A stretch of 64,000 nucleotides of DNA from Actinoplanes sp. NBC_00393. Lineage in GTDB: Bacteria > Actinomycetota > Actinomycetes > Mycobacteriales > Micromonosporaceae. The stretch lies in NCBI RefSeq assembly GCF_036053395.1, contig NZ_CP107942.1, positions 7,334,501-7,398,500 of the forward strand, read 5' to 3'. Position 1 is the stretch's first letter. Each line of letters begins with the position of its first letter. Positions 1 through 64,000 of the stretch are shown piece by piece. The notes under the pieces were generated by a model. The model had not been told where the DNA came from. It ran no database searches and worked only from the letters and a program-made list of their open reading frames with translations. The position numbers were made by a program, and so were the translations under genes.

Positions 1-834
1 CAGCGGGTGGCTGAGCGGAATCATCGCCGGGTGCACCCGCACCGAGACCGAATCGTCCCCGCGCTGAGCGATGCACAGCAGCTTGATCGTGCAGCCCATC
101 TCCTTGGCGCTGGCCATGTCGCCGGCGGTCACCCCGGTCATGCCCTCACGGAACACGTCAGCGGCGGTGACCCGGGTGTGGAAGGCGAGGGAAGCGAGGA
201 TCGCGGCCTTGGCGGCGGCGTCGAAACCCTCCACGTCGGCGGTCGGGTCGGCTTCCGCGTACCCCAGCTCGGTGGCCTCCTCGAGGGCTTCGTCGAAGCC
301 CGCCCCGGTGGCTGCCATGGACGAGAGGATGAAGTTGGTCGTGCCGTTCACGATGCCGGTGACCTGGGTGACCCGGTCGCCGTGCAGCGACTCGCGCAGC
401 GGGCGCAGCAGCGGGATGGCGCCGGCCACCGACGCCTCGTAATAGAGGTCGGCGCCGCCCTCGGCGGCGGCGTCGTGCAGCGCGCCACCGTCCTCGGCCA
501 GCAGGGCCTTGTTGGCCGTGACCACGCTCTTGCCCGCCCGCAGCGACTCGATCAGCCAGCTCCGGGCCGGCTCGATGCCGCCGATGACCTCGATCACCAC
601 GTCCACCTCGTCCCGCTTGACCAGGCCCAGCGCGTCGGTGGTGAACAGCGACGGGTCGACCGGCAGGTCACCACGCTCGCGACCGGGCCGGCGCACCGCG
701 ATGCCGACCAGTTCCAGCGGGGCGCCGATCCGGGCGGTCAGGTCCTCGGCCTGCTCATGGAGCAGCCGGACCACTTCAGTACCGACGGTGCCGCAGCCGA
801 GCAGGGCGAGGCGGACCGATCGCGTTGAGCTCAT
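1..834 (-). CDS. hom: Homoserine dehydrogenase, 3' end outside window
   Basis: NAD(P)-dependent reduction of aspartate semialdehyde to homoserine, the branch point toward threonine and methionine. The visible 278 residues start with a Rossmann nucleotide loop (LALLGCGTVG), followed by the family signatures ANKALLAE, VNGTTNFIL and GYAEADPTAD with a downstream DAAAK lysine. The C-terminal part, including any ACT regulatory domain, lies beyond the left edge. The ATG overlaps the lysA stop as ATGA, so the two are translationally coupled. argS-lysA-hom is a familiar actinobacterial order and thrC would be expected next. Identity is very secure; only the missing end is unknown. Confidence 0.95.
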   Translation of the reverse strand, partial: MSSTRSVRLALLGCGTVGTEVVRLLHEQAEDLTARIGAPLELVGIAVRRPGRERGDLPVDPSLFTTDALGLVKRDEVDVVIEVIGGIEPARSWLIESLRAGKSVVTANKALLAEDGGALHDAAAEGGADLYYEASVAGAIPLLRPLRESLHGDRVTQVTGIVNGTTNFILSSMAATGAGFDEALEEATELGYAEADPTADVEGFDAAAKAAILASLAFHTRVTAADVFREGMTGVTAGDMASAKEMGCTIKLLCIAQRGDDSVSVRVHPAMIPLSHPL

Positions 835-2216
835 CCAACATCCAATGCAAGCAGGTCGTCCTCGGTCTCGCGCCGCACGATGACGCGAGCCGCGCCGTCA
901 CGCACCGCCACGACGGGCGGCCGAGGAACGTGGTTGTAGTTGCTGGCCATGCTCCGGCAATAGGCACCGGTGCCCGGCACCGCAATAAGATCTCCGGGCT
1001 GCACGTCGGCGGGCAGGAATTCATCCTTCACGACGATGTCCCCGGACTCACAATGTTTTCCCACAACGCGGGCGAGCATCGGCTCCGCGTCGCTGCGCCG
1101 GTTCGCCACGGTGGCCGAGTACGAGGCGTCGTAAAGCGCGGTCCGGATGTTGTCGCTCATCCCGCCGTCCACACTCACGTACGTCCGGATGCCGTCGACG
1201 TCCTTGACCGTGCCCACCTCGTAGAGCGTGAACACGGCGGGCCCGACGATCGCCCGGCCCGGCTCGATCGACAGGTGCGGCACGCGCAACGACGCGAGCT
1301 CGCACTCCGACTCGACGATCTTGTTGATCCGCTTCGCCAGGTCATCGGCGGTCGACGGGTCGTCCTGAGTGGTGTACGCGATGCCGAAGCCGCCGCCGAG
1401 ATCCAGTTCGGGCAGCTCCACGCCGCGAGCGTCCCGGATCTGCGCCTGCAGCTCCAGAACCCGGCGGGCGGCCACCTCGAAACCACTGGTGTCGAAGATC
1501 TGCGAGCCGATGTGCGAGTGCAGGCCCCGCAGGTCGAGCACTCCCTCGTCGATGATCTTCGCGGCCGCGGCGAAGGCGGCGCCGCCGGCGAGGGAGAAAC
1601 CGAACTTCTGGTCCTCGTGAGCGGTGGCGATGAACTCGTGGGTGTGCGCCTCGACGCCGACCGTGACCCGGATCAGCACGCCGGGCCGCTTGCCGGACTT
1701 TTTTGATATCTCTGTCAACCGGTCGATCTCGTGGAACGAATCGACGATGATCCGGCCGACGCCTGCTTCCACCGCGCGGGACAGCTCGGACACCGACTTG
1801 TTGTTGCCGTGGAAGCCGAGCCGCTCGGGCGGGAACCCGGCCGCCAGCGCCACCGCCAGCTCGCCACCGGAGCAGACGTCCAGGAAGAGGCCCTCCTCGT
1901 CGACGACCCGGACCACCGCCTTGCAGAGGAACGACTTGCCCGCGTAGTAGACGTCGGCGCCGGCGAAGGCCGCCGCGAAGTCCCGGCAGCGGGCCCGCAG
2001 ATCCTCCTCGTCGAGGAGGTAGGCCGGGGTGCCGTAGTCGGCCGCCAGATCGGCGACGTTCACCCCACCGATCTCCAGGGACCCGGCCTCGGTCCGGGTC
2101 ACGGTCCGCGGCCACAGTTGCGGCACCAGGTTGTTGACATCCTCCGGGGTACGCAGCCAGGCCGGCCCGCGACTGCCGAGGTCTCCGTGCAGGGCCCCGG
2201 CCTCGTGTGCGCGCAT
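831..2216 (-). CDS. lysA: Diaminopimelate decarboxylase
   Basis: PLP enzyme that decarboxylates meso-diaminopimelate to lysine, the last step of lysine synthesis. The 461-residue product has the alanine-racemase-type barrel with the PLP lysine in YYAGKSF (about K94), the glycine-rich phosphate loop GGGFGI, EPGRAIVG, VDGGMSDN, the active-site GKHCESGD, and a C-terminal GTGAYCRSMASNYN. I chose the ATG two bases after the argS stop; an in-frame GTG further upstream would lie inside argS and add an unrelated tail. Ends in an ATGA overlap with hom. Confidence 0.96.
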   Translation of the reverse strand: MRAHEAGALHGDLGSRGPAWLRTPEDVNNLVPQLWPRTVTRTEAGSLEIGGVNVADLAADYGTPAYLLDEEDLRARCRDFAAAFAGADVYYAGKSFLCKAVVRVVDEEGLFLDVCSGGELAVALAAGFPPERLGFHGNNKSVSELSRAVEAGVGRIIVDSFHEIDRLTEISKKSGKRPGVLIRVTVGVEAHTHEFIATAHEDQKFGFSLAGGAAFAAAAKIIDEGVLDLRGLHSHIGSQIFDTSGFEVAARRVLELQAQIRDARGVELPELDLGGGFGIAYTTQDDPSTADDLAKRINKIVESECELASLRVPHLSIEPGRAIVGPAVFTLYEVGTVKDVDGIRTYVSVDGGMSDNIRTALYDASYSATVANRRSDAEPMLARVVGKHCESGDIVVKDEFLPADVQPGDLIAVPGTGAYCRSMASNYNHVPRPPVVAVRDGAARVIVRRETEDDLLALDVG

Positions 2217-2218
2217 GA

Positions 2219-3883
2219 CTACATCCTCTCCGGGGCGGAGACGCCCAGCAGGCCCAAACCGTTCGCGATCACCGTACGGGTGGCGTCGTTCAGCCAGAGC
2301 CGCGCGCGGTGCGTCTCCGTGACGGGATCGTCGCCCTTCGGGCTCACCAGGCACTTGTCGTAGAACCGGTGGTAGGCCCCGGCCACCTCCTCGAGGTAGC
2401 GGGCCACGTGGTGCGGGGCCCGCTGCTCAGCCGCGCGAGCCACCACGTCGGGGTACTCGTTCAGCGCCTTGAGCAGGTCGTTCTCCTTCTCGTGGCTGAG
2501 CAGCTCGGGCTTGAACTCGTCCGGCTCGCCGCGGGTGACACCCTTGTCGTGCGCGTTGATCGCCACGTTGAAGGTCCGGGCGGCCACGTACTGCACGTAG
2601 TAGACCGGGTTGTCCCGGGTGGCGCGGGTCCACAGGTCGATGTCGATGTCGATCGGCGAGTCGCTGGAGTAGCGGGCCAGCGCGTACCGGGTGGCGTCGA
2701 CGCCGAGCGCGTCCACGAAGTCCTCCAGGGTCACCACGGTGCCGGCGCGCTTGCTCATCCGTACCGGCTCGCCGTCGCGGACCAGGCTCACCAACTGGCC
2801 GATCAAGATTTCCAGGTTCTTCGCAGGATCGTCGCCGAAGCAGGCCGCCATCGCCTTCATCCGGCCGATGTAGCCGTGGTGGTCGGCGCCCAGCATGATC
2901 ACCACACGGTCGAAGCCGCGCTTGCGCTTGTCCAGGTAGTACGCGCAGTCGGCGGCGAAATACGTCCAGTCGCCGTCGGACTTGCGCAGCACCCGGTCCT
3001 TGTCGTCACCGAAATCGGTGGTGCGCAGCCAGGTCGCCCCGTCCTGCTCGTAGATGTGCCCCTGCTCGCGCAGCCGGTCCAGAGCCTCCTGCAGCTCACC
3101 CCGGTCGTGCAGGTCCTTCTCGTTGAAGTACGTGTCGAAGTGCACGCCGAACTCGCCGAGCGTCTTCCTGATCTCGGCGAACATCAGCTCGACGCCGACC
3201 TGCCGGAACGTCTCCTGCGCCTGCTCCTCGGGCTGGGCCAGCACGTCCGGGGACTGCTTGACCACCTCGGTCGCGATCTCGGCGATGTACGCCCCGCCGT
3301 ACCCGTCCTCCGGCGCCGGCTCCCCCTTCGCGCTGGCCAGCAGCGAACGGGCGAACCGGTCGATCTGCGAGCCGGCGTCGTTGAAGTAGTACTCGGTGCC
3401 GACCTCGGCCCCGGCGGTGCGCAGCAGGCGGGACAGGGCGTCACCGACCGCGGCCCACCGGACGCCGCCGATGTGCACCGGACCGGTCGGGTTGGCCGAG
3501 ACGAACTCCAGATTGATGCGCTCGCCGGCGAGCCGGTCGGTACGCCCGTAAGCTGAGCCGGCGAGCACGATCTCGCGCGCCAGGACACCGGCCGCGGCAG
3601 CGTCCAGCCGGATGTTCAGAAAGCCCGGCCCGGCGATCTCCACCGACTTGATCCCGGGACGTCGTCCCAGCTCCTCGGCGAGCGCGGCAGCCAGCTCACG
3701 TGGCGCCACACCGGCCTTCTTGCCGACCTGCAGGGCGATGGTCGAGGCGTAATCGCCGTGCTCGGGGTTGCGCGGGCGCTCCACCGCGGTGGTCGCGGGC
3801 AGCGCGGCGACGTCGAGTCCACGCGTCTCGAAAACGGCACGAGCAGCTGAGAGAACGGTGTCAGCAAGGTTGGCGGGAGTCAC
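2219..3883 (-). CDS. argS: Arginyl-tRNA synthetase (class I)
   Basis: Charges tRNA-Arg with arginine. The 554-residue protein shows the N-terminal Add-1 domain (to about residue 110), the class I HIGH-type motif as HIGG (137-140) in [10 protein letters not shown], the KMSKS-type loop as MSKR in the last third, and the DALR anticodon-binding domain ending in [10 protein letters not shown]. The GTG start is forced: the nearby upstream ATG is followed by a stop after three codons. It heads the argS-lysA-hom run and is divergent from the DUF3105 gene. A tRNA-Arg gene lies about 1.6 kb away. Confidence 0.96.
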
Positions 3884-3969
3884 CCGGCCATGCTATCGGG
3901 GGTAGACTTCGGCGTTCGGCGGCCACCCGAGCCCCGCCCCTTCCCAATTTTAAGAATCGACGAGGCGCG

Positions 3970-4776
3970 ATGAGTATGAGCACGCCGGGTCCCGAACGGG
4001 TCCCGTCCACGGTCAAGGTCGGCAAGACCACCGGCCAGGGCAAGCCACCGGCGGGCAAGTCCGGCGGCAACCGTCCCGGCGGCAACCGCCCGGCCGGCAA
4101 GGGTGGCAAGGGCCGCAAGCCAGTCACCCCGGTGAAGGTCGCCGGCGGGCGCAACTGGGGACCCATCGCGGTCGCCGGTGTGGTGGTGCTCATCGCCGTG
4201 GGCATCATCGGCTACGGCGTGTTCGCCTCGGTCCAGGGCTCCCGCCCGTGGGACGAGCAGGTCGCCGAGATCGAGGGCGTCGTCAACTACCGGGCGCAGA
4301 AGAACCCGCAGATCGACGACCAGACCCACAAAGAGGGCGCGCAGACGTACGTGACGAATCCGCCGGTCGGCGGCGCGCACAACCAGACCTGGCAGAACTG
4401 CATGGGTGACATCTACAGCGAGCCGATCGCCAACGAGTACGCGGTGCACAGTCTCGAGCACGGCGCGGTCTGGATCACGTACAAGCAGGGCCTCGCGGCC
4501 GACCAGGTCACGGCGCTGCAGAGCAAGGTCCAGGGCCAGGACTACATGTTCATGTCCCCGATCGCCAACCTGGACAAGAACATCTCCGTGCAGGTCTGGG
4601 GCTACCAGCTCAAGCTCGACGACGCGAACGACGCGCGGATCGACGAGTTCATCAAGACGACCCGGGTGAAGGCCTCCCTGGAGCCGGGCGCGGCCTGCTC
4701 CAGCGGCAACACCACCACCGGCCCGATCACCGCCGGCGCCCCCAACGGCACGGGTATGGACAACCCCACCGGATGA
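3970..4776 (+). CDS. DUF3105 membrane-anchored protein
   Basis: Protein of 268 residues: a Gly/Lys/Pro-rich basic N-terminus, one transmembrane helix (about residues 60-82, IAVAGVVVLIAVGIIGYGV), then an extracytoplasmic DUF3105 domain with NPPVGGAHN, QNCMGDIY, VHSLEHGAVWITY and MFMSPI. The conserved His, Cys and Met residues suggest metal binding, but no activity is established for the family. It overlaps the next gene by four bases (ATGA), and DUF3105-DUF305 pairs recur in actinobacteria. The start chosen is the first ATG after the divergent argS promoter region; the upstream open frame runs into argS. Confidence 0.85.
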   Translation: MSMSTPGPERVPSTVKVGKTTGQGKPPAGKSGGNRPGGNRPAGKGGKGRKPVTPVKVAGGRNWGPIAVAGVVVLIAVGIIGYGVFASVQGSRPWDEQVAEIEGVVNYRAQKNPQIDDQTHKEGAQTYVTNPPVGGAHNQTWQNCMGDIYSEPIANEYAVHSLEHGAVWITYKQGLAADQVTALQSKVQGQDYMFMSPIANLDKNISVQVWGYQLKLDDANDARIDEFIKTTRVKASLEPGAACSSGNTTTGPITAGAPNGTGMDNPTG

Positions 4777-5426
4777 CGACTGAAGTCAGTGCCTCGGGCG
4801 CGATGACCGCGCCCGGGGCGGGCCCGTCGAACCGCCGGTTCGGCTACACCGCCGTGGCCGTGCTCCTCGTCGGCCTGCTCCTCGGCGTCGCGGCCGGCCT
4901 GGTGGTGCCGCGCCTGCGCACCCCGGGCGAGGACTCGGTGGAGGCCGGCTTCCTGCGGGACATGTCGACCCACCACGCCCAGGCCGTCGAGATGGCGATG
5001 ATCGCCCACGCCGGCTCGGACACCCCGCACATCGTCACCTTCTCCGCCGACATCGCCACCACCCAGCAGGCGCAGATCGGCTACATGCAGGCCTGGCTGC
5101 GTGACTGGCATCTGGATCCCACCGGGTCGGCCGAGCCGATGGCCTGGATGCCGAACTCGGACGGCTCGATCGTCGACGGTCTGATGCCCGGCATGGCCAC
5201 CAGCGAGCAGATGGCGGCCCTGCGCAAGGCCACCGGCAAGGAGCTGGACGTCCAGTTCCTCACGCTGATGCGCGCACACCACCTCGGCGGCGTGCACATG
5301 GCCCAGGAGGCCGTGGAGCTCTCCGACGACGAGAACGTGGACTGGATCGCCCAGAGCATGGTCAAGGCCCAGCAGGGCGAGATCCAGCTGATCGACTCCC
5401 TGCTCAAAGAGGTTCAGCAGAGCTGA
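4773..5426 (+). CDS. DUF305 family membrane protein
   Basis: Protein of 217 residues with one N-terminal transmembrane helix (about 25-46) and an exported four-helix DUF305 (ferritin-like) domain. Two His/Met-rich motifs are visible: DMSTHHAQAVEMAMIAH and MRAHHLGGVHMAQEA. Cyanobacterial CopM, a periplasmic copper-binding protein, belongs to this family, so metal handling outside the membrane is plausible but not proven. Translationally coupled to the DUF3105 gene and followed by tRNA-Arg. Confidence 0.87.
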   Translation: MTTEVSASGAMTAPGAGPSNRRFGYTAVAVLLVGLLLGVAAGLVVPRLRTPGEDSVEAGFLRDMSTHHAQAVEMAMIAHAGSDTPHIVTFSADIATTQQAQIGYMQAWLRDWHLDPTGSAEPMAWMPNSDGSIVDGLMPGMATSEQMAALRKATGKELDVQFLTLMRAHHLGGVHMAQEAVELSDDENVDWIAQSMVKAQQGEIQLIDSLLKEVQQS

Positions 5427-5448
5427 CGGGCGACACCGCCGGAACCGG

Positions 5449-5479
5449 TTGGCAATGGCTCCGGCGGGCCTGCTAGGCT
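5449..5479 (+). promoter_or_regulatory. Probable tRNA-Arg promoter
   Basis: TTGGCA (5449-5454) and TAGGCT (5474-5479), spaced 19 bases, lie 13 bases before the mature tRNA end. TAGGCT is a common actinomycete -10. The long spacer is the weak point. Confidence 0.45.
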
Positions 5480-5492
5480 TCTGAACCACTGG

Positions 5493-5564
5493 GCCCCCGT
5501 AGCTCAGGGGATAGAGCGTCGCCCTCCGGAGGCGAAAGCGCAGGTTCGAATCCTGCCGGGGGCA
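5493..5564 (+). tRNA. tRNA-Arg (anticodon CCG)
   Basis: A 72-base cloverleaf. The acceptor stem is GCCCCCG/CGGGGGC with discriminator A. The D arm is GCTC-AGGGGATA-GAGC. The anticodon stem is TCGCC/GGCGA with loop CTCCGGA, giving anticodon CCG, which reads CGG. The T arm is GCAGG-TTCGAAT-CCTGC. The CCA end is not encoded. Confidence 0.96.
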
Positions 5565-5573
5565 CGATGGATC

Positions 5574-5610
5574 GGGCACCTGTTTCCGCAGAAAACGCGG
5601 AACGGTGCCC
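5574..5610 (+). terminator. Hairpin downstream of tRNA-Arg
   Basis: GGGCACC (5574-5580) pairs with GGTGCCC (5604-5610), and an inner stem GTTTCCGC/GCGGAAC with one bulged T continues the helix around an A-rich loop. Only a short T run follows. Likely ends the tRNA transcript. Confidence 0.55.
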
Positions 5611-5654
5611 ATCGTGCTTTTCCAGCCTGGGGCCCGAGCCCCAGACCCCACGCC

Positions 5655-5760
5655 GCGATGCAGGTTTTTGCGCGGTGACCTGCCGCGCCGTGGGGTTTGC
5701 GCGTGATCTGCCGCGATGCAAGTCTTGGGCGGTGGCCTACCGCGCCGCGGGCTTTGCGAC
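5655..5760. repeat. Two imperfect 58-bp tandem copies
   Basis: The stretch starting GCGATGCAGGTTTTTGCGCG at 5655 is repeated imperfectly from 5713 (period 58), with a shared CCGCGCCG core and TTTGCG end. It fills most of the 290 bases between tRNA-Arg and the convergent GNAT gene, where I see no credible gene. Confidence 0.6.
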
Positions 5761-5854
5761 GCTGGCATTGTGCTGCCTTCTGATGCGGCGCGGTATCGCG
5801 CCGGAGGCCATTCCGCGCCATTCCGGCGGTCGTTTCCCGGGGCGCTTTACCGCA

Positions 5855-6688
5855 TTACTCGTAAGAGGCGATGCGGTCGTGCGGGAGCAGGACGTATTCG
5901 CGGGTTCTGGTCATGCCGACCACGCGGTAGCCCTCGGCGAACAGGGACAGGAAGCGGTCGCGGACGGCGAAGCGCTCGTTCAGGGCCTGGAGCGGGTCCG
6001 TCTGTCGCAGGAGGCCGATGTCCTCCGGCACCGCGATCAGCTCCGCGCCCGGCTCGACCGAGGCGTGCCGCCGCAGGCCCGGGTCGTCGTTGTCCATCGC
6101 CCGCTCGACCCATTCGGCGCGCAGGGTCCACTCGACCAGGAGCCGGTCGGTGCGGTCGCCGGTGTTGGCGCCGTCGTCCATCTGCCCGTAGAAGTCCGGC
6201 CGGTAATCGGTGACGGTGCCGCCCAGCTTGCAGAGATTGAAGTACGCGTTACGGGAGACCAACGGGTCGAAGGTCCAGGTGACCAGGTCGAGCCCGTTCT
6301 CCAGGGCCCACTGCCGCTGGTGCCGTTTGAGCGCGAAACCCGTACCCCGATTGCGTTCCGGCTGATGGACCCCGGTGATGTGCGAATGCAGGCTGTTCAC
6401 CTGACCGGATCCGGTCTCGAGGAAGCCGACGGTACAGCCGATCATCTGTTCGCCGAGGAAAGCGCCGGCCACGTAGTTGCCGGTGTGGGCCAGGGTGCGC
6501 AGCATGCTGGTGCTGATCACCTGGGTCCGCTCCGCAGCGGTGCGCGCCTCCCAGACCGCCCACAGCAGCCGCGCGGCGGCCTCCAGCTGCTCACCGGTGC
6601 GCAGCGTGCTCACTTCCAAGGCAGAGCCTGGTGGACCGGGCTCGACACCAGCGGTTTGCCGCTCAGCCACGGCGTCTCCGGACTTCAT
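5855..6688 (-). CDS. GNAT-superfamily acetyltransferase (COG3375-like)
   Basis: Protein of 277 residues resembling the predicted GNAT group COG3375. A single GNAT fold occupies about residues 30-190: FLGEQMIGCTVGF corresponds to the central strands, the stretch ERNRGTGFALKRHQ to the acetyl-CoA pyrophosphate loop region, and RNAYFNLCKLGG is the conserved block near the C-terminal strand. The C-terminal 80 residues are family-specific. The substrate is unknown. The ATG at 6688 has GGTGGG eight bases upstream; a GTG one codon earlier is possible. Monocistronic on the minus strand. Confidence 0.75.
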   Translation of the reverse strand: MKSGDAVAERQTAGVEPGPPGSALEVSTLRTGEQLEAAARLLWAVWEARTAAERTQVISTSMLRTLAHTGNYVAGAFLGEQMIGCTVGFLETGSGQVNSLHSHITGVHQPERNRGTGFALKRHQRQWALENGLDLVTWTFDPLVSRNAYFNLCKLGGTVTDYRPDFYGQMDDGANTGDRTDRLLVEWTLRAEWVERAMDNDDPGLRRHASVEPGAELIAVPEDIGLLRQTDPLQALNERFAVRDRFLSLFAEGYRVVGMTRTREYVLLPHDRIASYE

Positions 6689-6899
6689 CACCGCTACCCA
6701 CCGTTCCTGCGCCGAAAGGCAAGGCGCATTCTCGTCAGCCGGAAGTCATGACCATGATCAATGCCAGCGCGGCCCATTCCGCGGAAGCGAGGCACGACCA
6801 TACGCCATGACTCACGGCACTCCAAGCAGACTACTCGTCACCCCTTCGCCCGCTCAGTTCTGCGACTTTGGAAAACATCGCGGTATTGAATGATTCGGT

Positions 6900-6913
6900 C
6901 TTGACAAATCAAG
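6900..6913. other. Small inverted repeat CTTGA-CAAA-TCAAG
   Basis: A perfect 5-bp stem with a 4-base loop in the AT-richer 230-base gap between the GNAT gene and the SCO2521-like gene. It could be a weak operator or attenuator. There is no other support, and nothing else is recognised in the gap. Confidence 0.25.
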
Positions 6914-6923
6914 GTCGAAATGG

Positions 6924-7862
6924 TCAAGGAAAGAGCTGTGGAGCCCCGGCGGTGCGGGTGGCCAGCGCCGCCGCCATCGCCATCTGATCCCGGATCCGCT
7001 GCACCGACGCCTCCCACTGCCGGGACAGGCCGGGCCGGTCCTCCAGAGCACCCCAGACCGCCGGCGCGAATCCGCCGAGCCGCGCCGCCGGCATCCACAG
7101 GTGCAGCAGGCGGTCGACGGCGGGCCGCAGCCGTTCCACGCTGTGCGCCGGCTCCGCCACGCCGATCCGGCTGTGGTCGATGACAGACAACAGAGCGGTC
7201 AGCAGCCAGTCGTGCATCGCCAGGTCCTCGCAGAGGTCGGCGATCTCCGCCGTCTCCTGCGATCCGAGAAGCAGAAACACGGTACGCAGCCCGTCCTCGC
7301 GCACGGTGAAACGGACCCGAACGCCGTCGACCTCCTCGTCGTGCAGCGCGGCCCACCGGAGGACGGTGCGGCGCGCCCGGATCGGCGTATGCCGGTCCAG
7401 CGCCGGACAGCCTTGCACGTCGTCCAGGAGCCGCGCAGCGAACGCACCCATCCCCATCGTGGAGACGTCCCGGCCCGAGGCGAGATGTGTGGCCACGACC
7501 CCGGGCAGGTCGGCCCGCCCGATCGCCTCCACCACACCCGGCCGGGCGAGGTAGTGCGACCAGGGCTGCCGCCGGCCGGCAGCGACCGGATCGATCGGGG
7601 CCAGCACCGAGCCCTGCAGGACCAGGCCACCGGTCAGGCAGACCCGGCCGGTCAGCGTGCCCACGCCACGGGCACCCGGCCGGGCGGCCAGGGAACAGTC
7701 CACCCCGGTGAGGACATCAGGGCTGGTCGCGTAGCTGACCGGGCGCTCGGAGACCCGGACCCGCTCGCCCGCCACCAGCCCGAGCGCGCTCTCCGCCAGC
7801 TCGCGGGGCACGCTGCCGGAGTGCCGCAGGGCGGTGGTCTGCACCTCACCGAGAATCAGCAT
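6924..7862 (-). CDS. SCO2521-family-like protein
   Basis: Soluble 312-residue protein with no membrane segment. It begins LILGEVQTTALRHSGSVP, and the N-terminal half contains SPDVLTGVDCSLAARP and VGTLTGRVCLTGGLVLQGS, a beta-rich pattern I associate with the Streptomyces SCO2521 family of unknown function. The C-terminal half is helical, with many Trp and Leu (AMHDWLLTALLSVIDHSR). Its start lies inside the end of the upstream SCO2522-like gene, so the two are translationally coupled. ATG at 7862; a GTG directly before it is equally possible. The family name rests on memory of sequence patterns, not a search. Confidence 0.55.
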   Translation of the reverse strand: MLILGEVQTTALRHSGSVPRELAESALGLVAGERVRVSERPVSYATSPDVLTGVDCSLAARPGARGVGTLTGRVCLTGGLVLQGSVLAPIDPVAAGRRQPWSHYLARPGVVEAIGRADLPGVVATHLASGRDVSTMGMGAFAARLLDDVQGCPALDRHTPIRARRTVLRWAALHDEEVDGVRVRFTVREDGLRTVFLLLGSQETAEIADLCEDLAMHDWLLTALLSVIDHSRIGVAEPAHSVERLRPAVDRLLHLWMPAARLGGFAPAVWGALEDRPGLSRQWEASVQRIRDQMAMAAALATRTAGAPQLFP

Positions 7863-8787
7863 CACGCACCGGTCCGGTGTCGACGAAGAGGTACTCGATC
7901 CGATCGACCACTGCTGCCGGCAGATCGAGGTGCTCAGCGGTGGCCCGCGCGGCGAGCTGGCCGAGCACCGCCGGTTCGATCGCCACCTGCTGGAGAATCG
8001 TCCGGATGGCGTTCTCGACCGGCAGGAACAGCGGGGCGCAGACGGTCATCGTCCGATAGGCGGTGAAGGGCGCGGCACGGTCGCTGACCTGGGAAACCAC
8101 CGGAAGCTCGCGCCAGTCGTGCGGCAGGCCGGCGGGAAGCGGCTCCGGCACCGCCACCCGGCGTCCGTGGTCCCGCAGGACGCCGAGCCGGAGGAGCTGC
8201 CACACCGAGGCCAGCATCGCGCAGGACCACCGCCGGCCGTCGGAGCCGGCATTCCACAACTCGATGTCGGCGAAGATCGAATGATCCGTGGCGGCGTTCT
8301 CCGCGGGCGGCGCCCACGGCGAGGGCGACCGCTGCCCGTTGGACAGCCAGCCGGACTGCTGGACCGGCGGGCGCGCCCCGGTGGTGTCCGGCGGAGGATC
8401 CTCCACCACCCGCGCCATCACGAGCTCGGCCAGCGAGCAACCCGGATCGGTGTCCCGCGGCTCCGCGAACCCGGAGGCACGGACCAGATAGTCGATCGTC
8501 ATCCCGGCCTCTTCAGCGGCGCCGAGCAGTTCGGCGATCAGCGTCCGCGGCGGTTCCGGCCGGCCGAAGTAATCGTCGATCAGGAAGCAGGTGCTGACCC
8601 GGGGCCTGGGAAACCGCAATGCGTCCCGGGCCGCGGAGAACCACGGACTGATGCGCCGGAAACTGTCGGCCAGGAAAGCCGGGTCCGAGCCGCAGAAATG
8701 GCCCAGCTCGACCGACAGGTGCGACAGCGGAACGGATTCCGTACGCCCGTCGGCGCTCGATTCGATGAATTCGGCCTCAGCTCTCAT
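7846..8787 (-). CDS. SCO2522-family-like protein
   Basis: Soluble 313-residue protein of unknown function. Near the start it carries the block VPLSHLSVELGHF, then RVSTCFLIDDYFGRP, and later AMLASVWQLLRLGVLRDHGR, which I recognise as typical of the SCO2522 family. In streptomycetes this family sits with SCO2521, a variant P-loop protein (SCO2523), SCO2524 and a methyltransferase (SCO2525). Here only the SCO2521-like partner is adjacent. I chose ATG 8787 because its product begins like family members; an ATG at 8844 would add 19 residues without homologous character. The 276 bases upstream, to 9063, show no gene or convincing promoter. Confidence 0.6.
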   Translation of the reverse strand: MRAEAEFIESSADGRTESVPLSHLSVELGHFCGSDPAFLADSFRRISPWFSAARDALRFPRPRVSTCFLIDDYFGRPEPPRTLIAELLGAAEEAGMTIDYLVRASGFAEPRDTDPGCSLAELVMARVVEDPPPDTTGARPPVQQSGWLSNGQRSPSPWAPPAENAATDHSIFADIELWNAGSDGRRWSCAMLASVWQLLRLGVLRDHGRRVAVPEPLPAGLPHDWRELPVVSQVSDRAAPFTAYRTMTVCAPLFLPVENAIRTILQQVAIEPAVLGQLAARATAEHLDLPAAVVDRIEYLFVDTGPVRDADSR

Positions 8788-9063
8788 CGGCCCGCCCGAA
8801 TGCGGTGCCGTCCTTGCCGTGGACGAGCCGGCCGCCGCCGGCATGTGCTGCCGGGTCCATCGGTGGAAGACCAGCCACCGAGAGCAACTCCTGGGGCGGC
8901 AGCAGCCTCACGGGCACCCACCCCCCGTTCGTCGCGCACTCAGCACCGCTTCGTGCGCCGAAGCATATCTCGCCACCCCGGCCTCAAACCGCACGACATT
9001 TTGCGCATCAATCACATAAGGGCATGGATCGTTGACAATTGGTGAGCTCGAAGCCACGCATGG

Positions 9064-9246
9064 TCAACCGGCCGAAGTGGACGCCGAGGGTGACACGGTC
9101 GCTCTGGTGGTCAGGCCGGCATCCGAGGCCAGCAGGACACTCGCACCCACCACGGCCATGTAGAGCGCGGCGAACAACACGACCAGAAATCCGAGTACGG
9201 CGAGCAGGCGCTTGCGACGACCGGTGGAATCCACGAAAACGGGCAT
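9064..9246 (-). CDS. Small single-pass membrane protein
   Basis: Hypothetical 60-residue protein. A short N-terminus with a basic STGRRKRLL stretch precedes one hydrophobic helix (about residues 13-40, LAVLGFLVVLFAALYMAVVGA) and a Ser/Thr-rich tail, predicted to lie outside the cell. It follows the capsular glycosyltransferase gene on the same strand after 58 bases and may be co-transcribed. I do not recognise a family. Confidence 0.55.
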   Translation of the reverse strand: MPVFVDSTGRRKRLLAVLGFLVVLFAALYMAVVGASVLLASDAGLTTRATVSPSASTSAG

Positions 9247-9304
9247 GCCGCCAACCTTAGGAATCCACCCTACGAATCCCGTGGGCCGATCCTGTGGAAA
9301 CGGA

Positions 9305-11266
9305 TCAAGGCAGGTCGCCCCGGATGACGCGGGCCAGGTACGACTCGCTGCGCAACTCCCCCTCCGGATAGCGGTGACGCAGCTTGTGCGCGAACGCACC
9401 CTCCCGGATCGTCTGGAACATGTCCGGGTCGTACGGCTGGAACATCACGCGCTGCAGAGCGTGCGGCGGTTTCGCGTTCAGCCGCCGCCCGGCGTCCCAC
9501 TCGGCGCGGAACCGCTCGTCCAGGTGATGCAGCATCTCGAAGAGATGGTGGTGCAGGAAGTCGTCGATCAGCTCGCCGCGCAGCTCCCACCAGAGCAGGG
9601 CCGCTGCCCGCCACAGGTGCAGCACGTAACTGTCCGGGCGGGCGGCCAGGAACCAGTTCGAGATGAACGGCCCGGTGTAGTTGAAGGCGAAGGCACCTCC
9701 CTGCGCGAGGGCGGCGTCGATCCGCGGGCGCAGCGGCTCGGAGACGTAGCACGTCGCCTCCACCCAGATCCCGCCGAACTTCTCCAGCAGCAGCATCCGC
9801 AGCAGGTCGGAGAAGCGCGCCCGGTCGCCGTCGAGCCGGGCCACCAGGTCCTCCGGCACGTCGACGTACGCGCCGACGTTCGCGTCGCTGAGCTCGTGCA
9901 CCCGGGCGCCCGGATTGTTGGCCTTCAGCGCGGCCAGGCAGGCCCGCACCACCGGCGGCACGGACCCGAAACCCTGCGCCCAGTAGATGAAGATCGGCTG
10001 GTCGAAGGTGCTGGCGATCGGCGCGGCCAGGCGCTGCTCGGCCTGCACCCGAATCTGCTCCAGGTGTTCGCCGACGAAGACGCCCAGGTCCCGCCGGGCG
10101 CCGAAGTGCCTGGCGTCGAGGTCGAGCACGGCCGGACCGTCGAACGGCAGCTTGACGTCGTGCTCCAGGGCCGCGGCCGCGACCCGTTTGCTGTCCTCGA
10201 AGCGCCGCAGCCGGTCGTACGCGGACGCCAGCGCGTACCCCCGCTCGTACGCCTCCGGCCGCTTGGCCACCGCCTCGCGCAACAGCTTCTCGGCGCTCTC
10301 CCCGTCCCCCTCGGCCAGCGCGAGCCGGCCCAGCTCGTACGCCGCCGCCCCGTCCGGATCGCCGGCCTTGACGACCCGGCGCAGCACCTTGACCGCGGCC
10401 TGCTCCTGCCCCTCGGCCAGCGCGATCCGAGCCGCCGCCAACCGGTCCCCGCCAAGGTGTCTCTGCAGGTGACGAACCTCGTCCCCGGCACCGGCCCGGG
10501 CCAGCCGGACGGCCTCCGCGGCGATCTCCGCCGGCGTGGCAGCGGCGTCCACCCGCAACGTCCGGCGCGACGGCGACGCGTTCGGCTCGCCGGTCCACTC
10601 GTGGGTGTGGAAGAGATCGTCCGGCGTGGACCCGTCGAAGTGGTCGACCGGCGCCGCGGTCTCGGTGAGCGCGAAGTCGTACCAGTGCACTGTCCCGCCG
10701 CCGCGGGCCATGCCGCTGTGCAGGCTGATCCAGGCGCTGGTGGCCGTGGCCGGGACCGTGAAGGTCACGCTGATCCGGTGGTGGCCGTACTCGTTGCGGG
10801 CCGGCGGCGACGGCTTGAGGGCGCGCCGGGCGCCCTGGGTGACGCAACCCGGCGCCAGCCGCAGCGCGGCCGGATGCAGCGCGCCGGTCAGCGGCGCGGG
10901 CAGGAAGACCGAGACGCCGGCGGTGTACGTCGCCCCGGCGCGCATCCCGAGCCGCATCGCACCGGGCGCCTCGTAGCCACCGGGCGCGATGAACGTGTCG
11001 TTGGTCCGCCCGACCCCCTCGACCCGGGCGCCGGACACACCGGGCCGGCCGGGGACCTCGGCCAGCTCGCACGAGTTGTGGGCGTGCACGTGCACCCCGC
11101 CGGCCTCGAAGGGCCGGTCCAGCGGACCGCGGAATCCGGGGTCCGGCACCAGGTTGAGCACCGTCGGCGTGGCCGGTGTGGACGGTTGCGGGACCGTCTG
11201 AGGCAGGCTCGTGGCACCGGTCCGGAGCCGGGCCAGTCGGGTCCAGAGGGTGATCGCGCTCGTCAT
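9305..11266 (-). CDS. Jelly-roll/TPR/capsular glycosyltransferase fusion
   Basis: A 653-residue protein with three parts. The N-terminal about 210 residues look like a carbohydrate-binding jelly roll (NLVPDPGFRGPLDRP, GVHVHAHNSCEL, TVPATATSAWISLHSG). The middle (about 225-350) is TPR-like helical repeats: LARAGAGDEVRHL, ALAEGQEQAAVKVLRRV, ALAEGDGESAEKLLREAV. The C-terminal about 260 residues match the Caps_synth glycosyltransferase family, with PIFIYWAQGF, RFSDLLRMLLLEKFGGIWVEATCYV (normally the DxD region), FNYTGPFISNWFLAA and DDFLHHHLFEMLHH. No signal peptide is visible, so it probably acts in the cytoplasm. ATG 11266 has AAGGGA at good spacing; ATG 11272 is too close. Substrate unknown. 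Upstream on the same strand is a Ser/Thr kinase. Confidence 0.75.
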   Translation of the reverse strand: MTSAITLWTRLARLRTGATSLPQTVPQPSTPATPTVLNLVPDPGFRGPLDRPFEAGGVHVHAHNSCELAEVPGRPGVSGARVEGVGRTNDTFIAPGGYEAPGAMRLGMRAGATYTAGVSVFLPAPLTGALHPAALRLAPGCVTQGARRALKPSPPARNEYGHHRISVTFTVPATATSAWISLHSGMARGGGTVHWYDFALTETAAPVDHFDGSTPDDLFHTHEWTGEPNASPSRRTLRVDAAATPAEIAAEAVRLARAGAGDEVRHLQRHLGGDRLAAARIALAEGQEQAAVKVLRRVVKAGDPDGAAAYELGRLALAEGDGESAEKLLREAVAKRPEAYERGYALASAYDRLRRFEDSKRVAAAALEHDVKLPFDGPAVLDLDARHFGARRDLGVFVGEHLEQIRVQAEQRLAAPIASTFDQPIFIYWAQGFGSVPPVVRACLAALKANNPGARVHELSDANVGAYVDVPEDLVARLDGDRARFSDLLRMLLLEKFGGIWVEATCYVSEPLRPRIDAALAQGGAFAFNYTGPFISNWFLAARPDSYVLHLWRAAALLWWELRGELIDDFLHHHLFEMLHHLDERFRAEWDAGRRLNAKPPHALQRVMFQPYDPDMFQTIREGAFAHKLRHRYPEGELRSESYLARVIRGDLP

Positions 11267-11329
11267 CGACATCCCTTCGCACCACGCGTTACGCCGCAGT
11301 CTAACGAGGCCTCGACTCCGCGTGATCCG

Positions 11330-12859
11330 TCACAGCGGCAGCACCACAGCGGAGGGACGGGCGCCGATGCAGGTCACGGTCATCCGGTACCGTGCCAGGT
11401 CGCCTCGGAAGACCACCACCGGGGCCAGCGCCGGTCCGGGGGCGGCCCGTTCCACCACGAAACCCGGCCGCGGTTCCCAGGCCACCAGTTCGGCTTTCCC
11501 GTCGGCGCAGCGCGCCAGGACCGAGCCGCCCGGCGACTCCAGCCGGGTGCCTTCCGGCGGTGCCGAGACGGGCGGGGCCACACTGCCGCCGCTCGGTGCC
11601 GGAGCCGGATCCGAAGGCACCTCCGGCAGCACGAGCGAGGGCATCGGCTCCGGCACCGCCGACGCGCCGCCGCTCATGCCGGGCACGACGCGACCCGGCC
11701 GGACGGTTGCCGCGGCAGTGCGCGTCACGTCCGCCGCACCGGACGCCTTCCTGGTGACGCCGGGTGACGCCGGCGCCAGGTCGCTGATCCCCGCCGAGGC
11801 GCCGCGGTCGCCGTCGCGACCGGACCAGAGGGCCGGCACGGCGATGAGCACGGTCGCCAGCCCGGCGGCGGCCAGCAATTTCTTCCGCTTCCACCAGGGG
11901 GGTACGTCGACCGCACTCGCCTCGACCGGCGCCGGCACGACCGGGACGGTGCTCTCCCGTACCGCCAAATCGGTGCTGGCAGCCTCGGCCGCGTCACCCA
12001 GCGTGCCCGCCACCTCGGCTGCGTCCGGCCGCTCCGCCGGGTCCTTGGCCAGGCACCGGTTGACCAGCGCGGCGATCTCGGCGGGCACGCCGGGCAGCGA
12101 CGGCAGCGGCTCCGGCTCCTGGTAGACGTGCGCGCTGAGCATCTGGGTGGTGGTCTCCGCGCTCCAGGGCGCCACTCCGGCGAGCAGCCGGTAGAGGAGC
12201 ACGCCGAGCGCGTAGATGTCCGAGGCGGGTTCGACGGCGCCGCCGGTCAGGCGTTCCGGGGCGAGGTAGGCCGGGGTGCCGAGCAGCGCGTCTTCGGGCG
12301 AGGCGGGGCCGGCCACCGCGGCGATGCCGAAGTCCACCACCTTCGCCCCACCGGCGGTGACCATGATGTTGGCCAGTTTGATGTCCCGGTGCACCAGGCC
12401 GTCCTCGTGGGCCACGGCGAGCGCGGTGGCGATCTCGCCGCAGATCCGGAAGACCGTGCGCGGCGGAATCCGGCCGCGGGCGACCTTCTGTTGCAATGTC
12501 GGCCCGTTGATCAATTCCATCACCACGTACGGAACCTGCCGGCCGTTCTCGTCGGATTCGCCGAAGTCGTAGATCTGCGCGATGTTCGGGTGCGAAAGGG
12601 TGGCCGCCGCGCGCGCCTCGTGCAGGATCCGGGCCCGGAACCGGGGCTCGCCGGCGTAGTGCCCGGCCAGCACCTTCACCGCGACCGGCCGGTCGAGCAC
12701 CTCGTCGCGGGCACGCCAGACGACGGCCATGCCGCCACGGCCGAGTTCGTTCTCCAAGCGGTACCGGCCACCGAGTTTGCGGTCCTCGTCCACCCGAGGC
12801 AGTTTGCCGAAACGCTCGGGAATTCGCACATCGGCCGGATAGCGAATGCCATTCATCAT
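11330..12859 (-). CDS. Membrane Ser/Thr protein kinase (PknB type)
   Basis: A 509-residue eukaryotic-type kinase. The kinase domain (about residues 30-290) has the P-loop GRGGMAVVW, the lysine in VAVKVL, the catalytic loop HRDIKLANIM, DFGIA and GTPAYLAPERLTGG. A Pro/Val-rich juxtamembrane stretch and one membrane helix (after KRKK, AAAGLATVLIAVPALW) lead to a Pro/Ser/Gly-rich extracellular region ending in a small beta domain with a single Cys. There are no PASTA repeats, unlike PknB itself, so the signal sensed is unknown. The gene is divergent from the CocE-type hydrolase with only about 65 bases between starts, so their promoters overlap. Confidence 0.9.
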   Translation of the reverse strand: MMNGIRYPADVRIPERFGKLPRVDEDRKLGGRYRLENELGRGGMAVVWRARDEVLDRPVAVKVLAGHYAGEPRFRARILHEARAAATLSHPNIAQIYDFGESDENGRQVPYVVMELINGPTLQQKVARGRIPPRTVFRICGEIATALAVAHEDGLVHRDIKLANIMVTAGGAKVVDFGIAAVAGPASPEDALLGTPAYLAPERLTGGAVEPASDIYALGVLLYRLLAGVAPWSAETTTQMLSAHVYQEPEPLPSLPGVPAEIAALVNRCLAKDPAERPDAAEVAGTLGDAAEAASTDLAVRESTVPVVPAPVEASAVDVPPWWKRKKLLAAAGLATVLIAVPALWSGRDGDRGASAGISDLAPASPGVTRKASGAADVTRTAAATVRPGRVVPGMSGGASAVPEPMPSLVLPEVPSDPAPAPSGGSVAPPVSAPPEGTRLESPGGSVLARCADGKAELVAWEPRPGFVVERAAPGPALAPVVVFRGDLARYRMTVTCIGARPSAVVLPL

Positions 12860-12923
12860 TCACATTCCGCCGGGCCCCGGATATCGTCGCCAGACCCGTC
12901 ATCGACCAGCAGGGGGCGAGCTC

Positions 12924-14561
12924 ATGGCGATCTCGAAACGGCAGCGGATGGCCGACCGGGTGCTGAGCCGGGTTCTCGGTCAAACCCCCGCATTGAACGC
13001 ATATACCGTCGAATCGGTACGCACTCCGATGCGCGACGGCACCGTGCTCATCGGAGACCATTTCATCCCCGAGAGCGACGAGCCGCGCGGCACCGTGCTC
13101 ATCCGGACCCCATACGGACGGGGATTCCCCACTTCGGCGCTGAACGGCCGGCTCCTCGCCGCCCGCGGCTATCACGTGCTGATCCAGAGCGTGCGCGGCA
13201 CCTTCGGATCGGGCGGGGAGTTCCGGCCGATGGCCCAGGAGACCGAGGACGGCTTGGACACCGTCGCCTGGCTGCGGGACCAGCCGTGGTTCGACGGCCG
13301 GCTGGCCACCCTCGGCGCCTCGTACCTGGGGTGGGCACAGTGGACGCTGATGCAGGACCCACCGCCGGAGCTGCGCGCCGCGGTGGTCTACGTGGGACCG
13401 CACGACTTCCGACAGGCGGTCTTCGGCACCGGCGCGTTCACCCTCGGCGACTTCCTCGGCTGGAGCGACCAGATCGCCCATCAGGAGGACGGCCCGGGCC
13501 TGCGCCGGCTGCTGACCATGGCGACCGCCCCACGCCGGATCAGCCCCGGCCTGACCGGGCTCCCTCTGCCCGCGGCGGCGGTGCCGGTGCTGCGGGGCCG
13601 CGCGCCCTGGTACCGCGAGTGGCTCTCCCACCCGGACGGCGACGACCCGTGGTGGGAGCCGTACCGGGCCGGGTCGGCGCTGCAGCGCTCCACCGTCCCG
13701 GTGCTGCTGATCGGCGGCTGGCAGGACCTGTTCCTGGACCAGACCCTGGAGCAGTACGCGGCGCTCGAGGCCCGCGGCGTCGACGTGGCCCTGACCGTCG
13801 GCCCGTGGACCCACTTCCAGGTCGCGTTCCAGGCCGCCGGCCAGGTCGCCCGGGAGAGCGTCGCCTGGCTGGACCAGCATCTGAGCGGCGGCGCGTCGGC
13901 CCGCAAGTCACCGGTCCGGGTCTACCGCACCGGCGAGGGCGCCTGGCACGAGCTGCCGTCGTGGCCGCCGCCGGCCGAGCCGGTCACCTTCCACCTGCGG
14001 GCCGACCGCTCGCTGACCACCGCCGCGCCGGGCCGGCCGGAGGGCAGCGCCGCCTTCCGGTACGACCCGGCCGACCCCACCCCGTCGGTGGGCGGCCGGA
14101 CGCTGACCGGCTCGATGGGCGTACGCGACAACCGCCGGCTCGAGTCCCGCGCGGATGTCGCCACGTTCACCACCGACCCGCTGCCCACCGCCGTGGACGT
14201 GGTCGGCGCGCCCGTCCTGGAGCTGGCGATCGACGTCGACAACCCGTACGCCGACGTCTTCGCGAGACTCTGCGACGTCGACCCGCGCGGCCGGTCCCGC
14301 AACTTCTCCGACCAGCATCTCCGCCTCGACCCGTCGGTGCCGGCCGGCCGGTTGCAGCGGCTCAGCCTGACCCTGGACCAGTGCTTCCACCGGTTGCCCG
14401 CCGGTCACCGGCTGCGGCTGCAGATCTCCGGTGGCGCCTTCCCCCGGTTCGCCCGCAACCTCGGCACCCCCGGCGACCCGGCCGAGGGCCGCTATCTGAA
14501 GCCCTCCCTGCACACCCTGCACCTGGCCGGCTCCCGCCTGGACCTCCCGGTGGCCCGCTAG
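12924..14561 (+). CDS. CocE/NonD family (S15) hydrolase
   Basis: Alpha/beta hydrolase of 545 residues, of the X-Pro dipeptidyl-peptidase/cocaine-esterase type. The visible triad is Ser in LATLGASYLGW, Asp in LIGGWQDLF and His in GPWTHF. The C-terminal jelly-roll (from about residue 345) carries TDPLPTAVDVVGAP, SRNFSDQHLRL and LPAGHRLRLQISGGAFPRF, typical of PepX_C. It has no signal peptide, so it is probably cytoplasmic, acting on esters or amides that cannot be predicted. AGGGGGCGAG gives a good ribosome site for ATG 12924. Its TAG stop overlaps the stop of the convergent next gene in the shared CTAG. Confidence 0.9.
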   Translation: MAISKRQRMADRVLSRVLGQTPALNAYTVESVRTPMRDGTVLIGDHFIPESDEPRGTVLIRTPYGRGFPTSALNGRLLAARGYHVLIQSVRGTFGSGGEFRPMAQETEDGLDTVAWLRDQPWFDGRLATLGASYLGWAQWTLMQDPPPELRAAVVYVGPHDFRQAVFGTGAFTLGDFLGWSDQIAHQEDGPGLRRLLTMATAPRRISPGLTGLPLPAAAVPVLRGRAPWYREWLSHPDGDDPWWEPYRAGSALQRSTVPVLLIGGWQDLFLDQTLEQYAALEARGVDVALTVGPWTHFQVAFQAAGQVARESVAWLDQHLSGGASARKSPVRVYRTGEGAWHELPSWPPPAEPVTFHLRADRSLTTAAPGRPEGSAAFRYDPADPTPSVGGRTLTGSMGVRDNRRLESRADVATFTTDPLPTAVDVVGAPVLELAIDVDNPYADVFARLCDVDPRGRSRNFSDQHLRLDPSVPAGRLQRLSLTLDQCFHRLPAGHRLRLQISGGAFPRFARNLGTPGDPAEGRYLKPSLHTLHLAGSRLDLPVAR

Positions 14562-14920
14562 GCAGGGTCCGGCTCGCGCATCCACCACTCGGTGAACTGG
14601 CGGGCCTGTCCGGTGTGGTCCAGCCGGAGGATCCAGAGGTTGCGGAACACCTTGTCGGGATACGTGGTGGTCGCCTCGATCACCGCGAGTTCGTCGGTGA
14701 CGATGAGCGGGTGCCACGCGAAGGTCGTGGTGCCCGGTTCGTCCTGGTGGTCCAGCCAGCCGACGACGATCGCCTCCCGGCCGACCCACGGCGTCGCGTA
14801 CGGCTCGGTGAAGTAGGCGGCGTCGTCGGCGAAGAGGTTCCGGACGTGATCCGGGTCGTTGGACTCCCATGCCCTGCGGTAGTTGTCCACCCAGGCGGTG
14901 ACCGCGTCCAGGTTCGACAT
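14558..14920 (-). CDS. SnoaL/NTF2-like protein
   Basis: Cone-shaped NTF2/SnoaL fold of 120 residues: N-terminal helices ending WESNDPDHVRNLFADDAAYF, then PWVGREAIVVGW, an ATTTYP strand, NLWILRLD and TEWWMREP. Such proteins are ketosteroid-isomerase-like enzymes or ligand-binding domains; the substrate is unknown. The ATG has GAAGGA seven bases upstream. Convergent with the CocE-type gene, sharing four bases at the stops. Confidence 0.8.
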   Translation of the reverse strand: MSNLDAVTAWVDNYRRAWESNDPDHVRNLFADDAAYFTEPYATPWVGREAIVVGWLDHQDEPGTTTFAWHPLIVTDELAVIEATTTYPDKVFRNLWILRLDHTGQARQFTEWWMREPDPA

Positions 14921-14986
14921 CGCGTGTCCTTCCGTCGTCCGCTGCGTACAGACTGCCAGCAAGCGGCCGTAGGTAGGGTCGTCGTC

Positions 14987-15445
14987 ATGACCGAATCCTG
15001 GCGGCATCTGCCCGCTCCGGCCCGGCCGATCGCGGCCGCGGCGACCGCCGCCGTCGACGCTGTCCGGGCCGGCGACGCGGCGGAGCTCGACGATGCCACC
15101 GACCGGCTGGCCGGGCTCGATCCGGCGCAGACCGGGCTGATTCTGGGCACAGTGGTGCGGTTGCTGCTGGAGGACGGGCATCCGGACGGGCTGACCGCCG
15201 ACGACGTGCGGGCCGCGCTGGCGAGTTGCGTACGGTCCTGGCCCGCCGCCGACCCGCAGGTGGTGCTCTGGCTGCTGGCCGGCGCGCTCGGCGTGCTCGA
15301 CGAGGACGGCGCACCGGCCCCCAAACCGGACGCGCTGGCCCGGCAGTCCGCCGTGCTGATCGCCGACCTGCTCAGCGGCCGTCCGGCGGCGCCCTGGCTG
15401 ACCGCTGCTCTGGCTGAGATCGAGCGCACACAGCTGAACGATTAA
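14987..15445 (+). CDS. Hypothetical helical protein
   Basis: Not recognised. A 152-residue Ala/Leu/Asp-rich, probably all-helical soluble protein with no signal peptide or membrane helix (LPAPARPIAAAATAAVDAV, GLILGTVVRLLLEDGHPDG). It is divergent from the SnoaL-like gene (66 bases apart) and ends 40 bases before tetR; the intervening TetR-type operator separates it from that operon. GC-biased third positions and a GTAGG ribosome site support it as real. Confidence 0.6.
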   Translation: MTESWRHLPAPARPIAAAATAAVDAVRAGDAAELDDATDRLAGLDPAQTGLILGTVVRLLLEDGHPDGLTADDVRAALASCVRSWPAADPQVVLWLLAGALGVLDEDGAPAPKPDALARQSAVLIADLLSGRPAAPWLTAALAEIERTQLND

Positions 15446-15449
15446 AACT

Positions 15450-15464
15450 TTGCAGAAACTGCAA
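15450..15464. promoter_or_regulatory. Probable TetR operator
   Basis: A perfect inverted repeat TTGCAG-AAA-CTGCAA sits 21 bases before the tetR GTG, in an AT-richer pocket (ATTAAAACTTTG). The position is right for autorepression of the tetR-MFS operon. Confidence 0.7.
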
Positions 15465-15485
15465 GATCGCGCGTAGCCTCGCCGG

Positions 15486-16118
15486 GTGCCCACCCCCGAG
15501 CGCCCGGCCGGCCTGCGCGAGACCAAACGCCGGCAGACCCGCCTCGCCCTGATCAGCGCCGCGCTCCGGCTGGTCGACGAGCGGGGCGCCGACCGGGTCA
15601 CGGTCGACGAGATCAGCACGCTCGCCGAGGTGTCGCCGCGGACCTTCTTCAACTACTTCCCCACCAAGGAGGACGCCCTCGTCGGCGATCCGCTGGAGGG
15701 GTGCACCGACATCACGCAGCAGCTGCTGGCCGTACCGGGCGGCACCCACCTGCTGGACGCCCTCCTGGCGGCCCTCGCCCCGGCGATGCGCCAGATCCAG
15801 GAGGACCGGGCGCTCTGGCTGCTCCGGATGCGGGTGATCAGCAACAATCCGCAGCTCATGCCTCTGCTGATCGCCGCCGCGGCGACCGCCGAGCGGGAGC
15901 TGACCGAGGCGATCGCCCGGCGTACCGGGCTGGCCCTTGATCATCCGTTTCCGCCGCTCGCCGCCGCGGTCGCCAACGCCGCGCTGCGCGTCGCGGTGAT
16001 GCGCTGGGCCGCCGACGAGACCGAGCGGCTGCTCTCCGACCACACCCGCGAGGCCTTCGGCACGGTCGCCGAGGGACTCGTCGCCCCTGACAGCACGAGC
16101 GAGGACTCCGCCGCATGA
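15486..16118 (+). CDS. TetR-family repressor
   Basis: A 210-residue regulator. The N-terminal helix-turn-helix (about residues 15-62) is typical: TRLALISAALRLVDERGADRVTVDEI followed by VSPRTFFNYFPTKEDAL. The C-terminal ligand domain resembles the MftR type (RALWLLRMRVISNNPQL). The GTG start follows the probable operator. Its stop overlaps the start of the MFS exporter (ATGA), so it very likely represses this efflux operon and is relieved by a substrate of the pump. Confidence 0.92.
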   Translation: MPTPERPAGLRETKRRQTRLALISAALRLVDERGADRVTVDEISTLAEVSPRTFFNYFPTKEDALVGDPLEGCTDITQQLLAVPGGTHLLDALLAALAPAMRQIQEDRALWLLRMRVISNNPQLMPLLIAAAATAERELTEAIARRTGLALDHPFPPLAAAVANAALRVAVMRWAADETERLLSDHTREAFGTVAEGLVAPDSTSEDSAA

Positions 16119-17692
16119 CCACCACCCCCGAAACACCGCCCGCACCGGACGCCGAGTCGTCCGGCCGGATGTCGCACCGCGAGGTGATCCAGGCCCTCTC
16201 CGGCCTGATGCTCGGCATGTTCGTGAGCATCCTGGCCTCCACCGTGGTGGCCAACGCCCTGCCCCGGATCATCGCCGACCTCAACGGCAGCCAGTCGGTC
16301 TACACCTGGATCGTCACCACCGAACTGCTCGCCATGACGGCCACCGTCCCGCTCTGGGGCAAGATGGCCGACCTCTACAGCAAGAAACTGCTGATCCAGC
16401 TCTCGCTCGGCCTCTTCGTGCTCGGCTCACTGGTCGCCGGCCTCACGCCGAACGTGGAGGTTCTGCTGGTCAGCCGGGTCATCCAGGGCGTCGGCGCGGG
16501 CGGCATGACCGCGCTCGCGATGATCGTGATGGCCGCGATGATCCCGCCGCGGGAACTCGGCCGCTACTCCGGCATGTTCGGCGCGGTCTTCGGCGTCGGC
16601 ACCATCGCCGGCCCGCTGATCGGCGGCGTCCTGGTCGACACCTCCTGGCTGGGCTGGCGCTGGTGCTTCCTGATCGGCGTGCCGTTCTCGGTGATCGCCA
16701 TCGCGCTGCTGCAGAAGACCCTGCACCTGCCGGTGGTCCGCCGCGAGGTGAGCATCGACTGGCTGGGCGCGCTGCTGATCACCGCCGGGGTGAGCACCCT
16801 GCTGATCTGGTCGACCCTGGCGGGCGAGCACTTCGACTGGGCGTCCTGGCAGACCGCGGCCATGGTGGCCGGCGGTCTGGTGCTGCTCGCGCTGGCCGTG
16901 CTGGTCGAGTCCAAGGCCAAGGAGCCGATCATCCCGCTCGGCATCTTCCGGCACCGCACCGTCACCCTCGCGATCGTCGCCAGCGTGCTGGTCGGTGTGG
17001 CGATGTTCGGCGGCACGGTCTTCCTGTCGCAGTACTTCCAGATCTCGCTCGGCAAGTCGCCGACCGTCGCCGGCCTGATGGGTCTGCCGATGGTCTTCGG
17101 TCTGCTGATCTCCTCCACCGTCGCCGGCGCGCTCATCACCAAGCACGGCCGGTGGAAGGCGTACCTGGTGGCCGGCTCGGTCGTGATGACCGCCGGGATG
17201 CTGCTGCTGAGCACGATCGGGGCCACGACCAGCGTGGTGGTGCTCTCGGTCTACATGGCCGTGCTGGGCATCGGGGTCGGCCTGCTGATGCAGAACCTGG
17301 TCCTCGCCGCGCAGAACGACGTGCCCGCGGCCGAGCTCGGCGCCACCACCTCGGCGCTGACCTTCTTCCGCAGCATGGGCGGTTCGATCGGCGTCAGCGC
17401 GCTCGGTGCGGTCCTGGCCAGCCGGGTCACCTCGCTGTTCAGCGAGAAGTTCGGCACGGCCGCCTCCGGCGGCACCGCACAGGTCCCGGATCTGGAAACG
17501 CTTCCGCCCGAGGTGCTCACCGTGGTCAAGGAGATCTACGGTACGGCCACCGCCGACCTGTTCATGGTCGGTGCGCCGATCGCGTTCCTGGCGGTGATCG
17601 CGGTGCTCTTCATCAAGGAGAAGCCGCTGTCCACGCTCTCCGGCGACGAACGACGCGCCCAGGAGGAAGCGGCAGCCCTCGCCGCGCACTGA
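16115..17692 (+). CDS. DHA2-type MFS drug exporter (14 TMS)
   Basis: A 525-residue major facilitator antiporter of the DHA2 (EmrB/QacA) class with about 14 hydrophobic helices. The motif A region reads GKMADLYSKK, and the motif C-like antiporter signature lies in GAVFGVGTIAGPLIGGVLVD. The C-terminal loop before the last helix (about residues 445-480) is large and hydrophilic. Co-transcribed with tetR. Expected to export hydrophobic toxic compounds by proton antiport; the specificity is not predictable. Confidence 0.92.
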   Translation: MTTTPETPPAPDAESSGRMSHREVIQALSGLMLGMFVSILASTVVANALPRIIADLNGSQSVYTWIVTTELLAMTATVPLWGKMADLYSKKLLIQLSLGLFVLGSLVAGLTPNVEVLLVSRVIQGVGAGGMTALAMIVMAAMIPPRELGRYSGMFGAVFGVGTIAGPLIGGVLVDTSWLGWRWCFLIGVPFSVIAIALLQKTLHLPVVRREVSIDWLGALLITAGVSTLLIWSTLAGEHFDWASWQTAAMVAGGLVLLALAVLVESKAKEPIIPLGIFRHRTVTLAIVASVLVGVAMFGGTVFLSQYFQISLGKSPTVAGLMGLPMVFGLLISSTVAGALITKHGRWKAYLVAGSVVMTAGMLLLSTIGATTSVVVLSVYMAVLGIGVGLLMQNLVLAAQNDVPAAELGATTSALTFFRSMGGSIGVSALGAVLASRVTSLFSEKFGTAASGGTAQVPDLETLPPEVLTVVKEIYGTATADLFMVGAPIAFLAVIAVLFIKEKPLSTLSGDERRAQEEAAALAAH

Positions 17693-17701
17693 CCCTCGAG
17701 A

Positions 17702-17737
17702 CGGTGCCGGACGGTCATTATCGGACGTCCGGCACCG
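17702..17737. terminator. Terminator between MFS and STAS genes
   Basis: Perfect 11-bp stem CGGTGCCGGAC (17702-17712) / GTCCGGCACCG (17727-17737) with a 14-base AT-containing loop, between two convergent genes. Probably works in both directions. Confidence 0.7.
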
Positions 17738-17759
17738 CTCAGACGGGTGAAAACCGGGC

Positions 17760-18116
17760 TCAGGACGGGCGCAGGCCCACCGAGGTCCGCGGTGACGGCG
17801 GCTCGGCGCACCCGAGCAGGCCGACCAGCCCGGAGACCCAGAGCTGCCGGTAGACCGTGGCGCTGGGGTGGCTCACCACAAGCTTCACGCCGCTCGCCGC
17901 GGCGGTGTGGAAGCAGGCCACCAGGATGCCGATCCCGATGCTGTCGATCAGCATGACCCGCTGGAGATCCAGACAGATCTTGCTCGGTGTCATGCTGGTC
18001 AGAACGTCATTGACGGCATCCCTCATGACGTGAGCGTTGTCGAGATCGATCTCACCGCTGGGTGCGATCTCGACAGTGCCGTCGGCCAGCTGGCGGGTCG
18101 TGATCGGCAGATACAC
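17760..18116 (-). CDS. STAS-domain anti-sigma factor antagonist
   Basis: A 118-residue SpoIIAA/RsbV-like protein: PSGEIDLDNAHVMRDAVND, a KICLDLQRVMLIDSIGIGILV strand-helix unit with the Ser expected to be phosphorylated in LIDSIGIG, and GVKLVVSHPSATVYRQLW. Such proteins release sigma factors from anti-sigma kinases by partner switching. No kinase or sigma gene is adjacent, so its partner must be elsewhere. The GTG at 18116 has GGAAGAGGG just upstream; an earlier GTG (18227) would add a basic, non-homologous tail. Confidence 0.85.
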   Translation of the reverse strand: MYLPITTRQLADGTVEIAPSGEIDLDNAHVMRDAVNDVLTSMTPSKICLDLQRVMLIDSIGIGILVACFHTAAASGVKLVVSHPSATVYRQLWVSGLVGLLGCAEPPSPRTSVGLRPS

Positions 18117-18349
18117 AGCTGCCCTCTTCCTGGCATCGGGCCGGAGCCGACGCCGACTTTCCGCGGGGCACGGTGCGCCGAACCCGGAAAAAGGGGTCGT
18201 ACGCGTGCGGCGCTCGCTGGGGGACACCGACCGGAACCCGCGTTCCTACAACAATCCGCTGGTCTGCAAGTTACGCCACGTAGGCGCGGAACGCCAGAGT
18301 AGTTCATATGGCCGGAATGTGCTGGAACGGTCACTGCGTGGCGTCTCCG

Positions 18350-18378
18350 TTGACTGTCCACAGACTTTGACCGAATAC
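18350..18378 (+). promoter_or_regulatory. Possible promoter of the AraC gene
   Basis: TTGACT and GAATAC at a 17-base spacing, ending 29 bases before the start codon. The -10 match is poor. The rest of the 291-base divergent gap with the STAS gene shows nothing recognisable. Confidence 0.3.
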
Positions 18379-18407
18379 TCACCGTATGCGATGGAGCTCC
18401 GGTCGGC

Positions 18408-19397
18408 ATGGTTGACGCCCTACCGAGCGCCACGTCGGCGCCGGGAGCGGCCTACTTCGACAGCGTCGAAGCCGAGTCGGCCCACGACCTACTGAATCGT
18501 TTCTACCGTCCGGTGTCGCTGGGCGCGCCGGACGGCGAGAAGGCCGAGGTGGGAGTGGAGGTGATCCAGCTCGGACCGCTGACCGTCGGACATTTCACCT
18601 TCGCCGGATCCGCCACGCTGATCGCGCCGGAGGCGGACGCGTACCACGTGACACTCCCGACCTCCGGGGCGATCCGCTCCCGGCAGGACGGGCAGGAGGT
18701 CACCGCCACCCCGGCGACCGCCCTCGCCTTCCGGCCCGGCGACCCGGTCCACCTGCGGCACGAGGCGAACACCGCGGAGCTCGAGGTACGGATCGAGAGC
18801 TGGGCGCTGGAGGCGGAGCTCGCCACCCTGCTGGGTCACCCGGTCGACGGGCCGATCGACCTGCCCGCCACCTTCGACCTCACCGAGGGGCCCGCGCACA
18901 GCTGGAGCCGGCTGATCAGATTGCTCCACGACGAGCTGGACCACGAGACCAGCCTGATCTACCAGCCGCTGATCGCCGAGCAGCTGTGCAGCAGCGTGCT
19001 GAGCGGGCTGCTGCTGAGCGTGCCGCACCGCTACCGCGACGAGCTGGTCCGGCCGGTCTCCGCGGGCCCACCGCGCGCGATCCGGCGCACGGTGGAGGCG
19101 ATCAACGACGAGCCGGAGCGTGGCTTCACCGTCGCCGACCTGGCCACGATCGCCGGGATGAGCGTGCGGTCGCTGCAGGAGGGCTTCCGCCGGCACGTCG
19201 GGTGCGCACCCATGACCTATCTGCAGCAGGTACGACTGACCCGCGCCCGGGAGACCCTGCGGCGCGGTGACCCGGCCCGGATCACAGTGGCCACGGTGGC
19301 GCACCGCTGGGGATTCGCCCACCTGGGGCGGTTCGCGTCGGCGTACCGGCAGCGGTTCGGGGAGTCACCCTCCGAGACGTTGCGGACGACGCCGTAG
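18408..19397 (+). CDS. AraC-family regulator
   Basis: A 329-residue activator. Residues 1-205 form an AraC_binding_2-type sensor region (YHVTLPTSGAIRSRQDGQ, ATALAFRPGDPVHLRHE). The C-terminal about 100 residues have the double helix-turn-helix: FTVADLATIAGMSVRSLQEGFRRHVG, then ARITVATVAHRWGFAHLGRFASAYRQRFGESP. The target and ligand are unknown. Neighbours give no operon clue: it is divergent from the STAS gene and convergent with a hypothetical gene. Confidence 0.92.
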   Translation: MVDALPSATSAPGAAYFDSVEAESAHDLLNRFYRPVSLGAPDGEKAEVGVEVIQLGPLTVGHFTFAGSATLIAPEADAYHVTLPTSGAIRSRQDGQEVTATPATALAFRPGDPVHLRHEANTAELEVRIESWALEAELATLLGHPVDGPIDLPATFDLTEGPAHSWSRLIRLLHDELDHETSLIYQPLIAEQLCSSVLSGLLLSVPHRYRDELVRPVSAGPPRAIRRTVEAINDEPERGFTVADLATIAGMSVRSLQEGFRRHVGCAPMTYLQQVRLTRARETLRRGDPARITVATVAHRWGFAHLGRFASAYRQRFGESPSETLRTTP

Positions 19398-19399
19398 CG

Positions 19400-19729
19400 T
19401 CACTCCCCCGGGTCGCAGCGCCGGGGCTGGGGCACCTCGCCGGCCCGGTGCGGGGCGGCCGTCGCGCCGAAGAGATGACCACGGGTCGGCACCCAGTCCC
19501 GCCAGGGGGCCAGCCGGGTCGGCACCGCGGCCAGGTCACCGTCGCCGGCGGCGCGCTGATGCCGCAGGTAGGCCACCACACGCTGGGCCGCCACCTCGCC
19601 GTTGCGGACCAGGCTGAGCAGCTCGTCCGGAGCGCGCCCGGTCGCGGAGTGCGACAGCAGCGCGGCCAGGCCGGCCAGCGCCTGCGCCGCCTCGTACGCG
19701 TCCCGCTCGGCGTCCCAGAGCCCGGTCAC
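19400..19729 (-). CDS. Hypothetical protein
   Basis: Not recognised. A 109-residue soluble protein, helical in its first 65 residues (AYEAAQALAGLAALLSH, LLSLVRNGEVAAQRVVAYL), then Pro/Arg-rich. The GTG start has GGTGGAGG eight bases upstream, a strong ribosome site. Convergent with the AraC gene, only two bases apart. Confidence 0.55.
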   Translation of the reverse strand: MTGLWDAERDAYEAAQALAGLAALLSHSATGRAPDELLSLVRNGEVAAQRVVAYLRHQRAAGDGDLAAVPTRLAPWRDWVPTRGHLFGATAAPHRAGEVPQPRRCDPGE

Positions 19730-19880
19730 GCCCGGACCTCCACCCGTGCGGCCGGTTGCTTCCCTGCGGTGCAGTCGGTCATGTGGCGCATCCCCTCACC
19801 CCCACACCCACCCCGGGGTACGCCGTGAGGCTGCCAGAGCCTCAGCCGGACGTCCGACCCGGTGCGCGTGACAAGGCGAA

Positions 19881-19909
19881 AATGTATTCGGCTCGCTACT
19901 ATGCGTCCA
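19881..19909 (-). promoter_or_regulatory. Possible promoter of the 19400-19729 gene
   Basis: On the minus strand TGGACG and TACATT are spaced 17 bases, about 145 bases before the start codon. It is a moderate match in an otherwise featureless 250-base gap. Confidence 0.3.
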
Positions 19910-19979
19910 TCCGTAACGCGCAGGTTCTGTCCAGTTAGCGCTCAGTTCGCCGTGATCCGGCTACCGGGCGTAGGGCGGA

Positions 19980-20879
19980 TCAGCCCTCCAGCCGCACGGT
20001 CACCCGCTCCCGGATCGCCCGCTCGGCGGCGACCAGCACGGCGGTCACCTCGGCGCCGAAGCGCACGTCGCACTCCGGGCGCGCGCCACCCGCGACAGCG
20101 GAGATCAGCTGGTCCAGGGCCACGCCGAAAGCCTGTTCCGGGTCCCACACCGCGTCCGGCACCGGCACCACTCCGGCCCGGCCGGCGAACACGGCTTCCT
20201 CGCGTGCCGCGAGAGCGGGCGCGTCCACCGAAAGAGTGACCCGGCTGATCGCCCCGCCGGCGTGCCGGAGCAGCAGGTGGGTCAGATCCGGCTCGGCGGC
20301 CATCCCGGTCACCTCGGTGACCGGACCGAGCACCGGCACGACCAGCGCGAGCGCGTGCGGGCCGACGTCCCAGAGACCGCCGCGCTCCCGCCGCCAGGGC
20401 GAGGCGCCGAACGGGTTCCCATCCTCGAAGATCGAACCGAGATGGTCGACCCGGGCCTCGGTCCAGCCACCGGTGGCGACCGCCCCGGCGACGAAGCCGG
20501 AGACCTCCGGCGCGAAGCGCCGGGTGAAGAAGACCACCGAGGCAAGGTCACGCTCTGCGACTGCCGCGGCGAGAGCATTCGCTTCATCGGTACGCAGAGC
20601 GACCGGCTTGTCCAACAGGAGGTGCCGTCCCGCCTCCGCCGCGCGCAGGGCGATCGGCGCCTGCACATCGGGCGGCAGCGCGATCGCCACCGCGTCCACA
20701 TCCGCGATCAACTCGTCGACGCCGGCGTAGGTCCGGACGCCGAACCGGCCGGCCAGATCGGCGGCCTTCGCCGGGTCCCGCCCCCACACGCCGGCGAACT
20801 CCACCCCGGGATGCGCCGCCAGCGCCGGTGCATGCGCCATGTGCGCCCAGGGGCCGGTTCCAAAAAGTCCGAAGCGCAC
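19980..20879 (-). CDS. Gfo/Idh/MocA-family oxidoreductase
   Basis: NAD(P)-dependent sugar or inositol dehydrogenase-like protein of 299 residues. The Rossmann motif is FGLFGTGPWAHMAH; the family lysine lies in LLLDKPVALRTDEA; the C-terminal beta domain includes HLGSIFEDGNPFGASPWRRE and GGLWDVGPHALAL with the usual active-site His. The substrate is not predictable. GTG 20879 gives the usual short N-terminus with AAGGGTGG upstream; a GTG four codons earlier is also open. Confidence 0.88.
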   Translation of the reverse strand: MRFGLFGTGPWAHMAHAPALAAHPGVEFAGVWGRDPAKAADLAGRFGVRTYAGVDELIADVDAVAIALPPDVQAPIALRAAEAGRHLLLDKPVALRTDEANALAAAVAERDLASVVFFTRRFAPEVSGFVAGAVATGGWTEARVDHLGSIFEDGNPFGASPWRRERGGLWDVGPHALALVVPVLGPVTEVTGMAAEPDLTHLLLRHAGGAISRVTLSVDAPALAAREEAVFAGRAGVVPVPDAVWDPEQAFGVALDQLISAVAGGARPECDVRFGAEVTAVLVAAERAIRERVTVRLEG

Positions 20880-20956
20880 TGAATCGACCACCCTTGTAGA
20901 AGCTGATCTCCAGGCCGGAAGTTACCAGCCCGCCGGGGCATCAGTAACCTGGCCGG

Positions 20957-21322
20957 GTGAACGGTGCCCTGTCGACCGCGACGATCGTCGCAGCCCTCCT
21001 GCTCGCGGCGTGGTACCTGCTGCGGGCCGCCCTGGACCGCGCCCCCAACCGGCTCGACCTGCTGCTCATGGCCGTGCTCGGCGCCCTGGTCGCGGTGCTC
21101 CTCGTGATCGCGGTCATCGGCCTCTTCGACGGCAGCCGGCCGCAGGACACCGCCACCTTCGCCGGCTATCTCATCACGACGCTGGCCTTCGCCCCGACGG
21201 CGCTGGTGCTGGCCAGGATGGAGCCGACCCGCTGGGGCAGCCTGATTCTCGGGATCGGCTGCCTCGTCCTGCCCGTTCTCGTGCTGCGGTTGCAGCAGAT
21301 CGCGTCGGTGACCGGTGCCTGA
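20957..21322 (+). CDS. Four-helix membrane protein
   Basis: Not recognised. A 121-residue integral membrane protein with four predicted helices (IVAALLLAAWYLL, LLLMAVLGALVAVLLVIAVIGLF, TFAGYLITTLAFAPTALVLA, LILGIGCLVLPVLVL). It overlaps the next membrane gene by eight bases, so the two are probably made together and may form a complex. In related actinobacteria such small pairs sit near ATP-synthase or transport genes; that is not the case here. Confidence 0.65.
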   Translation: MNGALSTATIVAALLLAAWYLLRAALDRAPNRLDLLLMAVLGALVAVLLVIAVIGLFDGSRPQDTATFAGYLITTLAFAPTALVLARMEPTRWGSLILGIGCLVLPVLVLRLQQIASVTGA

Positions 21323-21734
21323 CACTCCCACCACCACCCGCCCGCAAGACGCCGCGCTGAACACCGGCCTCGGCCGGGTCCTCCTGCTGGTCTACGGCAT
21401 CTTCGCGCTCTCCGCGAGCGCGCGCGCACTCGTACAGATCAGCACGCACTTCTCCGAGGCGCCGCTGGCCTACCTGCTCTCCGCCCTGGCCGGCCTGGTC
21501 TACCTGGCCGCCACCGTGGGCCTGGCCCGCGGCGGCCCGCGCGGCCGGATGATCGCCCTGGTCAGCTGCAGCATCGAGCTGGCCGGCGTGCTGATCGTCG
21601 GCCTGTTGAGCATCGTCGACGCGGTCGCCTTCCCCGACGACACCGTGTGGTCCCACTTCGGGAGCGGCTACGGCTACGTCCCGCTCGTCCTGCCGTTCAT
21701 CGGCCTCTGGTGGATCTGGCGCCATAAAGCCTGA
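21315..21734 (+). CDS. Integral membrane protein
   Basis: Not recognised. A 139-residue protein with about four membrane helices (LLLVYGIFALSASARA, YLLSALAGLVYLAATVGLA, IELAGVLIVGLLSIVDAVAF, YVPLVLPFIGLWWIW) ending in a basic tail. Second gene of a two-gene unit; GTG start inside the upstream coding end. It converges on the ATP-grasp gene with only four bases between stops. Confidence 0.65.
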   Translation: MPDTPTTTRPQDAALNTGLGRVLLLVYGIFALSASARALVQISTHFSEAPLAYLLSALAGLVYLAATVGLARGGPRGRMIALVSCSIELAGVLIVGLLSIVDAVAFPDDTVWSHFGSGYGYVPLVLPFIGLWWIWRHKA

Positions 21735-21738
21735 CGAA

Positions 21739-23202
21739 TCAGGCGTTGGACTCGATGGCGTGCGGGACGAAGTTGCAGGTGTTGCCGGTCACCAGGCCCT
21801 CGGTGCCGATGCCCTCGCGGATGCCCATGCCGGCCGGTTCCCCGTCGATGAGCCAGGCGCCGATCACCGGGTGCAGCGTGCCCTCCAGGCCCTCGAAGGA
21901 CGGCAGTTCGCAGAGCTCCTGCACGATGTAACGGCCGTCAGCGCCGTACTCCGAGGGGTTTGCCGTGATCGGAACCCCGTCGCGGACCAGGGTGACCGAA
22001 CCGCCTTCCCGGCCCCAGACCGGCTTCTTGGCGTAGGAGGTCAGCTTCGCCGCGCCGGAGGACTCGGCGAAATAGGCCGGCAGCAGGTACTTCCCGCGCT
22101 CCGGGTCGTCACCGAACAGCTTCCACAGCACCGGGAGCAGCGCCTTGTTGCCGAGCAGCGCGGCCTTGTAGGGCGGCTCGATCCAGACCGTGCCACGCTT
22201 CTCGGGATCGGCCATGTTGCGGAAGAAGGCCTTGCCGCCCTCCTCGTGCCAGAACCACTCCCACGGGTAGAGCATGAAGATCACGTCGATCGGCTCGGCC
22301 TTGTGTTCCTGACCCGGGCCGGGGACGAAGACGACCCGGTCACCGGCCACGTCCCAGCCGATCTGGCTCATCGCGATCAGCTCGACCGGGTAGCCGGCCT
22401 CTTCGGCGGTGGCCATCAGGTAGGCGACGTTCATCCGGTCCTCGCCGGACGTCTCGCTCGTCTCGTACGCGAAGAAGATCTTCGGCTTCTCCGGGAGCCA
22501 GGTACGGGCCTCGCGCAGCTTGTTGATGTTGCGCCGCCACGCTCCCGGGTCGCCCGGCTCGCCCGGGGTGGCCTCCCAGCCGACCAGCCGCTCGTGGATC
22601 GAGTTCCACTGGCGCCACTCGTGCTGGGTGACGCCGGTCTGATCCATCCAGTGCCACTGGATGACCGCGGCCTCCACCAGCGACGTCGGCGTCTGCGCGT
22701 TGAACTCGAGCAGCCGCGGCACGCTGCCGGCCCCGTTGTACCAGAGGTCGAAGCGGCCGTAGACGCTCGGCGAGTAGTCCGGCGTCTGCATCGGCAGACG
22801 CATGTCCGGATCCTTGTCGTAGTGCGTCCACGTCTCCGCGTCGCCGTCGAACCAGGTCCGCAGGATCTGCTCGTGGGTGTACTCCGGGATGCCGATGCGC
22901 GCCAGGAAACACGTCTCGTCGTTGCAGACCGAGGCGAAGAAGCCCTGCTTGCGGCCCTCGACCGTACGGCGCGGGCACTGCTGGACCATCCAGTCGCCGG
23001 CCTCCACGCACATCGCGTGCAGGGTGGCGGTGGCCGTCTCCAGCTCCTCGATCTCCGCCGCCGTGAAGTCGTAGTACGGCCCCTCCCGCCAGTACGACGT
23101 CATGGTGCCGTCCGGCAGCTCGGTGTCGTTGTACGTCAAGCCGAGGCTGAAGTTGGTGAGCTGCCAGCCGTCACGCACCGGCCCGTACGGAACACGTCGC
23201 AC
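21739..23202 (-). CDS. Glutathionylspermidine-synthase-like ATP-grasp protein (YgiC/YjfC type)
   Basis: A 487-residue member of the GSP_synth family (C-N ligase, ATP-grasp fold). Diagnostic stretches are YWREGPYYDF, RFDLWYNGAG, LLEFNAQTPTSLVEAAV, MLYPWEWFWHEEGG, VWIEPPYKAALLGNKALLP and KKPVWGREGGSV. It lacks the N-terminal amidase of E. coli Gsp, so, like YgiC, it probably ligates an amine to a peptide, but actinobacteria have no glutathione and the true substrate is unknown. The GTG start is three bases after the stop of a small lipoprotein gene, giving a YgiB-YgiC-like pair. Confidence 0.87.
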   Translation of the reverse strand: MRRVPYGPVRDGWQLTNFSLGLTYNDTELPDGTMTSYWREGPYYDFTAAEIEELETATATLHAMCVEAGDWMVQQCPRRTVEGRKQGFFASVCNDETCFLARIGIPEYTHEQILRTWFDGDAETWTHYDKDPDMRLPMQTPDYSPSVYGRFDLWYNGAGSVPRLLEFNAQTPTSLVEAAVIQWHWMDQTGVTQHEWRQWNSIHERLVGWEATPGEPGDPGAWRRNINKLREARTWLPEKPKIFFAYETSETSGEDRMNVAYLMATAEEAGYPVELIAMSQIGWDVAGDRVVFVPGPGQEHKAEPIDVIFMLYPWEWFWHEEGGKAFFRNMADPEKRGTVWIEPPYKAALLGNKALLPVLWKLFGDDPERGKYLLPAYFAESSGAAKLTSYAKKPVWGREGGSVTLVRDGVPITANPSEYGADGRYIVQELCELPSFEGLEGTLHPVIGAWLIDGEPAGMGIREGIGTEGLVTGNTCNFVPHAIESNA

Positions 23203-23205
23203 CGG

Positions 23206-23610
23206 TCAGCCCCCGGACGACGAGGACTTGCGGGAGCCGCCGCTGCCACCCTTGCCGACGACGCTGGTCTTCACCGTGCCGTTGGTGATCTTTCCGGCGG
23301 CCGGCAGACCGAACTTGGACCGGGAGGCGGCGTCGTTGTAGGCGAACTTGGAGCCGCCGGCGGGGAGCTTGTGCCCGACCGGGTATCCGGACCGGTACGC
23401 CGTGGAGTGCCAGATGAAGAAGCCGGCGCCGGGGTGGTAGCTGTCATCGTCGTCGCAGTAGTCCTCGTCGACGACCACACCGTTGGCGTCGGCGCAGTAG
23501 AAGCCCTGGTCCTCGTACTCATCGTTGTCGCACGCCGCCACACCTCCCGCGGCCAGCAGAAGAAACGTGCTGGTGAGCGACACGCTGCGGGAACTCATGC
23601 GTCGGTTCAT
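23206..23610 (-). CDS. Small acidic lipoprotein, partner of the YgiC-like enzyme
   Basis: A 134-residue protein with a signal peptide and lipobox ending at Cys (LLLAAGGVAACDN). The mature part is very acidic at first (DNDEYEDQGF, DEDYCDDDDSYHPGAG) with further Cys residues, then has GFFIWHSTAYRSGYPVGHK, and ends in a Gly/Ser/Lys-rich tail. In E. coli, YgiB (DUF1190) is a cell-envelope protein encoded next to YgiC; the WHSTAYRSGY stretch may be an analogue, though I cannot show homology. Ends three bases before the ATP-grasp gene. Confidence 0.7.
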   Translation of the reverse strand: MNRRMSSRSVSLTSTFLLLAAGGVAACDNDEYEDQGFYCADANGVVVDEDYCDDDDSYHPGAGFFIWHSTAYRSGYPVGHKLPAGGSKFAYNDAASRSKFGLPAAGKITNGTVKTSVVGKGGSGGSRKSSSSGG

Positions 23611-23656
23611 GATTTCTTTGTAACTCTTCTCAGCAAGTTGCCAGCATCCGTCACGA

Positions 23657-24421
23657 TCAGTCTTTCGGCCCGCCCGCGACATACACAACCTGTCCCGAGA
23701 CGAAGCCTGCCCCGTCACTGACCAGGAAGGCTACGGTGTTCGCCACGTCTTCGGGACGGCCTGCCCGATTCACCGGAATCTGACTCACGGTCGCTTTCTC
23801 GAAATCTGCGAAATCGACCCCGATACGGGCGGCCGTCGCCCGGGTCATGTCGGTGACGATGAACCCGGGCGCGACCGCGTTCGCGGTGATGCCGAACTTG
23901 CCGAGCTCGATCGCGAGCGTCTTGGTGAAGCCCTGGATGCCGGCCTTGGCGGCGGCGTAGTTCGCCTGGCCGCGGTTGCCGAGCGCGGAGGTGCTGGACA
24001 GGCTCACGATCCGGCCGAAGCCGGCGTCGACCATGTGCTTCTGCACCGCCTTGCTGAACAGGAAGGCGCCGCGCAGGTGCACCGCCATCACGGTGTCCCA
24101 GTCATCCTCGGACATCTTGAACAGCAGGTTGTCGCGGAGCACCCCGGCGTTGTTGACCAGCACGGTGGGCGGGCCGAGCTCGGACACCACCCGCTCGACC
24201 GCGGCAGTCACCTGGGCCGGGTCGGCCACGTCCGCGCCGACCGCCACCGCCGTGCCGCCCGCGTCGTGGATCGCGGTCACCGTGTTGGCGCAGGCGCCCT
24301 CGTCGAGGTCGACGACGGCGACGGCCAGACCATCGGCGGCGAGCTTCAGAGCGATCGCCTCGCCGATGCCGCGCGCGGCTCCGGTGACGACGGCCACCCG
24401 GCGGGGTGCGGACTGCGACAT
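23657..24421 (-). CDS. SDR-family 3-oxoacyl-ACP reductase-like protein
   Basis: A 254-residue classical short-chain dehydrogenase. It has the cofactor motif TGAARGIG, DLDEG after strand 2 (suggesting NAD preference), VNNAG, the catalytic Ser in SLSSTSALG, YxxxK as YAAAK, and the FabG-type ending GFVSGQVVYVAGG. It could serve fatty acid, polyhydroxyalkanoate or secondary metabolism. ATG 24421 has GGAGG six bases upstream. Located 52 bases downstream of the GH13 gene on the same strand. Confidence 0.9.
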   Translation of the reverse strand: MSQSAPRRVAVVTGAARGIGEAIALKLAADGLAVAVVDLDEGACANTVTAIHDAGGTAVAVGADVADPAQVTAAVERVVSELGPPTVLVNNAGVLRDNLLFKMSEDDWDTVMAVHLRGAFLFSKAVQKHMVDAGFGRIVSLSSTSALGNRGQANYAAAKAGIQGFTKTLAIELGKFGITANAVAPGFIVTDMTRATAARIGVDFADFEKATVSQIPVNRAGRPEDVANTVAFLVSDGAGFVSGQVVYVAGGPKD

Positions 24422-24473
24422 TGCGGCCTCCGTAGTGATCTCCATTACCACTGACGGCCGATGCTAGTCCCGA

Positions 24474-26120
24474 TCAGGCCGTCCTGCGCAGCCGGATCCA
24501 CCGGTATCCGTGTCCCTCGACCCGGATCGCGTCGAGCTTGCCGGGCTCCGGGTACTCCTGGTCGGCCAGCACGTCGTTCGGAAAGTCGGCCTCGGCGGCC
24601 AGGCTGCTCAGATCGACCACACCCGGCTCGGTGCCCAGGTTGTGCACGAAGACCATCGTCCCGGTGCCGTCGTCGGCCCGGTGCACCAGCACGCCGGGCG
24701 GCACGGGCACGTCGACGTGCTTGCACTCGCCGCCGCCGATCTCCGGGGCCTCGCGCAGCGTACGGATCATCCGCTCGAACCAGGAGAGCAGCGAGTTCGG
24801 ATCGTGCCGTTGCAGGGTGACGTTGACCTGTGAATAGCTGAACTCGCCGTCGGAGATGACCGGGCGGACCAGCTGGTCCGGGTCCGCGGTGGAGAACCCG
24901 CCGTTGGGCTGCAGCGACCACTGCATCGGGGTACGCACCGAGTGCCGGCCGGGCTGCTCGAGGTCGTCCCCCATGCCGATCTCCTCGCCGTAGCGCAGCA
25001 CCGGCGTGCCCCGCAGGGTGAACTGCAGCGAGTAGGCCAGCTCGATGTGCCGCCGGTCGTTGCCGAGCATCGGCGCCAGCCGGCGGCGGATGCCCCGGCC
25101 GTAGAGCTGCATGTTCTCGTCCGGGCCGAACTTGGCGAACACGTCCGCACGCTGCTCGGTGGTGAGCCGGGACAGGTCGATCTCGTCGTGGTTGCGCAGG
25201 AACGTCGCCCACTGCCCACCCTGCGGCAGCTTCGGCGCGTCCCGGAGGGCGTCGATGACCTGCTCCGGGTCTTCTCGGGCCAGCGCCAGCATGATCCTGC
25301 TGTTCAGCATGAAGTCGAACAGCATGTGGATCCGGTTCGACGAGCCACCGGCATCCCCGAAGTACTCGGTGAGCTGGGCCGGCTCCACATTGGCCTCGGC
25401 CAGCAGGACCGCGTCGCCACGCCGCCACTGGACGTGCTGGCGCAGCTCGGAGAGGAATTCGAAGTCCATCGGCGAGGCCGGATTGCCGGGCTCGGTCTTC
25501 TCGATGATGAACGGCACCGCGTCCATCCGGAACCCGGCGACCCCGAGCTGCAGCCAGAACGAGCAGATCTTCTTGATCTCCTCGCGGACCGCCGGGTTGT
25601 TGATGTTCAGGTCCGGCTGGAACTTGTAGAACCGGTGGTAGTACCAGAGTTTCGCGGTGCGGTCGTAGGTCCAGGTCTCCGCCTGCTCGCCCGGAAAGAC
25701 CATGCCCTGCTTGCGGTCCGCAGGCTCGGTCTCGCTCCAGACAAACCAGTCTCGGTACGGCGAATCCGGCGACGACCGTGCCGACTGGAACCACGGGTGC
25801 TGGTCGGAGGTGTGGTTCACCACCAGGTCGATGATGACCTTGATGCCGCGGTTGCCCGCCTCGTGCAGCAGCTCGGCGAAATCGCCCAGGTTGCCGAACC
25901 GCGGATCGACGTTGTAGAAGTCCGACACGTCGTACCCGTCGTCGCGGTTCGGCGAGGGGTGGATCGGGTTCAGCCACAGGCAGGTGATGCCCAGCCGGGA
26001 CAGATAGTCGAGACGGCCGATCAGGCCGCGCAGGTCACCGCACCCGTCACCGTTCGAGTCGGCGAAGCTGTCGATGTCCAGGCAATAGACGACGGCCTTC
26101 TCATACCACCGGTCACTCAT
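24474..26120 (-). CDS. GH13 alpha-glucosyl enzyme (trehalose-synthase/alpha-amylase type)
   Basis: A 548-residue glycoside hydrolase 13. The conserved regions are LVVNHTSDQHPWF, GFRMDAVPF (nucleophile Asp), LLAEANVE (acid/base Glu) and RNHDEID (stabilising Asp), with QPDLNINNPAVREEI of the trehalose-synthase/oligoglucosidase branch. There is no signal peptide, so it acts inside the cell on maltose, trehalose or other short glucans. It has a C-terminal beta domain but no maltokinase fusion. ATG 26120. Divergent from dedA. Confidence 0.87.
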   Translation of the reverse strand: MSDRWYEKAVVYCLDIDSFADSNGDGCGDLRGLIGRLDYLSRLGITCLWLNPIHPSPNRDDGYDVSDFYNVDPRFGNLGDFAELLHEAGNRGIKVIIDLVVNHTSDQHPWFQSARSSPDSPYRDWFVWSETEPADRKQGMVFPGEQAETWTYDRTAKLWYYHRFYKFQPDLNINNPAVREEIKKICSFWLQLGVAGFRMDAVPFIIEKTEPGNPASPMDFEFLSELRQHVQWRRGDAVLLAEANVEPAQLTEYFGDAGGSSNRIHMLFDFMLNSRIMLALAREDPEQVIDALRDAPKLPQGGQWATFLRNHDEIDLSRLTTEQRADVFAKFGPDENMQLYGRGIRRRLAPMLGNDRRHIELAYSLQFTLRGTPVLRYGEEIGMGDDLEQPGRHSVRTPMQWSLQPNGGFSTADPDQLVRPVISDGEFSYSQVNVTLQRHDPNSLLSWFERMIRTLREAPEIGGGECKHVDVPVPPGVLVHRADDGTGTMVFVHNLGTEPGVVDLSSLAAEADFPNDVLADQEYPEPGKLDAIRVEGHGYRWIRLRRTA

Positions 26121-26287
26121 GGCCCTGTTCTTTAGCCACGCGCCCGCCCCGCGAAACGCCCTATGCCCACCGGACCGGCAGGTCGGTCATGGCCGGGGGA
26201 TATCCCGATCAACGGTATATACGCGAGCCGGTTCGTACGCTGGATGGCGGGTACACCTCTGGCACCGACTTCCGAGGAGGACCACAC

Positions 26288-26944
26288 ATGGCCGAAGGCG
26301 ATCTCACCAACCTCGGTGGACTGACCGGCTGGGTCGCTTCGGTGATCGACTCACTCGGCGAGGTCGGCGTCGGCCTGCTGGTCGCACTCGAGAATCTCGT
26401 GCCGCCCATCCCGAGCGAGATCGTCCTGTCGATGGCCGGTTACCTCGCCAGCGTCGGCCGGGTCAACCTGGTGCTGGTCTGGATCACCGCGACGCTCGGC
26501 GCGCTCGGCGGTGCGCTGCTGCTCTACTGGCTGGGCCGCGGGCTCGGTGAGGACCGGCTGCGCCGCTGGCTCGACAAGGTTCCGCTGGTCGACCTCGACG
26601 ACCTGGACAAGGCGGACCGCTGGTTCTCCAAGCACGAGAAGTCAGCCGTGCTGATCGGCCGCTGCATGCCGGTGGTGCGCAGCCTGGTCTCCATCCCGGC
26701 GGGCGCCAACCACATGCGGCTCGGGCTGTTCATTCTGTTCACCACCCTCGGCAGCGGGGTGTGGAACGCGCTGTTCATCGGCGGCGGCTACGCGCTCGGG
26801 TCGCGCTGGCAGGACCTGGAGACGTACGCCCACTACTTCGACTACGCGATCTGGGCGTTCTTCGCCATCGTGATCGGACAGTGGGTGTTCAAGAAGGTCC
26901 GCAAACGCCGGCGCGCGGCCGCCCGGACGAGCGACCGCGCGTAG
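26288..26944 (+). CDS. DedA-family membrane protein
   Basis: Integral membrane protein of 218 residues. The DedA signatures are the acidic motif ENLVPPIPSEIVLSMAG and the arginine motif GRCMPVVRSLVSIPAG, with GGYALG near the last helices and a basic tail. Members are proposed to be proton-dependent transporters or flippases that recycle undecaprenyl phosphate or phosphatidylethanolamine. ATG with GAGGAGG nearby. It ends 10 bases before the convergent chitinase gene. Confidence 0.92.
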   Translation: MAEGDLTNLGGLTGWVASVIDSLGEVGVGLLVALENLVPPIPSEIVLSMAGYLASVGRVNLVLVWITATLGALGGALLLYWLGRGLGEDRLRRWLDKVPLVDLDDLDKADRWFSKHEKSAVLIGRCMPVVRSLVSIPAGANHMRLGLFILFTTLGSGVWNALFIGGGYALGSRWQDLETYAHYFDYAIWAFFAIVIGQWVFKKVRKRRRAAARTSDRA

Positions 26945-26954
26945 CGATGCTGGT

Positions 26955-28151
26955 TCAGAAGCCGGCGCTCACCTTGGTGAACGCCCAGTCGGCCTGGGCG
27001 ATGCCGGAGCAGTTGGAGACCACTCCACCGCCGGCGCAGCCCCGGTCCCGGTTGACCGCCCAGAAGGCGAACCGGGCCAGACCGTTGTTCTTCGCGTAGT
27101 CCCGGATCCGGGTCCAGGTCTCCACCGAGGTCAGCTCCTGCTGGTCGGAGAGGCCGTTCATGCCGGAGATCCCGATCCGGGAGTACGCCTGCGCGTCGTT
27201 GAGGCCGAAGGTCGTCTTCAGCACGTTCTTCAGGCCCTCGGTGGCGCCGACCGTGGCGGCGTACATGTCCGCGTGGCCGCTGAAGTCGAACGGCATCTGG
27301 GTGAAGACGTCGATGTTCGCGTTCTTCGCCTTGGCCTGCTGGATCAGCCGTACGCCGTGCGCGTTCGGCCCGCTCGGCGTGGTGCCGAAGGTGAGGATGG
27401 TCTTCACGCCCGGGTTGCGCTGCTTGACGATCTTCAGCGCGTCGACGATCCGGTCCGCCACCACGTAGTTCTCGAACTCGTCGGTGTTCTCGATGTCGAC
27501 GTCGATCGCCTTGAGCTGGAACGTGTCGATCACCTTCTGGTACGCCCCGGCCAGCGCCTCGGCCGTTGCGCAGTTCGGGCCGAGCTTGTTGCCGCTCCAC
27601 CCGCCGATCGACGGAACGACGTCCGCGCCGGCCGCCCGGATCGCCGCGATGGTGCTGGCGTGCGCCCCGCCGGTGAGACCGGTCGAGCCGTCCCAGGCCG
27701 GGTTGCAGCCGTTGCTGGCGAGCACGAACGCCAGCGTGAACGCCTTGATCCCGGTCGCGTTGACCACCGTGGCCGGCGCCGGCGGGTTGCCCCAGCCGGG
27801 GTAGAGGTACGGCGCGGCGGCCATCTTGTTGCCGGTCGGCGGCGGCGTCGGCCCGGTCGTGGGCGGGGTGGTCGGCGGCGTGGTCGGGGTGGTTCCACCG
27901 CAGACCCCGTTGTCGATCCAGACGGCCCACTGGCTGCTGTTGGTGGCGGGTGACTCGCCCTGCGTCCACCACTTCGCGGTGTAGTTGTGGCCGTTCTGCG
28001 AGGCCACGTTGTCCTTGACGTAAACCGCGGACGCGCTCCACGCCGGGGCGCACGCGACGGCCGCGCTCGAGGTGGCCATCGGCAGGACCGCCGCGGCCGT
28101 ACCGACCGCTGCGACTGCCGCGATGACGGCGATCTTCCTGCGCAGGTTCAT
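26955..28151 (-). CDS. Secreted GH18 chitinase, variant catalytic motif
   Basis: A 398-residue exported enzyme: a Sec signal (RRKIAVIAAVAAVGTAAAV, cleavage near SSAA-V), a chitin-binding CBM5/12-like module (PAWSASAVYVKDNVASQNG, YTAKWWTQGESP), a Thr/Pro linker and a GH18 domain. The catalytic strand reads KAIDVDIEN: the DxDxE core is present but the first Asp of the canonical DxxDxDxE is Lys. Other landmarks are SIGGWSGN and FAFWAVNRDRGC. Second gene of a two-chitinase operon (28 bases between), so it should be co-induced with its neighbour for chitin breakdown. Confidence 0.9.
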   Translation of the reverse strand: MNLRRKIAVIAAVAAVGTAAAVLPMATSSAAVACAPAWSASAVYVKDNVASQNGHNYTAKWWTQGESPATNSSQWAVWIDNGVCGGTTPTTPPTTPPTTGPTPPPTGNKMAAAPYLYPGWGNPPAPATVVNATGIKAFTLAFVLASNGCNPAWDGSTGLTGGAHASTIAAIRAAGADVVPSIGGWSGNKLGPNCATAEALAGAYQKVIDTFQLKAIDVDIENTDEFENYVVADRIVDALKIVKQRNPGVKTILTFGTTPSGPNAHGVRLIQQAKAKNANIDVFTQMPFDFSGHADMYAATVGATEGLKNVLKTTFGLNDAQAYSRIGISGMNGLSDQQELTSVETWTRIRDYAKNNGLARFAFWAVNRDRGCAGGGVVSNCSGIAQADWAFTKVSAGF

Positions 28152-28179
28152 GGGGATGCTTCCTGAGGGTCGGAGGGGG

Positions 28180-29460
28180 TCAGGGGAGGGTGGCGAGGTG
28201 CGGGTCGATCGTGTTGGCCCAGCCGTTGCCGTTGGTGACGTCCCAGTTGATCGACCAGGTCATCGCGCCGCGGATGCCCGGGTAGGTCGCCGGCGGCTTG
28301 AAGGTGCCGCAGTTGGTGCCCTTGGCCAGGCAGTCGAGGGCGGCGTTGACCACCGACGGGGCGACGTAGCCACCGCCGGCCGCGCGGGTGCTGGCCGGCA
28401 GGCCGAGGGCGATCTGATCCGGGCGCAGCCCGTTCTGCAGGGGGATGCAGGCCAGCGCGGTCAGGAAGTTCACGGTGCCCTGGCTGTACGCGGCGTTGTT
28501 GTCGCAGCCCAGCATCGAACCGGAGTTGTAGTACTGGGTGAAGACGACGGTGAGGATGTCCTTGATGTCCAGCGCCAGCTTGAAGTACGACGACTGCGGG
28601 TTCTGCATGTCGATGGTCTGCGGCGCCATCGTGATGATCAGGCTGCTGCCGACCTTGCTCCGCAGCGACCGCAGGGCCTGCGCCATATAGGTCGGGTTGA
28701 GCCCGTTCTCCAGGTCGATGTCGACGCCGTCGAAGCCGTAGTTCCTGATCAGCGTGTGCACCGAGTCGGCGAACGCGGTGGCCGCGGCGGCGCTGTTGAC
28801 GGCGACCGTGCCCTTCTCGCCGCCGACCGAGATGATCACCTTCTTGCCCCGCGAGTGCAGGGTGGCGATGTCCGCCTTGAACTGGGCGTCGGTGTAGCCG
28901 CCGACCGCGGTGGCCAGGCCCGGGTCGAGGGTGAAGGTGACCGCGCCCTGGGTGGCGGTGGCGTCCGCGAAGGCGACCGCGATCAGGTCGTAGGTGGCCG
29001 GGACGGCGGCGAGCTTGAGCGGCGCGGCGCCGTTGTCGAAGTTCTGCCAGTACCCGGTGATGAAGTGCTTCGGCAGCGACCCGTTGCTGGGCGGATTCGT
29101 CGTCGGCGGAGTCGTCGTGGGCGGCGTGGTGGTCGGCGGCGTGGTGGTGGGCGGTGTCGTCGTAGGCGGCGTCGTGGTGGGCGGCGTGGTCGGGTTCGTG
29201 CCGCCCGCACAGGCGCCGTTGTTCGCCCACACGTCCCACTGACCACTGCGGACAGCCGGCGACTCGTTCTGCGTCCACCACTTCGCGGTGTAGTTCTGGT
29301 TGTTCTGCGAGACCACGTTGCCCTTGACGTAGACGGCGGCCGAGCTCCAGGCGGGCGCGCAAGCCGTCGCGGCCGACGCGTTGCCGGAGAAATACGTCGC
29401 CGCTCCACCGGCGACCAGCGCCGTGACCGTTGCGAGGATTACCGATCGGGTGCGCTTCAT
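28180..29460 (-). CDS. Secreted GH18 chitinase
   Basis: A 426-residue exported chitinase. After a signal peptide (ILATVTALVAGGAATYF) comes a CBM5/12-like module closely related to that of the neighbour (PAWSSAAVYVKGNV, YTAKWWTQNESP), a long Thr/Pro linker made of TTPPT repeats, and a GH18 barrel with VIISVGGEKG and the full catalytic motif DGVDIDLE; GAMTWSINWD is near the end. ATG 29460 has GGAAGGACGG upstream. First gene of the operon, with a promoter carrying a palindromic operator upstream. Confidence 0.93.
   Translation of the reverse strand: MKRTRSVILATVTALVAGGAATYFSGNASAATACAPAWSSAAVYVKGNVVSQNNQNYTAKWWTQNESPAVRSGQWDVWANNGACAGGTNPTTPPTTTPPTTTPPTTTPPTTTPPTTTPPTTNPPSNGSLPKHFITGYWQNFDNGAAPLKLAAVPATYDLIAVAFADATATQGAVTFTLDPGLATAVGGYTDAQFKADIATLHSRGKKVIISVGGEKGTVAVNSAAAATAFADSVHTLIRNYGFDGVDIDLENGLNPTYMAQALRSLRSKVGSSLIITMAPQTIDMQNPQSSYFKLALDIKDILTVVFTQYYNSGSMLGCDNNAAYSQGTVNFLTALACIPLQNGLRPDQIALGLPASTRAAGGGYVAPSVVNAALDCLAKGTNCGTFKPPATYPGIRGAMTWSINWDVTNGNGWANTIDPHLATLP
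29100..29196. repeat. Thr/Pro linker repeat within the chitinase
   Basis: About six copies of a 15-base unit encode TTPPT-type linker residues between the binding and catalytic modules. Purely coding; copy number is likely to vary between strains. Confidence 0.75.
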
Positions 29461-29497
29461 CGCCGTCCTTCCATGCACATCCGGTGAGATGCATCAA

Positions 29498-29526
29498 TCT
29501 TTAGGACTGTTAACAGTAAAAGTAAA
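29498..29526 (-). promoter_or_regulatory. Chitinase operon promoter with operator
   Basis: On the minus strand, TTTACT (-35) and TAAAGA (-10) flank a 17-base spacer that contains the perfect 12-base palindrome ACTGTTAACAGT (29506-29517). The expected transcript starts about 30 bases before the chitinase ATG. A repressor bound here would occlude RNA polymerase. Confidence 0.55.
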
Positions 29527-29618
29527 GAGGCCCGGCCTTAAACTTCCTTAAATCGCCAGGATGGGCCGCAGCCGCAGGTCAACGGCCACAGCCCATCTGT
29601 CTCAGTCGATAAAAATGT

Positions 29619-29965
29619 TTACCGGGTGAACTGGATCCAGTTCACGTTCACGAAGTCGGCGGGCTTGCCGCTAACGCCGACCGGGCGGGCCGCGGCGCCG
29701 AGCGCCCAGAACGCCGGCAGTAGCCGGCGGCCGCCGCACCGGTCACGTTGGGCTGCTGGATCCGGGCCTCCATGCGCATCCGGCCGCCCGCCGGTGCGGC
29801 GAAGTCGGTGCGCCGAGTCTCGACCCGGCCGGAGGTCCACCGGCCGGCGGAGTCGCGCAGCGGCTTGATCGCCAGGTTGCCGTTGCCGTCGTGGTAGACG
29901 TTCGTGGTCGAGTCGGTCATCGTCTCGACCTCGCCGGTGCCCCAGTTGGGCGCGCCGCCGGGATG
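29619..29965 (-). pseudogene. Remnant of a GH16 glucanase with CBM6 tail
   Basis: Broken fragment of a secreted endo-beta-1,3-glucanase (laminarinase-like). The minus strand reads GTGEVETMTDSTTNVYHDG, NLAIKPLRD, WTSGRVETRRTDFAAPAGG and EARIQQPNVTGAAAAGY, all typical of GH16. A single missing base near 29717 turns the expected GYWPAFWALG into another frame; in the new frame PAFWALGAAARPVG continues and then jumps to GKPADFVNVNWIQFTR and a stop, which looks like the end of a CBM6 module. The N-terminus, signal peptide, catalytic EIDIxE region and most of the CBM are absent. It lies beside the chitinases, suggesting a former polysaccharide-degradation island. Confidence 0.75.
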
Positions 29966-30014
29966 GCCGGAGCTTGTCAATATGGGACGCGCGCCGATCT
30001 CTGAGCCACGGTTT

Positions 30015-30032
30015 CCGGGGAAAAGTCCCCGG
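30015..30032 (+). other. Hairpin at the YbdK-type ligase start
   Basis: CCGGGG-AAAAGT-CCCCGG ends two bases before the ATG at 30035 and would cover the region where a ribosome site should be. It could limit translation, or favour use of the second ATG at 30047. Confidence 0.4.
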
Positions 30033-30034
30033 GT

Positions 30035-31204
30035 ATGGGTGCGGCCATGGAAACCGTCACCGAGGGCACCGAACTCCCCCCGGAGATCGCCGCCGAGGCC
30101 GAACGCCACGACCTGCTGACCCTCGGCGTCGAGGAGGAATATCTCCTGGTCGACGCGACCGAACCGCGTGCTGTCGAGGCGGTCGAGGCGGTCTTCGACG
30201 AGCTGCCGGACGAGCTGCGCGGCAGCGTGCAGCACGAGTACTACCGGAGCCAGATCGAGGTGGCCAGTCCGCCGCAGCTCGAGCTGGAGGGGCTCACCAC
30301 GGCGATGCGGCGGCTCCGGTCCGAGCTCGCGGCCGCGACCGAGCGGGCCGGCGCCCGGTTGATCGCGGTCGGCACCGGCCCGGCCTCCGGACCCAACATG
30401 CGGATCGTGGACAACCCGCGGTACCACCGGATGCGCGAGCGCTTCGGCGACCTCTCCCCCGGGCAGGGCATGTGCGGTACGCACGTGCACGTCAGCATCC
30501 CGGACCCGGAGACCGGCGTGCAGGTTCTCAACCACCTGCGGCCCTGGCTGCCGATCCTGCAGGCCGCCACGGCGAACTCACCGCTGTTCGCCGGGCGCGA
30601 CACCTGCTACGCCAGCTGGCGCTCGATGATGTGGGAGCGCTGGCCGACCGTCGGCCCCACGCCGTACCTGCAGTCGCACGAGCACTACCTGACGCTCATC
30701 GCCGACCTGGAGGCCAGCGGCGCGATGCTCGACGAGGGGATGCTCTATTGGTACGCGCGCCTCTCCGCGAGCTATCCGACGGTGGAGATCCGGATGGGCG
30801 ACGTCACCCCGACCCTGGACGACGCGATCCTGCTCGCCGCCCTGACCCGGGCCCTGGTCGCCACCCTGCTGCGCGAGGTGCGGGAGGGGATCGAGGCGCC
30901 CGACGTGGCGCACCCGCTGCTGATGGCGGCGCACTGGCGGGCGGCGCACGACGGCCTCGAGGGCCTCAACATCGACATGGCGACCCGGCAGCCGCGCCCG
31001 GCCTGGCGGCTGATGCGGCAGCTCTTCGACTACGTGCGGCCGGAGCTGGAGCGGCACGGTGACCTGGAGACGGCCACGTTGCTGCTGGGCCGGCTGCGGT
31101 CGAACGGCACCGGTGCGGCCCGGCAGCGCGCCATCCTTGCCGGTGGCGAGCCGGTCGGCGCGGTGGTGGACTGGCTCGCCCAGGCCACCAAGGGCGAGGC
31201 CTGA
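30035..31204 (+). CDS. Carboxylate-amine ligase, YbdK/glutamate-cysteine ligase type 2
   Basis: A 389-residue GCS2-family enzyme. The hallmark LTLGVEEEYLLVD occurs near the N-terminus, followed by HEYYRSQIEVASPP, MCGTHVHVSIPD, ANSPLFAGRDTCYASWR and SYPTVEIRMGDV. E. coli YbdK has weak gamma-glutamylcysteine synthetase activity, but actinobacteria use mycothiol, so the in vivo substrate is uncertain. Two ATG starts (30035, 30047) are possible and a hairpin lies right before the first. Single gene with no operon partner. Confidence 0.88.
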   Translation: MGAAMETVTEGTELPPEIAAEAERHDLLTLGVEEEYLLVDATEPRAVEAVEAVFDELPDELRGSVQHEYYRSQIEVASPPQLELEGLTTAMRRLRSELAAATERAGARLIAVGTGPASGPNMRIVDNPRYHRMRERFGDLSPGQGMCGTHVHVSIPDPETGVQVLNHLRPWLPILQAATANSPLFAGRDTCYASWRSMMWERWPTVGPTPYLQSHEHYLTLIADLEASGAMLDEGMLYWYARLSASYPTVEIRMGDVTPTLDDAILLAALTRALVATLLREVREGIEAPDVAHPLLMAAHWRAAHDGLEGLNIDMATRQPRPAWRLMRQLFDYVRPELERHGDLETATLLLGRLRSNGTGAARQRAILAGGEPVGAVVDWLAQATKGEA

Positions 31205-31370
31205 ACGGCTGGGAGCGATTCCAGACAGACGCCGGTCAATGCTCGGCGGTGAATAACACTGGTGGCATTCGACACGAGTACCGAGCGTGACCAGCGGGGA
31301 TTCCGCTGCGTAATGGCACGGTGACCAATTCGGTCTCGCGCTCGATCTTGCGGCACGGTAGTCATGACGG

Positions 31371-32876
31371 ATGCCGCCGCACACCTCGTCCCCCGCAGCG
31401 CCGCTGACCGGCGCGCAGAGCTCCACGGGCGGGCGGCACCGGCGGCCGGAATCGCTGGCCGACGCGGCCCAGGCGCAGCCGGCGGCAGCACGCCCGGTCC
31501 GGCCGCGGGTCGCGTTCACGGACGTCACCGAGGGCCGCCACGCACAGCCCGAAACACCGGCCGGCACCCGGCGCGCAACGCCGGGTTCCACCCGGTCCGC
31601 AATACCGGCTGCCGCTCGGTCCGCGACGCCGGGTTCCGCTCGGTCTGCGACTCGGGGTTCCGCTCGGTCTGTGACTTCGGCTTCCGCGAGGCATCGCGCG
31701 GAGGCGTACCCGAACAGGAGCGAAACGCGCCGGTCGCGCGCTGCCCGGCATGCGCAGGCCAGCGGCCGGGCCGGCACCCGCCCGGTGACCGGTACGCATC
31801 GCGCGCCCGGCACGCTGCCCCTGGAAACCTGGCTGGAGACCGCGAAGAAGCGGCCGCAGATCCTGCTCGGCACCCTGGTCGCGGCCGGGCTGCTGCTGAC
31901 CGCCGTGCCGATCCCGCAGAGCGGCGGCGAGAACACCAGCGTGATGAACGTGGCCGCGCAGGCGGTGGCCGGCCGGATCACCGAGAAGCAGCCGGAGCGG
32001 CCGAAGACCGAGGAGCCCCCGGCCGCGGCCGCACGCCCGGCAGCCACCCAGACCGCCGCACCGCCGCCGCCCACGCCGGAAGCGACCCGCACCGCGCCGG
32101 AGCGTGAGGAGGCCGCCCCGGAGAGGGTGACCGTGCCGAAGGGTGACGGCCCGGCGAGCTCGCTGATCACCACCGGCTCGCAGGTGGTCATGCTGTCGTT
32201 CGACGACGGCCCGGACCCGAACGAGACCCCGAAGATCTTGGCTCTGCTCGACAAGTACCAGGTCAAGGCGGTCTTCTGCCTGGTCGGCACGCAGGCGCAG
32301 GCGCACCCTGAGCTGGTCCGGCAGATCGTCGACGCCGGGCACGTGCTCTGCAACCACACCTGGGACCACGACCTGGCGATCGGGAAGAAGAAGCCGGACA
32401 AGATCCGCGATGATCTGGATCGGACAGCGGCGGCGATCCGGGCCGCGGTTCCGGACGCCGAGATCCCGTACTTCCGGGCGCCGGGCGGCAACTTCACCGA
32501 CCGGCTGGTCGAGGTGGCGTACGGGAAGCAGATGACCTCGCTGTACTGGGAGGTGGACCCGCGCGACTGGTTCCACCCGGCCGGCGAGACCTACGACCAG
32601 CGCGTGAAGCGGATCGTCGACGAGGTGAAGAAGAACACCCGGCCCGGCTCGATCGTGCTGGCCCACGACTTCAACCAGCCCGCGACCACCGAGGCGTTCG
32701 AGCGGCTGCTGCCCTGGCTGACCGAGAGATTCCAGGTCGGCCTGCCCGGCGACCCGGTGCGGCCGGCCGAGCCGGAGCCAAGCACGCCGGCCGAGCCGGA
32801 GCCGACCACGCCCGCTACCCCGCAGCCGTCCGGGTCGGCCACCGCGCCGGAGGTCACCCCTTCCGTGCCCGCCTGA
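31371..32876 (+). CDS. Membrane-anchored polysaccharide deacetylase (NodB)
   Basis: A 501-residue protein. A long basic, low-complexity cytoplasmic N-terminus contains an eight-residue repeat (RSATPGSA-like, about residues 72-105). One membrane helix follows (about 165-183, LLGTLVAAGLLLTAVPI), then a Pro/Ala-rich spacer and the CE4 NodB domain (about 270-460): SFDDGPD, the metal motif NHTWDHD, YFRAPGGN, DPRDW and IVLAHD. The tail is a PEPSTPAEPEP-type linker. Expected to deacetylate peptidoglycan or another wall glycan on the outer face. The last 23 bases overlap the convergent nei-like gene. Confidence 0.88.
   Translation: MPPHTSSPAAPLTGAQSSTGGRHRRPESLADAAQAQPAAARPVRPRVAFTDVTEGRHAQPETPAGTRRATPGSTRSAIPAAARSATPGSARSATRGSARSVTSASARHRAEAYPNRSETRRSRAARHAQASGRAGTRPVTGTHRAPGTLPLETWLETAKKRPQILLGTLVAAGLLLTAVPIPQSGGENTSVMNVAAQAVAGRITEKQPERPKTEEPPAAAARPAATQTAAPPPPTPEATRTAPEREEAAPERVTVPKGDGPASSLITTGSQVVMLSFDDGPDPNETPKILALLDKYQVKAVFCLVGTQAQAHPELVRQIVDAGHVLCNHTWDHDLAIGKKKPDKIRDDLDRTAAAIRAAVPDAEIPYFRAPGGNFTDRLVEVAYGKQMTSLYWEVDPRDWFHPAGETYDQRVKRIVDEVKKNTRPGSIVLAHDFNQPATTEAFERLLPWLTERFQVGLPGDPVRPAEPEPSTPAEPEPTTPATPQPSGSATAPEVTPSVPA
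31590..31690. repeat. 24-bp tandem repeat in the deacetylase
   Basis: Four degenerate copies of a 24-base unit (CGGGTTCCGCTCGGTCTGCG-like) encode the RSATPGSA repeat in the cytoplasmic N-terminus. The segment is likely disordered and possibly of variable length. Confidence 0.6.
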
Positions 32877-33696
32877 CCGGGCGGTCCGCGGCGGGCTGGC
32901 AGGTCGGGCACCAGTAGAGGTTGCGGCCGGCCATCGGGCCGCGGGCCACCGGGGTGTCGCAGACCAGGCAGGGCTGGCCGGGGCGGCGGTAGACGTACAC
33001 CTCACCGCCGTGCCGGTCGACGCGCGGCGCCCGCCGCATCGCCTCCGGGGTGTGCTCGGTGTGCACGGTGTCGATCCGGCCGCGCGCGACGCCCTCCTTC
33101 ATCAGCGCCCGCAGGTCGTCCCAGAGCGCGGTCCAGCGCGCCGGGTCGATGGCCGCGCCCGGTGTCTCCGGCGACAGGCCGGCCCGGAACAGCACCTCGT
33201 TGGCGTAGATCAGGCCGCAGCCGGCCACGATGGACTGGTCCAGCAGCAGGGCGAACAGCGGCTTCGTGCTGGAGCGGACCCGGGCGTACGCGGCTGCCGG
33301 ATCGGCGTCGTCGCGAAGCGGGTCCGCGCCGAGCCGGGCCCGCAGCAGGTCCACCGCGGCCGGCTCCAGCACCTCGCACGCGGTCGGCCCGCGCAGATCG
33401 AGCCAGTGACCAGAACCGGTCAATCGCATGCGAATCTGCCCGACCGGCTCGGGCATCGGCAGCTCGCCCTCGGTGAACTTGCCGTACAGGCCGAGATGGA
33501 CGTGGACGATCCGGTCGTCCTCGTAATGATGGAGCAGATGCTTGCCGTACGCCTCGGTGTCGAGCAGCACGCTCCCGTTGATCAGCGCGGCGCCCGCGGC
33601 GAAGCGGCCCTGCGGGCTGCTGGCGGCCACCGGCCGCCCGGTGAAGAGCTCGCGGTGACGCATCGCGAGGCGGTGAATCGTATGTCCCTCCGGCAC
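32854..33696 (-). CDS. nei: Endonuclease VIII-like DNA glycosylase (Fpg/Nei)
   Basis: A 280-residue bifunctional glycosylase/AP lyase. The mature N-terminus PEGHTIHR (catalytic Pro2 and Glu3) is the Nei form. The conserved lysine lies in AYGKHLLHHY, the helix-two-turn-helix in DQSIVAGCGLIYANEVLF, and a C-terminal zinc finger has two CxxC pairs (CLVCDT and WCPTCQ). It removes oxidised bases and nicks the strand. GTG start. It overlaps the convergent deacetylase by 23 bases. Actinobacteria carry several paralogues, so which Nei this is cannot be said. Confidence 0.9.
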   Translation of the reverse strand: MPEGHTIHRLAMRHRELFTGRPVAASSPQGRFAAGAALINGSVLLDTEAYGKHLLHHYEDDRIVHVHLGLYGKFTEGELPMPEPVGQIRMRLTGSGHWLDLRGPTACEVLEPAAVDLLRARLGADPLRDDADPAAAYARVRSSTKPLFALLLDQSIVAGCGLIYANEVLFRAGLSPETPGAAIDPARWTALWDDLRALMKEGVARGRIDTVHTEHTPEAMRRAPRVDRHGGEVYVYRRPGQPCLVCDTPVARGPMAGRNLYWCPTCQPAADRPVRRARKG

Positions 33697-33819
33697 ACGA
33701 TCAAAGGTAGCCGCGCATTATGCCGAGAGCGGATTCGCCCTGAGGGGAATTGCTGGGATCCGGGCGCGCCCTGGGAGAGGGTGTGAGACGTAGAACAGCG
33801 GATGCGAGAGGGTGGGTCC

Positions 33820-34425
33820 ATGACCATTGACACGACCATGCGTGGCGGCGGCGCGACCTTCGACGACCAGGTCTTCGAGCGCCTGCTCCGGGAGCGGATC
33901 ATCTTCCTCGGCAGCGAGGTCAACGACGAGGTGACCAACCGGATCTGCGCGCAGATGCTGCTGCTCGCCTCCGAGGACTCGGAGCGCGACATCGCCCTGT
34001 ACATCAACTCCCCGGGCGGCTCGATCAGCGCCGGCATGGCGGTGTACGACACCATGCAGTACATCAAGAACGACGTGGCGACCATCGCCATGGGCATGGC
34101 CGCCTCGATGGGCCAGTTCCTGCTCTGCGCCGGCACCCCCGGCAAGCGGTACGCGCTGCCGCACGCCCGGGTGATGATGCACCAGCTCTCCGGTGGCATC
34201 GGCGGCACCGCGGCGGACATCGCCATCCAGGCCGAGAGCATGCTGCACATCAAGCAGGTGATGAACGAGCGGATCGCGTTCCACACCGGGCACACCCCGG
34301 AGGAGATCGAGCGCGACTCGGACCGGGACCGCTGGTTCACGGCCGAGCAGGCCAAGGAGTACGGCATCGTCGACCACGTCATCCGGCAGGCGTCCGACGT
34401 GCACACCGGTGCGCCGCTGCGCTGA
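33820..34425 (+). CDS. clpP: ATP-dependent Clp protease proteolytic subunit
   Basis: A 201-residue ClpP. The catalytic triad is visible as Ser in [10 protein letters not shown], His in [11 protein letters not shown] and Asp in [25 protein letters not shown] forms the oxyanion region. The ATG at 33820 has GAGAGGGTGG upstream; an in-frame ATG six codons earlier is possible. It stands alone, without a second clpP or clpX beside it, so it is probably a paralogue of the tandem clpP1P2 found in actinobacteria. A strong hairpin follows. Confidence 0.93.
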
Positions 34426-34436
34426 GCCACCGTCAC

Positions 34437-34469
34437 ACACGAGGGGTACGCGTCGCGTGCCCCTCGTGT
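34437..34469 (+). terminator. clpP terminator
   Basis: Perfect 10-bp stem ACACGAGGGG/CCCCTCGTGT with a 13-base loop, starting 11 bases after the clpP stop and followed by CGTTTCC. Confidence 0.75.
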
Positions 34470-34532
34470 CGTTTCCGGGCGGTGCGGGTATAGAGGCACG
34501 TCATACCCGTACATCGTCAAGGAGGTGCTGAC

Positions 34533-35150
34533 GTGAGGATCCCGACGTTCTCCCGCCAGACCACGGCCGATAACACGGACGCCGACCGCACCGAGACGGT
34601 CGCGACGCATCGTGAGAACCGGCCGGCGCAGCATGACCCCCGGCCGCCGGTCAGCCCCCGACGGGACGACACCGCGACCACGGCGACCATTCCGGCCGCC
34701 CGCACGGAGGTGGACCGCGCCGCCGCGGTCGACCGGGACCGCAACACCACCGGCCGCGCCACGGTGAACCCCACCGTCGCCGACCGCACCACCGACCGTC
34801 CCGCTCCGGTGCCGGTCGCCGACCGCAAGCCGCGGGCCAGCATGCTCGCCACCCTGGGCCTGATCCTCGGTGTGGCCGGTGCGCTCCTCGTGCTCTCCGG
34901 ACCGCTGCTGGGCTGGGGCATCGGCGTGGCCGCCGTCGCCCTGGTGCTCTCCATGGCCGGCCTGTTCGCGACCCGTAAGCGGCACATCGCGGGCAAGACC
35001 GACGCCCTGATCGGCCTGATCCTGTCGATCGGCGCCATCGTCGTCGGCATCCTGGCGCTGGCCGGGCAGCTGTCCTGGCTGGGCACCGACATGCAGCCGG
35101 CAAACGATCTCCGCCAGTGGCTCGACACACAGTTTGAGACCCGATTCTGA
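34533..35150 (+). CDS. Membrane protein with disordered N-terminus
   Basis: A 205-residue protein. The first about 95 residues are Thr/Asp/Arg/Pro-rich and probably disordered in the cytoplasm. Three hydrophobic helices follow: LATLGLILGVAGALLVLSG, GIGVAAVALVLSMAGLF and ALIGLILSIGAIVVGILALAG, with a short acidic C-terminus. The helical part resembles DUF4190-like membrane domains. The GTG start has AAGGAGGTGCTGAC upstream, one of the strongest ribosome sites in the window, suggesting high expression. Function unknown. Confidence 0.75.
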   Translation: MRIPTFSRQTTADNTDADRTETVATHRENRPAQHDPRPPVSPRRDDTATTATIPAARTEVDRAAAVDRDRNTTGRATVNPTVADRTTDRPAPVPVADRKPRASMLATLGLILGVAGALLVLSGPLLGWGIGVAAVALVLSMAGLFATRKRHIAGKTDALIGLILSIGAIVVGILALAGQLSWLGTDMQPANDLRQWLDTQFETRF

Positions 35151-35270
35151 CGGGTATCTGACATTCAACGCCGGTGATGCACCGGCAACGTACCCCTCGG
35201 AACCGGGACGACGTCTGGCGTCGGCCCGCCCCGAAAACACTCCGGCGGTGCGCTGGAGATCGCAACGCGG

Positions 35271-35299
35271 TGAGGGAGTGGCGGTTCGCCACTCCCTCA
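35271..35299. terminator. Strong isolated hairpin in a 270-base gap
   Basis: A 13-bp perfect stem TGAGGGAGTGGCG/CGCCACTCCCTCA with a GTT loop, 121 bases after the membrane gene and 122 bases before the arginine-degrading pair. It has no T tract. Probably a terminator; the rest of the 35151-35421 gap holds nothing else recognisable. Confidence 0.55.
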
Positions 35300-35421
35300 G
35301 CGCGTCTGCGGGCCCTACGCAACGATTCGCCGCGCGCCCGGGCGATCACGCAACGATCCGGCGCGGTACGCATGGTTGATCCAGAGCATTCGGCAGGGGT
35401 TCCCGCCTAGCGTTTTCTTCC

Positions 35422-36228
35422 ATGACGTTCCACGCCTCGCCGCGCCGATACCTCATGTGCCGGCCCACCCACTTCGCGGTCACGTACCGGATCAACCCGT
35501 GGATGGATCCCACGGCGCCGTACGACAACGCGCTGGCGATCAGCCAATGGGAGAACCTGCGGCAGACGTTCCTCAGCCTCGGGCACACCGTCGACCTGAT
35601 CGACCCGCTGCCCGGCCTGCCCGACATGGTCTTCGCCGCGAACGGCGCCACCGTGGTCGGCGGGCGGGTGCTGGGCGTGCAGTTCCGGGACGCCGAGCGG
35701 GCCGACGAGGCCCCGGCGTACTCCGCCTGGTTCCGTGAGCGCGGCTTCGACGTGCACGAGCCCAAGCACACCAACGAGGGCGAGGGCGACATCCTGCTCG
35801 CCGGTGACCTGCTGCTCGCCGGCACCGGATTCCGGACCGCCCACGCGTCGCACGCCGAGACGCAGGAGGTCCTCCAGCGGCCGGTGATCACGCTGCAGCT
35901 GGTCGACCCGGCTTACTACCACCTGGACACGGCGCTCTGCGTGCTGGACGAGACCAACATCGCGTACCTTCCGCAGGCCTTCTCGCCGGGTTCGCAATCC
36001 GTGCTCCGGCAGCTGTTCCCGAATGCGATCATCGCAACGCCGGAGGACGCGGCGGTGCTCGGCCTCAACGCGGTCAGCGATGGCCGTACCGTGGTGCTGG
36101 CCGAGCAGGCCACCCGACTGGCCGCGGCCCTGCGCGCGGCCGGCTACCAGACCATCGGGGTCGACATGTCCGAGCTTCGCAAGGCCGGCGGTGGACCGAA
36201 GTGCTGCACGCTGGAGGTGCGCTCATGA
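35422..36228 (+). CDS. DDAH/arginine-dihydrolase-like guanidino-modifying enzyme
   Basis: A 268-residue amidinotransferase-superfamily protein. Landmarks are MCRPTHFAVTYRINPWM, GLPDMVFAANGA (Asn at about 74), the catalytic His in AYYHLDTALCVL (about H167) and the nucleophilic Cys in GGGPKCCTLEV (C261 or C262). It is usually named dimethylargininase (releases citrulline from methylarginine). However, an ornithine aminotransferase is coupled to it by an ATGA overlap, which would fit better if this enzyme yields ornithine directly, as the cyanobacterial arginine dihydrolases (ArgZ/AgrE) of the same superfamily do. The reaction is therefore open. Confidence 0.82.
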   Translation: MTFHASPRRYLMCRPTHFAVTYRINPWMDPTAPYDNALAISQWENLRQTFLSLGHTVDLIDPLPGLPDMVFAANGATVVGGRVLGVQFRDAERADEAPAYSAWFRERGFDVHEPKHTNEGEGDILLAGDLLLAGTGFRTAHASHAETQEVLQRPVITLQLVDPAYYHLDTALCVLDETNIAYLPQAFSPGSQSVLRQLFPNAIIATPEDAAVLGLNAVSDGRTVVLAEQATRLAAALRAAGYQTIGVDMSELRKAGGGPKCCTLEVRS

Positions 36229-37439
36229 CGACTGTCGAGTTCCGTACGCCGGGCGCCCTGGAGGACGCCGAGCGCTGGACCGCGCACAACTACCACCCGC
36301 TGCCGGTGGTCGTCGCCGAGGCCGAGGGCGCCTGGGTGACCGACGTCGACGGCCGCCGCTACCTCGACTTCCTGGCCGGATACTCCGCGCTGAACTTCGG
36401 GCACCGCCACCCCGGGCTGATCGCCGCGGCGCACGCCCAGCTGGACCGGGTCACGCTGACCAGCCGCGCGTTCGTGCACGACCAGTTCGCCACGTTCTGC
36501 CGGGGGCTCGCCGAGCTCTGCGGCAAGGACCTGGTGCTGCCGATGAACACCGGCGCGGAGGCGGTGGAGACCGCGATCAAGGTGGCCCGCAAGTGGGGTT
36601 ACCGGGTCAAGGGCGTGGCCGACGAGCGTGCCGAGATCATCGTCGCCGGCGGGAACTTCCACGGGCGTACGACAACGATCGTCAGCTTCTCCGACGATCC
36701 GGACGCGCGGGCCGACTTCGGGCCGTACACGCCGGGCTTCGTGATGGTGCCCTACGGCGACCTGGCGGCCGTCCGTGCGGCGATCACCCCGAACACGGTG
36801 GCCGTGCTCATGGAGCCGATCCAGGGCGAGGCCGGGGTGCTCGTACCGCCCGCCGGCTTCTTCGCCGGGGTGCGGGAGCTGTGCACCGGCAACAACGTGC
36901 TGATGATCGCCGACGAGATCCAGTCCGGTCTGGGCCGGACCGGGAAGACCTTCGCGATCGAGCACGACGGCGTCGTACCGGACATGTATGTGCTGGGCAA
37001 GGCCCTCGGCGGCGGCATCGTCCCGGTCTCCGCGGTCGCCGCGAACCGGGACGTGCTCGGTGTGCTGCGGCCCGGCGAGCACGGCTCCACCTTCGGCGGG
37101 AACCCGCTGGCCTGCGCGGTCGGCACCGAGGTGGTCCGGCTGCTGGCCACCGGCGAGTTCCAGGAGCGGTCGGCCCGGCTCGGGGCACGGTTGCACGCCG
37201 GGCTGGAGGCACTGATCGGCAAGGGCGTGGTGGGCGTACGCGGTAGGGGTCTCTGGGCCGGGTTGGACATCGACCCGGCGCTGATGACCGGGCGGCAGGC
37301 GTGCGAACGCCTGGCCGAGCGTGGCGTGCTGGCCAAGGACACGCACGGGTCGACGATCCGGCTGGCCCCGCCGCTGGTGGTCACCGAGGCCGACCTGGAT
37401 CACGCGCTGGCGCAGCTCGCGGCGGTGCTGGCGGGCTGA
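36225..37439 (+). CDS. rocD: Ornithine-oxo-acid aminotransferase
   Basis: A class III PLP aminotransferase of 404 residues converting ornithine and 2-oxoglutarate to glutamate semialdehyde and glutamate. Motifs are LDFLAGYSALNFGHRHP, NTGAEAVETAIKVARKWGY, NFHGRTTTIVSFS, EPIQGEAGV, IADEIQSGLGRTGK, the PLP lysine in LGKALGGGIVPVSA, and HGSTFGGNPLACAV. It shares ATGA with the upstream guanidino enzyme and has GGAGG before the start. Together they make a compact arginine-to-glutamate route. Confidence 0.95.
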   Translation: MTTVEFRTPGALEDAERWTAHNYHPLPVVVAEAEGAWVTDVDGRRYLDFLAGYSALNFGHRHPGLIAAAHAQLDRVTLTSRAFVHDQFATFCRGLAELCGKDLVLPMNTGAEAVETAIKVARKWGYRVKGVADERAEIIVAGGNFHGRTTTIVSFSDDPDARADFGPYTPGFVMVPYGDLAAVRAAITPNTVAVLMEPIQGEAGVLVPPAGFFAGVRELCTGNNVLMIADEIQSGLGRTGKTFAIEHDGVVPDMYVLGKALGGGIVPVSAVAANRDVLGVLRPGEHGSTFGGNPLACAVGTEVVRLLATGEFQERSARLGARLHAGLEALIGKGVVGVRGRGLWAGLDIDPALMTGRQACERLAERGVLAKDTHGSTIRLAPPLVVTEADLDHALAQLAAVLAG

Positions 37440-37440
37440 G

Positions 37441-37475
37441 CTCGATGGGCGCCGCCGTCGGCGGCGCCCATCGAG
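37441..37475. terminator. Bidirectional terminator rocD/FHA gene
   Basis: Perfect 16-bp stem CTCGATGGGCGCCGCC/GGCGGCGCCCATCGAG with a GTC loop, filling the gap between two convergent genes. It begins directly after the rocD stop. Confidence 0.85.
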
Positions 37476-37479
37476 AAGG

Positions 37480-38628
37480 TCAGCGGCCGACCGGGCGGAA
37501 CGCCATCGTGGGCGCCTCGCCCATCACCGACTCGGGCTGCACGACGCCGCCGCTGGCCCACAGGTTGGACCGGCCGACGTGCACCCCGGCGTAGAGCTCC
37601 ACCACGTCGTCCGCGGCGAGCACCCGGCTCTCCTCCCGCTTGAGAGTGATCCGGTCCTGGTCGTCGAAGGAGCCGCCGGGCCGGATGCCGCTGCCGTTGG
37701 TGCTGATGTCCTGGACGGTCACCTCACCACCGCGCAGGGCGAACCGCACGTGACCGCGACTGATCCACTTGCGGGCGTCGTCGGTGAGCCACTGGCCGAG
37801 CATGATCCCGGAACCGCCCTCGGGGGCCCGGCCGACGGTCACCGGCGTCTCCTCGGAGACCACGAAACGCTGCCGGATCACGCCGTCGATGCGTACCGAG
37901 AAGACCTCGGTGGCCGGGCGCGCGCCGGTGTCCCGGAGCCGCTCCCCGTGCCGCGGGCAGGTCGGCGCGCCGGCCCGCAGGGTGGGCGGCGGCTGCGCGA
38001 CCGGGCTGGTGAAGGTACGCATGTCGGCGAACGGGCTGTCCGGGTCGCCACCGTTGCCGTAGCTGTTGCAGTTCGGCGCGGGACAGCTCCACACCCGGGC
38101 GAGCAGCCGCTCACCGAGTGGTGAGCGGGACGCCTGCGGCAGCGCCTCTCCGCGGCCCACCCGGGCCACCAGCACCGGCCCGCCGGCGTTCGACACCAGG
38201 GCGAGCAGCCGGCCCGGGTCGGTGACCCACGGCCGGCGGTCCCGGAACCGGTCCTCCCGGTCGCGGGTGAGCACCGGAAGCCCCAGCATCTCGGCCACCT
38301 CGAGCACCCGGTCCTCGATCTGCGGAACGACCTCGATCTTGCCGTCGTCAGCCCAGCGCCGGACCACCATGCGCTCGTTCGACGTGAGGTCGGTGTCCGA
38401 GATGAGACCGCGTGGGGCGATCGCGTAGACGGGGACGTTCTCCTCGGCCACGTGCCGGCCGAGCGCGTCCACCAGAAGGCCGAGGCGTACCAGGCTGGCC
38501 GGGCGACCACCATCGAGGTCGGCGTAACGGACGACCTCTGACAGATCAACCACACCCCGGGCCAGAGCCGGGTCGGTGGTGAGCCGGGCCTCGATGGCGT
38601 CGAGGACCTTGCTGACCTCGAATCTCAC
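37480..38628 (-). CDS. FHA-domain protein with PIN-like N-terminus and Cys cluster
   Basis: A 382-residue soluble protein. The C-terminal third is an FHA phosphothreonine-binding domain: ETPVTVGRAP, ISRGHVRFAL, VQDISTNGSGIRPGG. The N-terminal about 150 residues contain GVVDLSEVVRY, SDTDLTSNERMVVRRWADD and LGLPVLTRDREDRFRD, acidic residues spaced like those of a PIN/NYN nuclease; this is my inference. Between them a cluster (CPAPNC ... CPRHGE) could bind zinc. It would be recruited by Ser/Thr-kinase phosphorylation; a kinase gene lies about 25 kb away. GTG with AGGGGAGGA. Divergent from the lipoprotein pair. Confidence 0.75.
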   Translation of the reverse strand: MRFEVSKVLDAIEARLTTDPALARGVVDLSEVVRYADLDGGRPASLVRLGLLVDALGRHVAEENVPVYAIAPRGLISDTDLTSNERMVVRRWADDGKIEVVPQIEDRVLEVAEMLGLPVLTRDREDRFRDRRPWVTDPGRLLALVSNAGGPVLVARVGRGEALPQASRSPLGERLLARVWSCPAPNCNSYGNGGDPDSPFADMRTFTSPVAQPPPTLRAGAPTCPRHGERLRDTGARPATEVFSVRIDGVIRQRFVVSEETPVTVGRAPEGGSGIMLGQWLTDDARKWISRGHVRFALRGGEVTVQDISTNGSGIRPGGSFDDQDRITLKREESRVLAADDVVELYAGVHVGRSNLWASGGVVQPESVMGEAPTMAFRPVGR

Positions 38629-38768
38629 GAGTCCTCCCCTGTGCGTGCGCGTGCGGACCGCTGCGACCCATCATGCCCCGCCCATGATCGTCAAGAAAAT
38701 CGGCCCGCGATTTGGTGGAGCGGGTCGCTATGGTGGGCGACGCTTCGGACATCAATGAGGGGAAACAT

Positions 38769-39497
38769 ATGAAATTTCAGCGTCTGCCGGTTCTTGGGGT
38801 TGTGGTCGTCGTCGCGCTCGGGCTGAGCGCCTGCGGCGGGAGCTCCGGCGCGAGTCCGGGTGTCGCCGCGGCCGACCCGATCACCGAGCTCACCGCGGCC
38901 GCCGACCGGCTCAAGGACGAGTCGATGAAGATGAAGATGGCCATGTCGGCCGGCATGGAGGCCGCCGGGGCGGCCGACACGGCGAACAAGAAGTTCGACA
39001 TGACCATGAAGATGTCGATGAGCGGCGAGACCATGGTCATGGCCATCCGGCTCATCGGCGCGGACCTGTACATGCGGTACGAGGGTGTCTCCGGCGGCAA
39101 GTGGATGCACGTCGACGCGGCGAAGATCCCGGCCGGCAGCGACCTGAACCCGGAGAACATGGCGAGCGCCGACAAATTCATCTCGGCGGCCACCGGGGTC
39201 ACCAGAACCGGTGACGGGTCGTACCGGGGTTCGCTGGACATGACCAAGACGCCGGACGCCGACCAGTCGGCCCTGAAGGCGCTGGGTGACAAGGCCGCCG
39301 CCGTGCCGTTCACCGCCGAGGTCGACGCGCAGGGCCGGCTCACCGAACTCGTGCTCGACATGAACAGTCTGAGCCCGCTCGCCGGGAAGATCACCACGAC
39401 GTACTACGACTTCGGCAGCGCAGTGACGGTCCAGAAGCCGCCGGCGTCGCAGGTCGTCGAGATGCCGGCCGAGATGCTCGCCTCGATCACAGCCTGA
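38769..39497 (+). CDS. LppX/LprG-like lipoprotein 1
   Basis: A 242-residue exported lipoprotein: signal peptide with lipobox (VVVVVALGLSACGG), then a beta-rich domain with Met-rich strands (ESMKMKMAMSAGM, DMTMKMSMSGETMVMAIR) and GADLYMRYEGVSGGKWMHVD. The end, YYDFGSAVTVQKPPASQVVEMP, is typical of the LppX/LprA/F/G fold, which holds lipids in a hydrophobic half-barrel in mycobacteria. RBS GAGGGGA. Followed at about 100 bases by a second gene of the same type. Confidence 0.75.
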   Translation: MKFQRLPVLGVVVVVALGLSACGGSSGASPGVAAADPITELTAAADRLKDESMKMKMAMSAGMEAAGAADTANKKFDMTMKMSMSGETMVMAIRLIGADLYMRYEGVSGGKWMHVDAAKIPAGSDLNPENMASADKFISAATGVTRTGDGSYRGSLDMTKTPDADQSALKALGDKAAAVPFTAEVDAQGRLTELVLDMNSLSPLAGKITTTYYDFGSAVTVQKPPASQVVEMPAEMLASITA

Positions 39498-39599
39498 GGT
39501 GTCCGTTTAACCCGCCGTGTCCGTTTGCCGTTCGGCGCGATCGGGAACTCCGCCATCGACCGGCGTCACCCGACCGCCGGCACGGCAGGAGGGATCGAC

Positions 39600-40403
39600 A
39601 TGCGGACATCACGGTTCGCCGGGATCGGCCTCGCGGCGGCGACCACGGCCGCCCTCGCGATGGCCGGCTGTGCTGACAACGGCGTGGCCGGGCCCGGGGC
39701 CTCCAGCTCCGCCTCCGCATCCACGCCGGTGGCCACGGCGCCGTCCGCGGCCGGCTCGGCCGACCCGGCCGCCGTCCAGGCCCTCGCCGACGCCACCGCC
39801 AAGCTGGACAGCGAAAGCTTCAAGCTGACCGTCACCGCCGGTGTCGGCTTCCAGCTCACCGCGCTGATCGACGCGCCGAACGGCAACGGCACCGCCGAGC
39901 TGAAAGCCTCCGGCACCAACACCGAACTCACCGTGAAGTCGCTGCTGGTCGGCCAGGACCTGTACGCGCAGATCCCCGGCATCACCAAGGGCGACACCTG
40001 GACCCACCTCGACATGAGCCGGCTGCCGGACGGCGCGAACACCGGCCTGCGCCCCGGCCGGATCGACCCGGTCGACACCGCCCGGCTGATCAGCTCGACC
40101 ACCGACGTGCACTCGACCGGCGCGCGCAGCTACGCAGGCACGGTGGATCTGACCCAGGCGACCGGCGTCGCCGGCCTCGACAAGGTGACCATCGAGGGGT
40201 ACGGCCCGGCCGCTCAGCGGGTGCCGTTCACCGCCGGCCTCGACGAGCAGGGCCGCCTCTCCGCGCTGACGCTCCAGCTGCCGCAGTCGACGGTGCTCGA
40301 GGCGCTCTACACCGATTACGGCACAACGGTGACCGCCGCGCGCCCGCCGGCCGCCCAGGTCGTCGAGGCCCCGGAGGACGTTTACCGCGCCCTGGGCGGC
40401 TGA
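39600..40403 (+). CDS. LppX/LprG-like lipoprotein 2
   Basis: A 267-residue exported lipoprotein with signal and lipobox (AALAMAGCADN), an Ala/Ser-rich spacer, and the same domain plan as the preceding gene: TAKLDSESFKLTVTAGVG, GQDLYAQIPGI...TWTHLDMSRLP, PFTAGLDEQGRLSALTL and YTDYGTTVTAARPPAAQVVEAP. A probable tandem duplicate, now well diverged. Good RBS (AGGAGGGATCGAC). It may bind or shuttle lipids in the envelope. Confidence 0.75.
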   Translation: MRTSRFAGIGLAAATTAALAMAGCADNGVAGPGASSSASASTPVATAPSAAGSADPAAVQALADATAKLDSESFKLTVTAGVGFQLTALIDAPNGNGTAELKASGTNTELTVKSLLVGQDLYAQIPGITKGDTWTHLDMSRLPDGANTGLRPGRIDPVDTARLISSTTDVHSTGARSYAGTVDLTQATGVAGLDKVTIEGYGPAAQRVPFTAGLDEQGRLSALTLQLPQSTVLEALYTDYGTTVTAARPPAAQVVEAPEDVYRALGG

Positions 40404-41437
40404 CCCAGCGGCGTCCACAACGGAACGGTGTCCGGCCGGTTCTCCTCGATCCACGCGTCGATGCGGGCCCACCAGTCGTAGAGCCACTCGATGCGGTCCT
40501 GCTCACCGGCCGGCACCTCCTCCGGAGGCACACTCCAGAAACGCATCACCAACCGCTTGTCCATCGGCAGCTCGCGCCAGACGTCGGAGACGCTCAGCAT
40601 CCGGTCCAGGCCGGTGTGCGCCACGAAGATGACCCCGGCGTCCGGCGCGGCCTCGATCGCGGCCAGCAGCCCGCCCGGTTTCGGCGGCAGCAGATTGCGC
40701 AGGCCCTCGGCCTTCACGGCCATGTCATGCAGGCCACGGGCCCGGAGCCGGGCGATGGCGCTGGTCCGGCGGCGCGGGGTGAAGTTGCCGCCCTCCGGGA
40801 AGATCACGAAGGCGTCGTTGTGGTCCAGGCCGGTGGCGAGGTCGCCGATCTGCTCCTCGAGAGTCGACGTGCCGGTCCGCCCCGGCGAGACGAACCGGTT
40901 GGGCAGCCGGTTGAGCAGCACGTCCACCGCCGGGTCCCACTGCAGCGTCGCCTTCAGGACGATCCGCGGCTCCCGGGCGAACCAGTTGACCAGCGCGTGG
41001 ATCAGGGTGAACGAGTCACCCGGGCCGGCGTGCCGGCTCACCACGATCTCCGGGCGGCCGGGCTGCGCAGTGTCCGGGTCGGTGCCCACCACGTCGATCG
41101 CCAGGTGCAGCGACCAGCGGGCGAACCAGAACAGCGTACGAAGAAAATGCCCGGTGACCACGTAGTGCGCGCGCTGGAACGCGGCACTTCGGATCTTCCA
41201 CCCGAAACCGGAGGCGACCCAGAGGACGGCGAGCACGATCAGCGCCACCGCGTCCCAGACCAGGTAGACGATGACCAGGAAGACCACCCGTGGCACCCGC
41301 AGCCGGCCAGGCATCAGCGGCGAGACGGCCAGCGCGATCAGCAGCCAGACCGGCAGGGTGGTGAGCAGCGCCGACGCGAGCAGCACGACGGCGGGAGCGA
41401 TCAGCAGACGGCGTACCCAGACCGGCGGCAACCCCAT
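40382..41437 (-). CDS. PlsC-like membrane acyltransferase
   Basis: A 351-residue protein with two N-terminal membrane helices (about 10-35 and 50-75) and a glycerolipid acyltransferase domain. Motif I is VVSRHAGPGDSF (HxxxxD), and motif III is VIFPEGGNFTPRRR. It probably acylates a lysophospholipid or a related lipid. The ATG overlaps the stop of the patatin-like gene (TGATG), so a lipase and an acyltransferase are made together: a plausible phospholipid remodelling pair. It overlaps the convergent lipoprotein gene end by 22 bases. Confidence 0.85.
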   Translation of the reverse strand: MGLPPVWVRRLLIAPAVVLLASALLTTLPVWLLIALAVSPLMPGRLRVPRVVFLVIVYLVWDAVALIVLAVLWVASGFGWKIRSAAFQRAHYVVTGHFLRTLFWFARWSLHLAIDVVGTDPDTAQPGRPEIVVSRHAGPGDSFTLIHALVNWFAREPRIVLKATLQWDPAVDVLLNRLPNRFVSPGRTGTSTLEEQIGDLATGLDHNDAFVIFPEGGNFTPRRRTSAIARLRARGLHDMAVKAEGLRNLLPPKPGGLLAAIEAAPDAGVIFVAHTGLDRMLSVSDVWRELPMDKRLVMRFWSVPPEEVPAGEQDRIEWLYDWWARIDAWIEENRPDTVPLWTPLGQPPRAR

Positions 41438-42291
41438 CAACGACCACCCGCCTCCGGCAGCGGATGCACATTGGCCGCGAGGTAGCGACGGGACGCGGTG
41501 TACGCGCGACTGATCCGCCGGCCCACCGACGCCATGTCCCGGTACGCCCAAGGGGAGTCGTCCCGGCTCTCACCGCCACCGCTGGGAAGCACATGCACCC
41601 GTACATCGTCGGGCAACGAGGCAAGTTCCCGGGCGAACCGGTGCCGGCGGGCGATCTCGAACGCCACCTGAGCCACCTCCCACGGCCGGCGCGGAACGGC
41701 GAGCTGCCGCTCCACCCGGCCCACCTGGAGCACGAAGATCAGCTTCGCGCCGACCCGGACCGCCTCGCCGATCGGGATCGAGTTCACGATGCCACCGTCC
41801 ACATAGTGCTCGCCACCGATCTCCATCGGCGGGAGCAGCCCGGGCACCGCGGAGGAGGCGAGCACCGCGTCGATCAGCGGCCCGCTGTCGAACCAGTGCT
41901 CGGCCGCCCGCTCGATGCTGGCCGCGCAACAGCGGAACGGGATCTTCAGATCGGCGAACGCGGCGCCCTCCCCGAGCTCGCCCTCCAGCAGCCGGCGCAG
42001 CGGACGCGGCGAGTGCAGATGGGTACGCGCGGCGAAGCGCCGCATCTGGCGGCCGAGCGAGTCGCCGTACACCGCGGCGGCCTCCGGCGACGTCCACAGC
42101 CGGACCAGGCGGTCGGTGACCGACTCGGCGGGATCGGCGGCGACGAGTGCGCCGTTGACCGCGCCGATCGACGTGCCCACGACGACGTCGGGGCGGAAGC
42201 CGGCCCGGAACAACGCCCGCAGCATCCCGACCTCGACGGCGCCGAGGACACCGCCGCCACCGAGCACGAACGCCACCGGACCGTCGACCAT
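41437..42291 (-). CDS. Patatin-like phospholipase
   Basis: A 284-residue soluble lipid acyl hydrolase of the RssA/patatin class. The oxyanion loop is LGGGGVLGAVEVG, the nucleophile Ser is in VGTSIGAVNG, and the dyad Asp in YVDGGIVNSIP. It releases fatty acids from phospholipids. Directly upstream of, and coupled to, the acyltransferase gene. Divergent from the merR-trx pair, with 83 bases between starts. Confidence 0.9.
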   Translation of the reverse strand: MVDGPVAFVLGGGGVLGAVEVGMLRALFRAGFRPDVVVGTSIGAVNGALVAADPAESVTDRLVRLWTSPEAAAVYGDSLGRQMRRFAARTHLHSPRPLRRLLEGELGEGAAFADLKIPFRCCAASIERAAEHWFDSGPLIDAVLASSAVPGLLPPMEIGGEHYVDGGIVNSIPIGEAVRVGAKLIFVLQVGRVERQLAVPRRPWEVAQVAFEIARRHRFARELASLPDDVRVHVLPSGGGESRDDSPWAYRDMASVGRRISRAYTASRRYLAANVHPLPEAGGR

Positions 42292-42340
42292 GTGTTCATC
42301 CTCCCACGATCTTGCGAGTCCGCCCCGGCGCCGGCGGTTG

Positions 42341-42360
42341 CCTTGACGCCGACGTCAAGG
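42341..42360. promoter_or_regulatory. MerR operator
   Basis: Perfect inverted repeat CCTTGACG-CCGA-CGTCAAGG, 14 bases before the merR ATG. It carries the TTGAC/GTCAA half-sites expected of MerR-type operators. A TACCGT at 42363 could serve as the -10 of a nearly leaderless transcript. Confidence 0.65.
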
Positions 42361-42374
42361 CATACCGTCGGAGC

Positions 42375-42755
42375 ATGCTGATCGGAGAGCTGGCCGAACG
42401 GGCCGGTACCAGCCCGCGGACGCTGCGCTACTACGAGGAGCACGGGCTGGTCCGCCCCAGCCGGGACGGCAACGGCTACCGCCAGTACGACGACGCCGAG
42501 CTGCGTGTGGTGCACGAGATCCGTACGTTGCTCGCCGACGGTTTCGGCCTGGACGACATCAAGCCCTTCGTCGCCTGTCTGCGGGCCGGCAACGACGCCG
42601 GCCACGTGTGCCCCGACTCGGTGGCGGTGCTGCGCCGCCGGCTGGCCGAGGTGGACGACTACCTCGCCCGGCTCACCGAGGTGCGGGACCGGTTGCAGGA
42701 CCAGCTGGGCCAAGCGCTCGACAACCGGGAGATCCGATGCCAGATGAATCCCTGA
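42375..42755 (+). CDS. MerR-family regulator
   Basis: A 126-residue regulator. The winged helix-turn-helix is at the N-terminus (MLIGELAERAGTSPRTLRYYEEHGLV, then DGNGYRQYDD), followed by the dimerisation helix. Three cysteines (in VACLRAGN, GHVCPDS and, near the C-terminus, REIRCQ) could sense thiol stress or metal. It overlaps the thioredoxin gene by 19 bases, so it probably controls that gene. A perfect inverted repeat lies just upstream. Confidence 0.9.
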   Translation: MLIGELAERAGTSPRTLRYYEEHGLVRPSRDGNGYRQYDDAELRVVHEIRTLLADGFGLDDIKPFVACLRAGNDAGHVCPDSVAVLRRRLAEVDDYLARLTEVRDRLQDQLGQALDNREIRCQMNP

Positions 42756-43084
42756 CCGACGTCACCGACGACACCTTCGAAGCGGTCGTCAAGCAGTCAC
42801 CGATCCCGGTGCTGGTCGACTTCTGGGCCGAGTGGTGCCCGCCCTGCCGCCCGATGGCGCAGGTCCTGGCCGAGCTCGCCGAGGAGTTCGACGGGCAGGT
42901 ACGCATCGTCAAGCTCGACGTGGACGCCAACCCGGAGACCACCCGCGACCACCGGGTGACCTCGATGCCGACCCTGCTCTTCTTCCGCGACGGCGTGGTC
43001 ACCGCATCCCTCGTCGGCGCCCGCCCGAAGTCGGTCCTGCGCCGGGCTCTGACCAGCGCGACCACCCCGTACGCGAACGTCTAG
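42737..43084 (+). CDS. Thioredoxin
   Basis: A 115-residue thioredoxin fold with active site AEWCPPCRPM (CPPC instead of the usual CGPC) and the cis-Pro loop TSMPTLLFF. CPPC usually makes the protein more oxidising than standard thioredoxin. Encoded within the end of merR and probably redox-controlled by it. It converges on the zinc-finger gene, overlapping its stop by four bases. Confidence 0.9.
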   Translation: MPDESLTDVTDDTFEAVVKQSPIPVLVDFWAEWCPPCRPMAQVLAELAEEFDGQVRIVKLDVDANPETTRDHRVTSMPTLLFFRDGVVTASLVGARPKSVLRRALTSATTPYANV

Positions 43085-43296
43085 TCCAACTCGGGCATGG
43101 CCACCGGCTGTGGTCGGGGACGGCAGGTGCCGCATTGCACCGCGTCCTCGACCACCAGCGCCTCACTGCGGTCCCGGACCACCGAGCGGGTGACCTCCAG
43201 CAGGAACGGCCCGAACCGGGCGTGCTCCGGGCACACGCCCCGCCCGCAGAACCGGCACGTCGCGCGTGCCCCCTCGGCGCAGAACCAGCACAGCAT
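43081..43296 (-). CDS. Small zinc-finger protein
   Basis: A 71-residue protein with three CxxC pairs plus CxxxH (CWFC, CRFC, VCPEH, CGTC), clearly able to bind two metal ions, and a VVRDRSEALVVEDAVQ middle. It is reminiscent of short actinobacterial zinc-ribbon proteins such as DUF2180, but I cannot assign it firmly. It has an excellent ribosome site (GAGAGGAAGG) and starts 34 bases after the large M50/FecR gene on the same strand, so it is probably co-transcribed with it. Confidence 0.75.
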   Translation of the reverse strand: MLCWFCAEGARATCRFCGRGVCPEHARFGPFLLEVTRSVVRDRSEALVVEDAVQCGTCRPRPQPVAMPELD

Positions 43297-43330
43297 CGCG
43301 GCCTTCCTCTCTCTGACGGAGCGGCCGCGG

Positions 43331-46300
43331 TCAGTCAGACGATGGCGACGGCTCACCGGCCGGGCTGGAGGTCTCCGTCGGTTCCTCGGTGGGTTCCTTG
43401 GTCGTCGGGTCGGGGTCCGGCTCGTCCGGGGTGGTGGTCGTCGGGTTCGTGGTCGGCCGGGTCGTCGTACGGGTCGGCCGGGGAGCCGTCGGCACCGTGA
43501 TCGTCGGGTTAGCGGGCGGCCGGGCGGTGGTGGTCCGGGTCGGGACCGGGTTCGTCGTCCTCGTCGTCGTGGGCTGCACGTCGTCGTTGTTGTTACCCGG
43601 GTTGGGCGCCACCGGCGGAGTCGTACCCGGAACGGTGGTCGGCGTGGTCGACGGCGCGACGGGTGACGTGGGGGCGTCCACCGGGGCCGGCGCCTCGGAC
43701 GGCTCCGAACTCGGGCCGGCCGACGGCGGCGTGACGGCGATGCCGTCACCGCAGTTCAGCTCGGGGCTGCTGGACGAGGTGCCGCCGCCCCCGACAGCGA
43801 CCCGGCCCTTGGCGACAGCGACCGCCGCCGTGTCGACCGCGTACCAGGCCTGGCCGGTGCTGGTGACGTCACCCTGGGGCCGCCGCACGGTCAGGTGCAA
43901 CGCTTCGTACGCCCCACTCGAGCTGTTCGTGTCCGCCAGCAGGCGCCCACTGGTCAGGGTCAGCCGGCCGGCCGGCACCTGGTGCCGTCCGGTGTCCACC
44001 GCCACCTCGTTCACCTCGGCGCGGGAACCGGGGCAGAGCACCACGGTCGCCCCACCGGGGAAGGTCAGCAGGGCCCGCGACGAGGTGGGCACGTCGATCC
44101 GCGCGCCGGCGCTCAGGTAACGCTCGTCACCCTCCTGCAGGCTCTCCGACTCCCGGTCCGCGAGCGCGCTGGCCTGCCCGCGGTCCACGGCGAGCAGCAC
44201 GCGCTCGCCGGGCATCTCGGCCCAGGCCGGACCGCGGCTGATGTTGAGCCCGACGCTGATCAGGGCGAACACCAGGAGCAGGCTCACGAAGGCCCACATC
44301 CGGCGCTCGAAATGACTGTCCACGCCGTACTCCTCGGTGCCGTCCGGCGGACCGGGCGGCACCGCCAGCGGCGGGTGTGCGGCGCCCGGGCGGACCGCGA
44401 CCGGCGCGCTGGGCCGGATCGCCGGCATCTGCGCGCCCGCGCCGAACCCGCCGACCAGCGGCGGCAGATCGGCGGCGTCCGGAATGATCCAGAGCCGGAC
44501 CGGGGTACGCGCCTGCGCCACCATGCCGGGACTGCCGTCACCGACCGGGCCGACCAGGGTGCCCCGGCGCAGCTCGACGCCGTCCGGCATCGCGATGACC
44601 CCGGACTCGACGACGACCGCATGGGTCGGGCCGTGCAGAACCACCGGCGCGCCGGGGTCCAGGTCGACCGCGTGCGCTCCGGCGATGAGCGCCAGGCGCT
44701 GGTCCTCCTCGAGACCGGCGAGCGCCGGGGTGTCGGCGAAGAGTGCCTCGGCCTCCGCGCGTTCCTGCGGCGGCGGCCCGGGCATCGGGCCGACCACAGT
44801 GGCCACCGTGGACGCCGGCAGGGCGAGCAGCGTGGCGCCCGCGGCGTGCCAGTCGAGCTGGGCGCTGCGCCCGGTGAGCGCGTTGGCGAGGCCGACCACG
44901 CCGCCCGGGCCGACGTGGTGCCGGATGGTGCCGCCCGGGTCGCCGGGACGGCGGCCGTGCATGGCGCCCTCGACCACGACGTAGACGGCGGGCTGGTGTT
45001 CGCCGGCGAGCACCAGATGGCGACCGGTCGGCGGGTGCATCCAGCGGGCCCGCGCGGCCAGCGACTGCAGCGCCGGCTCGGCCAGGCCGCCCAGCTCCGA
45101 GGCGTGCAGCGCGGCGACCCGGCGGGGCAGGTCGGACTCGCGGTCGTGCTCGGCGGCCCGCTGCCGCCACCGGCTCCAGGCGGTGCCGAGGCGGCCCAGC
45201 AGGAAGTAGAACGGTGGCGCGACGATGCCCAGGAGCATCACGAGGAGCAGCAGCTTGCCGAAGAAGCCGGAATACCAGAGGCCGACCGCCAGTCCCTGCA
45301 CCCGGTCTTTCCAGAGCCGGTAGCCCAGGCCCAGGGCCGCGACCGACCAGAGCACCGCGAGCAGCCCGTACAGGGCGACCAGGCGACCCTCGCGGTCCAG
45401 GTTGGACCAGCGGGGACCGCGACGGCGCAGTCGGCCGGACACCCAGGACAGCCCGCGGGCCCGCAGGTCCGGGATCTCCAGCCAGTCCATCAGCAGGTAC
45501 TGCCCGTCCAGCGGCAGCAGCGGGCTGAGGTTGAAGAACACGTGCAGGTAGAAGAGGAACGCCAGCTTGAAGGCGATCCCGCCGGTGGCCGGGACGGCCA
45601 GCCCGATCACCTGGACCAGACCGGCCAGACCGAGCGCGGTGGCCGGACCGGACGCGGTGACCGCGATCCGGGCGCGGCGGCCCGCCATCCAGACGTCGCT
45701 GGTGTCGATGAAGACCGAGGGGATGCCGAAGTAGAGCAGCAGCCCGGCGACCGGGACCTCACGCCCGACCCGTTTCGCGGCGAGCGCGTGACCCAGCTCG
45801 TGGGCGGCGAGCACCAGCACGTTGAGCAACAGGAGTGCGATCGCACCCAGTAGGTACGAGTCACCCACCAGAAAGAGTGAACGGCTCCCCCGCTGCCAGG
45901 TGGCCGCGAACAGGAACACGCCGGCGAGCGCCAGCAGCCCGCCGGCCCCGACCGCGGCGCGGGTGAACAGGAACCGGCCGGCCGACCGGTAGAGGCTGGT
46001 GAGCAGGCCGTCGGCCTCGAAGGAGACGACCTGCCGGCCGCGGACCGCGGCGAGCAGCGAGTTGCCGACCCGCTTCGGCAGCGGCTCGCGGACCATCTCC
46101 CGCAGCGGCCGGAAAGCGTCCGTCGGGAGCTCTTCCAGCATCCGGTTGGCGGCCAGGTCGGCGACCACCCGGCGGACCTGGTCCGGGGCGAGCCGGCCGG
46201 CGATCCGGGCGAACTCGGCGACCAGCCGGGCCACCGTACTGATGCCGTCCATCATCAGCGCCAGCTGATACTCCTCCGGCGTCAGCCGGAGGTACGAGCT

Positions 46301-46525
46301 ACGGCCGCCTTCGTCCGGCGAACGGAGCATCACGTACCGGCCGCCGCGAACCGCGGTCCGGTGCCGGACCTCGATGCCGGGGCGCAGCACGGGACGGGCG
46401 CTGGAAGGGTTGAGCCGCTCGGCCACGGTGTGCCAAAGACCGGCGTCGGCGGGTCCGGACGGCACCCCCGGGGCACGGCCGGCCAGGGCTTCCCAAACGC
46501 TGGTCCGGGTCTCGACGTACGTCAA
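43331..46525 (-). CDS. M50-like membrane protease fused to cyclic-nucleotide-type and FecR domains
   Basis: A 1064-residue multi-domain membrane protein. Residues 75-150 look like a PqqD-type peptide-recognition domain (LRLTPEEYQLALMMDG, VARLVAEFARIAG). Residues 185-450 are a multi-helix M50 (site-2-type) metalloprotease with zinc motif HELGH (242-246) and the second motif NLSPLLPLDGQ (LDG 339-341). Two cNMP-binding-like folds follow (about 485-575 and 600-690, e.g. HLVLAGEHQPAVYVVVEG). One membrane helix (about 750-770) leads to an outside FecR-like beta domain (VDRGQASALADRESESL, AGARIDVPTSSRALLTFPGG) and a roughly 110-residue Pro/Thr tail. The start appears to be TTG with GGAGTGAGAGG upstream. 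Substrate unknown. Confidence 0.8.
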   Translation of the reverse strand: MTYVETRTSVWEALAGRAPGVPSGPADAGLWHTVAERLNPSSARPVLRPGIEVRHRTAVRGGRYVMLRSPDEGGRSSYLRLTPEEYQLALMMDGISTVARLVAEFARIAGRLAPDQVRRVVADLAANRMLEELPTDAFRPLREMVREPLPKRVGNSLLAAVRGRQVVSFEADGLLTSLYRSAGRFLFTRAAVGAGGLLALAGVFLFAATWQRGSRSLFLVGDSYLLGAIALLLLNVLVLAAHELGHALAAKRVGREVPVAGLLLYFGIPSVFIDTSDVWMAGRRARIAVTASGPATALGLAGLVQVIGLAVPATGGIAFKLAFLFYLHVFFNLSPLLPLDGQYLLMDWLEIPDLRARGLSWVSGRLRRRGPRWSNLDREGRLVALYGLLAVLWSVAALGLGYRLWKDRVQGLAVGLWYSGFFGKLLLLVMLLGIVAPPFYFLLGRLGTAWSRWRQRAAEHDRESDLPRRVAALHASELGGLAEPALQSLAARARWMHPPTGRHLVLAGEHQPAVYVVVEGAMHGRRPGDPGGTIRHHVGPGGVVGLANALTGRSAQLDWHAAGATLLALPASTVATVVGPMPGPPPQERAEAEALFADTPALAGLEEDQRLALIAGAHAVDLDPGAPVVLHGPTHAVVVESGVIAMPDGVELRRGTLVGPVGDGSPGMVAQARTPVRLWIIPDAADLPPLVGGFGAGAQMPAIRPSAPVAVRPGAAHPPLAVPPGPPDGTEEYGVDSHFERRMWAFVSLLLVFALISVGLNISRGPAWAEMPGERVLLAVDRGQASALADRESESLQEGDERYLSAGARIDVPTSSRALLTFPGGATVVLCPGSRAEVNEVAVDTGRHQVPAGRLTLTSGRLLADTNSSSGAYEALHLTVRRPQGDVTSTGQAWYAVDTAAVAVAKGRVAVGGGGTSSSSPELNCGDGIAVTPPSAGPSSEPSEAPAPVDAPTSPVAPSTTPTTVPGTTPPVAPNPGNNNDDVQPTTTRTTNPVPTRTTTARPPANPTITVPTAPRPTRTTTRPTTNPTTTTPDEPDPDPTTKEPTEEPTETSSPAGEPSPSSD

Positions 46526-46693
46526 CTCGCAGGGCCTCTCACTCCGCCGAAGCGAATATCTCCACTGCGGCGGGCGGCGACGGCCAACGCCTGTGGCGAA
46601 TGGAGATTAGGCGGTCGCCTGGTCAAACGCGAGTCCCGTGCGGCAAATGCGCCCTGTTGGTCTCGAAGGTCGCGAATTACGGCATAGATAGGA

Positions 46694-46738
46694 ATACGGC
46701 GGGTGACGCGCCACCCCCGGTCGCGTCACCCGCCGTAT
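46694..46738 (-). terminator. htrA terminator
   Basis: Perfect 17-bp stem ATACGGCGGGTGACGCG/CGCGTCACCCGCCGTAT with an 11-base loop, just after the htrA stop. It isolates htrA from the downstream M50 gene. Confidence 0.85.
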
Positions 46739-46743
46739 AAGCG

Positions 46744-48363
46744 TTACTGCGCCTCTTGGAGCGTGACCGTGACGGTCTGCTCGTCACCGTTGCGGGTGAA
46801 CTTGAGGGTCATCTTCTGCCCGACCGTGCCGGCCTGGACCGCCGCCACCAGATCGTCGGAGTCCTCGATCGCCTTGCCGTCGACCGAGGTGACCACGTCA
46901 CCCTGCTGCAGCTTGGCCTTCGCCGCCGCGCTGTCCCCGGTGATGCTGCTGATCAGCGCGCCGCCGTTCTCCGCGTCGGTGACGCTGACGCCGAGCGCCG
47001 GGTGGCTCACCTTCTTGCCCTGCATCAGGGCGTCGGCGACCTGCCGGGCCTTGTTGCTGGGGATCGCGAAGCCGAGGCCGATGTTGCCGGAGCTCGAGCC
47101 GGACGTGGCGATCGCCGAGTTGATGCCGACGACCTCGCCGTTGGTGTTGACCAGCGCGCCACCCGAGTTGCCCGGGTTGATCGGGGCGTCGGTCTGCAGC
47201 AGGCCGGTCATCGTGGTGCTCGACTGCTGCTGTTGCTGGCCGCCGAACGGATTCTGCTGCTGGTCCTCCTCGCCGCTGGACTGGATGGTCCGGTCCTTGG
47301 CGCTGATGATGCCGGCGGTGACCGACCCCTCCAGGCCGAGCGGGCTGCCCAGCGCCAGGACGGTGTCGCCGACCTGGATCTGCGAGCTGTCGCCGAACTT
47401 GGCGGCCTTCAGATCGCTCACCCCGGTGGCCTTGACCACGGCCAGATCGGTACGCGGGTCGGTGCCGACGACGCTGGCCGTGGCCTTCGTCCCGTCGGCG
47501 AAGATGATGTTCACCGACTCGCCCTGCGCGTTCGCGACCACGTGGTTGTTGGTCACGATGTAACCGTCGGCGCTGAGCACCACACCGGAGCCCTCGCCCG
47601 TCCCGGTGGTGATCGAGACGACGCTGTCCTGCACGGCGGCGGCGATCTGGGCCAGCGACGACCGGTCCACCACCCGGGTGACCGAGGAGTTGCCGGTCTG
47701 CACGGCTGCCGTGCCGTTGTCGTTGTCCAGGGCCAGTGCGGTGGCGGCGCCGACCCCGCCCGCGCTGAGCGCGATCAGCACGGCGGCCGCTCCGGCCACG
47801 AAGATCTTGCGGCCGCGGCCCGGGGTGCGCTGCTCGGTGGCGACCGGCTGGGCCCAGGCGGCGCCTTCGGTGCCGGGCTGCGCCTGGTTGGCCTGCCAGG
47901 CGGCGTACGCGGACTGGTGCCCGTAGTCCTGGTAACCGGTCTGCCCGTACCCGGCCGGCGGCTGGTAGCCCTGGTGCGGGTGGCCGTACGGCACCGCGGT
48001 GGTCGGGTAGTCCGGGCCGGCCGGCTGCGCCGAGGTCGGCTGCTGCCAGGGCGACTGGGCCCACGGGCTCTGCGGCGGCTGCGGGACCTGGCCGTGCGGC
48101 GGCTGAGGCGCGGGCGGCTGGAATGACGGCGGCTGCGGTGCCGGCGGCGCCGACGATTGCGGCGCCGGGGGCTGCGCGACGCCGGGGGCGTAGGCGGCCG
48201 AGGGGGCGGCGCCCGGGGAGTGCGGTGCCGCGGACTGGGGAGCGGCTGACTGCGGGGCAACCGACGGCTGCACAGCGGTCGGCTGCTCAGACTCCACCCG
48301 CTCCGCGCTGGTGTTGTCAGCGGCGGCGTCCGCGGGCCGCGGGTTGGTCTCGTTCTCGTTCAT
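46744..48363 (-). CDS. HtrA-like serine protease with PDZ domain
   Basis: A 539-residue envelope protease. The cytoplasmic N-terminus (about 190 residues) is Pro/Gln/Ala/Gly-rich and disordered. One membrane helix follows GRGRK (VAGAAAVLIALSAGGVGAA). The outside trypsin-like domain has His in VTNNHVV, Asp in RTDLAVVK and Ser in PGNSGGAL, with a Gln-rich loop (NPFGGQQQQQ). A C-terminal PDZ domain (from about 445) has HPALGVSV and LQQGDVVTSVDG. It lies 39 bases after a histidine kinase gene; the order regulator-kinase-protease matches mycobacterial mprA-mprB-pepD, where the protease degrades misfolded envelope proteins and feeds back on the sensor. Confidence 0.92.
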   Translation of the reverse strand: MNENETNPRPADAAADNTSAERVESEQPTAVQPSVAPQSAAPQSAAPHSPGAAPSAAYAPGVAQPPAPQSSAPPAPQPPSFQPPAPQPPHGQVPQPPQSPWAQSPWQQPTSAQPAGPDYPTTAVPYGHPHQGYQPPAGYGQTGYQDYGHQSAYAAWQANQAQPGTEGAAWAQPVATEQRTPGRGRKIFVAGAAAVLIALSAGGVGAATALALDNDNGTAAVQTGNSSVTRVVDRSSLAQIAAAVQDSVVSITTGTGEGSGVVLSADGYIVTNNHVVANAQGESVNIIFADGTKATASVVGTDPRTDLAVVKATGVSDLKAAKFGDSSQIQVGDTVLALGSPLGLEGSVTAGIISAKDRTIQSSGEEDQQQNPFGGQQQQQSSTTMTGLLQTDAPINPGNSGGALVNTNGEVVGINSAIATSGSSSGNIGLGFAIPSNKARQVADALMQGKKVSHPALGVSVTDAENGGALISSITGDSAAAKAKLQQGDVVTSVDGKAIEDSDDLVAAVQAGTVGQKMTLKFTRNGDEQTVTVTLQEAQ

Positions 48364-48402
48364 GTAGGTAACTCTGCCCCGTCGTACTCGTACCGAACTG
48401 TG

Positions 48403-49986
48403 TTAGTCCTGGACGTTTTCTGTGAACCCTTTATCCGCATTTATGGTCGGCAAAGAGACTCGGAACGTTGCGCCCTGGTCCGGTTCGGAAACTACCTCGA
48501 CGGTTCCCTGGTGTGCCGCCACGATGGCCGCGACGATCGCCAGCCCCAAACCGGTGCCCGTCGCCTCCCGGTCAGTCTTGCGGGTCCGGGCCCCGTCCGC
48601 ACGATAGAAGCGCTCGAACACCCGCTCCCGCTGCTCCGGGCTCAGCCCCGGACCGGTGTCGGACACCTCGATCACCGCGGTGTCCCCGGCGCCGGCGTGC
48701 AGTCGCAGCGTCACCGCGGCGCCCGGCGGGGTGTGCACCACGGCGTTGGTCATCAGGTTGCCGATCACCTGGCGCAACCGGGCGTCGTCCCCGTACGCCA
48801 CCAGCCGCTCCGGCTCGTCCCGGATCTCCAGGTTGATCTCCCGGTCCGGCGCGGTGGCCTGCGCGGCCTGCACCGCGTCCAGCGCCAGCACCGGCAGCTC
48901 GACCGGGGCCAGGGTGAGCGGGCGTTCCCGGTCCAGCCGGGCGAGGAGCAGCAGGTCCTCGACGAGCAGGCCCATCCGGGCGGCCTCGTCCTCGATCCGG
49001 CGCACCAGCCGGGCCACCGCCTCCGGGTCGGACACCGCGCCCTGGCGGTAGAGCTCGGCGAACCCACGGATGGTGGTCAACGGCGTACGCAACTCGTGCG
49101 AAGCGTCCGCCACGAACTGCCGCATCTTCTCCTCGGACTGCAGCGCCCGCGACTCGGACCGCTGGGCGGCCTCGGCCGCCTGCCGGGCGCTGTGCTCGGC
49201 CGCGCGGGCCGCCTGCTCGGACTGTGCCCGGGCGATGAAGGCGGACTCGATCTGGGTGAGCATCGCGTTCAGCGCTACCGAGAGCCGGCCCAGCTCGGTG
49301 GTCGGTTCGGCGCCGTCCACCTCGGGGTCGGGCACCCGCTGACTCAGGTCGCCGGCCGCGATCCGGGCGGCGGTCCGCTCGATCTGCACGAGCGGGATCA
49401 GGCTCTGCCGGACCATCGCGGCGCCGACCGTGGCGAGCGCGATCAGCACACCCACGCCGACCAGAAAATCGACCCAGATCAGCCGGGCGATGACCGCGTC
49501 CACCCCGATCATCATCTGGGCGATGTGCAGAACTTCACCGTTGTTGAGCCGGGCCACCACCATCCGCCACACGTATTCGCCGTTCTGAGAACGGACCGTG
49601 TACGGCTCGCCGAGGTGCTCGTTGATCTCCTCCGCACCGGTGAAGAGCGGCGGAAGATCCTCCGGCGTCAACTGGGTGTCGTCATATTTGGGGATGCCGA
49701 TACCACTGACCGAGGTGCGGGCCACGTAGTAGTCGGGCGGAAGGAAGATCCGGCCGCCCGGGCCCTCATTGAACGCGTTGACCGTCTGAGTACCGAACGA
49801 CTTCAGCTGCGCGTCCATCCGGTCCAGCATGAAGCGGTTCAACGCGTACGTGCTGGTTGCGCTGATCATGGCGAGCGCAGCGAACACCAGCGTCAAGACC
49901 GCCGCGACCAGCTTGGTCCGCAGCGAGATCTTGCGCAGGCTGGTTTGGCGGGGCATCGACTCCCGGACCCGCTCGGCGAGGCTCAC
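48403..49986 (-). CDS. Two-component sensor histidine kinase (MprB-like)
   Basis: A 527-residue kinase with two membrane helices (about 25-47 and 170-195) around a roughly 120-residue extracytoplasmic sensor. Then come a HAMP linker (RTAARIAAGDLSQRV), an Ala/Glu/Gln-rich coiled coil, the H box FVADASHELRTPL and ATPase motifs: NLMTNAVVHTP (N box), DTGPGL, FERFYRADGAR and GTGLGLAIV. GTG start. It follows the regulator gene by six bases. In mycobacteria the analogous MprB senses envelope stress through chaperones and is damped by the HtrA protease. Confidence 0.93.
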   Translation of the reverse strand: MSLAERVRESMPRQTSLRKISLRTKLVAAVLTLVFAALAMISATSTYALNRFMLDRMDAQLKSFGTQTVNAFNEGPGGRIFLPPDYYVARTSVSGIGIPKYDDTQLTPEDLPPLFTGAEEINEHLGEPYTVRSQNGEYVWRMVVARLNNGEVLHIAQMMIGVDAVIARLIWVDFLVGVGVLIALATVGAAMVRQSLIPLVQIERTAARIAAGDLSQRVPDPEVDGAEPTTELGRLSVALNAMLTQIESAFIARAQSEQAARAAEHSARQAAEAAQRSESRALQSEEKMRQFVADASHELRTPLTTIRGFAELYRQGAVSDPEAVARLVRRIEDEAARMGLLVEDLLLLARLDRERPLTLAPVELPVLALDAVQAAQATAPDREINLEIRDEPERLVAYGDDARLRQVIGNLMTNAVVHTPPGAAVTLRLHAGAGDTAVIEVSDTGPGLSPEQRERVFERFYRADGARTRKTDREATGTGLGLAIVAAIVAAHQGTVEVVSEPDQGATFRVSLPTINADKGFTENVQD

Positions 49987-49992
49987 CGCCGC

Positions 49993-50706
<714 letters not shown>

Positions 50707-50804
50707 GCGGTCATTGTGTCCCCGGCCGCTGCGCCGGGGCTGCACACTTCCTGAAAATTATCTGTGAGCGAGAGCTTTCATGCCGCTTTCGGGTGGCGGG
50801 TGGG

Positions 50805-51566
50805 TCACGCGGCCAGGCGATATCCGGACCCGCCGAGGCTGGCCTGCGCGGCCCGGGCCAGCACGCGGCGGTCGGCGCCGGCTTCCGGGCGCAGCGCCGG
50901 CGCGGCCACCAGCGTGACGGTCAGCCGGCGGACACGGGCCACCCGCACCACCGAACTCCAGAGGGTGTCTCCGCCGACGAACGCCGCCTCGGTCGAGTCA
51001 TAGGTGATCGAGATCGGGACGACCGGCGCGCCGGCATCGATCGCGGCCTGGAAGAGAGCGGGACGAAACCGGCCGTGTTCGGCGCCGCAGAACGTCGTAC
51101 CCTCCGGAAAGACCGCAACCGACCGCCCGGCTCGCAACGCCCCGGCCACCTCGCCCACCGTCTGCGGCAGCGCCCGGGGCCGGGAGCGATCGATGAAGAT
51201 CGCGCCGGCCCGCCCGGCGGTGGCGCCGATCCCCGGCCAGGCCCGCACGTCGTGCTTGGCCACCAGGCGCACCGGCCGCACCGCCGTGAGCGCCACGATG
51301 TCCAGCCAGGAGACGTGGTTGGCGACCAGCAGGCTGCCGGGCCGCGGCACCGGGCCGCGCCACACCATCCGGACACCGAGAGCCGCGAGCATGGCGCGCG
51401 ACAGGCGGCCGAACGCGGCGCCACCCAGCAGAGACGCCGGCAGAAGACCCCCGAGGAGTACGCCGAGCAGCGCCGCCACCCGGACCACAGCGGAGACCGG
51501 GCTCGCGGCGGGACGCCCGCCGTCCCGGCACCGGTCCCCGCACTGCGAGCTGGGATGCCAGATCAT
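50805..51566 (-). CDS. Lysophospholipid-type acyltransferase (OlsA/PlsC-like)
   Basis: A 253-residue acyltransferase with a hydrophobic N-terminal segment (AALLGVLLGGLLPASLLGG), motif I VANHVSWLDIV, motif II-like GAIFIDRSRP, and motif III FPEGTT. It is coupled by ATGA to the upstream GNAT gene. An N-acyltransferase followed by a PlsC-like O-acyltransferase is the arrangement of ornithine-lipid synthesis (OlsB then OlsA), so it probably adds the second, ester-linked fatty acid. Confidence 0.85.
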   Translation of the reverse strand: MIWHPSSQCGDRCRDGGRPAASPVSAVVRVAALLGVLLGGLLPASLLGGAAFGRLSRAMLAALGVRMVWRGPVPRPGSLLVANHVSWLDIVALTAVRPVRLVAKHDVRAWPGIGATAGRAGAIFIDRSRPRALPQTVGEVAGALRAGRSVAVFPEGTTFCGAEHGRFRPALFQAAIDAGAPVVPISITYDSTEAAFVGGDTLWSSVVRVARVRRLTVTLVAAPALRPEAGADRRVLARAAQASLGGSGYRLAA

Positions 51567-52324
51567 CGCGTCGCGCCCAGGAAGTGCCGGCGATAGCGGG
51601 GGTCCAGCCGGTCCATGGAGAACAGCACGTAGAAGTCGGCGCAGTCGAAGTCCGGGTCGTACGCCGGTTCGCCACAGACCCAGCTGCCCAGCCGCAGATA
51701 GCCGCGGAGCAGCGGGGGCACCGCCACCTTGGGGTCGGCGACCAGGTCCTCCCCGGGCACCCAGGGGCGGCGCGGGCGGACCCGCAGGGCCGGCGGTGAG
51801 AGGTGCTTGGCGTTGAGCCGGGCGCGCACCCCGGCGGCGACGTGGCCGCCGTCGGCGAGCGGCACCGAGGCGCAGCCGCCCAGCCAGCGCAGGTTGTTGA
51901 GGTGCAGGTACCGCGCGATGCCGGCCCACATCAGGTTGACCACGGCGCCGGAGCGGTGGTCCGGGTGCACGCAGGAGCGGCCGATCTCGACCAGGTGGTC
52001 GCGCAGCGGCCGCAGCGCGCTCAGGTCGAACTCGGTGTCGGCGTACCGGCGGCCGGCCAGCTCGGCGGCCCGTGGGGACAGCATCCGGTAGGTGCCGACG
52101 ACGGCTCCGGTGGCGTCGTCCCGGACGATCAGGTGGTCGCAGTAGGCGTCGAAGCCGTCGGCATCGAGCCCGGCGGCCGCGCCCGGGAGGTTCGCTCCGA
52201 GTTCGCCGGCGAAGACGTCGTGGCGCAGACGCTGCGCGGCCTCGACGAGGCTCGCGTCGTCCGCGAGGAGGAGGGTGTAGCCGCTGGTCCCGGTGGGTGC
52301 GGCGGCGGTCATCAGAACTGCCAT
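51563..52324 (-). CDS. OlsB-like N-acyltransferase (GNAT, Acetyltransf_5)
   Basis: A 253-residue member of the Acetyltransf_5 GNAT group, which includes OlsB, the ornithine N-acyltransferase that uses hydroxyacyl-ACP. Recognisable are LRHDVFAGELGANLP, DGFDAYCDHLIVRD, VGTYRMLSP, EIGRSCVHPDHRSG and VPPLLRGYLRLGSWVCGEPAYDPDFDCADFYVLF. With the coupled PlsC-like gene it forms a plausible ornithine-lipid operon. Hemolysin-like annotations of this family are historical. ATG 52324. Confidence 0.82.
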   Translation of the reverse strand: MAVLMTAAAPTGTSGYTLLLADDASLVEAAQRLRHDVFAGELGANLPGAAAGLDADGFDAYCDHLIVRDDATGAVVGTYRMLSPRAAELAGRRYADTEFDLSALRPLRDHLVEIGRSCVHPDHRSGAVVNLMWAGIARYLHLNNLRWLGGCASVPLADGGHVAAGVRARLNAKHLSPPALRVRPRRPWVPGEDLVADPKVAVPPLLRGYLRLGSWVCGEPAYDPDFDCADFYVLFSMDRLDPRYRRHFLGATR

Positions 52325-52417
52325 GAGAACTGTGTAAGGGCGACGTCTGCCGATGGAGTGTCGGGTCAGGTAGTGATGTGTGACCGCTGGATGAACGACG
52401 TGTGCGAAGGTCGGTGG

Positions 52418-53083
52418 ATGCTGATTCCGGCTCGCTTCAACGGCCCTCCCGGCACCGGCAACGGCGGCTGGTGCTCAGGCGTCTTCGCGGTCGCCGCCGG
52501 CGCCCGCACCGGTGGCCCGCCGTTCCAGGTCACCTTGCGCGTGCCGCCGCCCCTGGAGACCACGCTGGAGCTGCGTGACGACACGGTCCTCGCTGGCGAC
52601 ACGCTGGTCGCCGAGGTGCTCGAGGTGGCCGGGGTGGGGGACGACGTCCCGCCGGTCCCGCTCGCCACGGCCGTCGAGGCCTCGCGCGGCTATCCCGGCT
52701 TCGTCACCCATCCCTTCCCGACCTGCTTCGTCTGCGGCCCGGGACGGCCGGGCAAGGACGGTCTGGAGATCTTCCCGGGCGTCCTGCCGGACGGGCGTAC
52801 CGCGGCGCCGTGGACCGTTCCGGACGACGTGTCGGTGCCCACCCTGTGGGCCGCGCTGGACTGCCCGGGCGGGTGGGCGGCGATCGCCCGGGGTCAGGCG
52901 TACGTGCTGGGCCGGATCGCGGCGCGGGTCGACGCCCTGCCGGCACCCGGCGCGGAGTGCGTGGTGGTCGGCGCCGCGTCCGAGATCGCCGGGCGTAAGG
53001 CGACCGTCGACTCCACCGTCTACGGGCCCGGCGGACAGCGCCTCGCGTCCGCACGGGCCACATGGATTGCGGTGATCAAGTAA
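52418..53083 (+). CDS. Hotdog-like protein of unknown function
   Basis: A 221-residue soluble protein with two similar halves that look like a double hotdog (thioesterase-type) fold: PARFNGPPGTGNGG near the start and FPTCFVCGPGRPGKDGLEIFPG in the middle, then PTLWAALDCPGGWAAIAR. The conserved CFVCGP and LDCPGG stretches suggest a catalytic or binding centre. I recognise the pattern but no named enzyme. ATG 52418 has GAAGGTCGG at good spacing; earlier ATGs at 52377 and 52391 are possible. It ends nine bases before an ABC transporter gene and may be co-transcribed. Confidence 0.65.
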   Translation: MLIPARFNGPPGTGNGGWCSGVFAVAAGARTGGPPFQVTLRVPPPLETTLELRDDTVLAGDTLVAEVLEVAGVGDDVPPVPLATAVEASRGYPGFVTHPFPTCFVCGPGRPGKDGLEIFPGVLPDGRTAAPWTVPDDVSVPTLWAALDCPGGWAAIARGQAYVLGRIAARVDALPAPGAECVVVGAASEIAGRKATVDSTVYGPGGQRLASARATWIAVIK

Positions 53084-53092
53084 GTTGCCGCC

Positions 53093-53989
53093 ATGATCGC
53101 GGTCGAGCACCTCACCAAGCAGTACCGCAAGCTGCGTGCCGTCGACGACCTGTCGTTCGAGGTGCGGCCCGGCCGGGTGACCGGTTTCCTCGGGCCGAAC
53201 GGCGCCGGCAAGACCACCACGCTGCGGATGCTGCTCGGCCTGGTCACCCCGACCGCCGGTGAGGCCACCATCGACGGCCGCTCTTACGCCGACCTGACCG
53301 ACCCGATCCGGCACGTCGGCGCGGTGCTGGAGGCGTCCGCCGCGCACCGCGGCCGGACCGGGCGCGACCATCTGCGGGTGGTCTGCCAGGCCGCCGGGTT
53401 GCCGGCGGGCCGGGCCGACGAGGTGCTCGACCTGGTCGGGCTCCAGCCGGCCGCGCACCGCAAGTTCAAGGGCTACTCGCTGGGCATGCGGCAGCGGTTG
53501 GGCATCGCCACCGCGATGCTCGGCGACCCCGGCGTGCTGATCCTGGACGAGCCGGCCAACGGGCTCGACCCGGAGGGCATCCGCTGGATGCGTGACCTGC
53601 TCAAAGGCCTGGCCGCCGAGGGCCGGACGATTATGGTCTCCAGCCACCTGCTGGCCGAGATGCAGCACCTCGCCGACGACGTGGTGATCGTGGCGGCGGG
53701 GCGGCTGGTCCAGCAGGGCCCGGTCGCCGACGTGCTGGGCGGCGGCGAGGCCGCGCAGGTCCGGGTGCGTACCCCGGAGCCGGACCGGCTGGCCGCCGCG
53801 ATCGAGGAGGCGGGGTTGTCGATGCACGGTGAGGCCGACGGTTCGCTGCTGGTGATCGGCGCGGAACCGGCCCAGGTCGGGCAGCTGGCGTTCCGGGCCG
53901 GGGTGGAGCTGCACGAGCTGACCGGTGAACGGGTGGACCTGGAACAGGTGTTCCTGGACCTGACGGCCGGGAAGGCGGCGATCCGATGA
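53093..53989 (+). CDS. ABC transporter ATPase (ABC-2 exporter)
   Basis: A 298-residue nucleotide-binding subunit. Walker A is GPNGAGKTT, the signature is YSLGMRQRLGIA (LGMRQ form), Walker B is VLILDEPANGLDP, and the switch His is in MVSSHLLAEM. The C-terminal about 85 residues are the helical/beta extension of drug-type exporters. ATGA overlap with its permease. Substrate unknown: a lipid, drug or peptide. Confidence 0.93.
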   Translation: MIAVEHLTKQYRKLRAVDDLSFEVRPGRVTGFLGPNGAGKTTTLRMLLGLVTPTAGEATIDGRSYADLTDPIRHVGAVLEASAAHRGRTGRDHLRVVCQAAGLPAGRADEVLDLVGLQPAAHRKFKGYSLGMRQRLGIATAMLGDPGVLILDEPANGLDPEGIRWMRDLLKGLAAEGRTIMVSSHLLAEMQHLADDVVIVAAGRLVQQGPVADVLGGGEAAQVRVRTPEPDRLAAAIEEAGLSMHGEADGSLLVIGAEPAQVGQLAFRAGVELHELTGERVDLEQVFLDLTAGKAAIR

Positions 53990-54756
53990 ACCTCGTCCGT
54001 GCCGAACTGCTGAAGGTCCGGACCACCTCGCTGTGGTGGGGCTTCGGCCTCCTGCTGCTGCCGCTGTGGTGCATGGCCCTCTTCTTCAACTGGGCCGACG
54101 CCAGCAGCCAGCCACCGGACAACGCGCTGGGTGTGGCCGTCAACCTCACCACCAGCGGCCAGTTCTTCGGGATCCTGGTGGTGCTGCTGCTCGGCGCGAT
54201 CATGGTGACCAGCGAGTTCCACCATCTGACCGCGACCACCACGTTCCTCACCACGCCCCGCCGGGAGCACGTGATCCTGGCCAAGTTCGGCGCCGCGATC
54301 ATCGTCGGCCTGGGCGTCTGGGCGCTGGTCACCGTGGCGAACCTGATCGTCACCCCGGTCGTGATGTCGGATCTCGGCCTGCCCGGGCAGCTCGGCGCGG
54401 CCGAGGTCTGGCAGGCGGTCGGCCTCAACGCCGTCGCGTTCGCGCTCTGGGCGATCCTCGGCGTCGGATGCGGGGTGCTGATCCGCAGCCAGCTCGGTGC
54501 GACGCTGATCCTCACGACGCTCTACGTGCTCGGCTCCGCCGTGGTCACCGCGCTCTTCGTCGTGCTGAGCGACTACCTCCCCGGCCTCGAGAAGCTGGAC
54601 TTCCTGGTGCCGACCGTCGCGTCGGATCTGATGATCACCGGGCAGGACCTGCCGAGCGGTCCCGGCCGCTGGACCGGCGCGGCGGTGCTGATCGCGTACG
54701 CCGTGGTCGGCGGAGGCCTCGGAACGCTGCTCGTCCGTCGGCGCGACATCGGCTGA
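53986..54756 (+). CDS. ABC-2 type permease
   Basis: A 256-residue integral membrane protein with six hydrophobic segments: LWWGFGLLLLPLWCMALFF, FFGILVVLLLGAIMV, FGAAIIVGLGVWALVTVANLIV, WQAVGLNAVAFALWAILGVG, ATLILTTLYVLGSAVVTALFVVL and AVLIAYAVVGGGLGTLL. The TSEFHHLTATTTFLTTPRR loop after helix 2 is characteristic of these exporters. Co-translated with the ATPase. Confidence 0.9.
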   Translation: MNLVRAELLKVRTTSLWWGFGLLLLPLWCMALFFNWADASSQPPDNALGVAVNLTTSGQFFGILVVLLLGAIMVTSEFHHLTATTTFLTTPRREHVILAKFGAAIIVGLGVWALVTVANLIVTPVVMSDLGLPGQLGAAEVWQAVGLNAVAFALWAILGVGCGVLIRSQLGATLILTTLYVLGSAVVTALFVVLSDYLPGLEKLDFLVPTVASDLMITGQDLPSGPGRWTGAAVLIAYAVVGGGLGTLLVRRRDIG

Positions 54757-54884
54757 CAAACCGGGCGCGTCAGCAAAGCTTGCGGGCCGTGTAGGTCACA
54801 GAGCGGACGTCCGAGCGGACAGCGCTCGTACACGGCGTAGCCTGGACACCGAATCCTACCCGTCCCGCGTGACGGAGCAGTCAC

Positions 54885-57800
54885 GTGATGACAAACACGG
54901 TGAAAGAGGCGAACGCGGCAGTGTCGACGCAGCAGACTTCGCAGGACAATCCGCTCGCGGACTTCGGTCCCAACGAGTGGATCGTCGATGAGATGTACCA
55001 GCGATACCTGTCCGACCCGACCAGTGTCGACCCCGCGTGGCACGACTTCTTCGCGGACTACAAGCCGGCGATGGCCACGGGTTCGATCGCGACGCCGGAC
55101 GAGGCGAAGGCGGCCAACGCGACCGCGACCGCCGCCAAAGCCGGGACAGACGCGCCGGCCGCGGCCACGGTCGCCAAGCCGAAACCGGTGACCCCGGCCG
55201 CGCCCGCCGCCAAGCCGGCGCCGGCCGCCCCCGCGAAGCCCGCGGCCGCGGAGAAGCCCGCCGCCAAGCCCTCGGTGAACGGGGCGAAGACCACCACGCT
55301 GCGCGGCGTCGCTGCCAAGATCGTCCAGAACATGGAGACCTCGCTCGAGGTGCCCACCGCCACGTCGGTGCGCGCGGTCCCGGCGAAGCTCATGGTGGAC
55401 AACCGCATCGTCATCAACAACCATCTCCTGCGCGGCCGCGGTGGCAAGGTCAGCTTCACCCACCTGATCGGCTGGGCGCTGATCCGGGCGGTCGTCGCCC
55501 ACCCGGAGATGAACAACTCGTTCGCCGAGATCGACGGCAAGCCGGCGCTGGTCCAGCCCGAGCACATCAACCTCGGCATCGCGATCGACCTCGCGAAGAA
55601 GGACGGCTCCCGCACCCTGGTCGTGCCGTCCATCAAGAACTGCGAGTCGATGGACTTCCGGCAGTTCTGGCAGGCGTACGAGGACGTGGTCCGGCGCGCC
55701 CGCCGCAACGAGCTGACCATGGACGACTACTCGGGCACCACGATCTCGCTGACCAACCCCGGCGGCATCGGCACCGTGCACTCCATCCCCCGCCTGATGA
55801 ACGGGCAGAGCGCGATCATCGGCGTCGGCGCGATGGAGTACCCGGCTCCGTACTCCGGGATGAGCGACGAGACCCTGTCCGAGCACGGCGTCAGCAAGGT
55901 CACCACGCTGACCAGCACCTACGACCACCGGGTCATCCAGGGCGCGCAGTCCGGCGAGTTCCTCAAGGTGATGCACGAGCTGCTGCTCGGCGGGCACGGT
56001 TTCTACGACGAGATCTTCACGGCGCTGCGGATCCCGTACGAGCCGGTGCGCTGGGTGCGCGATGTGGCGCGGACCTCCGAGGGGCAGATCGACAAGGCCG
56101 CCCGGGTGGTCGAGCTGATCCACGCGTACCGGGTCCGGGGTCACCTGATGGCCGACACCGACCCGCTCGAGTTCACCATCCGCAAGCACCCCGACCTGGA
56201 CGTGCTGCAGCACGGCCTGACCCTGTGGGACCTGGACCGGGCCTTCCCGGTCGGCGGTTTCGCCGGCAAGCAGAAGATGAAGCTGCGTGACGTGCTCGGC
56301 GTGCTGCGGGACAGCTACTGCCGCCGGATCGGCATCGAGTACATGCACATCCAGGACCCGGAGGAGCGCCGCTGGGTCCAGGAGCGAGTCGAGGTCAAGT
56401 ACACCAAGCCGGACGCCGAGGAGCAGAAGCACGTCCTGCACCGGCTGAACGCGGCCGAGGCGTTCGAGACCTTCCTGCAGACCAAGTTCGTCGGCCAGAA
56501 GCGGTTCTCGCTGGAGGGCGGCGAGTCGCTGATCCCGCTGCTCGACGCGGTGCTGCAGTCGTCCGCCGAGGCGGGTCTCGACGAGATGGTGATCGGCATG
56601 GCCCACCGCGGCCGGCTGAACGTGCTCACCAACATCGTCGGTAAGCCGTACGAGAAGATCTTCAACGAGTTCGAGGGCTGGATGGACCCGAAGTCCGCCC
56701 ACGGCTCGGGTGACGTGAAGTACCACCTCGGCCAGACCGGCAAGTACACGACGCCGGACGGCGAGCACGCGACCACAGTCAGCGTGGTGGCCAACCCGTC
56801 CCACCTCGAGGCCGTGGACCCGGTGCTGGAGGGCATCGTCCGCGCCAAGCAGGACCGCCTCGACCTGGGCCTGCACGGCTACACAGTGCTGCCGGTCCTG
56901 GTGCACGGCGACGCTGCGTTCGCCGGCCAGGGCGTGGTCGCCGAGACGCTGAACCTCTCCCAGCTGCGCGGTTACCGCACCGGCGGCACGGTCCACGTGA
57001 TCGTGAACAACCAGGTCGGCTTCACCACCGCGCCGGAGTACAGCCGCTCCTCGATGTACTCGACGGACGTCGCCCGGATGATCCAGGCACCGATCTTCCA
57101 CGTGAACGGCGACGACCCTGAGGCAGTCGTCCGGGTCGCGAAGCTGGCGTTCGAGTACCGGCAGGCGTTCAACAAGGACGTCGTGATCGACATGATCTGC
57201 TACCGCCGCCGCGGTCACAACGAGGGCGACGACCCGTCGATGACCAACCCGCGGATGTACCAGATCATCGACACCAAGCGCAGCGTGCGGAAGCTCTACA
57301 CCGAGGAGCTGATCGGCCGCGGCGACATCACCGTGCAGGAGGCCGAGGAGCAGCTGCGCGACTACCAGGGCCGTCTCGAGGACGTCTTCAAGGCCACCCG
57401 GGACACCGCCAAGACCCCGCCGCGGCCGCACATCATCGCCGAGGAGCCGGAGCCCGAGGCGGAGACCGCGGTCGACGCCGGCGTGGTCCGGGCGGTCGGG
57501 CAGGCGCACGTCGAGCTGCCCGAGGGCTTCACCCCGCACAAGCGGGTCCAGCAGCTGCTCGACCGGCGGGCCAAGATGTCCACCGACGGCGGCATCGACT
57601 GGGGCTTCGGCGAGCTGATCGCGTTCGGCTCGCTGCTCAACCAGGGCGTCACGGTCCGGCTCGCCGGCCAGGACTCCCGGCGGGGCACCTTCACCTCGCG
57701 GCACGCCGCGATCGTCGACTCGAAGACCGGCAAGGACTTCCTGCCGCTGAGCTCGATGATCACCGGAAACGCCCGGTTCTTCGTGCACGACTCGCTGCTG

Positions 57801-58634
57801 AGCGAGTACGCGGCGATGGGCTTCGAGTACGGCTACTCGGTGGAGAACCCGGACGCGCTGGTCCTCTGGGAGGCCCAGTTCGGTGACTTCGTCAACGGCG
57901 CCCAGTCGATCGTCGACGAGTTCCTCTCCTCCGGCGAGGTGAAGTGGGGCCAGCAGTCGTCGCTGGTGCTGTTGCTCCCGCACGGCATGGAGGGCCAGGG
58001 CCCGGACCACTCGTCCGGCCGTCCCGAGCGGTTCCTGCAGCTCTGCGCGCAGGACAACATGCGCGTGGCGAACCCGACCACCCCGGCGAACTACTTCCAC
58101 CTGCTGCGCCGCCAGGCCCTGAGCAGCAAGCGCAAGCCGCTGGTGGTCTTCTCGCCGAAGTCGCTGCTGCGTCACAAGCTGGCGGTCTCCTCGGTGACCG
58201 ACTTCACCGAGGGCACCTTCCAGCCGGTCCTCGGCGACGCCGGGATCAACGGCCAGCCGCTGGACGCCGGCTCGGTGAAGCGGGTGCTGCTCTGCTCCGG
58301 CAAGGTCTACTACGACCTGTTCCAGGCGCGGGCGGACCGCGGGAACAGCGACACCGCGATCATCCGGATGGAGCAGATCTACCCGCTGCCCGTCGAGGAG
58401 CTCAAGGCGATCCTGGCGCAGTACCCGAACGCCGAGGACTTCGCCTGGGTCCAGGAGGAGCCGGCCAACCAGGGCGCCTGGTCGTTCGTGGCGCTCAACC
58501 TGCTCGAGCACCTCGAGGGCGTCCGGCTGCGGCGGATCTCCCGCCCGGCCGCGGCGGCCCCGGCGGTGGGCTCGGCCAAGATGCACGAGGCCGAGCAGGC
58601 CGCGCTGATCGAGGCCTCGCTGCCGCGTCCGTGA
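54885..58634 (+). CDS. kgd: Multifunctional 2-oxoglutarate decarboxylase/dehydrogenase E1-E2
   Basis: A 1249-residue fused enzyme of the actinobacterial TCA cycle (also called SucA). It has a short E1 N-terminal segment ([23 protein letters not shown]), an Ala/Pro/Lys linker (65-125), an E2 succinyltransferase-type domain with the catalytic [12 protein letters not shown] (about residue 345), and the thiamine-diphosphate E1 domain with [27 protein letters not shown] and [11 protein letters not shown], ending in a transketolase-type C-terminus. It decarboxylates 2-oxoglutarate and works with Lpd and an E2. GarA, an FHA protein, controls this enzyme in related genera. GTG 54885 or ATG 54888 start; a later GTG at about 54921 is also common in relatives. 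Confidence 0.95.
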
Positions 58635-58645
58635 CGGACTGACGG

Positions 58646-58679
58646 GAGGGGGCGCTCCGCTGCGGCGGAGCGCCCCCTC
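58646..58679 (+). terminator. kgd terminator
   Basis: Perfect 15-bp stem GAGGGGGCGCTCCGC/GCGGAGCGCCCCCTC with a TGCG loop, 11 bases after the kgd stop, followed by TTAC. Confidence 0.85.
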
Positions 58680-58692
58680 TTACTATCCGGAC

Positions 58693-58872
58693 ATGTACTT
58701 CACCGATCGTGGCATCGAGGAACTGGTCGAACGGCGCGGCGCGGAGACCGTGACCCTGGAGTGGCTCGGCGAACAGCTGCGCACCTTCGTCGACCTCAAC
58801 CCCGAGTTCGAGACGCCGATCGAGCGTCTCGCCACGTGGCTCGCCCGCGACGACGACGAGGACGAGGAGTAG
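58693..58872 (+). CDS. DUF6104 family protein
   Basis: A 59-residue acidic protein, MYFTDRGIEELVERRG at the start, LGEQLRTFVDLNPEFE in the middle and ERLATWLARDDDEDEE at the end. This short family is conserved in actinobacteria immediately downstream of kgd; its function is not known. No ribosome site stands out; it follows the kgd terminator by 13 bases. Convergent with the coiled-coil gene, three bases apart. Confidence 0.85.
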   Translation: MYFTDRGIEELVERRGAETVTLEWLGEQLRTFVDLNPEFETPIERLATWLARDDDEDEE

Positions 58873-58875
58873 TCC

Positions 58876-59280
58876 TCAGCCGCGGTCGATGACGCGCGGT
58901 CGCAGCAGCTCGATCAACAGATCCAACTTGCCGCCCAACTTCCCGACGCTCTGATTCATGGCGTCGAACCTGCGCTCCAAGGAGCGTTCCATGGCGTCGA
59001 ATCTGCCGTCCATGGCGTCGAACCTGCCATCCATGGCGTCGAGCCTGCCATCCATGGCGTCGAACCTGCCATCCATGGCGTCCAGTCGGCGATCGATCCC
59101 ATCGAACCTACGATCGATCGCTTCGAACCTGCCGTCGATGACGTCCAGCCGTCGTGCGTGACTCTCGAAATGCTGGTTCACCGATTCCAGGTGCGTGTTG
59201 ATCGCTTCCTGGAGCCCTTCCTGCAGCATGGTCCAGCCCTCCAGCTTCTTGATCCGCTCGTCGATCTGCCAGCCCAACAC
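58876..59280 (-). CDS. Heptad-repeat coiled-coil protein
   Basis: A 134-residue protein dominated by nine copies of a seven-residue unit (R-F/L-D-A-M-D-G) that would form one long parallel coiled coil, preceded by a short head (WQIDERIKKLEGW) and followed by KLGGKLDLLIELLRP. No membrane segment. Possibly a structural or tethering protein; not assigned. The start is uncertain: GTG 59280 is very close to GGAGG, TTG 59277 is better spaced. Confidence 0.65.
   Translation of the reverse strand: MLGWQIDERIKKLEGWTMLQEGLQEAINTHLESVNQHFESHARRLDVIDGRFEAIDRRFDGIDRRLDAMDGRFDAMDGRLDAMDGRFDAMDGRFDAMERSLERRFDAMNQSVGKLGGKLDLLIELLRPRVIDRG
58991..59155. repeat. 21-bp tandem repeat coding for the heptads
   Basis: Near-identical 21-base units (ATGGCGTCGAACCTGCCATC on the plus strand) start at 58991, 59012, 59033, 59054 and 59075, then degenerate. 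They encode the coiled coil on the minus strand and are likely to expand or contract. Confidence 0.8.
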
Positions 59281-59401
59281 AACCTCCCCCGGTAGGCGCA
59301 CGCCACCTTGACGCATGCCCAGTGTGCACGTGACGGTGGTCATCCACAAGACGGGACTTTCGGCCCGACGTGCCGCCGTTCCGGCCGGTAGGTTGAAGGT
59401 C

Positions 59402-61474
59402 GTGGCACGCAGTGTGTACGTCGCGGGTTTGGGTCCGGGTGTCGGCAAGGGGACCGTGGCTCTCGGCATCGTCGAGTTGCTGTCCCGGCAGGTCGCGCAG
59501 GTGGGTGTGTTCCGCCCGCTGGTCATCGGCAACGGCCGGGACCCCCTGCTGACCCTGTTGCGCGAGCGCTATCCCGGCGAGACGGCCTACGAGGAGTCCT
59601 ACGGCGCCACCATCGCCGAGGCGACGGCCCTGATCGCCGACGACCGCCGTGAGGAGCTGATCGGCCGGATCGTCGAGCGCTACCGCGCGGTCGAGCGGCA
59701 GAGCTCCGCGGTCGTGGTGATCGGCAGCGACTTCGTCGACAAGCCCGCCGAGGGCCGCGAGGAGCTGCCCCGTGAGCTGGCCTTCAACGCGCGGCTGGCG
59801 ACCGAGTTCGGCACCGTCGTCGTGCCGGTGGTCAGTGGCGAGGGCCGCAGTGCCGAGTCGCTGACGGCGGTCGCGCGTAGTGCGTACCACTCATTTGATG
59901 ATCTCGGCGCAACCGTCGTCGCAGTGATCGCCAACCGCGTGCCGGCCGCCGCCTCGGGCGGCGCGCCGGACGGACTGCCGGTGCCCTTCTGGGCCGTGCC
60001 GGAGATGCCGGTGATCGCCGCGCCCACGGTGGGCGAGGTGGCCGGCGCGCTCGATGCCACAGTCTTCTCCGGTACGTCGAGCGCCCTCGACCGCGACGTG
60101 CTCGACTACGTCGTCGGCGCGGCCCAGGTCCCCACCGTCCTGAAGCACCTGACCGAGGGCGCGCTGCTGATCACCCCCGGCGACCGGGCCGACCTGCTCG
60201 TCGCGGCGAGCGCCGCGCATGCCGCCGGCACGGTCACCCTGGCCGGGCTGATGCTGACTCTCGGCGAGCCGCCGGACGAGCAGGCGGTCCGCGTCATCGA
60301 GCGCCTCAACACCGGCCTGGCCATCCTGATCGCCAAGTCGGACAGCTACCACACCATCTCCGCGGCCGGCCGGATCGAGGCGCAGCTGAGCACCCCGCGC
60401 AAGGTCGACGCGGCGCTCGGCGTCTTCGAGGAGAGTGTGGACACCGCCGAGCTGACCGGTTTGCTGAACGTGGCGAGGTCCAGCCGGGTCACCCCGCTGA
60501 TGTTCGAGAACGATCTGATCGAGAAGGCCCGCGCCGACCGCCGTCACCTGGTCCTGCCGGAGGGCACCGAGGAGCGGATCCTGCGGGCCACCGAGACGCT
60601 GCTGCGCCGCGGGGTGGCCGACCTGACGCTGCTCGGCGACCCCGAGGAGATCAACCGGCGGGCCCGGGAGATCGGCGTGGAGATCGGCGGGGCGCGGCTG
60701 GTCGACCCGGCCACCAGCCAGTGGCGGGAGGATTTCGCCGCCCGCTACGCCGAGCTGCGCAAACACCGCGGCGTGACGCTGGACTTGGCGTACGACGTGG
60801 TCCGCGACGTGAACTACTTCGGCACCCTGATGGTCGCCTCCGGTCTGGCCGACGGCATGGTCTCCGGCGCCACCCACACCACCGCGGCCACCATCCGCCC
60901 GGCCTTCGAGATCATCAAGACCGTGCCGGGGCTGACGGTCGCCTCCAGCGTGTTCTTCATGCTGCTCGCCGACCGGGTGCTGGTCTACGGCGACTGCGCG
61001 GTCAACCCGGATCCGGACGCCGCCCAACTGGCCGACATCGCGCTCTCCTCAGCCGAGACCGCCGCCGCGTTCGGCATCGAGCCGCGGGTGGCGATGCTGT
61101 CGTACTCGACGGGCAGCTCCGGCTCGGGCGCCGACGTGGACAAGGTCGCGGCGGCCACCGCACTGGTCCGGGAGCGGCGGCCCGACCTGCCGGTCGAGGG
61201 CCCGATCCAGTACGACGCGGCGATCGACCCGGCCGTCGCCGCCGCCAAACTGCCCGGCAGCGCGGTCGCGGGCAAAGCCACCGTCTTCGTGTTCCCCGAT
61301 CTCAACACGGGCAACAACACATACAAGGCGGTGCAGCGGTCGGCGAACGCGGTGGCGGTCGGCCCGGTGATGCAGGGCCTGCGGCGGCCGGTCAACGACC
61401 TGTCCCGCGGCGCGACGGTCAAGGACATCGTCAACACCGTCGCCATCACGGCGATCCAGGCGGGAGCGAAATGA
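59402..61474 (+). CDS. pta: Phosphate acetyltransferase (long form)
   Basis: A 690-residue enzyme that converts acetyl-CoA and phosphate to acetyl phosphate. The N-terminal P-loop domain has GLGPGVGKGTVALG (BioD/AAA-like), the DRTGG regulatory domain follows (about 215-330), and the PTA catalytic domain spans about 370-690 with LVLPEGTEERILRA, DLTLLGD, SGLADGMVSGATHTT, YGDCAVNPDPDA, SYSTGSSGSG and FPDLNTGNNTYK. GTG start. ATGA overlap with ackA. Confidence 0.95.
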   Translation: MARSVYVAGLGPGVGKGTVALGIVELLSRQVAQVGVFRPLVIGNGRDPLLTLLRERYPGETAYEESYGATIAEATALIADDRREELIGRIVERYRAVERQSSAVVVIGSDFVDKPAEGREELPRELAFNARLATEFGTVVVPVVSGEGRSAESLTAVARSAYHSFDDLGATVVAVIANRVPAAASGGAPDGLPVPFWAVPEMPVIAAPTVGEVAGALDATVFSGTSSALDRDVLDYVVGAAQVPTVLKHLTEGALLITPGDRADLLVAASAAHAAGTVTLAGLMLTLGEPPDEQAVRVIERLNTGLAILIAKSDSYHTISAAGRIEAQLSTPRKVDAALGVFEESVDTAELTGLLNVARSSRVTPLMFENDLIEKARADRRHLVLPEGTEERILRATETLLRRGVADLTLLGDPEEINRRAREIGVEIGGARLVDPATSQWREDFAARYAELRKHRGVTLDLAYDVVRDVNYFGTLMVASGLADGMVSGATHTTAATIRPAFEIIKTVPGLTVASSVFFMLLADRVLVYGDCAVNPDPDAAQLADIALSSAETAAAFGIEPRVAMLSYSTGSSGSGADVDKVAAATALVRERRPDLPVEGPIQYDAAIDPAVAAAKLPGSAVAGKATVFVFPDLNTGNNTYKAVQRSANAVAVGPVMQGLRRPVNDLSRGATVKDIVNTVAITAIQAGAK

Positions 61475-62586
61475 CTCGGGTGCTCGTCCTCAACAGCGGT
61501 TCGTCGTCGCTGCGCTACCGGCTCTTCGACGGCTCCGAGGTGCTGGCCAAGGGCCTGATCCAGCGGATCGGCGAGGGCGGCGGCGACGCGGCCGACCACG
61601 GCGAGGCGCTCCAGCGGCTGATGGACACGGTCGATCTGAGCGGGCTGGCCGCGGTCGGGCACCGGGTGGTGCACGGCGGGGACCGGTTCACCAGCTCCAC
61701 CGTGATCAACGACGAGGTGGTCGCCACCATCGAGGAGCTGATTCCGCTCGCCCCGCTGCACAACCCGGCCGCGCTGACCGGGATCAAAGTCGCCCGCAAG
61801 CTGCTGCCGGACGTGCCGCAGGTGGCCGTCTTCGACACGGCTTTCCACGCGACCATCCCGCCGGAGGGGGTGCTCTGGGCGATCGAGCGGGACCTGGCGA
61901 AACGGTGGGGGCTGCGGCGCTACGGGTTCCACGGGACATCTCATGCGTACGTGTCTCGCGAGACCGCCCGTCTGCTCGGCAAACCGGTCGCCGAGACCAA
62001 CGTGATCACCCTGCACCTGGGCAACGGCGCCAGCGCGACCGCCGTCCAGGGCGGCCAGAGCGTGGCCACCTCGATGGGCATGTCGCCGCTTCCCGGCCTG
62101 GTGATGGGCACCCGATCGGGTGACGTCGACCCGAGCGTGGTCTTCCACCTGCACCGGGTCGCGGGACTGTCGCTCGACGAGATCGAGGACGCGCTGACCC
62201 GCCGGTCCGGTCTGCTCGGCCTGGCCGGCGACAACGACATGCGGGCGGTTCAGGAACGCCGCGCCGCCGGGGATCCGGAGGCGGCGCTCACCCTGGACAT
62301 CTATTACCGGCGGCTACGCGAGTACGTCGGCGCCTACCTGGCCGTGCTCGGCCGGGTGGACGCGATCACGTTCACCGCCGGGATCGGGGAGAACTCGCCG
62401 AACGTACGCATCGGCGCCCTCGCCGGCCTCGAAGCGCTGGGCATCGCGATCGACCCGGAGCGCAACGCCGGCAACGAGCTGATCATCTCGCCGGACGGTT
62501 CCCCGATCACGGTCTGCGTGGTGCCGACCGAGGAGGAACTGGAGATCGCCGACGAGGCGCGCCGGGCGATCGGATCAGAGAGCTAG
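61471..62586 (+). CDS. ackA: Acetate kinase
   Basis: A 371-residue kinase that makes ATP and acetate from acetyl phosphate, completing the Pta-Ack pathway. Signatures are VLNSGSSSLRY (first acetate-kinase motif), GHRVVHGG, FDTAFHATIPP, GFHGTSHAYVS (second motif), HLGNGAS, GTRSGDVDPS and TFTAGIGENSP. Coupled to pta by ATGA. Its last 12 bases overlap a convergent small membrane gene. Confidence 0.96.
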   Translation: MTRVLVLNSGSSSLRYRLFDGSEVLAKGLIQRIGEGGGDAADHGEALQRLMDTVDLSGLAAVGHRVVHGGDRFTSSTVINDEVVATIEELIPLAPLHNPAALTGIKVARKLLPDVPQVAVFDTAFHATIPPEGVLWAIERDLAKRWGLRRYGFHGTSHAYVSRETARLLGKPVAETNVITLHLGNGASATAVQGGQSVATSMGMSPLPGLVMGTRSGDVDPSVVFHLHRVAGLSLDEIEDALTRRSGLLGLAGDNDMRAVQERRAAGDPEAALTLDIYYRRLREYVGAYLAVLGRVDAITFTAGIGENSPNVRIGALAGLEALGIAIDPERNAGNELIISPDGSPITVCVVPTEEELEIADEARRAIGSES

Positions 62587-62739
62587 CCAGGCGATCAGCG
62601 CGATCAGCACCACCGCGACGACGACGCCGCCGATCACGAGCGGCGCCCTGGACGGCGCTTCGGTGGGATCCGGGGTGGTCCGGGTGAACGCCCGGAACGC
62701 CTCGGTGTTGCCACTCGGGTCCACGTGGTTGTCAGACAT
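62575..62739 (-). CDS. Small tail-anchored membrane protein
   Basis: Hypothetical 54-residue protein: a polar N-terminus (MSDNHVDPSGNTEAFRAFT, then TPDPTEAPSR) and one C-terminal membrane helix (PLVIGGVVVAVVLIALIAW). Similar tail-anchored mini-proteins are common in actinobacteria. Its end overlaps the ackA end by 12 bases. Confidence 0.55.
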   Translation of the reverse strand: MSDNHVDPSGNTEAFRAFTRTTPDPTEAPSRAPLVIGGVVVAVVLIALIAWLAL

Positions 62740-62844
62740 GCGCCGGACCATAGCCGAACCGGTCAAGGATGGCGAAGCACAGCACCTGTTCGGCGGAACC
62801 GGGTGTGACCTCGGCGACGGGCAGCTTGATCACGGCACGGCACA

Positions 62845-63723
62845 ATGGGTCGGGTGTTACGTCGTGCCGTTGCCGCCCTGACCATCGTCGCTGTCGCAGC
62901 GCTGAGCGCCTGCACCCCCGATTCGGAGGACCCCAACGCCACCACATCCGCCCCGGCTGCCGCTTCACCGTCCGCCGCCGGCGCGCCGGAGCAGAGCCTC
63001 GAGGTGCGGACCCAGGAGATCGAACTCAACCGGGACGGCAGCCGCCCGCTGCCCACGAAGGTCTGGCTGCCCACCGGCGGCGGACCCTACCCCCTGATCT
63101 ACTTCAGCCACGGCCTCACCTCGCAGCCTGACGACTACATCGACCTGCTGAACTCGTGGGCCCAGGCCGGCTTCGTGGTCGCCGCCCCGCGATACCCGCA
63201 CACGTGGAACCAGGCCACCGACTACCGGGCCGACGACGTGGTGAACCAGCCCGCTGACGCCCAGTTCGTCATCACCGAAGTGCTGAAGGCGCTGCCCGGC
63301 CAGATCGACCCCAACCGGATCGCCGCCGCCGGACACTCCGCGGGCGGCATCACCACGATCGGCCTCTTCAGCAGCAGCCGCGACGAACGACTCAAGGCCG
63401 GCCTGATCATTTCCGGCCGCCAGATGCCCCAGCCGGCGCCGTTCTCCGGCACGCCGGTCCCGCTGCTGTTCGTTCAGGGCAAGCTCGACACGACGGTCAC
63501 CTATGAGCAGGCGTACGGCGCCTACAACCAGGTGACCTGGCCGAAGGCCTTCCTGGAACTCCCGCAGGGCACCCACCTGCCGCACCGCGACCAGCCCGCC
63601 GTCGTCGCGACGACCACCACCGACTTCTGGCGCTGGTCCCTCTACGGCGACTCGGCCGCCAAGGCGCGCCTCCCCCAGGACGCCTCCTCCACCGGCGCGG
63701 CCGGGTTGGTGGGCACGCTTTAA
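62845..63723 (+). CDS. Lipoprotein alpha/beta hydrolase
   Basis: A 292-residue exported lipoprotein: signal with lipobox (TIVAVAALSACTPD), an Ala/Ser-rich spacer, then an alpha/beta hydrolase of the poly-ester/chlorophyllase-like group. The oxyanion region is LIYFSHGLTSQPDD, the nucleophile AAGHSAGG, Asp in FVQGKLDTTV and His in GTHLPHR. A substrate such as an ester in the envelope is likely but unspecified. No clear ribosome site for ATG 62845; a GTG three codons later is possible. Confidence 0.85.
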   Translation: MGRVLRRAVAALTIVAVAALSACTPDSEDPNATTSAPAAASPSAAGAPEQSLEVRTQEIELNRDGSRPLPTKVWLPTGGGPYPLIYFSHGLTSQPDDYIDLLNSWAQAGFVVAAPRYPHTWNQATDYRADDVVNQPADAQFVITEVLKALPGQIDPNRIAAAGHSAGGITTIGLFSSSRDERLKAGLIISGRQMPQPAPFSGTPVPLLFVQGKLDTTVTYEQAYGAYNQVTWPKAFLELPQGTHLPHRDQPAVVATTTTDFWRWSLYGDSAAKARLPQDASSTGAAGLVGTL

Positions 63724-63847
63724 CCCATTCGACGTACGGACGTCGCCATCTCGCTCTACGAGGCGGCCACCTGCCCGCTCCCGGCCCCAGCGCCCCCGCC
63801 GGGAAACGGCAGGTGGCCGCCGCCACTCCCGCACAGCTCCCGCCGCC

Positions 63848-64000
63848 CCCAGCTGACTCCCAGGGCTGTTTCCCGGCCCGGGAAGCAGCACTCACCGTCA
63901 GCCCACCAACCCAGCTGACACTCACGGTCGCTTCCCGGCCCGGGAAGCAGCACTCACCGTCAGCCCACCAACCCCCCCAGCTGACACTCACGGTCGCTTC
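63848..64000. repeat. 62-66 bp direct repeats with palindrome, cut by edge
   Basis: Units beginning CCCAGCTGAC start at 63848, 63910 and 63976; the third is cut by the window end. Each full copy has an inner palindrome TTCCCGG-C-CCGGGAA followed by GCAGCACTCACCGTCAGCCC. The array occupies most of the 277 bases after the hydrolase gene. No gene is seen in that gap. Confidence 0.75.

Follow-up and report, generated by a model that had tools for sequence, protein, structure and literature searches.

A fused RRE, M50, cyclic-nucleotide-fold and FecR protein of Actinoplanes and its linked zinc protein: a possible membrane signalling module with a dispensable protease

Several described systems share parts with the protein considered here. 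Daptide clusters contain fusions of an RRE with a peptidase (PMC10036551), and M50 proteases are reported to be used in RiPP pathways (PMC10885120). Among regulatory systems, the E. coli FecR protein is reported to be cleaved by RseP (PMC8144685), and Pro-sigmaK is described as the substrate of SpoIVFB (PMC11486902). Inactive rhomboid relatives (iRhoms) are described as retaining an intramembrane-protease fold after catalysis was lost (PMC6451368). Among the matches listed in open-licence PMC, we found no title on the domain architecture described below or on its partner zinc protein, none on PqqD together with FecR in Actinobacteria, and none on a site-2 protease in Actinoplanes; the sole match for a cyclic nucleotide-binding domain together with a site-2 protease was unrelated.

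The stretch analysed (the window: 64,000 nt of Actinoplanes sp. NBC_00393, contig NZ_CP107942.1, positions 7,334,501 to 7,398,500) encodes a 1064-aa fusion protein (43331..46525; on the reverse strand, as are all features given with coordinates in this form). Its order is RRE/PqqD-like, M50, CNB, CNB, transmembrane helix, FecR and Pro/Thr tail, which upholds the domain list of the initial annotation. The observation itself is confirmed. The gene was found in all 45 genomes of the genus searched and has dN/dS below 1, and a pseudogene was rejected on these grounds. The TTG start, at first thought unusual, is conserved among relatives. Searching the PDB by sequence yielded weak matches to CNB proteins (best E 0.00091), and a search with the single fusion sequence gave no match below E 0.03; since a PDB search with the whole predicted model was dominated by the CNB part, the FecR region was folded and searched separately.

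The N-terminal part, residues about 44-135 (46121..46396), is a putative PqqD/RRE-like peptide-recognition domain, assigned from profile matches. Daptide and ApyI models match this region, with NF041824 aligning from residue 75 and NF050149 at 44-131. PF05402 (PqqD) was not matched by the window's fusion in a Pfam scan, while the PqqD model is above cut-off in one relative (L098) and just under it in another (L091). The predicted beta-beta-beta-alpha-alpha-alpha order fits a PqqD-like fold, but at a block pLDDT of only 35-63. There follows an M50/site-2-protease-like membrane core of six long helices (residues 170-462, 45140..46018), recognised by profile and structure model. HELGH (residues 242-246, 45788..45802) lies within the predicted helix 224-252, and LDG (residues 339-341, 45503..45511), which we take to supply the third zinc ligand, just ahead of helix 341-346. 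The window's fusion thus has the HExxH and DG motifs in membrane helices by which M50/site-2 proteases are recognised, and may still be a protease in this species.

The structure model and PDB search found the CNB fold twice, at residues 465-580 (44786..45133) and, in degenerate form, at 586-688 (44462..44770). In the first, the Glu of the phosphate-binding cassette is replaced by Leu, and the Arg is kept (R553) but displaced one column from its canonical place; in the second, both are missing. The cassette Glu is absent from both domains in all 67 family sequences, while both residues are present in each CNB of shorter relatives (17 of 17). The proposal of two cyclic-nucleotide-type sensors is therefore supported for the folds but not, as it stands, for cyclic-nucleotide sensing.

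A seventh membrane helix (residues 731-762, 44240..44335, by alignment and model) is followed by GP-WAEM juxtamembrane residues, invariant in 60 of 60 aligned sequences. The helix is predicted to run N-in/C-out, which would place outside the cell both a FecR/cell-surface-signalling domain (residues 768-935, 43721..44224) with two invariant cysteines (831 and 925) and a 129-residue tail (43334..43720) rich in Pro and Thr (33 P, 34 T), of low pLDDT and probably wall-spanning. The separate fold and PDB search confirmed the FecR fold, the best structural matches being anti-sigma regulators. Of the parts compared by dN/dS, FecR shows the highest median in each of the five groups (0.34-0.72, from chosen members per group and pairs with M50 dS below 1.2; the A_dead group consists of one pair only), which fits a sensor exposed outside the cell.

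The second gene encodes a 71-aa zinc-finger protein (43081..43296) with C3, C6, C14, C17, C22 and H25, a second CxxC and a conserved PEL near the end; its matches to the DUF2180 and C5HCH zinc-finger models stay below the Pfam cut-offs (16.4 vs 22.2 and 18.7 vs 26.3 bits). Its linkage to the fusion, suggested by the initial annotation, is borne out by neighbourhood comparison: the two genes lie side by side in 19 of 20 short family loci, the window's own included, and in 18 of the 19 longer stretches fetched (19 of the 24 other genomes with a zinc-protein match; G002, G005, G018, G025 and G027 were omitted). The linkage also reaches beyond the family, deeper than that annotation could know. 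Other classes of Actinomycetota have shorter relatives of composition RRE-M50-CNB-CNB, ending past the second CNB, and the zinc gene directly adjoins theirs in 16 of 19 loci.

Co-occurrence agrees: among 61 genomes of the family, 24 have both genes, 1 the zinc gene alone, 2 the fusion alone and 34 neither, and among 296 compared across the phylum 18 have both, 3 and 3 a single gene, and 272 neither (Fisher values 1e-13 and 6e-23, ignoring kinship between genomes). A fusion was scored as present from 300 bits upward within the family and from 200 bits across the phylum, where the window's own copy was also counted at 157 bits. These limits were set post hoc, from the gap visible in the score lists, so that weaker matches count as absent: in the family, for example, eight FHA-type proteins at 109-175 bits, and in the phylum G291 (150 bits) and G203 and G285 (about 115 bits). 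Some cases run against a two-gene module: the zinc gene is not adjacent in L145, L149, L159, L164, L167, L168, L170 and L042; G030 and G033 have the fusion with no zinc-protein match; and at the deep loci L204 and L205 the fetched stretch contains the zinc gene but no enzyme.

Comparison within the genus does not support the view that proteolysis is essential. Of 45 Actinoplanes genomes, 20 have a fusion with a destroyed zinc site, from losses on at least four branches of the tree (which omits L171 and L172, where the contig stops within the gene), and in 18 of the 20 no intact copy was found. The window's nearest relative carries YELGH in place of HELGH; a sequencing error was rejected as the cause, since three loci of the genus set show this motif, spread over two branches. 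The M50 domain remains under constraint after the loss, with dN/dS of 0.23-0.33 in two groups of zinc-site-dead copies, although in the REYAR group its constraint is looser than that of the CNB part (0.229 vs 0.068). Loss in so many close relatives suggests that the fusion may act as a receptor. Against this, most genomes of the genus, the window's included, retain an intact zinc site, and proteolysis may still matter there.

The reading we favour, although we would give it somewhat less than an even chance, is a two-gene membrane signalling module that was rewired in Micromonosporaceae and whose protease became dispensable in several Actinoplanes lineages: a sensor whose outside domain would control both the zinc protein and the RRE/CNB part. 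In the shorter form, the cytosolic RRE would recognise a peptide or a protein tail on which the six-helix M50 enzyme would act, gated by the two canonical cyclic-nucleotide domains; the usual partner would be the small zinc protein encoded next door, which the RRE may bind. The shorter form is presumably ancestral, but the tree is rooted on it and long branches join it to the fusion, so the ancestral state is not proven. In Micromonosporaceae, both CNBs, having no key Glu, would have become structural transmission parts, while the extra helix, FecR sensor and tail would have placed the input at the cell surface, with the signal passing from FecR inward. The locus there mostly includes genes for an OmpR-type response regulator (49993..50745), a HAMP-HisKA-HATPase sensor histidine kinase (48403..49986) and an HtrA/DegP-like serine protease with a PDZ domain (46744..48363, directly upstream), all conserved neighbours, and by analogy the input is probably envelope stress. 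The deep loci, however, do not conserve the HtrA/kinase context, which counts against the model. Loss of the zinc site in several lineages of Actinoplanes would then have left a receptor or scaffold.

The HtrA gene is also the starting point for the strongest alternative, a sharper form of the self-contained relay put forward in the initial annotation, an interpretation that the analysis upholds in part. Here HtrA would cut the FecR part just outside the membrane and the M50 core would then cut the FecR helix, in cis or in trans, as RseP does E. coli FecR. That precedent, the intact zinc site of the window's fusion, the likely N-in/C-out helix with its invariant juxtamembrane residues, and an HtrA gene that adjoins the fusion gene at 42 of the 45 loci of the genus all fit. 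We nevertheless consider it unlikely. Loci with a destroyed zinc site keep FecR and, in 19 of 20 cases, HtrA (the twentieth, L173, starts at a contig end), and the shorter relatives stop before any such helix; moreover, the predicted topology keeps the cytosolic CNB part attached to the M50 helices, so that cleavage of the FecR helix would free no soluble fragment.

Alternatively, the zinc protein might be the substrate, cut or released into a regulator by analogy with SpoIVFB and Pro-sigmaK; its conserved tail and its strong linkage and co-occurrence with the fusion fit this role. Yet 17 of the 20 zinc-site-dead copies still adjoin the zinc gene, which therefore seems to be needed there without cleavage. 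This argues against a substrate-only role. We rate the idea as somewhat less probable than the relay.

Slightly less probable again is a role in peptide maturation like that of the daptide and epipeptide proteases, in which the RRE would bind the leader of a ribosomal peptide for the M50 core to cut. All 42 members tested match both the daptide protease model and the LiaK/YydH model, and RRE-peptidase fusions and M50 proteases both have RiPP precedents; the scores of the fusion, however, are far under the cut-offs (118.6 vs 300 bits for NF041824, 39.6 vs 225 for NF058609). The window also encodes a class-III aminotransferase (PF00202, at 36201-37439), whose Pfam family also occurs in daptide clusters. 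It adjoins an arginine-deiminase/DDAH-like gene, which would suggest amino-acid metabolism, and apart from it no RiPP-type domain was recognised among the 19 window proteins scanned; a RiPP cluster around the fusion was dropped as an explanation. Presence throughout the genus is unlike a biosynthetic cluster, and the frequent loss of the zinc site also speaks against such a role.

Classical FecI/FecR-type sigma-factor signalling is very improbable and was dropped: although the FecR fold is confirmed, with anti-sigma regulators as top structural matches, a scan of 19 window proteins revealed no sigma-factor domain, and none of the anti-sigma kind was recognised either in the fusion itself or across 42 members.

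If the sensor module is real, an RRE, an intramembrane protease, cyclic-nucleotide folds and a zinc protein form one conserved unit, and the loss of catalysis can be observed within a single genus. Its natural pairs of intact and zinc-site-dead proteins would make the role of a non-cutting intramembrane-protease fold and its zinc protein directly testable.

The fusion may be compared with several systems, among them the uncharacterised shorter proteins themselves ("CRP-like cAMP-binding protein/Zn-dependent protease" in databases). These have the same domain order and mostly the same neighbour, but canonical CNB cassettes, a C-terminal His after the second CNB (17 of 17), and neither FecR, extra helix nor tail. 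Eight zinc ribbon-FHA-RRE-M50 proteins from other Micromonosporaceae genera (L091-L098) share an RRE-M50 core 32-47% identical to that of the fusion; they carry an N-terminal CxxC..CxxC stretch and an FHA domain (confirmed by Pfam in the two of the eight that were scanned) where the fusion has C-terminal CNBs and FecR. The daptide (DapP, NF041824) and epipeptide (YydH/EpeP/LiaK, NF058609) peptidases share the M50 core, and the former also the fusion of RRE to M50 (NF041824 aligns over residues 75-420), but the two CNBs, FecR and tail are additional here and many members have lost the zinc site. FecR and PupR cell-surface signalling regulators have an outside domain of similar fold, on a helix presumably of the same N-in/C-out orientation, but the fusion attaches it to an M50 membrane core and has no recognised anti-sigma domain or sigma partner.

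The broadest form of our proposal, which we put forward more tentatively than the module itself and regard as doubtful, is of a signalling system not described before and shared by distant classes of Actinomycetota, consisting of an RRE-M50-CNB-CNB enzyme and a zinc protein, in which one family switched its input from cyclic nucleotides inside to FecR outside and repeatedly turned the protease into a receptor. This would be a bacterial M50 counterpart of the iRhoms. The likeness lies in keeping an intramembrane-protease fold after the loss of catalysis, as the zinc-site-dead copies presumably do; the rhomboid fold, however, is serine-type, whereas the family described here has an M50 fold and its losses recur inside a single genus of bacteria.

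The fusion gene occupies 43331–46525 on the minus strand of the window (G+C 70.5%; the source genome is a single contig of 11,433,213 bases) and encodes 1064 residues: a putative RRE/PqqD-like domain, an M50 protease, two CNB domains, a transmembrane segment, a FecR domain and a Pro/Thr tail, parts that the initial annotation had named correctly. Apart from itself, its closest protein match is in Actinoplanes aureus (85% identity, 92% query coverage). The TTG first codon, also remarked on there, is shared by relatives: among the 15 Actinoplanes loci holding the gene's start, 14 have TTG at the same position and one has GTG. Because the start codon keeps its place, a purine-rich site 5′ of it is conserved in these loci, and TYVET directly follows residue 1 in 89 of 120 homologues, the TTG start looks genuine on sequence comparison. 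The zinc-finger frame (43081–43296, minus strand) starts 34 bases 3′ of the fusion frame; among the 15 loci reaching the zinc gene this gap is 310 bases in one and otherwise lies between −1 and 43, while 189–295 bases separate the fusion from the upstream HtrA gene (14 measurable loci). A MerR-type regulator gene and a thioredoxin gene (42312–43084) point at the zinc gene, and the stop of the thioredoxin gene overlaps the zinc gene's end by 4 bases; a MerR match lies at that place in 13 of the 15 loci L003–L017.

In the 71-residue zinc protein, CxxC, CxxC, C, H and a further CxxC are nearly invariant, and the tail is conserved (82 full-length members). The fusion (>300 bits) is present in 26 of 61 Micromonosporaceae genomes, the zinc protein in 25, and both in 24; G030 and G033 have the fusion without a zinc protein match, and in G005 the zinc gene adjoins a weakly scoring fragment. 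The linkage suspected from the window alone proves to be conserved: the two genes adjoin in 19 of 20 short family loci (own locus counted) and 18 of 19 longer family stretches, G024, with the genes on separate contigs, being the adjacency exception. The zinc gene is present at 36 of 45 Actinoplanes loci, and the nine others include two (L171, L172) whose contigs end within the fusion gene.

In a phylum-wide draw of 296 genomes, the zinc protein occurs in 21, own genome counted. For 18 of the other 20, all but G273 and the weakly matching G203, a total of 19 stretches in other classes of Actinomycetota were fetched (L196–L214). In 16 of these 19 the zinc gene's direct neighbor encodes a shorter RRE-M50-CNB-CNB protein of 698–752 residues, ending after the second CNB; in L198 this enzyme gene is 1.8 kb away, and none was seen in the stretches fetched for L204 and L205. 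A search of the 296 genomes with the first 445 residues of a short protein (threshold 200 bits) found 20 genomes plus the window's own; both genes occur in 18, the zinc protein only in 3, the enzyme only in 3, and neither in 272. Close relatives, from Actinomycetota and Solirubrobacterales assemblies, have database names including “CRP-like cAMP-binding protein/Zn-dependent protease” and “cyclic nucleotide-binding domain-containing protein.” All 17 short proteins have a C-terminal histidine, often in WQH, WEH or AEH, and in L198 (genome G128) the zinc-protein gene is present twice, the copies separated by about 9 kb, with a single enzyme gene close by.

The cassette Glu and Arg are found in both CNBs of all 17 shorter proteins, and the Glu is missing from both in 67 of 67 family sequences, which makes conventional cyclic-nucleotide binding by the family form unlikely; in the first CNB of the window fusion an Arg is kept, as read from the alignment, one column off the canonical place. 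The FecR domain has the highest median dN/dS of the fusion's parts in all five groups compared. We infer that the short form is probably the older, because it is more widely spread. Eight more distant proteins of other Micromonosporaceae genera (L091–L098) join an N-terminal CxxC..CxxC stretch to the RRE-M50 core, which has HESAH or HEAAH; a Pfam FHA domain was found in both of the two scanned (L091 and L098). The core is therefore combined with different cytosolic sensor folds. Having this CxxC..CxxC stretch in one chain with the core is reminiscent of the zinc protein encoded separately next to the fusion.

The His-Glu-His-Asp set is intact in 85 and broken in 35 of the 120 fusion homologues listed. 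All 45 Actinoplanes genomes surveyed have the fusion gene; in 20 of 47 copies inspected (45 genus loci, the window and L040), spread over 20 genomes, a zinc ligand is lost, and 17 of these 20 dead copies have the zinc gene. Two of these genomes, G073 and G080, hold a second, intact copy elsewhere; in 18 of the 45 no intact copy was found. In both two-copy genomes (G080, L145 and L152; G073, L149 and L155) the dead copy is the one at the HtrA locus and lacks the zinc gene, and the second, intact one has it. A FastTree with the shorter relatives as root (82 sequences; long branches flagged between deep and family groups) requires at least four zinc-site changes, the dead copies forming one clade of 16 plus separate losses at L129, L136/L137 and L138; an unrooted tree of the 120 homologues requires six. 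On the 82-sequence tree the window fusion's nearest relative has YELGH in place of HELGH (91% identity over kept columns). Median M50 dN/dS is 0.23 and 0.33 in two dead groups vs. 0.25 and 0.36 in two active ones. Constraint on the dead copies' M50 part thus persists, yet it is altered, since in the group with REYAR it is relaxed (0.229) relative to the CNB part (0.068).

In Micromonosporaceae the fusion mostly follows response regulator, histidine kinase and HtrA protease genes; all three are present in 16 of 18 fusion-bearing family stretches, HtrA lying up to about 7.6 kb away in some, and HtrA adjoins the fusion in 42 of 45 genus loci. The site-1 protease DegS is HtrA-type. This setting is absent as a common feature of the deep loci (HtrA match in 1, kinase in 2 and response regulator in 3 of 19). 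Many relatives have genes for a patatin-like lipase, an acyltransferase and an ornithine-lipid-type acyltransferase on the flanks of the locus (40382–42291 and 51563–52324 in the window), a lipid-related setting. The initial annotation had also suggested looking for a nearby sigma factor or RiPP in relatives. A Pfam scan of 19 window proteins, fusion and zinc protein included, found no sigma factor, and one protein of a Pfam family that daptide clusters also contain, a class-III aminotransferase at 36201–37439 (PF00202, listed for daptide clusters in an extract of PMC10036551). Since it adjoins an arginine-deiminase/DDAH-like gene (35422–36228) and no other enzyme of daptide type was recognised among the 19, we infer a role in amino-acid metabolism.

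The reading we tentatively prefer is that the fusion would serve as a receptor or sensor module with the zinc protein as its partner, proteolytic cutting being optional in several lineages. As an alternative, the fusion might relay a signal itself by intramembrane proteolysis. The loss of the zinc site in fusion copies argues against this, as does the CNB part, which would remain anchored after a cut. For intact copies it is a reasonable idea, because cleavage by a site-1 protease followed by a site-2 protease is described as common, e.g., DegS and RseP acting on RseA (extract of PMC10202637), and E. coli RseP is reported to cut FecR itself (extract of PMC8144685).
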